Shown: positions 1 to 30,675 of the stretch, piece by piece
Numbering within the stretch: position 1 is the stretch's first letter
How the letters are laid out: each line of letters begins with the position of its first letter
Source: a virus
Length of the DNA: 30,675 nt
Virus record (IMG/VR): IMGVR_UViG_3300027896_000146
Span: 1 to 30,675 of that record
Direction: 5' to 3' (one strand)
Position numbers and translations under genes: made by a program
The notes under the pieces: model-generated
Told to the model about the DNA's origin: nothing
The model's input: only the letters and a program-made list of their open reading frames with translations
Database searches by the model: none

Positions 1-834
1 AGATGATGTCAAATTAAATGAATTTAAAATGGATGTCAAATCACCAGAAGCATCTGTAACATTCATCATTCCAATCTTTGCCATTTCCAAACTTGTTTGA
101 GTTAAAGCAAGGCTATCTTGCATTGATTTTCCTTGTCGCAAGAATATTTCGCCAGCAGCAGCAACATCAAGTATTGAGGTAGCGGTACTTTCTCCTAATC
201 TCTGATAACTTTGAGCCAATTCGTTTGTTCGTTCCGTGGTCATACCCGTTATCATTTGGGCTTCTATCATTGCTTTATTTAGGTCTTCGACGTATTGAAT
301 TCCACCTTGTATTGCATGTAGAGTTCCAAAAAGAACTTCTGCCGCAATTGCCCATAATGCCATTTTTACAATGGCATTGCCAATGTTTGCCCCCATAGCA
401 TCAATTTTATCACCAAGGGTTTCTGCTCCCTCACTTGCTTGTTTAGATGTATCGGTAAAATCTGTCATGCCCTTATTCATAGTAACGGTAGTTTTAACTG
501 CGTTCCCCATAGCATTAGTTTCCATACCAGTTGCTTGAACAATTTGTCCAGTAACATTATTATATTTAAGACTTACATCGGTAAGATCGGCCATTCTTGT
601 TTGCATGGCTGCATATGCATCGGTTTGTGCCTGTATAACAGGAGTAGTCGCTCCGACTCCCGCTGCGGTTCCAGTTGCGCCTGCCCCAGTTGTCGCTTGT
701 TGTGCCTGTTGAACAGCCGCGTTGATCTGGAGCGTATATGATTTGGCGAATTCATTTAATTGTGTTTGTAATGCAGTAAGTCCTGCCGCAGAAATTTGAG
801 CGGACAAGGACAGCGTATAATTGTTATTTGGCAT
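1..834 (-). CDS. Tail tape measure protein, N-terminal part (runs off the window)
   Basis: Open frame from an ATG at 834 to the window edge, about 278 residues, with no stop. The start has a strong AAGGAGGU site 3 nt upstream. The protein begins MPNNNYTLSLSAQ, has a Gln/Ala/Thr-rich stretch around residues 30-75, a hydrophobic segment near residues 165-190 (VKMALWAIAAEVLFG), then motifs seen in phage tape measures (MTTERTNELAQSYQRLGES, AAGEIFLRQGKS). Tape measures set tail length and sit inside the tail tube. Position at the end of a head-to-tail gene order supports the call. The C-terminal part cannot be seen, so total length and any peptidase domain are unknown. Its ribosome binding site can be sequestered (see 838-865). 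Confidence 0.82.
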   Translation of the reverse strand, partial: MPNNNYTLSLSAQISAAGLTALQTQLNEFAKSYTLQINAAVQQAQQATTGAGATGTAAGVGATTPVIQAQTDAYAAMQTRMADLTDVSLKYNNVTGQIVQATGMETNAMGNAVKTTVTMNKGMTDFTDTSKQASEGAETLGDKIDAMGANIGNAIVKMALWAIAAEVLFGTLHAIQGGIQYVEDLNKAMIEAQMITGMTTERTNELAQSYQRLGESTATSILDVAAAGEIFLRQGKSMQDSLALTQTSLEMAKIGMMNVTDASGDLTSILNSFNLTSS

Positions 835-837
835 TTG

Positions 838-865
838 ACCTCCTTTTCCCTCCAAATAAGGAGGT
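838..865 (-). promoter_or_regulatory. Sequestrable ribosome binding site with an embedded anti-SD copy
   Basis: In the minus-strand RNA the tape-measure SD AAGGAGGU (838-845) is preceded by ACCUCCUU (858-865), its perfect 8-nt complement. Between them GGAGGG (848-853) can pair with the same CCUCC. Two mutually exclusive hairpins are therefore possible, one hiding and one exposing the SD. The pairing is seen in the sequence; the switching role is inferred. Confidence 0.5.
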
Positions 866-911
866 GTTTATAAAAGATTTATTTTATGAATATTGAGAAA
901 TATTATCTTAT

Positions 912-1892
912 TTATGAAAAAGCATCATCAGATGCATCCTCATCTTGTCGTATAACATATGTTTCAGTAGTAACAGATGAGTTATGCCCCAATAATTTTT
1001 GAGCAGTTTTTATGTCTTTTCCTTGTTCTACAACCATTGATGTCGCTCGTGTTTCCCTAAATAAATGAGGATGAACCCTTCTTCCGACAATTGATTCAAA
1101 ATAATTTTTACACCATCCATTGAGAGTTTCAGGTGCAACTTGGCGATATTCACCTTTTTCTTTCGAAACAAACACGAATGGGCAACTATCTTCCCCTCTA
1201 ACTTCTAGCCATTTTTTAATAGCATTCATAGAAAATTGATCAAATTGCAATTTTCTAATCTTCCCAATTTTTCCGCGTCCCTTGCAACGCAATTCGTGGC
1301 TAAGATATGAGATGCTTTGAGATGATGCTTTTGGTTCATAAGTCACAACTTCTTTTAATAATTGTCGAACCTCAGCCCTTCTAGCACCCGAAGAAAAAGA
1401 GAATTTAAGATAGGCTAACTGTTGCCAGAGTTCTCTTTTTTCTAACTCTCTACAAAGATGTTCATATTCCTCAAGGGTTAAAGGTTCTTTTTTATTTACA
1501 AGAACCTGTAATGGGGCTGGAACTTTCTTAGTTACAAAAGATCGAAAAGAAGGAAATTCATCAAGATAAAAGGATTCAATATATTGATTAAAAGACGAAA
1601 TAGAACTTCTCTTAAGTCTAATTGCCGCTGAAGATTGTTGAAGCCCAATTAACCAATTTTGATACATTAAAAAATCTCGCGGCTTTATTTCTGTAAAATG
1701 TTTATTGTTTAGATTTTCTTTAACATATCTAAAAAATATTTTTAATCCACTTTCATATTGTTTCAATGTTTGTGGACTAAGTTGAACCATTTGTGCAAGA
1801 AATTCTTCTACAAATTTTCGATTATCTTTATTTACTTCTCCCCATTCGATATCTGAAACATCTGGGATTTTTTCTAATTGATTACTAGACAT
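912..1892 (-). CDS. Tyrosine recombinase / phage integrase
   Basis: 326 aa. An N-terminal SAM-like core-binding domain (about residues 20-125, LKQYESGLKIFFRYVKEN) is followed by a catalytic domain with the family residues: Arg in FSSGARRAEVRQLL, Lys in the basic beta-hairpin CKGRGKIGKIRKL, HxxR in HPHLFRETRAT, His in LLGHNS and the nucleophile Tyr in ETYVIR. It could integrate the phage, resolve dimers, or act at a dif-like site. The start overlaps the end of the RuvC-like gene by 8 bp, with SD AAAGGA, so the two are probably co-translated. Lying directly upstream of the tape measure is an unusual place for an integrase. No att site was recognised nearby. Confidence 0.88.
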   Translation of the reverse strand: MSSNQLEKIPDVSDIEWGEVNKDNRKFVEEFLAQMVQLSPQTLKQYESGLKIFFRYVKENLNNKHFTEIKPRDFLMYQNWLIGLQQSSAAIRLKRSSISSFNQYIESFYLDEFPSFRSFVTKKVPAPLQVLVNKKEPLTLEEYEHLCRELEKRELWQQLAYLKFSFSSGARRAEVRQLLKEVVTYEPKASSQSISYLSHELRCKGRGKIGKIRKLQFDQFSMNAIKKWLEVRGEDSCPFVFVSKEKGEYRQVAPETLNGWCKNYFESIVGRRVHPHLFRETRATSMVVEQGKDIKTAQKLLGHNSSVTTETYVIRQDEDASDDAFS

Positions 1893-2343
1893 CTCTATCC
1901 TTTCTACGAAAATATGCTAGTCCAATTCCTACCGCGTCGCTTTCATCCTCATTGGAGAATACAAGACTAGGATATTTCATAAGAACATATTTCTGTACAT
2001 CTTCTTTGCTTGCTTTACCCCCACCTGTAACAGATTTTTTAACCGATGCTGGGGTTATATAAATCTGATTATATTCTGCGAATAAATATTGAATAAGACC
2101 ATGAACTCGATATACCATTTGAGTTGCCTTATTATATCTTGTAAAACAATTTTCCATAATGATTATTTCTGGTTCATATTTAGATTTTAAATCTAAAACA
2201 TAATTTGCTATTTTTACTAGTCTATCTTTTGTTTCTTCTTTTGAATTGGTAGAAACACTTCCTACAAAAACAACATTTTCTTTTTCATCAAATATCGCAA
2301 GCCCAGTATTAGACAAACTGAGATCGAAGGAATATGTATGCAT
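1885..2343 (-). CDS. RuvC-like Holliday junction resolvase
   Basis: 152 aa, about the length of a single RuvC/RNase H-like fold domain. Acidic catalytic residues are visible: Asp7 in YSFDLSLSNTG at the start of strand 1, Glu in IIIMENCF after strand 4, and an acidic pair in EDESDAVGIGLAYF near the C-terminus. PASVKKSVTGGGKASKEDV resembles the DNA-binding/dimer segment of RuvC proteins. It would cleave branched DNA, for example at recombination or packaging. SD AAGGAG. It lies just after an intrinsic terminator, so it and the recombinase may form a small unit with the tape measure. Confidence 0.85.
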   Translation of the reverse strand: MHTYSFDLSLSNTGLAIFDEKENVVFVGSVSTNSKEETKDRLVKIANYVLDLKSKYEPEIIIMENCFTRYNKATQMVYRVHGLIQYLFAEYNQIYITPASVKKSVTGGGKASKEDVQKYVLMKYPSLVFSNEDESDAVGIGLAYFRRKDRDV

Positions 2344-2365
2344 GTATGCTCCTTATATATAAGAA

Positions 2366-2404
2366 CCAAAAAGACCTCTAACCCTCTTGTGAGAGTTAGA
2401 AGTC
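2366..2404 (-). terminator. Intrinsic terminator after the holin-like gene
   Basis: Minus-strand RNA forms a long stem (GACUUCUAACUCUC pairing with GAGGGUUAGAGGUC, ACAA loop) ending in UUUUU at 2372-2368. Classical stem plus U-tract between the holin-like gene and the RuvC-like gene. Confidence 0.85.
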
Positions 2405-2426
2405 TTAATGTAAAGCGATTATTTAT

Positions 2427-2777
2427 TTATCCCTTAGCAATCAATTGCTTGCTAAATGAAAGTTTTGGAAATACACTTGAAAGAGCCGCATGAACACCCT
2501 TTGAAACAAAAATCTGGGCAACATAACTGAGCATCAATCCAGCCAATTGAGCAACCTGTAACAATTTTCCATCCAACGATGTAATATTCACGCTTGGGAA
2601 AAAGTTAACGGCTACTAAAACAGCCACTAAAGAAAACAGATTAAACCCTGCACTCCATTGACCGGAGGTAGAATCCGTAATTATCCCGTATTGTTTGAGC
2701 GCATCAATTACCACCGAAATAAGGGCGGGAAGCCCAACCAGTGAAGCAAGTAAACTAAGTACAACTGTCAAATCCAT
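2427..2777 (-). CDS. Holin-like small membrane protein
   Basis: 116 aa with three hydrophobic stretches: residues about 3-26 (VVLSLLASLVGLPALISVVI), 47-62 (LFSLVAVLVAVNFF) and 76-92 (LAGLMLSYVAQIFV). The tail is short and basic. Size and layout fit a phage holin, which would make lesions in the host membrane for lysis, but no endolysin is in this window, so this is inference from topology. SD AAAGGAG. It is followed by a strong terminator, marking the end of a transcription unit. Confidence 0.5.
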   Translation of the reverse strand: MDLTVVLSLLASLVGLPALISVVIDALKQYGIITDSTSGQWSAGFNLFSLVAVLVAVNFFPSVNITSLDGKLLQVAQLAGLMLSYVAQIFVSKGVHAALSSVFPKLSFSKQLIAKG

Positions 2778-2790
2778 ATCTTCTCCTTTT

Positions 2791-3279
2791 CTAAATTTTT
2801 ATAAATCCCATTGATTCGAACTCTTCATCGAACCAAGATTCTAATTGGCCTTCTTCTAACATTTCATAAAGGAAATTCGACCAAAATGGTGCGCGTTCCT
2901 TTCTTCCAAAATCTGAATTATTTGCTATTCCTGAAACATTCAAGTCATCGGCTAATTCCTCTCTTTTATCCATAGTTCTATTTCCATGGATAAAATTTTC
3001 TGGATCATAAACCATACTTAAATAATCATAATAGAGTTCCCTCGTGGTTGTCATAATATCTGTTCTTATAACATCCCATTTCCAAGCACGAAGGAAATCG
3101 AAAGTGGGTATGCCACTCCCTGCCACGTAGTATTTATTGGGAAAATAATCGTGGGTGTAAATGTCACGTTTTATATCGTCTTGAAGTTGAGTCAATATTT
3201 TATCAGAGACACTAGATATAATTTTTTCCGCGGAGGAGATTAAAATTTGATTGAGTATTTCATCGTTGACTATATCCAT
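2791..3279 (-). CDS. Phage protein of unknown function; possible tail-completion or minor head protein
   Basis: 162 aa, soluble, no membrane segment. The N-terminal half is helical (IISSVSDKILTQLQDDIKRD), followed by an aromatic-rich region (FPNKYYVAGSGIPTFDFLRAWKW) and an acidic C-terminus with HGNRTMDKREELAD. The layout loosely recalls HK97-gp10-type tail-completion proteins, but I cannot show homology. SD GGAGG 6 nt before the ATG. It follows the zinc-ribbon gene by 9 bp and precedes the holin-like gene by 13 bp, so it is in the same operon. Confidence 0.6.
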   Translation of the reverse strand: MDIVNDEILNQILISSAEKIISSVSDKILTQLQDDIKRDIYTHDYFPNKYYVAGSGIPTFDFLRAWKWDVIRTDIMTTTRELYYDYLSMVYDPENFIHGNRTMDKREELADDLNVSGIANNSDFGRKERAPFWSNFLYEMLEEGQLESWFDEEFESMGFIKI

Positions 3280-3288
3280 TTGCGCCTC

Positions 3289-3498
3289 CTAATCGAACTC
3301 ATCGTCTTCGTTGCGATGTCTTCTCCTCTTTTCAGGTTTGCTTGGGATAGAATATCCACAAGTTTGACACAAGATTTCTTCTACGCAAAACACCCTTTTG
3401 CCAACATATTTACTTTCTTGTTGCCTTACTTGTAGCCGACTACCGCATTCAGGGCATTTATCACGAAGAACCGTTACAAGTTTTCCTATTCTATCCAT
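3289..3498 (-). CDS. Small zinc-ribbon protein
   Basis: 69 aa. Two CxxC knuckles (CPECGSRL near residue 16 and CQTCGYSI near residue 43) would bind one zinc ion, followed by a very basic then acidic tail (KRRRHRNEDDEFD). The chosen ATG overlaps the TGA of the upstream gene (TGATG), giving translational coupling; an in-frame GTG one codon earlier is the alternative. Function unknown; such small phage zinc ribbons often bind nucleic acid or act as assembly accessories. Confidence 0.7.
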   Translation of the reverse strand: MDRIGKLVTVLRDKCPECGSRLQVRQQESKYVGKRVFCVEEILCQTCGYSIPSKPEKRRRHRNEDDEFD

Positions 3499-4073
3499 CA
3501 CTCGGCCTTACTTGCTTCGTGTTGCGCCGCCTCCCGAAATAACTTGGACACAGGGCTTTCCTCTACCTTCTTGAGCAGTTCGGTTGAATCTTGTGTAATC
3601 TTTTTCATTTCTTCTGGTGAAATCTGATTTAATTTATCCACAAATTCACTTACTTTAGAAACCAATCCAGCAACAACTCCCCCAACCGATTCCTGAAGTT
3701 CCTTTTCTCGTTCTACAATTTTTACCGATCCGTATAATAACGCTTTAAATTCAGCAAAATTAATTACGGATGCTATAATCCTTTCAAAAACCCCCGACGC
3801 TAACATAGCAACAAAATCAACGTTTGTTAAATCAATATCCGTTAAACTTTCAATCAATGCTATTTTTAATTGATTTTCAGCGTCCACAAACCCATATCTA
3901 CAACTTGGTAGACTATTGTTTATTGGATTGAAATAGTCATCTAAATATCGTCTGATCAATACCGTTTGCGTGGCTGGATCAATCCTGGGTAACACCTTAA
4001 TTTCTTCCCCATTATATGTTCCCGCAGAAACGGGAGTTTGTTCTTCAAATTTAATTCTTTTTTTATCCATCAT
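3498..4073 (-). CDS. Conserved-looking phage protein; candidate tail-assembly chaperone
   Basis: 191 aa (or one residue less; two ATGs in tandem, the second better spaced from AAAGGA). Contains DPATQTVLIRRYLDDYF and a middle helical part (VDAENQLKIALIESLTDIDL), then a long amphipathic helical C-terminus with Lys/Glu repeats. Position between tail tube and tape measure is where tail-assembly chaperones usually lie, but I see no -1 frameshift product, so the role is a guess. It starts a new unit after the hairpin at 4101-4148. Confidence 0.55.
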   Translation of the reverse strand: MMDKKRIKFEEQTPVSAGTYNGEEIKVLPRIDPATQTVLIRRYLDDYFNPINNSLPSCRYGFVDAENQLKIALIESLTDIDLTNVDFVAMLASGVFERIIASVINFAEFKALLYGSVKIVEREKELQESVGGVVAGLVSKVSEFVDKLNQISPEEMKKITQDSTELLKKVEESPVSKLFREAAQHEASKAE

Positions 4074-4100
4074 TTATCCTTTTTAAAATTATATTTTTAT

Positions 4101-4148
4101 ACCGCCATATATAAGCACTTCGCATTTTTAATACCTATATATGGCGGT
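4101..4148 (-). terminator. Long inverted repeat, probable terminator
   Basis: Perfect 13-bp inverted repeat (ACCGCCATATATA, 4101-4113 and 4136-4148) with a 22-nt loop. In the minus-strand RNA it is followed by AUAAAAAUAUAAUUUU, a weak U-tract. It lies between the glycosyltransferase stop and the next gene, so it is a terminator or mRNA-end hairpin; an operator is possible because of the perfect palindrome. Confidence 0.55.
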
Positions 4149-4184
4149 TAAACATTGATAAAACTTTACTTTTATGCATACTTT

Positions 4185-4769
4185 TTAATATTCGTACTCC
4201 CCGATGTGGGAACACTTTATTGTCGGATCGCACCAAATTTTTATCCCCTTCTTTTGGGCTTGCTGACAAAACCAGATATCCTCACCGGTTAATTCATCGG
4301 TTTCAGAATACTCGTAGAAGAACCACGGTTTGTCTATGATATCGAATACGTTCATATTTATGAGCATACAGCCCGTGGCGACTCCCGCGCATTCAAAGAG
4401 TTCATTGGGCTTGGTAATATGACCAGCAATTGTTATGCCGTTTTCATCTTTAAATTTTACGGTACTGAGAGGAGGAATACTTTTGGTATTATAATTAATA
4501 CCAACAATTTCTTTATTGTGAGCCAATAGTTTTTCTAAAACATCAGCTTCCACATTCATATCCGAATCCAAGAATAGTAAATGACTTGCCCCCACCGCTT
4601 TTGCTTTTAATACAATACTTCTGCGCGCCTCGTGGATATAACTATTCTTTACAAATACCACCTCTAAAGACCGTTTCGTGTTGGTGGTTATTCCAATTAA
4701 AGACATCACTGTTCTCATTTTAATGTTATCTAAAATCGGCATACCGATTACGACACTTACATCAGACAC
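4185..4769 (-). CDS. GT-A fold glycosyltransferase (family 2-like)
   Basis: 194 aa. Starts with a nucleotide-sugar binding strand (VSVVIGMPILDN), has the metal-binding DxD motif as FLDSDMN near residue 67, an acidic acceptor-side motif in LTGEDIWFCQQA, and a terminal His-containing strand (KCSHIGEYEY). GTG start with AAGGAG 5 nt upstream. The family transfers sugars from activated nucleotides; a phage copy in a tail cluster could glycosylate a virion protein or host surface glycan. Substrate is not predictable. Shorter than cellular GT2 enzymes but the catalytic core looks complete. Confidence 0.85.
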   Translation of the reverse strand: MSDVSVVIGMPILDNIKMRTVMSLIGITTNTKRSLEVVFVKNSYIHEARRSIVLKAKAVGASHLLFLDSDMNVEADVLEKLLAHNKEIVGINYNTKSIPPLSTVKFKDENGITIAGHITKPNELFECAGVATGCMLINMNVFDIIDKPWFFYEYSETDELTGEDIWFCQQAQKKGIKIWCDPTIKCSHIGEYEY

Positions 4770-4781
4770 AATTTCTCCTTT

Positions 4782-5291
4782 TTAATAATTATCCAATACT
4801 GGGACAGGCTCAATCTTGGCGGATTCCAGCTTCTCTCTATTGCGAATTGCCCATAGTTGAAATTTTTTAATAACCGATTCTAATTTTTTCCTAGCGGTTA
4901 CTTCTATCTCTAACTTTTTCTCCAATTCGTCCTGTTCTTCTTTTTGAATCTCAAGAAAATCGGTGAGAATACTAACTTGTGTTTTTATGGTATCCAATTC
5001 TTTTTTCAATTCTCCTCGTTGATTCTTTTCTTCATCATATAATTTTTGCCATTCTGCGCTTTCTGCTGCTCGTGTTTCACCACTTACTTTATCTGTTTCT
5101 GCTTTTACTTTTTCAGTTTCAGCGGATATTTTATTTGTTTCCGCGCCAGCTTTCTTTCTATCAAAAAGTTTACTGATAACAGCAACTAATACACCGGTAA
5201 TGGCAGATATAATTATGGGAAGAGCAACATCCCAAAATCCCGTTCCAACAGAAAGACCAGAGTCCAATAGGGGAGCCATAATAATTATCAT
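4782..5291 (-). CDS. Membrane-anchored coiled-coil protein
   Basis: About 169 aa from the chosen ATG at 5291, which has GGAGG 4 nt upstream and avoids overlapping the previous gene; a longer frame to 5348 lacks a good SD. One membrane segment near residues 20-40 (VALPIIISAITGVLVAVISK), then a basic anchor and a long charged coiled coil with repeated (A)ETxKVxAETDK units, then QKEEQDELEKKLE. This layout resembles phage spanins or holin-associated proteins, but no lysis partner is certain. Probable cytoplasmic-membrane protein. Confidence 0.65.
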   Translation of the reverse strand: MIIIMAPLLDSGLSVGTGFWDVALPIIISAITGVLVAVISKLFDRKKAGAETNKISAETEKVKAETDKVSGETRAAESAEWQKLYDEEKNQRGELKKELDTIKTQVSILTDFLEIQKEEQDELEKKLEIEVTARKKLESVIKKFQLWAIRNREKLESAKIEPVPVLDNY

Positions 5292-5292
5292 A

Positions 5293-5625
5293 TTACCTCC
5301 CCATCTTCTTGGATTTTCTATTTTCCAATAATAGAACTCCAGATGCATAGAGTGTTATTAATACTACATAAAGCTGGAGGATTTTGGTTAAAAATTGTAT
5401 TATAGCCTCTTCATTATTACTTAATACTAAAGAATCTAACCTGAAATATATGAATAATAAATATTTCAGAATAACATAAAAGTTAAAAAAGGTAAATAAT
5501 CCCATGGTAAGGCGATCATCTGCGTTTGTTTTTAGAAAAGATTTTCCGCACATAAAAAACGCAATTGCCGCACCAAGTAGCAACGTCCATTGAAAAGGAT
5601 CAAGATATGTCAATATGTTCCCCAT
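5293..5625 (-). CDS. Small polytopic membrane protein, unknown function
   Basis: 110 aa with three predicted membrane spans: residues about 12-27 (WTLLLGAAIAFFMCG), 41-60 (MGLFTFFNFYVILKYLLFIY) and 82-101 (LQLYVVLITLYASGVLLLEN), with a basic C-terminal tail. It sits between two other small genes in one operon with very short gaps. The topology is compatible with a holin, giving a second candidate besides 2427-2777, but no diagnostic motif is present. Confidence 0.6.
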   Translation of the reverse strand: MGNILTYLDPFQWTLLLGAAIAFFMCGKSFLKTNADDRLTMGLFTFFNFYVILKYLLFIYFRLDSLVLSNNEEAIIQFLTKILQLYVVLITLYASGVLLLENRKSKKMGR

Positions 5626-5628
5626 AAC

Positions 5629-5841
5629 TTAATCCTCTGGCAAATATATAATATCGCCTATCTTTAATTTATCACCCCATATATTAGGAGTGGTCGAATT
5701 TCCAATGGTTGGAGAAATCTCATATATTACCAGTGTTGAAGTAACCAGAACAACTTTGTAGGCCTTCTTTTTAGATTCTTTTTTAACCTGTTTTATTTCT
5801 AATCCATTTTCTTCCGTTTCTTCAATAATTTTCTTTACCAT
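5629..5841 (-). CDS. Small protein of unknown function
   Basis: 70 aa. Lys/Glu-rich N-terminus followed by a beta-rich segment (AYKVVLVTSTLVIYEISP) and an ending KLKIGDIIYLPED that looks like the edge of a small beta-barrel. Start has AAGGA upstream. It follows the tail-tube gene and a strong hairpin. Nothing identifies a function; a small tail-associated or regulatory protein are both possible. Confidence 0.55.
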   Translation of the reverse strand: MVKKIIEETEENGLEIKQVKKESKKKAYKVVLVTSTLVIYEISPTIGNSTTPNIWGDKLKIGDIIYLPED

Positions 5842-5858
5842 AATTATTATTCCTTATT

Positions 5859-5884
5859 TTAGGGGGATATTTTTATCCCCCTAA
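5859..5884 (-). terminator. GC-rich hairpin after the tail-tube gene
   Basis: 11-bp perfect stem (TTAGGGGGATA paired with TATCCCCCTAA) with a 4-nt loop, just downstream of the tail-tube stop. No U-tract follows in the minus-strand RNA, so it may stabilise the abundant tail-tube mRNA rather than terminate. Confidence 0.6.
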
Positions 5885-5897
5885 ATATTGGGAGATA

Positions 5898-6974
5898 TTA
5901 GGCGGTAACAGTTACGGTACAAGAATCCTCAATACCAGTTTTGGCAGCCGCAGTAATATGAACATGCAGGAGCGCAGAACCAGTAGTGACTTTTGTACAT
6001 ACGCTCGCAACAAATGTCGCAACTGTTGTAGTACCAGAAGAGAATGTCAAATCTGCGACAGGCGGCATAAATGGCGACACACCAGGAGCAAGCGCATAAA
6101 CCGCAACAGTATGAGGAGAAGTAGCGCTACCCATGGAAAAATCACCACCCGCAATAGCAAGGGCATAGACATTATCATACCAATTAGCAGAGGTCAAGAC
6201 CTCGCTTACACGGCAGTACAAAGGAACATCTGTGCAAGCACCGGTATTCAAACTGGTATCCGCAAGAGCAATTGCGCTGATAGGCGTGGTTGAAACACCC
6301 GCTGAAGTCATGTTAATGGTAAAAGCACCATCCAACTGGCAGGACGGAATAAGGAATTCGGCCTTACCAATTACATTGGCGGAACTGGAATTAGAAGAAA
6401 CTAACTGGGCATCCAACAGCAATCTACCAATTGTCGGGATAATATTGGCGGGAATGGTAAAGGCGGTAGCGGCGGTATTTTCGGCATAATAACGCACACA
6501 AGCATTGCCAGTATAAGTGGGATTTAGAACCAACTGAGAGGTTGTCTTGGTGCTAAATGTTACGCGCTCATTGGTAGTACTAATAGTATTGCCACTCGAA
6601 TCAACATCAGGCAGTTGCACCCAGCCATAGATGCCACCCTGCACCGTTATGGGCGTTCCAATAACGGTACCAACGCCGCTGGTAAACGCAACCGTTTCCT
6701 CGGCATATACATCTGTACCCGCACCAGTAGTAATCGTGCCACCCGTGGTAGCTGCCAACATAGCCAGATTGAACTGGGTATCGGTTATTTTGATAGCCAT
6801 TGCAGCAGTATGATAGTAGACATATTCCAACTGATTGCCTTTCCCACCACGGATTTCTGTTTTGCCAACAGTTGTTGCAATACTGTCATCTAACAGGGCT
6901 TTGCCAAGAAACAGCAAATTGCCAGTGGAGTCATAGAAAAAAGCATCAGCTACACTCGTTAAAAATTTATTCAT
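5898..6974 (-). CDS. Probable major tail tube protein with C-terminal Ig-like domain
   Basis: 358 aa. The N-terminus (MNKFLTSVADAFFYDSTGN ... KTEIRGGKGNQLEYVYYHTA ... IKITDTQFNLAMLAATTG) resembles the opening of phage tail tube proteins, in which a RGG.GN motif and the D.QF.L strand form the tube beta-sandwich. A Thr/Ser/Val-rich beta region follows, with an Ig/BIG-like end (FSSGTTTVATFVASVCTKV ... DSCTVTVTA). SD GGAGG. It lies after the neck genes and before the tape measure, the normal place for the major tail protein. The strong hairpin after it fits a highly expressed structural gene. A decoration or minor tail protein is the alternative. Confidence 0.65.
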   Translation of the reverse strand: MNKFLTSVADAFFYDSTGNLLFLGKALLDDSIATTVGKTEIRGGKGNQLEYVYYHTAAMAIKITDTQFNLAMLAATTGGTITTGAGTDVYAEETVAFTSGVGTVIGTPITVQGGIYGWVQLPDVDSSGNTISTTNERVTFSTKTTSQLVLNPTYTGNACVRYYAENTAATAFTIPANIIPTIGRLLLDAQLVSSNSSSANVIGKAEFLIPSCQLDGAFTINMTSAGVSTTPISAIALADTSLNTGACTDVPLYCRVSEVLTSANWYDNVYALAIAGGDFSMGSATSPHTVAVYALAPGVSPFMPPVADLTFSSGTTTVATFVASVCTKVTTGSALLHVHITAAAKTGIEDSCTVTVTA

Positions 6975-6992
6975 GTATTTTGAACCTCCTTT

Positions 6993-7766
6993 TTATTTTT
7001 GGGGCGTTATATCTTTCATCTCAACATGGTCTTTCACCTTGTCGAAACTAAGTAATACGTCGTCATTCTTATTTTCTCTTTCCAAATCAGACATCCAGTG
7101 TCGTAAAATAGATTTGTCTTTAAATTCCACCATTCCAGACATGGCGGCAGTCATATAAATTTGATAATGCAATTTGGCATCCACTCTCTGCAAAAGTCTT
7201 ATGAATTTTCGCAAGGTAAGTTCATTCACTTGTTCGAATGTCATGGCGGTGGATGCAACCAAACAAAGCATGGTGTCTTCGAAAGAAGCCGGTTTATTGT
7301 TTGCCCCATTTTCTCTTGCCTTAAGCCTTCTGGCTTCCTCCATTTTATTTCGAATTTCTTTTTGAATGGATTCGTCTGGAACTTCAACCATATTTTGTTC
7401 GCAAATAATATCGCGTATCTCATTGAAATCACTCGAATCAAATATTTGCTCATTTATAATAAACACTGGTTTTTTATTGATAAATTTATATTCTATTTTT
7501 GCGTCAGGAAGTCTCATACAAAGTCGTAATATTCCATCCAGCAAAGACAGAAAATCTATTTCTTTATTTTCGTAATGCAGGGTATACAGATATTCAAGAT
7601 AAGACATTTTTAATATCCTAATATCTACGATACTCTTTTTTTCCAAAGTCAAGCAAGGAGTGCATCCGTAAAATATGGAATAATCTCGTACCTTGACTGG
7701 ATATAATTTAATTGTTTTATAAGGAACAGGTTCATCGAAAGTATAAAACCTGTCATATTTTGACAT
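6993..7766 (-). CDS. Conserved-looking phage tail-region protein, unknown function
   Basis: 257 aa. Begins with a beta-rich part (YKTIKLYPVKVRDYSIFYGC), then helical segments, and a C-terminal helical domain (LTLRKFIRLLQRVDAKLHYQ ... MVEFKDKSILRHWM). The pattern is familiar from tail-assembly regions of large Firmicutes phages but I cannot name the family. The ATG overlaps the stop of the preceding gene (TAATG) with GGAGG inside the upstream coding end, so the two are translationally coupled. Possible tail-assembly chaperone. Confidence 0.6.
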   Translation of the reverse strand: MSKYDRFYTFDEPVPYKTIKLYPVKVRDYSIFYGCTPCLTLEKKSIVDIRILKMSYLEYLYTLHYENKEIDFLSLLDGILRLCMRLPDAKIEYKFINKKPVFIINEQIFDSSDFNEIRDIICEQNMVEVPDESIQKEIRNKMEEARRLKARENGANNKPASFEDTMLCLVASTAMTFEQVNELTLRKFIRLLQRVDAKLHYQIYMTAAMSGMVEFKDKSILRHWMSDLERENKNDDVLLSFDKVKDHVEMKDITPQK

Positions 7767-8347
7767 TATTTTCCTCCGTTAATTCCTGTTCCAGATTTTG
7801 TTCCCATTAATATATACTTGCCTTTATAGGGAGTAACACCTTTGGAATTCATTTTCTGTGCTATTCCACCCATACGATTATCAAATTCCAATCTGCCCAC
7901 CTCGCCCAATCCCATCCAGCCATTAAACTCGTAAATGAGTTGCTGGATTATGGTATCAATGCGAGTGGTATAATTATTGAGATGATTGATCTTGTAGTGA
8001 GAATAAACCTCAAATGCTAAAGTAGTAACTCCGATGGTTCTATTCAATGGATTAATATCAAAAGGATAAATACAAAGCACCGTTGTTTCGGTTGTCCAGG
8101 CATCTGATTGACCAGAATCCATGAATATCCTGTAGTCCTCCATTTTTTCCTGCCCTTGAAAGATGAGACTTCTTTTTGTTGCAGCGCTTAAATCTGTTTT
8201 ATCCAAGGCATCTGGAGAATCATAATAAAGTAATTTGAAAATTGTTTCATTTACGTCCAGAAGATGGGTGATACATTTATAGGCGAGTAATGGTAGTCCT
8301 TCGTACTTATTATAGGCAGTTGCCCCAATATTTTCAAATTCGCTCAT
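7766..8347 (-). CDS. Probable neck / tail-terminator protein
   Basis: 193 aa, soluble, mixed alpha/beta. Contains VLCIYPFDINPLNRTIGVTT LAF-type strands followed by a long helix (TRIDTIIQQLIYEFNG) and a Gly-rich end (GLGEVGRLEFDNRMGG ... SGTGINGGK). Its place between a connector-like protein and the tail tube is that of tail-terminator proteins; assignment rests on position and general shape only. Stop overlaps the next start. Confidence 0.5.
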   Translation of the reverse strand: MSEFENIGATAYNKYEGLPLLAYKCITHLLDVNETIFKLLYYDSPDALDKTDLSAATKRSLIFQGQEKMEDYRIFMDSGQSDAWTTETTVLCIYPFDINPLNRTIGVTTLAFEVYSHYKINHLNNYTTRIDTIIQQLIYEFNGWMGLGEVGRLEFDNRMGGIAQKMNSKGVTPYKGKYILMGTKSGTGINGGK

Positions 8348-8348
8348 A

Positions 8349-9647
8349 TTAATATGCGCCTTTTAAATTGATCGTAAACAATTGGGTATGAGTAGGGCTA
8401 GTTGCAGAGGTTGCCAAAATAACAACTGGTTTTCCGATGGACATGGTGATATTTTCAATACTAAAATTATTACCATCAATTGTTGTAAAATCATAACAAT
8501 TTACCGGGGCAGTACTGGTTGCATCTACCGCAAAGGTAAATGTATCGGCGGTTACTGTACCATTTTTATAAAGATTGACGGTATAAGTTTCAGTATCGCC
8601 AACCAGAATAGAATTATCTGTAGGATCAATCTCAATTGAGAATGTATCCGCTGGAGCAGTTCCAGCAACAGTAATTGTCGTATCCCTGTAAACCGTAGAA
8701 TTGTTTTCAAGGGTACAACGGATTTTGGCTGTTCCCGTTGCCAATAAAGTTACCAATCCTGTAGTTGCATCCACAGATACTTTTGATGGAGTATCACTTG
8801 ACCAAATAACATTTCTGGACACTACTTCTCCATTTAGAGTAACGGTAGGAACAAGTGTAATCGTAGCATTCTTTACCCCAGAGAAAGAGGATGGAGATAC
8901 TGTAATGGTATAGGTATATTTATTTGCGTTGGCAATACCATTAGTGAAATCATCGTTCTGTGCATCTTTTTCAGTAGCATTCATAATAAGGGTTAGAAGA
9001 CCATAAGAAGTGTTATCGGTAGTTTGAAGGTTCTGATATGAATTCACCCCTCCGCCTGTAATCCTGTACGCCACCCAATTCGTTGGATTTCCAAAGAGGA
9101 AACGTCGATTGGCTTCCAGTGTAGCGGTAGTGTCATTTAACTGGAGATAGACATGGATTAGACCTTCCAACAATACGAGTCCCGCACTAGAAGAAATATT
9201 GTCTTTCGCTCTGGCTATTTCGTAGTCAATGGCGCAATACCATTCCTGTAATCCTCCACTGTCATCCATCCAGCGAAGAACGTTGTTGCAGCGACGAATT
9301 GTACATGTAGATGATATAGATTTGATATTATTAGTATTTACGCAAACCCATATATTCGAATCAAAACTGAAATAAGAGCCGCGAGTAACATCATGGGGGC
9401 CATTAAAAAGTAATTGTTTGAAATCATCACCCAGCTGATTTCCAATAAGATTGGTTGCAGCTTTGGTTATTCTAACATTTACGTCTTGATCGCAAATTCC
9501 TGTTCCACGAGTTGATTCTTCTTGGATTATCCAAGCATCCGAAGCAACGTTGAACATATCATTAACGTTGGCATTAAAATCATCTATAAAAGTTGCTTGA
9601 GGATTTGGAGCGATGGAGGACGAAATAGGCATATATTTGTAACCCAT
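8349..9647 (-). CDS. Virion protein with C-terminal bacterial Ig-like (BIG_2) domains
   Basis: 432 aa. The N-terminal ~225 residues (SDAWIIQEESTRGTGICDQ, IRRCNNVLRWMDDSGGLQEW, a cluster with four Cys) look like a head-completion or connector protein. Residues about 245-330 form a BIG_2-type repeat (PSSFSGVKNATITLVPTVTL, VIWSSDTPSKVSVDATTGLV, ATGTAKIRCTLENN). A second Ig-like part follows to the end. Such Ig-like domains are exposed on virions and may bind surface glycans. SD AAGGAGG. Between 158-aa and 193-aa neck candidates. Confidence 0.65.
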   Translation of the reverse strand: MGYKYMPISSSIAPNPQATFIDDFNANVNDMFNVASDAWIIQEESTRGTGICDQDVNVRITKAATNLIGNQLGDDFKQLLFNGPHDVTRGSYFSFDSNIWVCVNTNNIKSISSTCTIRRCNNVLRWMDDSGGLQEWYCAIDYEIARAKDNISSSAGLVLLEGLIHVYLQLNDTTATLEANRRFLFGNPTNWVAYRITGGGVNSYQNLQTTDNTSYGLLTLIMNATEKDAQNDDFTNGIANANKYTYTITVSPSSFSGVKNATITLVPTVTLNGEVVSRNVIWSSDTPSKVSVDATTGLVTLLATGTAKIRCTLENNSTVYRDTTITVAGTAPADTFSIEIDPTDNSILVGDTETYTVNLYKNGTVTADTFTFAVDATSTAPVNCYDFTTIDGNNFSIENITMSIGKPVVILATSATSPTHTQLFTINLKGAY

Positions 9648-9656
9648 AGCACCTCC

Positions 9657-10133
9657 TTATGATGGTATAAAATTGTTAGTATACCAAGTTGTCCAATCGG
9701 CGTTTTTGTAGCCATAATCAACTAAACGTTGAGAAATCTCTTCTTTTGTTTTTGTCAAAAGATTAGATTTTGCGGTAAGATTTTGTTGTTCAGAAAATGT
9801 ATGAAAATCCCTGTCCTGAATTTTTGTCCGCATCTGAAGAATGTCATTCACTTCACGCTGGAGCCAGTACTTTACCATAATTTGTGCAAGGATTGTTTTA
9901 TTTTCTGTAGTAAGAGTATAATTGAATTCTCCCGTTGTATCATTTCGATCTTCCAAATTTTGAGTACAGATATCTTCAAAGTCTGGAATCGCCAAAGTGA
10001 ACCATGAATTTACAAGTGTATCAAAATTGGTGGTACTATTGGTTACGTCATCTAAGTAGAGTCCGGTAAGCCGATAATCCGATATTAGTTGGGAGAATAA
10101 ATCATAAACTTCCGTATAAACCGTATTGGTCAT
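9657..10133 (-). CDS. Probable head-tail connector protein
   Basis: 158 aa, helical, acidic, no membrane segment. Sequence such as NTVYTEVYDLFSQLISDYRL and NKTILAQIMVKYWLQREVND fits small adaptor proteins, but the assignment comes from position between capsid and neck genes. No good SD directly precedes the ATG; a GGGAGG site lies farther upstream, separated by a small hairpin (ATCTGTT/AACAGAT, about 10144-10168). This may reflect rearrangement caused by insertion of the neighbouring endonuclease gene. Confidence 0.55.
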   Translation of the reverse strand: MTNTVYTEVYDLFSQLISDYRLTGLYLDDVTNSTTNFDTLVNSWFTLAIPDFEDICTQNLEDRNDTTGEFNYTLTTENKTILAQIMVKYWLQREVNDILQMRTKIQDRDFHTFSEQQNLTAKSNLLTKTKEEISQRLVDYGYKNADWTTWYTNNFIPS

Positions 10134-10210
10134 TTTTATTTAAACATCTGTTAAATAAAAAACAGATATATATTACCTCCCTTCTAAAAAAATTTAATAT
10201 TAAAAAATAT

Positions 10211-10370
10211 TTATTTTGGAAAATTTAGGGGTCTATCTAAATTATGTTCTATAACATAATTATCATACGCTAAAGCCGCTTCAATTTCTGTATTAAAAGT
10301 TCCCACCCATATTTTTAGATGCTCATGCCAAAAAGAACTAACCCATTTGGCAATTCCTTTTGGTTTTTTT
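10211..10370 (-). pseudogene. Out-of-frame C-terminal AP2-like domain of the GIY-YIG endonuclease
   Basis: Reading on in the other frame from the homopolymer at 10364-10371 gives PKGIAKWVSSFWHEHLKIWV, then GTFNTEIEAALAYDNYVIEH and NLDRPLNFPK before a stop at 10211. This is the typical end of an AP2-like DNA-binding domain (W..., GTF.TE.EAA.AYD). One A fewer in the run of eight would fuse it to the upstream 203-aa frame. The break is a real frameshift, a sequencing error or translational slippage. Confidence 0.8.
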
Positions 10371-10949
10371 TGCAATGGATACTGAAAAATATTTTGATGA
10401 CGAATTTTTATGTTTCATTCCAAATGCCCCATTTTCTTTTCCAAATTTTCCATAATTATGGGCTTTTTCACCTTTTTGAGCGTCACTCATCAATTTTTTA
10501 GTTTTTTCTGATTTAGGTTTTCCATAATTATGATTTTTATTTCCCATTCTGGATTCGCTCATTCTCCGTAATGTTTCTTCGGGAAAATGCTTTCCATACC
10601 AGTATGCGTTTTCTCCAGATTTAGCGATGCTCATTTTTCTTTTCCATTCGTCAGTATGATGTAATCCTCTCATGGAACTATCGCCTCCCCACGAAAGATT
10701 ATATCCTCCCTCCGAGGTATGAGAATGCAGTTCTTTAATCCAGAATATTTCTCTTTCATCCAAATCGTCTATTGAACAATATTCTATAATATAGCGAGTA
10801 AAATTTTCTTCGCCATATACTTTAAAAGCATCTAAGAGAGCTTTACAACCTCGATGATAATACCACATTCTTTTTTCAGCGTCTTCCCCTTGTCCAACAT
10901 ATTTATGATGCGTTATATTATTTTCAATTACATAAATTCCACTAGCCAT
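10338..10949 (-). CDS. GIY-YIG homing endonuclease with NUMOD3 repeats, frameshifted at the C-terminus
   Basis: 203 aa before a frame break. N-terminal nuclease domain has GIYVIENNITHHKYVGQG (GIY and YVG motifs), the catalytic Arg region (AEKRMWYYHRG), and conserved Glu in DLDEREIFWIKEL. It continues into four helix-capping NUMOD3 DNA-binding motifs (GLHHTDEWKRKMS, GKHFPEETLRRMSE, GKPKSEKTKKLM, GKFGKENGAFGMKH) and the start of an AP2-like domain (SSKYFSVSIAKK) where the frame is lost at a run of eight A. It makes site-specific DNA breaks that drive copying of its own locus. SD AAAAGGA; own promoter at 11060-11088. No intron surrounds it, so it is free-standing. Confidence 0.88.
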   Translation of the reverse strand: MASGIYVIENNITHHKYVGQGEDAEKRMWYYHRGCKALLDAFKVYGEENFTRYIIEYCSIDDLDEREIFWIKELHSHTSEGGYNLSWGGDSSMRGLHHTDEWKRKMSIAKSGENAYWYGKHFPEETLRRMSESRMGNKNHNYGKPKSEKTKKLMSDAQKGEKAHNYGKFGKENGAFGMKHKNSSSKYFSVSIAKKTKRNCQMG

Positions 10950-10992
10950 TTTTATTCCTTTTCTCGTTCAAGAATTTCTCGAAAAAAAGACT

Positions 10993-11053
10993 GATGGAAA
11001 GACATTCGAGATGATGCCCTGTCCGACAGGTTATGATCCTTTCGTAATCCATC
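10993..11053 (-). promoter_or_regulatory. Structured leader of the GIY-YIG gene
   Basis: In the RNA an outer pairing GAUGGA/UCCAUC (11048-11053 with 10993-10998) encloses a hairpin CCUGU/ACAGG (11018-11030) and a small GGCAU/AUGUC hairpin. It lies between the promoter and the ribosome binding site. Confidence 0.45.
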
Positions 11054-11059
11054 TAAAAT

Positions 11060-11088
11060 AGTTTACCACAATTCTATAATTTTGTCAA
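11060..11088 (-). promoter_or_regulatory. Sigma70-like promoter of the GIY-YIG gene
   Basis: TTGACA (11083-11088), 17-nt spacer, TAAACT (11060-11065) on the minus strand, upstream of the endonuclease and right at the end of the preceding gene. Confidence 0.75.
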
Positions 11089-11096
11089 GATATAAT

Positions 11097-11732
11097 TTAT
11101 GCCATCGGTTGACCAGTTTGAGTATAAAACTTTCCCTCCTCTATTTTCTTTACTAGATCAATACCAGAAACTTTGGAGATAGCGGAAACCAAATTCATAT
11201 CAAAATCGGCACCTGTTGTCATTTTACTGGCAATTAAATCAATAATAAATGTTTTTTGAGAAGAATTTGCGCTTTTGTATAAATCAGCGGCTTCATCTGG
11301 ACTCAATGTTTTATTAAAGATACCTTCAATTGCTTGTTTTGTTAATAACTTATCATAAATGGGAACCAACCCATGGCGACGGATTACTTTCTTATCGGCA
11401 ACATAATACCAACCTTCTTCTAAAAATCTAGGGGATGCTTCCATAACATCAACGAGATGTTGATACATAATCCTCTTAGTTTCTCCAAACCCATTAAAAG
11501 TAAAGACCTTTCCCCTTCCCCCCGGAAGAGTAGAAAGATTTAATTGATAAGGGCAAAGACTAATAACATTTATATATTTTTGAGGACTTATTTCTATTTC
11601 CTCATCATCAAAATCCTCTATCGTACCTTGGTCTACTATTTTAGCCTTTTCTTTCATTACCCTTATATTCTTTACGGGTTTTGCTCCATCAATCTCTTCT
11701 AGGACAGACGGAGTTTTCATTCTTGGTGACAT
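11097..11732 (-). CDS. Phage protein of unknown function downstream of the capsid gene
   Basis: 211 aa from the ATG at 11732, chosen because AAAGGA is suitably placed before it; an upstream in-frame ATG at 11750 has no SD. The N-terminus is charged and flexible, followed by a beta-rich centre (YINVISLCPYQLNLSTLPGG, KVFTFNGFGETKRIM) and a helical C-terminus (DEAADLYKSANSSQKTFIID). Position between MCP and connector genes suggests a head-completion or head-associated role; no motif is recognised. Confidence 0.65.
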   Translation of the reverse strand: MSPRMKTPSVLEEIDGAKPVKNIRVMKEKAKIVDQGTIEDFDDEEIEISPQKYINVISLCPYQLNLSTLPGGRGKVFTFNGFGETKRIMYQHLVDVMEASPRFLEEGWYYVADKKVIRRHGLVPIYDKLLTKQAIEGIFNKTLSPDEAADLYKSANSSQKTFIIDLIASKMTTGADFDMNLVSAISKVSGIDLVKKIEEGKFYTQTGQPMA

Positions 11733-11762
11733 TAAATTTTTTCCTTTCATAATATAGAATTT

Positions 11763-11786
11763 AAGGGGTAGTAAATACTACCCCTT
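11763..11786 (-). terminator. Strong hairpin after the major capsid gene
   Basis: 10-bp perfect stem AAGGGGTAGT/ACTACCCCTT with a 4-nt loop, immediately downstream of the capsid stop. No U-tract follows in the minus-strand RNA, so it may be a 3' stabiliser or a weak terminator. Confidence 0.6.
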
Positions 11787-11800
11787 ATAAAAAAGTCTTG

Positions 11801-12115
11801 TTAAGAAACCGTGATCAATCCAGCAACAGCGTTGGTAGCTACCGCCACGTTCCACATCTTAATGAATGTGGCGTTCTGAGTTAAGTTGCTATTATCAAAT
11901 GGTTGCGTCACATTTGAAAGCGTGGAGCCTTCAATACAAAGCTGAAGTAGTTTATTGGCACCGGGAGAAATAACATATACATTGCTATCACTCAAAACCG
12001 TTGTGAACGGCACATCCCATGCAGCAAACTGATCGAGGAGCATGGTGTCAAAACCGTTAATTGTGCGAACATAACCAACTTTAACTTCATCGCTCTCGAT
12101 ATCATACCGGTAATT
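11801..12115 (-). CDS. Major capsid protein, exon 3
   Basis: C-terminal 104 residues, beginning NYRYDIESDEVKVGYVRTIN and reading GFDTMLLDQFAAWDVPFTTV to the stop. An internal ATG (MLLDQ) can be mistaken for a start, but the frame is open back to the group I intron end at 12116 and has no SD there. Joining in phase 0 to exon 2 gives a capsid protein of about 375-378 aa. The content (GFDTM, beta-rich end with VYVISPGANKLL) fits the end of an HK97-fold capsid P domain. Confidence 0.85.
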   Translation of the reverse strand, partial: NYRYDIESDEVKVGYVRTINGFDTMLLDQFAAWDVPFTTVLSDSNVYVISPGANKLLQLCIEGSTLSNVTQPFDNSNLTQNATFIKMWNVAVATNAVAGLITVS

Positions 12116-12366
12116 CGTTTTTTGTTATCTGTAAGGCTTTTTATCCTTACATTCTTATGATTCTTATTCTCATAAGACCAGCGTACATTTTCATCTTATA
12201 AATAAGATGGAGGATACTCTTGGAGACATTATATTTGTTCAGTCTCTACGCGTTACACCGCTTCTTGGCCTTTCGCTATCCAAAAAGTTTGGCTCGGTAT
12301 TTTCGTTTCAGAATTCACCGATTTTACCCTCTCCACTTATAATATCACTATTGTAAGGGGCAATTA
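12116..12366 (-). ncRNA. Group I intron 2 of the major capsid gene
   Basis: About 251 nt, no ORF. Core pairings seen in the RNA: P3 GAGGGUA/UAUCCUC, P4 UCGGU/ACCGA, P6 GCC/GGU plus an 8-bp extension (CUUUUUGG/CCAAGAAG), P7 GCGUA/UACGC, P7.1 GAGAC/GUCUC, P8 CAUCUU/AAGAUG, P9 UCUUAUGA/UCAUAAGA, P9.1 GUAAGG/CCUUAC. The extra P7.1 suggests an IA-like subgroup. The 3' end is the G at 12116 (phase 0). The 5' splice site is less sure: ends after UUU (12367 side, used here), GAU or GGC all keep frame, but none gives an ideal P1. Confidence 0.9.
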
Positions 12367-12894
12367 AATAAATCGCCGTCATCCGGTAAGACATATCTTA
12401 AGGCTCTTGCAGTTCCAGCGAGAATGGGTTTTAACCCACCATTCCACGCTTGCACTCTCTGGGCTAAAGCAATCATGCTGTCTTGTGTGAAACCAGCAAC
12501 CTTTGTCCAAGAATAAGTAGCACCACTAACAGTATTTAAAGCGGCCATGGCGGCAGCGAATGCAGTATATGCATCACGAGCCATCTGTGCTTCAATCGAT
12601 TTTACTGCTTTGGCCGTAAAATCAGCAAGAGACTCTTTACCAGCAAGAACCTTATATAAAGCAACCTGAACAGTAATCTGATGAGCAACAGGTACAATAG
12701 TCACAGTCGTTTCAAACTGCTTGTGAATTTCTGAAGACTTCTGAGCACGTCCGCCCTGTGAAATAACAAACAGATCACGAGGCTTAATATGGAATGCAAA
12801 ACTATCCCCGAAACCACCGTTAGAAATAGCAGTATAAAGTCCGATATCATCAATCAAAGCATCGGGTAGAATCATATCAATCATGGCAGAAACA
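12366..12894 (-). CDS. Major capsid protein, exon 2
   Basis: Middle ~176 residues of the capsid protein. Reads VSAMIDMILPDALIDDIGLY, FAFHIKPRDLFVISQGGRAQ, TVTIVPVAHQITVQVALYKV and a long Ala-rich helix (AQMARDAYTAFAAAMAALN), consistent with the E-loop, spine helix and P domain of an HK97-fold capsid protein. It is bounded by introns at both ends: an apparent start (MIDMIL) at 12884 and an apparent end (NCPLQ) at 12348 are artefacts of reading into the introns. The exact 3' end may be 12366, 12372 or 12375. Confidence 0.85.
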
Positions 12895-13144
12895 CAAATT
12901 GTTACCTATAGGGCTTTTTATCCCTATACTCTTATGATTTCTATTCTCATAAGTTCAGCATATATATTCATCTCTTTTGAGATGGGAAACGCTCTTGGAA
13001 GTATTTTATTTATTCAACTTCTATGCGTTACGCTGTCTTTTAGCCTTTCGTAATCTAAAAGATTAGCTCGGTATTAGCCATTTCAGCTTTCACCGAATTC
13101 GTTTCCTTCAAATACAATATCACTATTGTAAGGGGCAATTTCTT
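12895..13144 (-). ncRNA. Group I intron 1 of the major capsid gene
   Basis: 250 nt, no ORF. Pairings: P2 ACAAUA/UAUUGU (GUGA loop), P3 GGAAACG (13100-13106) with CGUUUCC (12985-12991), P4 UCGGU/ACCGA, P5 AGC/GCU, P6 GCU/AGC plus UCUUUUAG/CUAAAAGA, P7 GCAUA (13022-13026) with UAUGC (12958-12962), P7.1 GAAGU/ACUUC, P8 CAUCUC/GAGAUG, P9 CUUAUGA/UCAUAAG, P9.1 UAGGG/CCCUA. Exon ends in GCGGU with U pairing the G of IGS GCC; the intron ends in AACAAUUUG. Splicing yields TTT GCG GT|T GTT TCT, an uninterrupted frame. Confidence 0.93.
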
Positions 13145-13437
13145 ACCGCAAAAGTAGCCCATGATACCATTGGATTCATAGCCCATTGTTCGACAGGAAT
13201 GGCAGCATCAAAATTTACACCAGAAAGACGACCAATCTCTGCCTTCAGAGCCTTATTCATCATATCTTCTTTTTCAGAGAACGTCAGTAATTCACCTTTA
13301 GAATTGCGCTCCTGATATTCTCGTTTTACCTTACCGGTTTTGGTGAAATCCAGATAATGTCTCCAATAATCAACAAACATCTTATAAGGACTCAAATCGG
13401 TAGCGAAGCTTAGAACATTAGACGGAATATTAATCAT
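13145..13437 (-). CDS. Major capsid protein, exon 1
   Basis: N-terminal ~97 residues of the main shell protein: MINIPSNVLSFATDLSPYKM ... GELLTFSEKEDMMNKALKAE ... NPMVSWATFAV. Unspliced, the frame runs a few codons into the intron and stops (VRNCPLQ). Joined to exon 2 and exon 3 it gives a protein of about 375-378 aa, a normal size for HK97-fold capsid proteins. Gene order (protease-scaffold, two decoration-like genes, then this) is the standard head order. SD GGAGG is 13 nt from the ATG, rather far. Confidence 0.85.
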
Positions 13438-13468
13438 AATATTTATTTTTCCTCCTTTATAATTTCAA

Positions 13469-14026
13469 TTAACTAACAGCAACAACTTGGAACTTATAAG
13501 CAGTAACTTGCTGAGTATCCGAGATAGTGCCAGTAGGAATACTAAGAGTACCAGTAGAAATCCAAGCCAAAGACAAACCACTAACAGCACCAGTTGCCCA
13601 AACCAACTGATAGTAACCAGATGTAGCAACAACATGTGTATAACTAGCAGAAGCTTTTGTGCCGTATAATGAATCTGAGGTAATGGTAATAATGTCTCCA
13701 ACCATTGGGCGGAAACAATCAATCAAATCCCCAATTTCACTACGAAAATTGCGAGGATCATTATCAAGACCCTTATAAACACTTCCGTTGGCAGCAACAA
13801 TTTTAGTAATTTCTGGGCTATACGCCATCCACATATTGGTAATAGTACCACCACTTTGGGTAGCATTCCAAACCTCACCCTGTTCCGCGTTAGTAGCAGA
13901 AGAAACTTGGGTTAGAAGTTCAAAAACATAGCCGTTATTAATCGCAGCGGCGCAAACCGCTACACGAGTAAGAGCGTCAATGTCAGTAGCACGAATTTTA
14001 TTAGGAACAACAACACCGTAACTCAT
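13469..14026 (-). CDS. Capsid decoration-like protein (second of a tandem pair)
   Basis: 185 aa, beta-rich and acidic. Paralogous to the gene at 14048-14608: shared T DVDALTR/T DIDALTR opening, GEVWxAT, NxWMAxSPE, IAANGxVYKGxDxDPxNF and the ending SxTQQVxAYKFQV. Position between protease-scaffold and capsid genes is that of phage head decoration or stabilisation proteins, which sit on the outside of the capsid lattice. SD AAAGGAGG 9 nt upstream. Two diverged copies may occupy different lattice sites. Confidence 0.65.
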   Translation of the reverse strand: MSYGVVVPNKIRATDIDALTRVAVCAAAINNGYVFELLTQVSSATNAEQGEVWNATQSGGTITNMWMAYSPEITKIVAANGSVYKGLDNDPRNFRSEIGDLIDCFRPMVGDIITITSDSLYGTKASASYTHVVATSGYYQLVWATGAVSGLSLAWISTGTLSIPTGTISDTQQVTAYKFQVVAVS

Positions 14027-14047
14027 TTAATTTTTCCTCCTTTATTT

Positions 14048-14608
14048 TTATGCAGTAGCATATACTTGGAACTTATAGGCTACGACCTGTTGAGTTTCAG
14101 AAATAGCCCCAGCCGTACCCTTGCTGATAAACGTAGTAGCAAGATATTTAAGTGTCAACCCAGTAGCAGGATTAGTCGTAGACCAATACAGTTTCCAAGA
14201 AGAATCATGGGCAACGGCGTAGGTGGAGGCAAGCGGATCGCCAACAGTTAAAGCATCTGCTGTCAGGGTAACTAAATCACCCGGTTCTAGCCTCACAAAA
14301 TCAATTATCTCTCCCGCAACACTATAGAAATTTGCGGGATCAGAATCAATCCCTTTATAAACATTTCCGTTAGCAGCAATAACTTCGATCACCTCTGGAG
14401 AAGCAGCCATCCATAGATTCTTAAGTCCAGAATTTGCGCTAGTAGGAACTGTGGCTGTCCAAACCTCTCCCTGTCCGGTTGTACTGGACTGGGTAAGCAA
14501 TTGAGCAACCCAACCATTATCGAGATCAGAGGCGCAAACACCGCTCCGGGTTAAAGCATCAACATCGGTAAATTGCGGTTTATCAAAACGAACAATCGCA
14601 TGTGTCAT
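14048..14608 (-). CDS. Capsid decoration-like protein (first of a tandem pair)
   Basis: 186 aa, paralogue of the next gene downstream, with about the same length and the same ordered motifs (DALTRSGVCASDLDNGWVAQ, GEVWTATV, NLWMAASPE, IAANGNVYKGIDSDPANF, ETQQVVAYKFQVYAT). Predicted all-beta, no membrane segment. The SD (TAGGAGATAATCT) includes the TAG stop of the protease-scaffold gene, so the two are coupled. A decoration role is inferred from gene order. Confidence 0.65.
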   Translation of the reverse strand: MTHAIVRFDKPQFTDVDALTRSGVCASDLDNGWVAQLLTQSSTTGQGEVWTATVPTSANSGLKNLWMAASPEVIEVIAANGNVYKGIDSDPANFYSVAGEIIDFVRLEPGDLVTLTADALTVGDPLASTYAVAHDSSWKLYWSTTNPATGLTLKYLATTFISKGTAGAISETQQVVAYKFQVYATA

Positions 14609-14618
14609 AGATTATCTC

Positions 14619-17003
14619 CTATCCCCACAGGGAATCTCCAGTTTTCTTTTCAATCGTGTCCCAAGCCAAAGCAAATTTCTTTACTTCGTCTTTCTTATCG
14701 GACTTCTTAGTCTTCTTGACACAATCAAAAGCAGCGGCTTTCACTTCGTTCTTCCAGCCATCCAGAGTTTCCAACGAGAACTTCTTCAGGTCTTCCATAA
14801 GAATTTTCTCTTTTTCTTCCGGCAATTCGACAGCAGCCTTAATCTCTTCCATGGTCTTGCTTACTTCGTAAGAGAATTTGCTGGCTTCTACATCTGCCTT
14901 AAATTTGCGAAGAGCCTCATTCTCAGCCATGTATGCCTTATTGTCATCTGCCATCTTGGACATTTTTCTAGCCATTTTGGACATTTTCTTATAGACAACC
15001 CCGATGGCTTTTGAGAAACGGGCATCGCCCTCTTCCTCATCGAATTTACGAGCGAATTTCTTGGCATACTTTCCAGCCTTGGCTTCCTCGTCATCATCAT
15101 CGTCATCTTCGTCCTCAAACTTAGCGCCTTCTTCGGCGTCCAAGAGAGCCATGAGTTTGGATGCTTTTACATCAGGAAGGCACTCGAACATTTTTGCAAA
15201 TTTCTTTGCGTCTTCATCATCGTCGTCATCATCCATCTTGGCTTCTTTTACATCACCCTCTTTTTTGGCCTCAGAGGGGGGTTCAGTTTTTTCTTCTTGA
15301 GGCGAACCCTCTTTGCCTTTCTTTTCATCTTCAGCCATTCTAGCCTTGGCAGCCTCTTCCTCAGCCATTTTTGCTTTGGCGGCTTCCTCTTCCTCAAATT
15401 TCAGTTTTTCTTTATCGCCCATTGGCTTTTTATCCTCCTTCTGTTCAATTTCTTCGGCGTCACCGAATATAGCCATTTCTTCTTTTTCGTTTAAACCGAG
15501 TTTTTCGTATAAACCATTAACTTTACTTACAACCCCGCTTTCACCTTGAGCCTTAGCCCGTTGCAAAGCGGAGGACAAACCATATCTATTGTAGACAGCC
15601 TTTCCACCAGAAATACTCATAATAGGATAGTGCAGGCTAGAACTTGGATGATCTTCCCATCCCTCATCAACTTTAGCATAAACATCATGCACTAAACTGG
15701 AATAGTTCTTGGCATTGAGAACTTTATGCATAAGAGCCGTTTTGTCTGTGTTTCCCCATGGAGACGTACTCATAGCATCTTTGCTCTTATCTACCTCGAT
15801 AGATTCGCCTTTTCCCCAATCACTCTTATCAGCAAATTCTTCATCTGACATGGATGCTTTTTCGACCCATTTGCCATCTTTCACAACATGGGTCTTTTTG
15901 AACGAGGCGATTGCCATGGGCCAACCATTCGCTTTCGGATTTTCTTTAATAATAGCATCAGCCTGTGCAGCAATAGCATTAGCCTGTGCCAGACTTGGCT
16001 CCGGATCAATCCCCTTTATGGCCGGATTTACATCTTTCATTGATTTATATGGCATGGTTATTAAATCACCTCCTTGCTTATCAAAGTACGCCCTCTTACG
16101 ATTATCAATCTCATCGAGTTTTTCCGATAAATTTTTGCTCCACGAATGTCCCGATTTTCCACCCCAAAGAGAGTGACCAATATATCCATTACTAGGCGGA
16201 GTAGTTTTCTGAAAATCATCTGGGTTTTTATTAGCGTGAAACTTAGCGGCCTGTCTGACTTTTTCAGGAGTAGCAACATCGTTCTTTAGCATGTGATGTG
16301 CAAATGCTAAACTTACCGAGTTTCCACCGCGTTTATAACAAGAATATAATGCCAATCCTTCTTCACAATTTTCTTTTACAGATTGTGGAATGGAAAAACT
16401 TAATTCTTCATATTTATGACCAAATTGTTTTTCAAAATCTGCTTCGAATAACTTTCGCTCTTCTTTGGCAAATTGAAGAACATCCATATGCGCCCCTTCG
16501 ATTGCCGGAGTTATATCATCACCAAGGATCGTAATTCCCTCATAAACAAAATCAGTTAACTCCGTATCTCCATTTTCCATTTCCTGTGTAGCATAAACGC
16601 TGAGTTCTACGGACACCGACTTCGATTTATCCCGCTCGAAAATTTCCATAAGTTTGGATTCATACCTTTTCCATATGAAAATTGGCGAGGCACATAGCAT
16701 AATACGTCCATCTGGCAAAGATTTTTTAGTTAACTTGCTTGCTTCCGGGATAACGCCCACAGGTTGCTCCATTGGATCATGACTTCCGGCATCATCGGTT
16801 CTTTTATCGTAACGAAACAAAATGGGTTTGTTATATATAGTTGATGCTGTTTTTTCTAATGTGTCATCGGAAATATAAAGGGTATGTTTGTTACGCCCCG
16901 ATGAAAAAAAGTCTACCGAAAGAACCGCAAAACTGCTTTCTATATTTTGCTCCTCTGGGGATATCTTTTCTATTTTATCTACCTCAAAATTAATTCGTTC
17001 CAA
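14619..17003 (-). CDS. Prohead protease - scaffold fusion protein
   Basis: 794 aa. N-terminal ~180 residues look like a prohead serine protease: a beta-rich domain with candidate catalytic His in DAGSHDPMEQPVG and Ser in KSKSVSVELSVYA. A middle region has AHHMLKNDVATPEKVRQ, then PPSNGYIGHSLWGGKSGHSW, a motif known from XkdF-like phage proteins. Residues ~530 onward are acidic/basic coiled coil with runs of Asp and EEEEAAKAKMAEEEAAKARM, typical of a scaffold. The protease would cut the scaffold part and capsid proteins during maturation. TTG start with AAGGAGG 9 nt upstream; that SD is inside the last codons of the upstream endonuclease gene. Confidence 0.78.
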   Translation of the reverse strand: MERINFEVDKIEKISPEEQNIESSFAVLSVDFFSSGRNKHTLYISDDTLEKTASTIYNKPILFRYDKRTDDAGSHDPMEQPVGVIPEASKLTKKSLPDGRIMLCASPIFIWKRYESKLMEIFERDKSKSVSVELSVYATQEMENGDTELTDFVYEGITILGDDITPAIEGAHMDVLQFAKEERKLFEADFEKQFGHKYEELSFSIPQSVKENCEEGLALYSCYKRGGNSVSLAFAHHMLKNDVATPEKVRQAAKFHANKNPDDFQKTTPPSNGYIGHSLWGGKSGHSWSKNLSEKLDEIDNRKRAYFDKQGGDLITMPYKSMKDVNPAIKGIDPEPSLAQANAIAAQADAIIKENPKANGWPMAIASFKKTHVVKDGKWVEKASMSDEEFADKSDWGKGESIEVDKSKDAMSTSPWGNTDKTALMHKVLNAKNYSSLVHDVYAKVDEGWEDHPSSSLHYPIMSISGGKAVYNRYGLSSALQRAKAQGESGVVSKVNGLYEKLGLNEKEEMAIFGDAEEIEQKEDKKPMGDKEKLKFEEEEAAKAKMAEEEAAKARMAEDEKKGKEGSPQEEKTEPPSEAKKEGDVKEAKMDDDDDDEDAKKFAKMFECLPDVKASKLMALLDAEEGAKFEDEDDDDDDEEAKAGKYAKKFARKFDEEEGDARFSKAIGVVYKKMSKMARKMSKMADDNKAYMAENEALRKFKADVEASKFSYEVSKTMEEIKAAVELPEEKEKILMEDLKKFSLETLDGWKNEVKAAAFDCVKKTKKSDKKDEVKKFALAWDTIEKKTGDSLWG

Positions 17004-17009
17004 TTATAT

Positions 17010-18146
17010 TTACCTCCTTTCTAAGAGAGGAGATAATTCACTCTCTAAAATTTGTTGCACATTTTTAAAATTTTTACCATCATAATAAATTCTAATTAAT
17101 TGAATATTATTGCTTTTACAATATTCGTTTTTTAGAAAATCATGATATTTTATTAATTCGTATTTATTTATAGAATCTTGTTCAGACATACCATTAAATT
17201 TAACAGGTTTTCTATGCCCAATTCCATCTATCTCTATAAGACAATATAAATTGTTTTTATTAAATATGGCGAAATCAAATCTTAATGGAACCCCAAAATT
17301 ACTTAATAAATCATTAAAATAATATTGAGATTTATATTCAATATTGTTTTTAAGAAGAAAATTAGATGTATATTTTTCACCCTTTGAACTACAACAACAG
17401 GGACATCCAGACCCCATAAATAAAACATGAGGACTAGAAAACCAAATATAGCCATCATTCAAACATTGAATTTTGATTTTTGTATAATGATCGACATATT
17501 CTCCCAATATTTTAATGTCTGGATGAATTCTAAACAATTTGTCTTTAAAAACAGGAGTTGTATATCTTTCAACATTTTTACATCTAGGGCATCCAGAACC
17601 TCTTAACAAATTAGCGGGAATTGCGTTCCATTCATATCCGTCTATTAAACATCGGACTTTTATTTTATTATGCGTTCCAAATAAACTTTCTATTATTTCA
17701 ATATTTGGATTAATATTAAAGAGTTCTTTAACAAATTCTTCGGAAGATTTCATTTTACGATTTTTATATATTGCACATTTTGGACAACCTTCTCCGTCCA
17801 ATAATGTATATGCCAAAGGCGACCATTCATAATCATCTATTTCACATTTACATGATATTCTACTTGCAGAATTTTTATAGGTTCCTATAATTTTAATATT
17901 TGGATTTATTAAAAACATCTTATCTAAAAATTCTTGATGGGTAAACCTTCTAGTTGGGGAACAAAAATTACATCTGTTTCCATTATATACAAAGTTTCCC
18001 GGTGTTGTACTCCAAATATTTCCACATATGGTATGAAAAAGGTTTAACTTTTTATCCATGCGATAAAAATTATCAAGAACATTATATTCTCCATTTCCAT
18101 ATTCATTAACATAATTTTTAAACTTTTCCGTATCCCATTTAATCAT
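17010..18146 (-). CDS. Zinc-ribbon-repeat EDxHD (Vsr-like) homing endonuclease
   Basis: 378 aa from the ATG at 18146 (MIKWDTEKF), preferred to an ATG 21 nt earlier that directly abuts an AGAGAG. Four repeats of the form ...C.I/LDGYEW...LL.G.GCPKC (ends CNFC, CPKC, CPRC, CPCC) probably bind zinc and DNA. The C-terminal nuclease-like domain has FDFAIFNKNNLYCLIEIDG, a following His (GIGHRKP) and LIRIYYD, the pattern of the I-Bth0305I/Vsr-like fold. It is a free-standing mobile gene between the 71-aa gene and the protease-scaffold gene. Its last codons GAA AGG AGG TAA supply the downstream SD. Confidence 0.78.
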   Translation of the reverse strand: MIKWDTEKFKNYVNEYGNGEYNVLDNFYRMDKKLNLFHTICGNIWSTTPGNFVYNGNRCNFCSPTRRFTHQEFLDKMFLINPNIKIIGTYKNSASRISCKCEIDDYEWSPLAYTLLDGEGCPKCAIYKNRKMKSSEEFVKELFNINPNIEIIESLFGTHNKIKVRCLIDGYEWNAIPANLLRGSGCPRCKNVERYTTPVFKDKLFRIHPDIKILGEYVDHYTKIKIQCLNDGYIWFSSPHVLFMGSGCPCCCSSKGEKYTSNFLLKNNIEYKSQYYFNDLLSNFGVPLRFDFAIFNKNNLYCLIEIDGIGHRKPVKFNGMSEQDSINKYELIKYHDFLKNEYCKSNNIQLIRIYYDGKNFKNVQQILESELSPLLERR

Positions 18147-18184
18147 TTTATTTTCTCTCTTTCGCATCTCTCTTTTTGTCTAAG

Positions 18185-18312
18185 ACTGGGTGGAGCGGAC
18201 GGGCGAGAGAGTTCCACATCCATTCGGGGATCGGCCTATCCACCCAGTTCTAAACAATATCGCATTATCTCTTAGCGTAATATAGTGGTAGTACGGCCAA
18301 GAACGATATTGT
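18185..18312 (-). promoter_or_regulatory. Two nested-size inverted repeats in the endonuclease leader
   Basis: Two perfect inverted repeats precede the 17010-18146 gene: ACTGGGTGGA/TCCACCCAGT (18185-18194, 18239-18248) and ACAATATCG/CGATATTGT (18254-18262, 18304-18312). They would form two consecutive stem-loops of about 60 nt in the RNA. No well-spaced promoter was found here, unlike the leaders of the other three endonuclease genes. Confidence 0.55.
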
Positions 18313-18323
18313 CTGTCCAGTAA

Positions 18324-18539
18324 TTATTTAAAACATTCAGGTATTTTCACAAGTGGCTTCAAATAAAACGGCAAATTTTGCAATACTAATTTTAACGCAT
18401 CGGTGCACGAAAACAAATATTGTTTTCCTTGTATTGATAAAACCGGTATTTTATGTGTAATTAAATATTTGCCAATTATTTCATTTGTCCGAAACAACTT
18501 GTTTTGTGGTAATACTTCAGGATTAAGTATATAGGACAT
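18324..18539 (-). CDS. Small protein coupled to the ferritin gene
   Basis: 71 aa, no recognised family. Basic, with SYILNPEVLPQNKLFRTNEI and a C-terminal LVLQNLPFYLKPLVKIPECF. Its ATG overlaps the ferritin stop (TAATG) and the SD AAGGAGG lies in the last ferritin codons, so translation should be coupled. Whether it acts with the ferritin (for example as a targeting or encapsulation partner) cannot be told from sequence. Confidence 0.65.
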   Translation of the reverse strand: MSYILNPEVLPQNKLFRTNEIIGKYLITHKIPVLSIQGKQYLFSCTDALKLVLQNLPFYLKPLVKIPECFK

Positions 18540-19018
18540 TAATCCTCCTTAAAACTGGCATCAAACAATACCAAATCCTTGGTCATCTTTATATTATCAG
18601 CAAATGTAGTAGCCATGTCTTCTTCTTCAACTTGTTCTACCAACATTTCCTGTAAGAACCCTAAATCAATAAAAGACTTTTCTGAAAGAGCAAGTTCATA
18701 CAACGCCTCGATACTTTCAGTAGTTTGTTCCTCAGCCGAAACGAAAGTATCAGCGATATTTTCTATTGTTTCTACCGGAAGATTGGGGGTATCAACTTCA
18801 CCTAAATTTACTTTTCCGCCTGTTCTACTATTAACATATTCTACAAATTTGTCGCCATGTTCTCGCTCTTGCATAGATTGTTCTCGAAATATTTTTGCCA
18901 AGTTTAACAAACGCATATCCTCAAAACGAGATTCTATTGATTTATAAACTAGACTATTAAAATATTCTTTTAAGATTTGTTCATTAAGAGCATCATTTAA
19001 TTCTTGTGACAGTTTCAA
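18539..19018 (-). CDS. Ferritin (non-heme, FtnA-like)
   Basis: 159 aa from a TTG start with GGAAGGAGG 9 nt upstream; the longer ATG at 19072 lies inside a hairpin and has no usable SD. The four-helix ferritin pattern is clear. By alignment from memory with E. coli FtnA the ferroxidase ligands are kept: Glu18 (LKEYFNSLVY), Glu51 and His54 (QEREHGDKF), Glu97 (SAEEQTTES), Gln129 and Glu132 (LVEQVEEED). Family proteins oxidise Fe(II) and store iron in a 24-mer shell. Here it sits among head genes, coupled to a 71-aa gene. Slightly shorter than typical 165-170 aa ferritins. Confidence 0.88.
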   Translation of the reverse strand: MKLSQELNDALNEQILKEYFNSLVYKSIESRFEDMRLLNLAKIFREQSMQEREHGDKFVEYVNSRTGGKVNLGEVDTPNLPVETIENIADTFVSAEEQTTESIEALYELALSEKSFIDLGFLQEMLVEQVEEEDMATTFADNIKMTKDLVLFDASFKED

Positions 19019-19050
19019 ATTTTTATACCTCCTTCCGGAGAATTTATTAT

Positions 19051-19077
19051 AGGAGATGAGTTTAATTCCCATCTCCT
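19051..19077 (-). terminator. Hairpin between beta-helix and ferritin genes
   Basis: Perfect 8-bp stem AGGAGATG/CATCTCCT with an 11-nt loop, followed in the RNA by AUAAUAAAUUC. A weak terminator or processing hairpin after the beta-helix gene. Confidence 0.5.
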
Positions 19078-19120
19078 ATTTTGGAAATGAATTAATTATT
19101 TTCGAAGATATTACTAAATA

Positions 19121-20101
19121 CTAAGTACCGAGAAGTTGATGTGCACCAGCAGTATTGTTAATTACCAAGTTGCCCATAGCACGATTAGATGCATTGTTAG
19201 TAAGAGCAAGAGCAGTCGTACCAGCCGAAATAAAGTTGCCAGCATACCAGGCATTGGAAGCCAAATTGGAATCCGAGCAGGTATCTTGAATACCATATGT
19301 TCCACCATAAACAACATTATTCTTAAATACGGTTTGATCGCATAGATACGCCGATACCACAATACCAGTAGTAGAACCATAGAAAACACTATCCTCAACC
19401 AAGCATTGATTGAAATTTCCACCACCAGAACCACCCGTACCAACGGTCAATGCAGTAACAGGATAGGTTGTATCGCCACCAAAAAGACAATGGCTAATAT
19501 TGATGCCACCACCAGTAGCAATATTTAATCCACCAGTAGTGCGGTTCATGAAAGCACAGTTTACAAAATCAGAGCGGAAACAAATAGCCAGATTCATACC
19601 ATAAGCCGCGCCAGTACCAGTAAATTGCATATTATAAACACCTAAACCACGCACACCGGTTGAGGAAACGGTATCTGTAGTTGAAGAACCAGTTACAGAA
19701 GCAATACCAGTGCCATTACCACGAGGGTCAGCCCCAATACCCACAATATCGCAATAGTTCGGAAGAGCAGTTAGGGCGGTATAGGCAGTACTTGTACCCT
19801 GCACATAGATGATGCCCCTCGTGTAGTTGCTACCCGTTGTAGCAGCAGCATAAGCGGTTCGAACTGCTTCCCAAGCTGTCACAGCAGTACTAATCTGATC
19901 CATGGGAGTATCCCAGGTTAGACCGTCGTTTGAAGAAGACCCTCGAATATTGTCCACATATAAAATAACCCCAGGATATCCTGAGCCCGGATATCCACCC
20001 GCAGCGGCAGCATAAACCATGTCACCCAATTTGGCTCGCTGACAATAGACATTTTGGTTATTAAGTCCAAGCCTTTTTTGTTTAGTTGTATAAGCCGACA
20101 T
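19121..20101 (-). CDS. Right-handed beta-helix virion protein
   Basis: 326 aa from the ATG at 20101, which has AAAGGAG 7 nt upstream; a longer frame to 20128 has no SD. After a short N-terminus the protein has an opening typical of phage pectate-lyase-like folds (ILYVDNIRGSSSNDGLTWDT PMDQI), then turn-like repeats (CDIVGIGADPRGNG, GVYNMQFTG, FVNCAFMNRTTGG, ISHCLFGGDT, VEDSVFYGST, VFKNNVVYGGTYG). It is a surface virion protein, possibly a head fibre or glycan-binding/degrading protein given its place among head genes. No catalytic residues are identified. Confidence 0.78.
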   Translation of the reverse strand: MSAYTTKQKRLGLNNQNVYCQRAKLGDMVYAAAAGGYPGSGYPGVILYVDNIRGSSSNDGLTWDTPMDQISTAVTAWEAVRTAYAAATTGSNYTRGIIYVQGTSTAYTALTALPNYCDIVGIGADPRGNGTGIASVTGSSTTDTVSSTGVRGLGVYNMQFTGTGAAYGMNLAICFRSDFVNCAFMNRTTGGLNIATGGGINISHCLFGGDTTYPVTALTVGTGGSGGGNFNQCLVEDSVFYGSTTGIVVSAYLCDQTVFKNNVVYGGTYGIQDTCSDSNLASNAWYAGNFISAGTTALALTNNASNRAMGNLVINNTAGAHQLLGT

Positions 20102-20162
20102 TTTTAAATCTCCTTTTCTATTGACCATGTATTTTTATGAGGAAACATTCCCCAAGATACCG

Positions 20163-20188
20163 AAAAAGCGCAGGGCGGTCAGCCTGCA
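20163..20188 (-). terminator. Intrinsic terminator after the 20228-21385 endonuclease gene
   Basis: RNA stem GCAGG/CCUGC (20083-type spacing: 20070s region; stem at 20170-20174 and 20183-20187), 8-nt loop, followed by GCUUUUU. Confidence 0.75.
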
Positions 20189-20227
20189 CTCAAATCATCT
20201 AAATTAAATTGTTGTTAAAACAAGGAA

Positions 20228-21385
20228 TTACAAGTAGAATTTTTCTTTAATAATATTTTCAATATTATCATATTCCCAGTAGGGTATACGAATTAAATTT
20301 ATCCCCTTTTCTTGACAATATTTATCCTTTACCGCATCTCTAATTTTTATTAATTCAAATTCTTTCTCACATTCTTCTTTTGTTCTATTATTATAATATT
20401 TTACTTCGTGATGGTATTTTCCATCGTACTCTATTACCGCATTAAAATCTGGAAGATAGAAATCGTATGAGAGTTCGTTTATATATTTACAATCCCCAAA
20501 TTTCCATTGCGGAAAATAAGAAATACCAGCATTCATCAATAACGTATCAATTTTTAATTCTCCACAAGAATAATTGCATTTTTGACAACCAGATATTTGG
20601 TGAACCCTATTATTAATGGGTGCTTTCCAAACGCATCCGCATTTTGTACAAGTCCAGAAAACTTTTCGTTTGCTTCCAGGTCTAACTTGGCTTGGCAAGA
20701 GAGAATGATTTTCATTATAATTCCATTCTCTCGCTAATTCTGGAAACAAATATTCTAAAGAATTTGTTTTTCCAACATTGTGTCCATATGGGGAACAATA
20801 TGGACAACCACTGTTTACGCGAGTTCTATGATCTATGGATGTCTTCCATTTTTCACCACAATTTTTGCATAACCACCATACTTTTGAATGAGAACTAAAA
20901 AGATATTCACTCGGATTTTTAATATTATTTTCATAATCCCATTCATTGCATAGTTTTGGAAACATCGCTAATAAATTATTTTTATTTCCGATTCTATGTC
21001 CAGAACAAAATGGACATCTATCTCCATTATAAATACTTTGCCATTGAGCATCAAAAATTTCATCACAAACGTTACATTTAAAAATTAATTTTCCCTGGCG
21101 TTTATAAATTCCATTGACATATTGTAAATTTATGTTATTTAACTTTAACCACAAAATTATATTTTGTATCGTAAATGGATTATCAACATGAAATGGTCTT
21201 ATATTGCTTTTCTCTGTTTGTAAATGATGAGAAATTCCGCTCCAATTAAGCCGATATAAATATCCATCAAAGTCTTTAATTGTTAAATCGTGATATGCAC
21301 TTATATATTCAGTATCTAATAATATATATTTCCCGCTTTTTTCTATTGCATCTTTTACTTCATCGAATGTAAGTTTTTTAGGCAT
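20228..21385 (-). CDS. DUF4379-type zinc-ribbon EDxHD (Vsr-like) homing endonuclease
   Basis: 385 aa. N-terminal region is shared with the 22476-23876 protein (DGYLYRLNWSG, NPFTIQNIILWLKLNN, YVNGIY). Three zinc ribbons follow (CNVC..CPFC, CKNC..CPYC, CTKC..CQKC) with the FPKLCNEWDYENN / FPELAREWNYNEN spacing of probable zinc-ribbon DUF4379. The C-terminal nuclease domain reads LSYDFYLPDFNAVIEYDG, KYHHEVKYY and NLIRIPYWEY, matching the E.D..H Vsr-like pattern. It has its own consensus promoter, structured leader and terminator: a self-contained mobile cassette. SD AAGGAG. Confidence 0.8.
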   Translation of the reverse strand: MPKKLTFDEVKDAIEKSGKYILLDTEYISAYHDLTIKDFDGYLYRLNWSGISHHLQTEKSNIRPFHVDNPFTIQNIILWLKLNNINLQYVNGIYKRQGKLIFKCNVCDEIFDAQWQSIYNGDRCPFCSGHRIGNKNNLLAMFPKLCNEWDYENNIKNPSEYLFSSHSKVWWLCKNCGEKWKTSIDHRTRVNSGCPYCSPYGHNVGKTNSLEYLFPELAREWNYNENHSLLPSQVRPGSKRKVFWTCTKCGCVWKAPINNRVHQISGCQKCNYSCGELKIDTLLMNAGISYFPQWKFGDCKYINELSYDFYLPDFNAVIEYDGKYHHEVKYYNNRTKEECEKEFELIKIRDAVKDKYCQEKGINLIRIPYWEYDNIENIIKEKFYL

Positions 21386-21424
21386 CTTTTCTTCTCCTTG
21401 AATTTTTCTCCTTTTTCTAAATTT

Positions 21425-21471
21425 GAACGGCAGGGCATATTGGAGATATATACCTTTTCGAACCGTCGTTC
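21425..21471 (-). promoter_or_regulatory. Structured leader hairpin of the 20228-21385 gene
   Basis: RNA hairpin GGUAUAU/AUAUGCC (21434-21454) with loop AUCUCCA, enclosed by GAACG/CGUUC (21425-21429, 21467-21471), between promoter and SD. Confidence 0.5.
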
Positions 21472-21486
21472 TATCCGTTCTTTTAG

Positions 21487-21515
21487 ATTATATCACATTT
21501 GTTCTAATCTGTCAA
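21487..21515 (-). promoter_or_regulatory. Consensus sigma70 promoter of the 20228-21385 gene
   Basis: TTGACA (21510-21515), 17-nt spacer, TATAAT (21487-21492): both hexamers perfect. The -35 box lies within the last codons of the upstream virion gene. Confidence 0.85.
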
Positions 21516-22325
21516 GTGGCTTCCACAACTTGAACAAAATTTATTCTTATTCCTGTTACTTATTCCACAGGTCTGACATATCTTCTTATCGCTGGTAAAA
21601 ACAGGAATATTCGCCGTTGTTCCAATCATCTTCAACGTTATGACAGTCGGGTGATTTTCCATTTCTCCAACATAAGTTGAATAGAAGGTTTGATCTACGT
21701 CATTTCCTGGTACGGTTATACCGTTTGTATCAGTATTTGCATCCGAACAATAATTGAAAACAGTATATGTAGAGTTATTCACATTGCCTGTTGCCATTGG
21801 GCCGATTGAAGAAGTATGCCCTCCTCCACCTGAAATCGTATATTGCCCAGATGCATTACTTGCGGTCGAACTCCAAGTTATAATTGGATTATATGTCCAA
21901 TATGGATAATTTGGATACCACGGATGTCCATACGGATAAGGTTGCCATGGTATATACACAATATCTTTTGTCAACGGCGGTTCTTTCTCATAATCAAATT
22001 CTACGCGCAAGAGTCCATCTTCTGGAGTAGTACCACGAAAATCTTCTATCTGGCGAGTCATTTTTATGAATTTGAATTTATTCTTGGCACGGTTTCCATC
22101 CAAAAAACCTTCCAACTCTAATACAGAATTAGGTTGAACTACCAGAGAACTTCCATCTAAAACATTTTTACCATCAATGGAAACTTTGACAACTGCTTTA
22201 CGAGAATTGAGATTCTTGAGGAAAACACTGTACTCTACTCCGAAGGGAATATGAATAATATCTCCATCCTCTTTTAGAAATTTGTTACCAACCTTTAAAG
22301 AACAAACAAAATTATTGCGAAACAT
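21504..22325 (-). CDS. Virion-associated protein with C-terminal zinc ribbon
   Basis: 273 aa. N-terminal beta domain (residues 1-110: HIPFGVEYSVFLKNLNSRKA, VSIDGKNVLDGSSLVVQPNS, LELEGFLDGNR, NKFKFIKMTRQIED) resembles a conserved phage virion protein family. A Pro/Tyr/Trp-rich linker (WQPYPYGHPWYPNYPYWTYN) and a low-complexity Ser/Gly region follow. The last ~30 residues form a two-knuckle zinc ribbon (CQTCGISN, CSSCGSHL). Position between portal and protease suggests a head or fibre-associated role. The stop overlaps the promoter of the next gene. Confidence 0.65.
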   Translation of the reverse strand: MFRNNFVCSLKVGNKFLKEDGDIIHIPFGVEYSVFLKNLNSRKAVVKVSIDGKNVLDGSSLVVQPNSVLELEGFLDGNRAKNKFKFIKMTRQIEDFRGTTPEDGLLRVEFDYEKEPPLTKDIVYIPWQPYPYGHPWYPNYPYWTYNPIITWSSTASNASGQYTISGGGGHTSSIGPMATGNVNNSTYTVFNYCSDANTDTNGITVPGNDVDQTFYSTYVGEMENHPTVITLKMIGTTANIPVFTSDKKICQTCGISNRNKNKFCSSCGSHLTD

Positions 22326-22382
22326 TATGAATCCTTTCTTATATCCGCCAGTTACAGATATAAATTTTTTAAACTGGAAATA

Positions 22383-22445
22383 TACGGCATATTAGAGGTT
22401 ATGCCGAAAGAACCCTTAATTAGAAATAACCTCCATATTTCAGGA
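22383..22445 (-). terminator. Two hairpins between an endonuclease gene and the next virion gene
   Basis: RNA hairpins CCUCC/GGAGG (22441-22445 with 22428-22432), followed by UUAUUUCUAAUU, and CGGCAUA/UAUGCCG (22383-22404). The first looks like a weak terminator after the 22476-23876 gene. The second resembles the hairpin at 21434-21454. Confidence 0.45.
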
Positions 22446-22475
22446 GGCTAAGTTGAAAAAATAAATTGTGAGGAA

Positions 22476-23876
22476 TTAGATGTGAAGATAAGAAGTGAGG
22501 ATTTCGGGAATTTTATCGAAATCCCAATAAGGAATTTTTAATAAGGGAATGTTATGAGAAAGACAATATTGTTCTTTAATGCCATCACGAATTTGAAGTT
22601 CTTTGAATTGATCTTCCGCCCATTCTTTGCCCTTGCCACCAAAATCTACTGGAAAATAATGCTGCTCTCCTTGAACTTCACACATCCATAATTTATCTAA
22701 ATAAAATATTCCGAAATCAAATTGTAATGAGTTTGAACGTTTACAATCTGGAAAACTATATTGGGGATTAAAAGAAATCATATGCTCAGAAAGAAAATTC
22801 TTAACGATTTTTTCTCCTTCGGATGACGCGCAATGAGAACATCCGCGCCCCATAGTTCTAGTTTCTATAACACTATTCCATCTATTTCCGCATTTAGAAC
22901 AAATCCAAAAAGCCCTTCTATTTGAACCAGGAGTCAATCTATAAGGGTCTATCCCAATATTTTTTTCAAAATCCCATTCTTTCATTAATTCTGGATAAAG
23001 TTCTCCTAGAATACCAGATTCTTTTAATTGATTACTTATGAAACAATTGGGGCAATTAATCGAACTTTTTTTCTTCTTTGTTCTATTATAAAGTTTTGAC
23101 GTCCATTCATATCCACATATATGACACTTCCAATAATAACTCAAATTAGATTTAGGATAACAATCAAAAGGAGTTTTATCATTTTTTTCATAGTCCCAAT
23201 CTAACGCTATTTCTGGATATAAAAAACCAAAAGATTTTTCTTTAAGAACATTGCTGTGGTGAGGGGAAACAACATGAGCACAATAAGAACATCCTGTTCC
23301 TGCTTGCATATAAGACCAACTTGTATTCCAAGTAGAATCACAAATATCACATTTCAAGACTATGGATTTTTCTATAGAATCAACAAATTTTCCATTCAAA
23401 AACTTATATGGCTTGTTATTGTTTTTTATCCACAAAATAAGATTCTCTATATTATAAGGATTAGATTTATCTACAATGGCGGTTTTTGAATTTCTCTTAT
23501 TATTCTTTTGAACATATGAATAACTTAAAAAATATTTATAGCCATTTAAATCAGATAAAGATATTTTTTCGTCCACATTTTTAAATATATGATCTTCATC
23601 TAGTAAAAAATATCCTAAAGATTTTAGTAATTCCCCCATATTCATTAAATGATCTTTTGCTAATCCATATTGATTCGCAAAGGAGCAACTTTTACAAAAA
23701 TGACTGCTGTATAAAAAATTATAATAATCTCCTTTTCGAAGATGTCCGCATAAACATTTTACCACAACTGTTTTCTTATTATTGCCATCAATATAACCCT
23801 CAACTAATTCACACCCTAATTTCTCAATCTCTTTTCTCATAACTTCTACTGTAAATTTTCCGACCATTCGAGACAT
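22476..23876 (-). CDS. Long DUF4379-type zinc-ribbon EDxHD (Vsr-like) homing endonuclease
   Basis: 466 aa from the ATG at 23876, well spaced from AAAGGAGG; another ATG two codons earlier is too close. Paralogue of the 20228-21385 protein but with one more zinc ribbon. Ribbons: CLCG..CKSC, CDIC..CSYC, CHIC..CPNC, CSKC..CSHC, with the FLYPEIALDWDYEKN and LYPELMKEWDFEKN spacing segments. C-terminal nuclease domain: LQFDFGIFYLDKLWMCEVQG EQHYF and PLLKIPYWDFD, fitting the E..H pattern. Free-standing between portal and a virion gene, with its own promoter (23986-24014) and leader. Confidence 0.8.
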   Translation of the reverse strand: MSRMVGKFTVEVMRKEIEKLGCELVEGYIDGNNKKTVVVKCLCGHLRKGDYYNFLYSSHFCKSCSFANQYGLAKDHLMNMGELLKSLGYFLLDEDHIFKNVDEKISLSDLNGYKYFLSYSYVQKNNKRNSKTAIVDKSNPYNIENLILWIKNNNKPYKFLNGKFVDSIEKSIVLKCDICDSTWNTSWSYMQAGTGCSYCAHVVSPHHSNVLKEKSFGFLYPEIALDWDYEKNDKTPFDCYPKSNLSYYWKCHICGYEWTSKLYNRTKKKKSSINCPNCFISNQLKESGILGELYPELMKEWDFEKNIGIDPYRLTPGSNRRAFWICSKCGNRWNSVIETRTMGRGCSHCASSEGEKIVKNFLSEHMISFNPQYSFPDCKRSNSLQFDFGIFYLDKLWMCEVQGEQHYFPVDFGGKGKEWAEDQFKELQIRDGIKEQYCLSHNIPLLKIPYWDFDKIPEILTSYLHI

Positions 23877-23918
23877 TTTCATCCTCCTTTAGAATGATCC
23901 CTTATTTGTTATCTAAAA

Positions 23919-23972
23919 CAAGCAGAAGATAATAAGGGGTTATCTTGTCGGAATGCATTTCCTATCTGCTTG
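23919..23972 (-). promoter_or_regulatory. Structured leader of the 22476-23876 gene
   Basis: RNA outer stem CAAGCAGA/UCUGCUUG (23965-23972 with 23919-23926) and inner stem AGAUAA/UUAUCU (23940-23945 with 23927-23932), between promoter and SD. Confidence 0.55.
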
Positions 23973-23985
23973 CTTTAAACGATTT

Positions 23986-24014
23986 ATTTTACCACAAAAA
24001 TTGATTTTTGTCAA
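23986..24014 (-). promoter_or_regulatory. Sigma70-like promoter of the 22476-23876 gene
   Basis: TTGACA (24009-24014), 17-nt spacer, TAAAAT (23986-23991), beginning just after the portal stop codon. Confidence 0.8.
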
Positions 24015-24017
24015 GCA

Positions 24018-25023
24018 TTAAATCTTTCCACCTCTTCCAACATTTTCTCCATCGCCTCTTGTTTGAGCACCTGCGTCGGTCAATTGACTATCCGATTTCT
24101 TAGGAGCACCTGCTCTCTGACTTCCGCTACCCATTTGAGAACTCATAATAATTGGGGTCAATTTTCCAACAAAATCATCCGCTTTTCCCTCTGCCATCAT
24201 TTGCCTGAAAGCATGGGGTTCAACTCCAATCGCTGCCGCCACTTTATCGGGAAGAATAATCCCCATGTTCATAAGAGGCGTTAATCTTTCCAATCTCTGG
24301 GTTCTATTTGTGAAAAAATTTGTTCCTTCTAAGACTGCCTTAAAGTGATATTTCTTAGTTATTTTACTTAATTGATATTCAAGAAAATTATTAAAAACAG
24401 GATAAACGGCTTCCATCAACTGTTCATCAGTAGCCAAACTCAATTGGCTTTCCATGACATTGGGCCTAGCTCCAGATGTGAAGATAAGATTGCTGTTTAC
24501 TCCAGATGAAGCTACGGAGTTAAGAAGATATTGATTATAAATATCTTCTCCTGGTTCAAAAGAAATTCCTTTAACTCCTTGAAGAGGGGATGCGGCGACT
24601 TTTATTGCTTCACCGATTGCACTCTTCATAAGAGTCAAGAACTTTCCAAGCAAGTCAGGAGAAATGGATATGGCGTCTTTAAGCGTTGTCTTTGATTGAC
24701 TAAGTAAGGCCACTTCACCGAAAACGATCTTGGATGCCGCGGCAATTGATTTATTTTTTTGAAGCAATCTCATTAAAGGTTGTAGCAAAAGATCAGAAAA
24801 TAATCCGGTGAAATAGGGGATTCTTGCTCCGATTTCTGGGGTCAATTTAAAACATTGGCCTAATTGAACGGGGATCGGCTGAAAATAAACCCAGCCTATT
24901 TTTCCACGTTCTTCTGGTGAAATATGAGGAATATATTCTCGCTTCGCTTCAAACATATTGTTCACAAAATCTGCAAATTCGTCTGGAAATAATTTTAAGT
25001 CCGTTCCGGGTTGAAGAAAATAT
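24018..25023 (-). CDS. Portal protein, exon 2
   Basis: C-terminal 335 residues of the portal (with one split codon). Begins YFLQPGTDLKLFPDEFADFV, then ISPEERGKIGWVYFQPIPV, a long helical wing/stem (KDAISISPDLLGKFLTLMKS), SFEPGEDIYNQYLLNSVASS and an Ala/Gly-rich tail. The internal ATG (NNMFEAKREY) has no SD and should not be taken as a start: the frame is open back to the intron end at 25024. With exon 1 the protein is 541 aa, right for a dodecameric portal ring at the packaging vertex. It directly follows large terminase in gene order. Confidence 0.85.
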
Positions 25024-25271
25024 CAAATTGTTATCTATGATGTTTTTTATCATCATATTCTTACAATTTCATTTTTTGTAAGTTCAGCATATATTTTCGT
25101 CTTATAAAGACGGAGGGCACTCGTGGGAATATTATATTTATTCAATTCCTATGCGTTACGTTACTTCCCAACCTTGCGAAATCTGGAAAGTTAACACGAT
25201 GTTGGCGTTTCAGCGTTCATCGTCTTTGTCCTCTGCAAAAATAGTATCACTACTATAATGGGCAATTTCTT
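25024..25271 (-). ncRNA. Group I intron in the portal gene
   Basis: 248 nt, no ORF. Pairings in the RNA: P2 AUAGUA/UACUAU, P3 GAGGACA/UGCCCUC (one mismatch), P4 ACGAU/AUCGU, P6 GUU/AAC plus ACUUUCCA/UGGGAAGU, P7 GCAUA/UAUGC, P7.1 GGAAU/AUUCC, P8 CGUCUU/AAGACG, P9 CUUACAA/UUGUAAG, P9.1 AUGAUG/CAUCAU. The exon ends in AUGGU, whose GGU pairs GCC with a terminal U-G; the intron ends in AACAAUUUG. Splicing gives GAC ATG GT|A TAT TTT, in frame. Same family as the two capsid introns. Confidence 0.93.
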
Positions 25272-25891
25272 ACCATGTCAAAATCATACATTAATCCGTA
25301 GTCGAATCTGCCGGTGATGCGACAATAATAGTTATCAAGTTCTTGAAGAATATATTTATCCCCACCTTCACTTGGGCCACGAAAAACAAAGAAAAAAGCG
25401 TCATTTCTTAGCATCTGTTTTACAGCGGTATTAAACTCTTGTTTAACATTAAATTTATCAAAGAAATCATAAACCTTATCTCGCTCTTTTTGATAAGCAG
25501 GAGTTTTAAAATCTTTTTCATCTGCGTTTGTACAATGTATTGCATAATCCCAGCTTAAAAGATTACCTAAATAACTCATCAATCTCTTATAGGGCATACT
25601 TGTCAATTCTAGATTCTCAGAAAAGGTTCTTAGAAAATCTTCGCTGGTTTTTGGATTTTGCAATGCTGCGTTGAGAGCAGTTTCATCGGCAGCTCGTGGA
25701 TTATAGGATATGTCTTTAAGTCTTTGGTTCATTAAATCTGGGGTATATACAGAATTTCCAAAACCATTCCCAAACATTCCGCGTTCTAGAGTTCTAGCAA
25801 ATTCAACCATGTCCCAAATCATTTTTTCTGGAATTTCTTCTGGTAATTTTTCTTCTACTTTTTCTATGCTTTTATCATCATTATCTGCCAT
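25272..25891 (-). CDS. Portal protein, exon 1
   Basis: N-terminal 206 residues: acidic start (MADNDDKSIEKVEEK), PEKMIWDMVEFARTLERGMF, PYKRLMSYLGNLLSWDYAIH, then RNDAFFFVFRGPSEGGDKYI and ITGRFDYGLMYDFDMV before the intron. The order of motifs (clip/wing start, R.DAFFF, YC.ITGR) fits phage portal proteins. Unspliced reading ends RNCPL inside the intron. SD GGAGG is 16 nt before the ATG, farther than usual; no better in-frame start exists because of an upstream TAG. Confidence 0.85.
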
Positions 25892-25921
25892 TGAGATATT
25901 CTATTATCCTCCTTTCATAAT

Positions 25922-27769
25922 TTATATAAAGGATGTCATTTTTCTAAGAACATCCCAATCAGATTCTTTATTATCTTTTTCCGCTTTTATTTCTGGATCA
26001 AAATATTTATCAATAATATAATTCATATCACTGACACTTGTAAATCTATCTTTATGTGAACCAGGAGTTTCGGTCAATCTAATACTCGCTCCTTTGTGTT
26101 CCATATTTAAATTCAAGCATTCTCCGATAAGCAAATTTGTCTGTACGTGAGGATTCAATAAAAATGCTTTTAACTCTCCTTCATCATCAGTAAGAAGTTC
26201 TTTATGATTTTTCAACAAGAATTCCTCGGCTTCGGGATCGGGAATAAGAAAATCCCACATCTTTTTCTGTAAACTGCCCCTGAAAGCAATGGCGATAGCT
26301 GAGTTTAATTCAAGAGTTGCAACTACAGGAAATATCACATGTTTTGGGTCTGCACCAAGAGTTCTTTTTATCAGATCATCTTTGGAGTCTTGCGGAATAT
26401 CCAAGTCGTAGTCTTCCACTATGGTAAACGGAGGATATTCAACCCCTCTTTCTTCATCAGGAGTTACCTGAGTAAGAGGGTCATACACTCCTATGCCCAT
26501 ACTCTTAATATCCATATCCATGAAATCACAATCCAAATCATAAAACACTTGTTTTACGCGTTTTGCTTGGGAAACCTGATTTTCACCCTTGAAACTTTCT
26601 CCATATATTAATTGCCGAGTATATCCTACTCCCATCATCGGAATAAGTCTCGCAACCCAAATCGAGGTTATATCATTCTTCTTATTAGCTCTAGCAGCAA
26701 TATCTATGGAAAGAATTCTAATTTCCCCATCTGTTTTAGGAGTATTATATGGATTTTTTTTAGCAAGTTGTTGATAATCTTTTGCCGGAACATAAGTGTC
26801 TGGATACTGTGGATAATATGCTCTTTTCATTTTTCTTGGAAAGAACGATGCACGATAAAAGGATTTTCCACTTTGCCCCGAAGGAATATTCAGGTATTCA
26901 AGTTGCTTGGTAACATCGTCCAAGTCCTGCATTTCATTTCGAAGCATTTGCTTTGTCTTAATACCATGCTTTAGACAAATCAGATAATCAAGTGCCATAA
27001 AATTGGATGTCGCGTCTCCTGCCAACATTCTCTTAATTGTTGTCTTAACATATTGAAACCAAGATTCGCTTTTATATCCCGCGGAGGTTATATATGATAT
27101 ACGACCTTCTTCTTCGTACAACGGGTCATTAGAATATGGTACAATTTGTCTGTAAGGCGGATTGCGTGTTTCCATCATTGGGATCATAACAGATTCAATA
27201 ATCTCTTTAGAAACAAAACGACTTTCATCAATAATTAAATACGAACATCGCCCACCTCTCGCTGAATCTGCGCTTGGAACAACCTTAATAGAGCTACCAT
27301 TAAAGAATGAGGCGTAGTTCCCATTGGCGTTACAGACAATTGTATCCAACTCCCTGTTCACCATCGGATGCGTATCTCGAATGGATTGTAGTTTATCCGA
27401 AAGAAGTTCTGATGCTTGTTTCATTGTTTTAGCGCATATCTTCACTTTGATACCCGGCCATAACGTACACAACGTTAATGCCCATACACCCGTTATCCAA
27501 GTTTTTGCCGATGCTCTACTCGCAACAACATACGCAAGATCACTTCTTTGAAGCATCCAGATCATCAATTTTTGATAGGCGAATAACTTAATCTGAAAGT
27601 AGTCTTCAATAAATCTCACGGGATTACGACGATAGAATGTGATCCATTTTTTAAATTGTTGCCTCTTTTCGAAAGTTATTTCCTCTCGGATTGTCATATC
27701 CTTGCGCTGTTTAAAAATTCCCTGCGTTTGAATATTTTGCCCTTGGAAAAAAGAAGGCTTGATTGGCAT
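25922..27769 (-). CDS. terL: Large terminase subunit
   Basis: 615 aa. N-terminal ATPase: Q-motif region (FAYQKLMIWMLQRS), Walker A-like VVASRASAKTWI near residue 85, Walker B with catalytic Glu in SYLIIDESRF near residue 178. C-terminal RNase H-like nuclease: first Asp strand in ILSIDIAARANKKNDIT, later acidic sites in DMDIKSMGIGVYD and a C-terminal DRFTSVSDMNYIID. It cuts concatemeric DNA and pumps it into the prohead through the portal. Length is normal. The ATG overlaps the TAA of the gene before it with SD AAGGAGG, so the two are coupled. Confidence 0.95.
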   Translation of the reverse strand: MPIKPSFFQGQNIQTQGIFKQRKDMTIREEITFEKRQQFKKWITFYRRNPVRFIEDYFQIKLFAYQKLMIWMLQRSDLAYVVASRASAKTWITGVWALTLCTLWPGIKVKICAKTMKQASELLSDKLQSIRDTHPMVNRELDTIVCNANGNYASFFNGSSIKVVPSADSARGGRCSYLIIDESRFVSKEIIESVMIPMMETRNPPYRQIVPYSNDPLYEEEGRISYITSAGYKSESWFQYVKTTIKRMLAGDATSNFMALDYLICLKHGIKTKQMLRNEMQDLDDVTKQLEYLNIPSGQSGKSFYRASFFPRKMKRAYYPQYPDTYVPAKDYQQLAKKNPYNTPKTDGEIRILSIDIAARANKKNDITSIWVARLIPMMGVGYTRQLIYGESFKGENQVSQAKRVKQVFYDLDCDFMDMDIKSMGIGVYDPLTQVTPDEERGVEYPPFTIVEDYDLDIPQDSKDDLIKRTLGADPKHVIFPVVATLELNSAIAIAFRGSLQKKMWDFLIPDPEAEEFLLKNHKELLTDDEGELKAFLLNPHVQTNLLIGECLNLNMEHKGASIRLTETPGSHKDRFTSVSDMNYIIDKYFDPEIKAEKDNKESDWDVLRKMTSFI

Positions 27770-28767
27770 TACTCCTCCTTTTTTATTTCTTCCTCTTTAA
27801 CAACAGGAACATCATCATCTATTCCCATATCACTAATATCAAACGAATCATCCTCATCATCACCCTCTTTTTCGGCTTCTACATTAAAATCTCTAGAACC
27901 CATTACAAAATTTTTTAGGGGGCGCGTAACATACTTTTCAAAATAAAACCCAATATTATCAAAATCTTTAAATAAATCCTTTTCGGCGTAAAATTCTGCC
28001 GGTTCCGTTTCCTCAATCATTTTTATAAACGCCGAGAAAGATTCCATATTCTTTCCCTGTCCAGCAGCATTGGCTTTACCTGGATCAATAGAGGCCGTCT
28101 TGATAAGGTCTTGAAGTTGTTTTAAAAGAGATGTTGATAAATCCGTATCATCGCGGTTTGTCTGTCTCGCCCTTCTTATTTCAAATTGCTTATATGCTAT
28201 ATGATGAAGAAGTGTTCTTTCCGCCATGGTATCGCTACGATGGGTTGATTCCCATCTGGCAAGTTCATTTTCAAGATAAACATAATCATCGGCAGTTAAT
28301 CCTTTTCCCCATTCCTCCTGTAATTGTTCTATTCTTGGATTAATACCTTGAGATGCAATATTTTCTTGAGTTTCAGGAACCACGTTCTCCAATTCTTCAA
28401 ACGTTAAATCTGAAGTATCTGAATTTTTAGAAAATAATAACCTGAGATATAGACCGAATATCATATCTGTAGGTTTACCAGCCTGTTTTAGTTCTTCCAT
28501 CTTAATGGCAACCTTGTTTACAATATATCCAGCATACATCACATTCAATTTTTTACAAGTCTTCAAAAGACCTCGTTCTAATGAACCTTCTAATTCAATA
28601 AATTTATCTGTAATTTCTTTTACACATAATTTACAAACTGGCATCCGTCCATTAATATCCATATCTTTTTCACAGGAACGATAATAATCATCTTCTGGTT
28701 TAAATATTCCGCATTTCCTGCATCTAAATTTTTCAACAGGGGTTCTTTTCACAAGATGTTTAACCAT
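27769..28767 (-). CDS. Zinc-finger protein, probable small terminase or terminase partner
   Basis: 332 aa. Four-Cys N-terminal zinc finger (CRKCGIFKPEDDYYRS, CKLCVKEI), then a helical central domain (LERGLLKTCKKLNVMYAGYI ... MIFGLYLRLLFSKN), RWESTHRSDTMAERTLLHHI, and an acidic C-terminus (EGDDEDDSFDISDMGIDDDV). The position directly before and coupled to large terminase is the small-terminase position; the zinc finger plus helices would suit DNA recognition. Called from context, not from a definite family match. Confidence 0.65.
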   Translation of the reverse strand: MVKHLVKRTPVEKFRCRKCGIFKPEDDYYRSCEKDMDINGRMPVCKLCVKEITDKFIELEGSLERGLLKTCKKLNVMYAGYIVNKVAIKMEELKQAGKPTDMIFGLYLRLLFSKNSDTSDLTFEELENVVPETQENIASQGINPRIEQLQEEWGKGLTADDYVYLENELARWESTHRSDTMAERTLLHHIAYKQFEIRRARQTNRDDTDLSTSLLKQLQDLIKTASIDPGKANAAGQGKNMESFSAFIKMIEETEPAEFYAEKDLFKDFDNIGFYFEKYVTRPLKNFVMGSRDFNVEAEKEGDDEDDSFDISDMGIDDDVPVVKEEEIKKEE

Positions 28768-28806
28768 CTATATTTTCTCTCCTTAATAAGATAGAAATTG
28801 TTACAA

Positions 28807-28881
28807 AGCCGACTGAGAGATTTGGACTCCCGCCCATACCGCTTACAAAACGGATGTTCTACCAGACTGAACTAAATCGGC
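28807..28881 (-). tRNA. tRNA-Thr (anticodon UGU)
   Basis: 75-nt cloverleaf on the minus strand: acceptor GCCGATT/AGTCGGC, D stem GTTC/GAAC, anticodon loop TTTGTAA (UGU, reads ACA), T stem GGGAG/CTCTC with loop TCCAAAT. The anticodon stem has a T-T mismatch at its outer end. No CCA is encoded. Flanked by a 9-bp hairpin upstream and lying between a small membrane gene and the probable small terminase. Confidence 0.88.
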
Positions 28882-28884
28882 CTG

Positions 28885-28910
28885 AAGGGAAGATTCTAGA
28901 CTCTTCCCTT
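28885..28910 (-). other. Hairpin immediately 5' of the tRNA
   Basis: Perfect 9-bp stem AAGGGAAGA/TCTTCCCTT with an 8-nt loop, 3 nt upstream of the tRNA 5' end, without a U-tract. Possibly an RNA-processing element for releasing the tRNA from the long transcript. Confidence 0.5.
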
Positions 28911-28991
28911 TCCTTACGAGTCATTGTTACCAATGGCTAAACATCCATGGCATTTGAGCATGTCAAAAGATAGAGGCTCCACGGATTTACT

Positions 28992-29195
28992 TTATTCTTT
29001 TTCTTTTTCCCCTAGTCTATGCCCAATATAATAATCTACAAATGTCCACACAAAAAGACCCGCAAATATTCCAAGGGTTTTTATATCCTTAAAATTTAAT
29101 GCGCCAAATATGAACATCCAAACCGACAGATCAATTATTGAGGCAAAACTTTTCCAAACTATCTTTTTCGGAGGCAACACAGTTTTTATGTTCAT
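28992..29195 (-). CDS. Small membrane protein
   Basis: 67 aa from ATG at 29195 (MNIKTVLPPKKIVWKSF); a TTG start at 29216 is possible. Two membrane spans (IIDLSVWMFIFGALNF, LGIFAGLFVWTFVDYYIGH) and a charged tail GEKEKE. The nearest strong SD (AAAGGAGGTAATAC before an ATG at 29241) opens a different frame of 36 codons (MKIKINKLIEEPPSSYEHKN) that overlaps this gene. Either that is a short leader peptide coupling translation, or a frameshift has split one gene. Function unknown. Confidence 0.5.
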   Translation of the reverse strand: MNIKTVLPPKKIVWKSFASIIDLSVWMFIFGALNFKDIKTLGIFAGLFVWTFVDYYIGHRLGEKEKE

Positions 29196-29284
29196 AGGAA
29201 CTGGGAGGCTCCTCAATCAGTTTATTTATTTTAATTTTCATGTATTACCTCCTTTCAGACTTGAATATGAATAAAATGCGTATT

Positions 29285-29623
29285 TTATAAATTTGGAGCC
29301 ACGTAAAAACTACCCGTTCCACTATATCCAGAAAATGTTGGCAGAACAATAAACGCCTGAATCTGATAATTTCCAGATAAACTCAAATCATCATCTACCG
29401 TAACATATCTTATTTTTCCATTTGTACCATCAGTTGAAAAAACAGCGGTCTTTTGGGTTGTGATTCCAGATGGGTCTTGCCATATTATCAAAGTGGATTC
29501 AGCCGATGAAATATCCATCGGCTTTCCATTGTTCATAATTGTTAATTCAATAGCAAATCCTTGCGCCCCTACTTGAACATTACTTCCGGATGGGGAGCCT
29601 AACCCCGTATTTTGTGGTGACAT
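29285..29623 (-). CDS. BppU-like baseplate / tail protein
   Basis: 112 aa, one Ig-like beta-sandwich: NVQVGAQGFAIELTIMNNGK, PMDISSAESTLIIWQDPSG, DGKIRYVTVDDDLSLSGNYQ-type strands and GTGSFYVAPNL at the end. The order (an N.G.P.DLS element, then W.DP.G, then G.Y..Q) is that of the BppU N-terminal domain of receptor-binding apparatus, where it acts as an assembly platform. SD AAAGGAG. It starts 44 bp inside the 3' end of the preceding gene, in another frame. Confidence 0.7.
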   Translation of the reverse strand: MSPQNTGLGSPSGSNVQVGAQGFAIELTIMNNGKPMDISSAESTLIIWQDPSGITTQKTAVFSTDGTNGKIRYVTVDDDLSLSGNYQIQAFIVLPTFSGYSGTGSFYVAPNL

Positions 29624-30675
29624 TTAAAGTACTCCTTTCTTCGGTAGTAATCTTAAGTTTTATTGCTTTTCTATAAGAGGTATATATATTGAAATTTCCA
29701 GCATCATAACCAGTCAATAAACCAACCGCTACCATTATAATAAATAAGGTAAGAGTTATTTGAGCATAATAATCTGATGCCAAGGCAATTTCAATCATAC
29801 CAGCAGGAACAAATCTTGCACCTAAAGACATATCATTTAAGGTTGCAAATTCTTCTATGTCAGAATATATAGTGGCAATTGAAGTTGGATTGTCAATTAT
29901 TGATAATTGTTCATTAATTCCTGCAACACCGATAAGAATAACACTTGAATTATCAATCGCGGCTACAGTTTCAATTACTCCAGATACTATAAGCCCAATA
30001 GAACTTTCAAGATCAGATAATGTCCCTGTTTCTACAATAGAAGATAATGTTAAAATTGTGGCAGAAGTTGTATCAATGGAAGAGGCTGATTCTGTTATGG
30101 ATGCTACAGTTGCCGTTGCCAAAGTATCTGTGGCATTACTGGATTCTATAATATTAACTATGCCAATAAAAGATGCGCTAGAACTATCTGAAGCACTTCC
30201 TGTTTCAATTATCGTTACCAATATGCTGGCATTTATAGAATCGGATGCGCTGGTAGTTTCAATAACACTCGTTAATTCAAGTTCACCTGCGCTTGCTATA
30301 TCTGACGCACTGGCAGTTTCAATGATCGTCGCTAACTGAAGTTCGGTTGCATTTATAGTATCACTTGCACTTCCAGTTTCAATTATCGATACTAATATGC
30401 TGGCACTTGCAGAATCGGACGCGCTACCGCTTTCAATAATAGCCGATAATTGTAATTCGGTTGCATCAGTTATATCACTTGCACTTCCAGTTTCAACAAT
30501 GCTAACCAAACCAAATTCGGTTACATTGATTATATCCAATGCACTGGCAGTTTCAACAACATTTGCTAATTGAAGTTCAGTTGCATCTATCGTATCAATC
30601 GCGCTTCCAATTTCAGAAATCAATACACTGATTGTTTCAGTAGTACTTGCCGTAATAGGATCGCGCAAAATTGCA
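29580..30675 (-). CDS. Ser/Ala/Asp-repeat virion protein (N-terminus outside the window)
   Basis: At least 362 residues; the frame is open to the window edge, so the apparent TTG at 30668 may be internal. About ten imperfect 17-20-residue repeats of the form ELQLxxIIETxSASDxxxA(T/S) fill residues 5-250, followed by a hydrophobic segment (ITLTLFIIMVAVGLLTGY) and a basic C-terminus. Tandem repeats of this kind form fibres or solenoids in tail-associated proteins. The next gene is BppU-like, so a tail-fibre or baseplate role is likely. The DNA repeats themselves are diverged, implying old expansion. Confidence 0.6.
   Translation of the reverse strand, partial: AILRDPITASTTETISVLISEIGSAIDTIDATELQLANVVETASALDIINVTEFGLVSIVETGSASDITDATELQLSAIIESGSASDSASASILVSIIETGSASDTINATELQLATIIETASASDIASAGELELTSVIETTSASDSINASILVTIIETGSASDSSSASFIGIVNIIESSNATDTLATATVASITESASSIDTTSATILTLSSIVETGTLSDLESSIGLIVSGVIETVAAIDNSSVILIGVAGINEQLSIIDNPTSIATIYSDIEEFATLNDMSLGARFVPAGMIEIALASDYYAQITLTLFIIMVAVGLLTGYDAGNFNIYTSYRKAIKLKITTEERSTLNVTTKYGVRLPIRK
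29640..30660 (-). repeat. Imperfect tandem repeats inside the Ser/Ala/Asp-repeat gene
   Basis: Roughly 54-60 bp units on the minus strand coding for ETGSASD; the plus strand shows recurring blocks such as CTTCCAGTTTCAATTAT. Clearest from about 30100 to 30640. Confidence 0.6.

Follow-up and report, generated by a model that had tools for sequence, protein, structure and literature searches.

Why should a phage carry a ferritin gene among the genes that build its head? This question is raised by a stretch of 30,675 bases, the whole of IMG/VR virus record IMGVR_UViG_3300027896_000146 from an uncultured phage, which we refer to as the window. An original prediction, made from these letters alone, had placed an intact ferritin on the strand of the structural genes. 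Ferritin-superfamily genes are already known from phages, namely Dps, Mn-catalase and single ferritin annotations, and a protein of a Vi01-like phage has been named ferritin by Phyre2 (PMC10892097).

Results

An FtnA-like ferritin with a predicted ferroxidase centre

The 159-residue product of the gene at 18539-19018 (minus strand) matched the Pfam family Ferritin (PF00210) with 89.9 bits (E 1.9e-25, cut-off 24.5), as well as phrog_16594, a PHROG family without functional annotation (E 1.4e-9). A phmmer search against the PDB identified the T. maritima ferritin as the nearest solved relative (E 1e-16). The AlphaFold (AF2) model, which was based on an alignment of 13 phage sequences, had a pLDDT of 92.6 and a pTM of 0.87 and is predicted to comprise the four ferritin helices plus a short fifth one (149-154); the ferritins of A. 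fulgidus and T. maritima ranked first for this model in Foldseek (TM 0.91). These results agree with the intact ferritin and the strand that had been predicted, and the structure prediction that had been proposed as a check returned a four-helix ferritin rather than some other fold. Foldseek also gave weak partial matches of the model to the BFVD entries A0A6J7WIS1, A0A6J7XDU5 and A0A6J7WPK9, all named 'Prohead protease' (TMq 0.56-0.63), a hint from predicted structures that Dps-like domains may be fused to head proteases.

Mapping on E. coli FtnA assigned the di-iron ligands E17, Y24, E50, H53, E94, Q127 and E130 of FtnA to E18, Y25, E51, H54, E96, Q129 and E132 of the window protein, respectively. 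Glu18, Glu51, His54, Gln129 and Glu132 of the original prediction were thus recovered, but Glu97 has to be replaced by Glu96, because the invariant alignment column is the first residue of the pair. At the third-iron positions (C site) of FtnA, E126 and E129 are kept as E128 and E131, but E49 is replaced by Q50; with Gln at position 49, the window protein lacks the complete FtnA C site (E49, E126, E129). This site is typical of FtnA and does not define ferritins in general. The intact intrasubunit FtnA ligands set the protein apart from Dps, the ferroxidase site of which (His/Asp/Glu) lies between subunits. The conserved C-terminal FD/WD motif of the phage ferritins aligned with the LYFIDKEL region of FtnA. 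Judged from sequence and model, the window gene encodes an intact FtnA-like ferritin of the ferroxidase type.

Translation signals and gene order in the head operon

The ferritin ORF is uninterrupted and initiates at a TTG codon at 19018. The strong Shine-Dalgarno sequence that had been foreseen is present as GGAGG at 19028-19032 (minus strand), 9 nt 5' of the TTG, and comparison of upstream sequences revealed that most ferritins of the relatives are also preceded by a GGAGG motif. The ferritin stop codon overlaps the ATG of the next ORF (TAATG at 18539), which encodes 71 residues (18324-18539, minus strand). The coupled downstream gene of the original prediction therefore stands as an overlap, but it is not specific to ferritin, since its homologues also occur in phages without one. 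Directly 5' of the Shine-Dalgarno sequence, between the upstream gene and the ferritin start, a hairpin with a 12-bp stem is predicted at 19049-19079 (minus strand; fold -19.1 kcal/mol, z -2.96). It is not a typical terminator because a T-run is absent, and sequence comparison revealed no evident counterpart upstream of other phage ferritins. A scan for promoters and terminators performed no better than on shuffles. Upstream of the TTG we also noted 'MGIKLIS', identical to the ferritin start of the related records L087 and L040. A recombination scar was considered and dropped, as this apparent relic coincides with the arms of the hairpin and is probably due to chance.

Further upstream on the minus strand lie the large terminase (25922-27769; Pfam/PHROG), which was used as the query for finding relatives, the portal (24018-25891; phrog_2739), encoded by two ORFs (25891-25253 and 24965-24018) that both matched a portal HMM, and a probable beta-helix, virion-like protein (19121-20128; Pfam NosD, E 3e-5). 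Downstream on the same strand, the small ORF is followed by an ORF with a DUF4379 zinc-finger match in Pfam (17010-18167) and by a candidate prohead protease/scaffold (14619-17003; phrog_3313, E 7e-24). As phrog_3313 has no functional annotation, the latter was named from its gene position and from homologues in the relatives. The neighbours originally named, a beta-helix virion protein and a protease-scaffold region, are accordingly found as a probable beta-helix protein and a downstream protease/scaffold candidate, with the ORF at 18167-17010 between the small ORF and the latter. In the relatives, proteins encoded upstream of ferritin start with 'KINKMNRAxQDVxLGTLL', and the N-terminus of the beta-helix protein, KQKRLGLNNQNVYCQRAKLGDMV, is similar to this. 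Such an N-terminus was shared by proteins of L002, L024, L034, L063 and L087 and the window protein at 19121-20128, the C-terminal parts of which differ, as if one anchor bore interchangeable virion domains.

Two matches to Intron_gpI on the minus strand (12161-12381 and 12941-13154; 31.5 and 30 bits, E 8e-6 and 2e-5, below the gathering score) fall in the gaps between the ORFs 13437-13123, 12884-12348 and 12043-11801. These ORFs resemble the exons of a split major capsid gene, and their frames continue into 'NCPLQ' where 5' splice sites are presumed. The portal gap (25252-24966, minus strand) is a similar split, its first piece ending in 'NCPL', and it matched no Rfam family. Four minus-strand ORFs among the head genes (17010-18167, 20228-21385, 22476-23882 and 10338-10949) resemble homing-endonuclease-like mobile genes; the first of these matches DUF4379/CapR zinc-finger models and the other three were judged by inspection only.

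A conserved slot in related phages

Relatives were fetched via the terminase, because the ferritin alone finds few. When 50 of these phage records were searched for PF00210, matches with E <= 0.01 were obtained in 21 records, 14 of which exceeded the curated cut-off. One match, in a 1281-aa frame of L119, was taken as chance. Among the remaining 20 matches, 19 were located between portal and protease/scaffold or, on contigs that stop short of the protease, behind the portal. The exception was L034, with about 7 kb of intervening other genes and a contig that lacks the protease. In L002, the ferritin of which is 59% identical to that of the window, the order is terminase, portal, a 118-aa protein, ferritin, a 66-aa ORF and protease/scaffold, and the common order of the slot is portal, virion-like protein, ferritin, an ORF of about 65 aa and protease/scaffold. 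This slot is constant across phages with widely diverged terminases. A search at the DNA level in phages found nothing.

Two forms of the slot protein

The ferroxidase-type proteins (class I) were compared in an alignment of 13 rows, consisting of the window, L002 and eleven more, in which the others are 26-59% identical to the window protein. None of the 13 rows deviates at E17, Y24, H53, E94, Q127 or E130 (FtnA numbering); E50 is present in 11 rows and replaced by Lys in the near-identical L095 and L096. As most other columns are variable, these invariant ligands point to strong selection on the ferroxidase centre. Purifying selection on class I was also evident from dN/dS values of 0.13 for L087/L040 and of about 0.23 for window/L002, the latter near saturation. 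Each of the 45 cellular rows has Glu at the C-site positions E49, E126 and E129, but class I has mixed residues there, and by alignment this site has decayed, Glu being lost in much of the clade. The C-terminal tail of class I extends 2-6 residues past the aligned Asp, as compared to 6-26 (median 15) in cellular ferritins. With the C site lost and the tail short, storage or cage properties may differ.

In the second class of slot proteins (class II), the ferroxidase ligands are lost save the aligned His. Their PF00210 scores are weak to just above the cut-off (26.4 bits for L113 and 25 bits for L115). A model based on six sequences had a pLDDT of 88.1, and its first Foldseek match was the T. 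maritima ferritin (TM 0.83/0.88, E 6.5e-5, probability 1.00); class II is thus predicted to keep the ferritin fold. The dN/dS ratio was about 0.17 for pairs without saturated synonymous sites, which indicates purifying selection. In the tree, class II formed one group (support 100/100). The two classes were not grouped as a single phage clade in the free tree, and such a clade was not rejected by the AU test (p 0.455). When a two-row profile of the window and L002 proteins was compared with five ligand-less proteins, the relationship was not recovered, so the relatedness of the two classes rests on the PF00210 scores of L113 and L115 and on the fold. Every cultured phage found with a slot protein had class II, namely Enterocloster phage PMBT24, the CB phages (CB473P1) and Thomasclavelia phages TR-TP1/2. 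Class II is a second form in the same slot, which is newly described here.

Among 47 scored loci with 38 different terminases, 16 had class I, 13 had class II and 18 had neither. On the terminase tree, these labels require at least 9 changes. This mixture indicates that the ferritin is optional and that the classes were exchanged, or repeatedly lost, in one slot. In SPbeta, Lysinibacillus LC76P1, Mammaliicoccus phi36 and Alicyclobacillus KKP_3916, the protease/scaffold directly follows the portal. Homologues of the small ORF precede the protease in the ferritin-less L048, L060, L063, L064, L065, L073 and L080, most of which also carry the protein that precedes ferritin elsewhere. The small ORF was therefore rejected as a dedicated ferritin partner, and the same applies to the upstream protein, as both occur without ferritin. 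Two contigs with a related terminase were binned as DPANN archaea (L125, Woesearchaeota MAG KatS3mg002, and L122, Pacearchaeota MAG UBA284), and L125 and L076 carry identical class I ferritins. An archaeal host seems less likely than mis-binning.

Origin of the phage ferritins

The 13 class I proteins formed one branch (support 100/99) against 43, and later 45 more varied, cellular ferritins. These were from Firmicutes, DPANN, Bacteroidota, Actinomycetota, haloarchaea, Thermotoga and E. coli; the sample was broad for Firmicutes and a DPANN phylum and thin for other phyla, and the tree is unrooted. The cellular row closest to the window was 2.7 substitutions per site distant. A search for the host donor, as originally suggested, yielded none, either with the phage profile in 299 + 194 genomes or among plasmid ferritins. 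The reason is that the phage ferritins form a separate old lineage; as far as sequences tell, the window ferritin belongs to this old, phage-only lineage. With thin sampling and an unrooted tree, the lineage may derive from an unsampled source, but not from a recent host gene. The recent host contaminant that the phylogeny might have exposed did not appear, and the gene is syntenic in unrelated contigs. Some sequences filed as phage, OR845001/OR850087 (L008), MT839617 (L009) and MT836766 (L184), appear to be host DNA, and their ferritins lie among cellular genes.

Discussion

We estimate at roughly 55% the probability that the window protein is an FtnA-type ferritin subunit of a phage-only lineage that oxidises Fe(II), its cellular or virion location being left aside. 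The ferritin gene would be one of the cistrons translated from the late head operon, and due to this position its product would accumulate during capsid building. By homology, the subunits may assemble into a cage, which, from what is known of ferritin biochemistry, would oxidise Fe(II) at the di-iron centre with O2 or H2O2 and hold the ferric product. The likely gain for the phage is that free iron and radicals would be kept low late in infection, during DNA packaging. A similar benefit has been suggested for the Dps and Mn-catalase of phages, which have been proposed to raise the oxidative tolerance of anaerobic gut hosts (PMC8008677). Judging by the hosts of related cultured phages, the host of the window phage is probably anaerobic. 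As the slot can also be ligand-less or empty (18 of 47 loci), iron oxidation is neither essential nor the only use of the slot, and the ligand-less fold in this slot means that iron chemistry cannot alone explain a ferritin there.

It is quite possible, if somewhat less probable, that the ferritin fold serves as a component of the head or as a factor in its assembly, packaged in or decorating the procapsid or portal region, where the ferroxidase form adds iron loading or DNA protection and the ligand-less form is structural only. Such a role would fit the fixed place between portal and protease/scaffold despite the divergence of the terminases, the alternation of two forms in one slot across the terminase tree, and the predicted fold and low dN/dS of the ligand-less form; as a lead only, the BFVD matches to parts of 'Prohead protease' proteins (E 0.04-0.14) point in the same direction. 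On the other hand, the ferritin is missing from the 18 loci mentioned above, including SPbeta and its kin, and is thus not needed to build such a head. Moreover, accessory genes inside structural operons are common in phages, and the strict retention of ligands in class I favours an enzyme. Enzymatic and virion or assembly roles are compatible, since a ferritin-fold head component could be catalytic in some phages. One may go further and regard the ferritin as an optional head building block of a broad phage group, the active and dead forms of which alternate and travel inside the virion or attached to it. Some particles would then be iron-loaded, comparable to ferritin-filled encapsulins. We consider this further reading rather doubtful.

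That the gene is a plain auxiliary gene of recent host origin, placed in the operon for expression, is very improbable. Ferritins are common in hosts, and phage Dps genes are known outside structural modules (PMC6669764), but the phage ferritins form one branch apart from the cellular ones, at the distance given above, and the slot is identical in all contigs but one. Host contamination of the assembly can practically be dismissed. Three database matches were indeed host DNA filed as phage, but the window ferritin is flanked on both sides by same-strand phage structural genes in an order that recurs in L002 and others, and both this synteny in unrelated contigs and the phage-only clade argue against contamination. 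The ferroxidase reading thus concerns a genuine phage gene, and an isolated annotation becomes a conserved system, with a phage-only lineage, one place in the head operon, and active and inactive forms exchanged between phages. In the literature that we searched, we found no description of an FtnA lineage that is specific to phages, has a fixed place in the head operon and comprises active and inactive forms. Since the cultured phages PMBT24, CB473P1 and TR-TP1 have the inactive form, ferritin in or around phage heads is now testable.

The window protein resembles the FtnA-type ferritins of cells (PF00210; T. maritima TM1128, A. fulgidus, E. coli FtnA) in its predicted four-helix fold (TM 0.91), A/B ligands and length, but the phage form is a separate clade with C-site glutamates that are not maintained, a shorter tail and a gene in the head operon. 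Two annotated phage proteins, ORF39 'ferritin' of Enterocloster phage PMBT24 (WDQ45549; PMC11035940) and gp13 'Ferritin domain-containing protein' of Thomasclavelia phage TR-TP1 (XPO98013), share its slot in the order portal, ferritin, small ORF, protease/scaffold, and a ferritin fold is predicted for their family. Unlike the window protein, both lack the ligands except for the aligned His, and their PF00210 scores are weak; the PMBT24 paper names ORF39 ferritin once, under 'other functions' (PMC11035940). The Dps and Mn-catalase of gut phages (Benler 2021, PMC8008677) also represent the ferritin superfamily on phages with a proposed role in iron or oxidative stress, but are not of the FtnA type, and the superfamily member Dps of Lactobacillus phages (PMC6669764) is encoded near replication genes, unlike the head-module gene of the window. 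As in encapsulins, where an HK97-fold shell holds ferritin-like cargo (EncFtn/Flp; PMC8346489), a ferritin-superfamily gene lies here beside capsid-type genes; in contrast to encapsulins, the shell genes of the window belong to a phage packaging/head module and the ferritin is FtnA-type by sequence, not EncFtn. Packaging of the phage ferritin, if it occurs, would be relevant to the iron that virions carry and to the way in which the HK97-type shells of encapsulins acquired their ferritin content.
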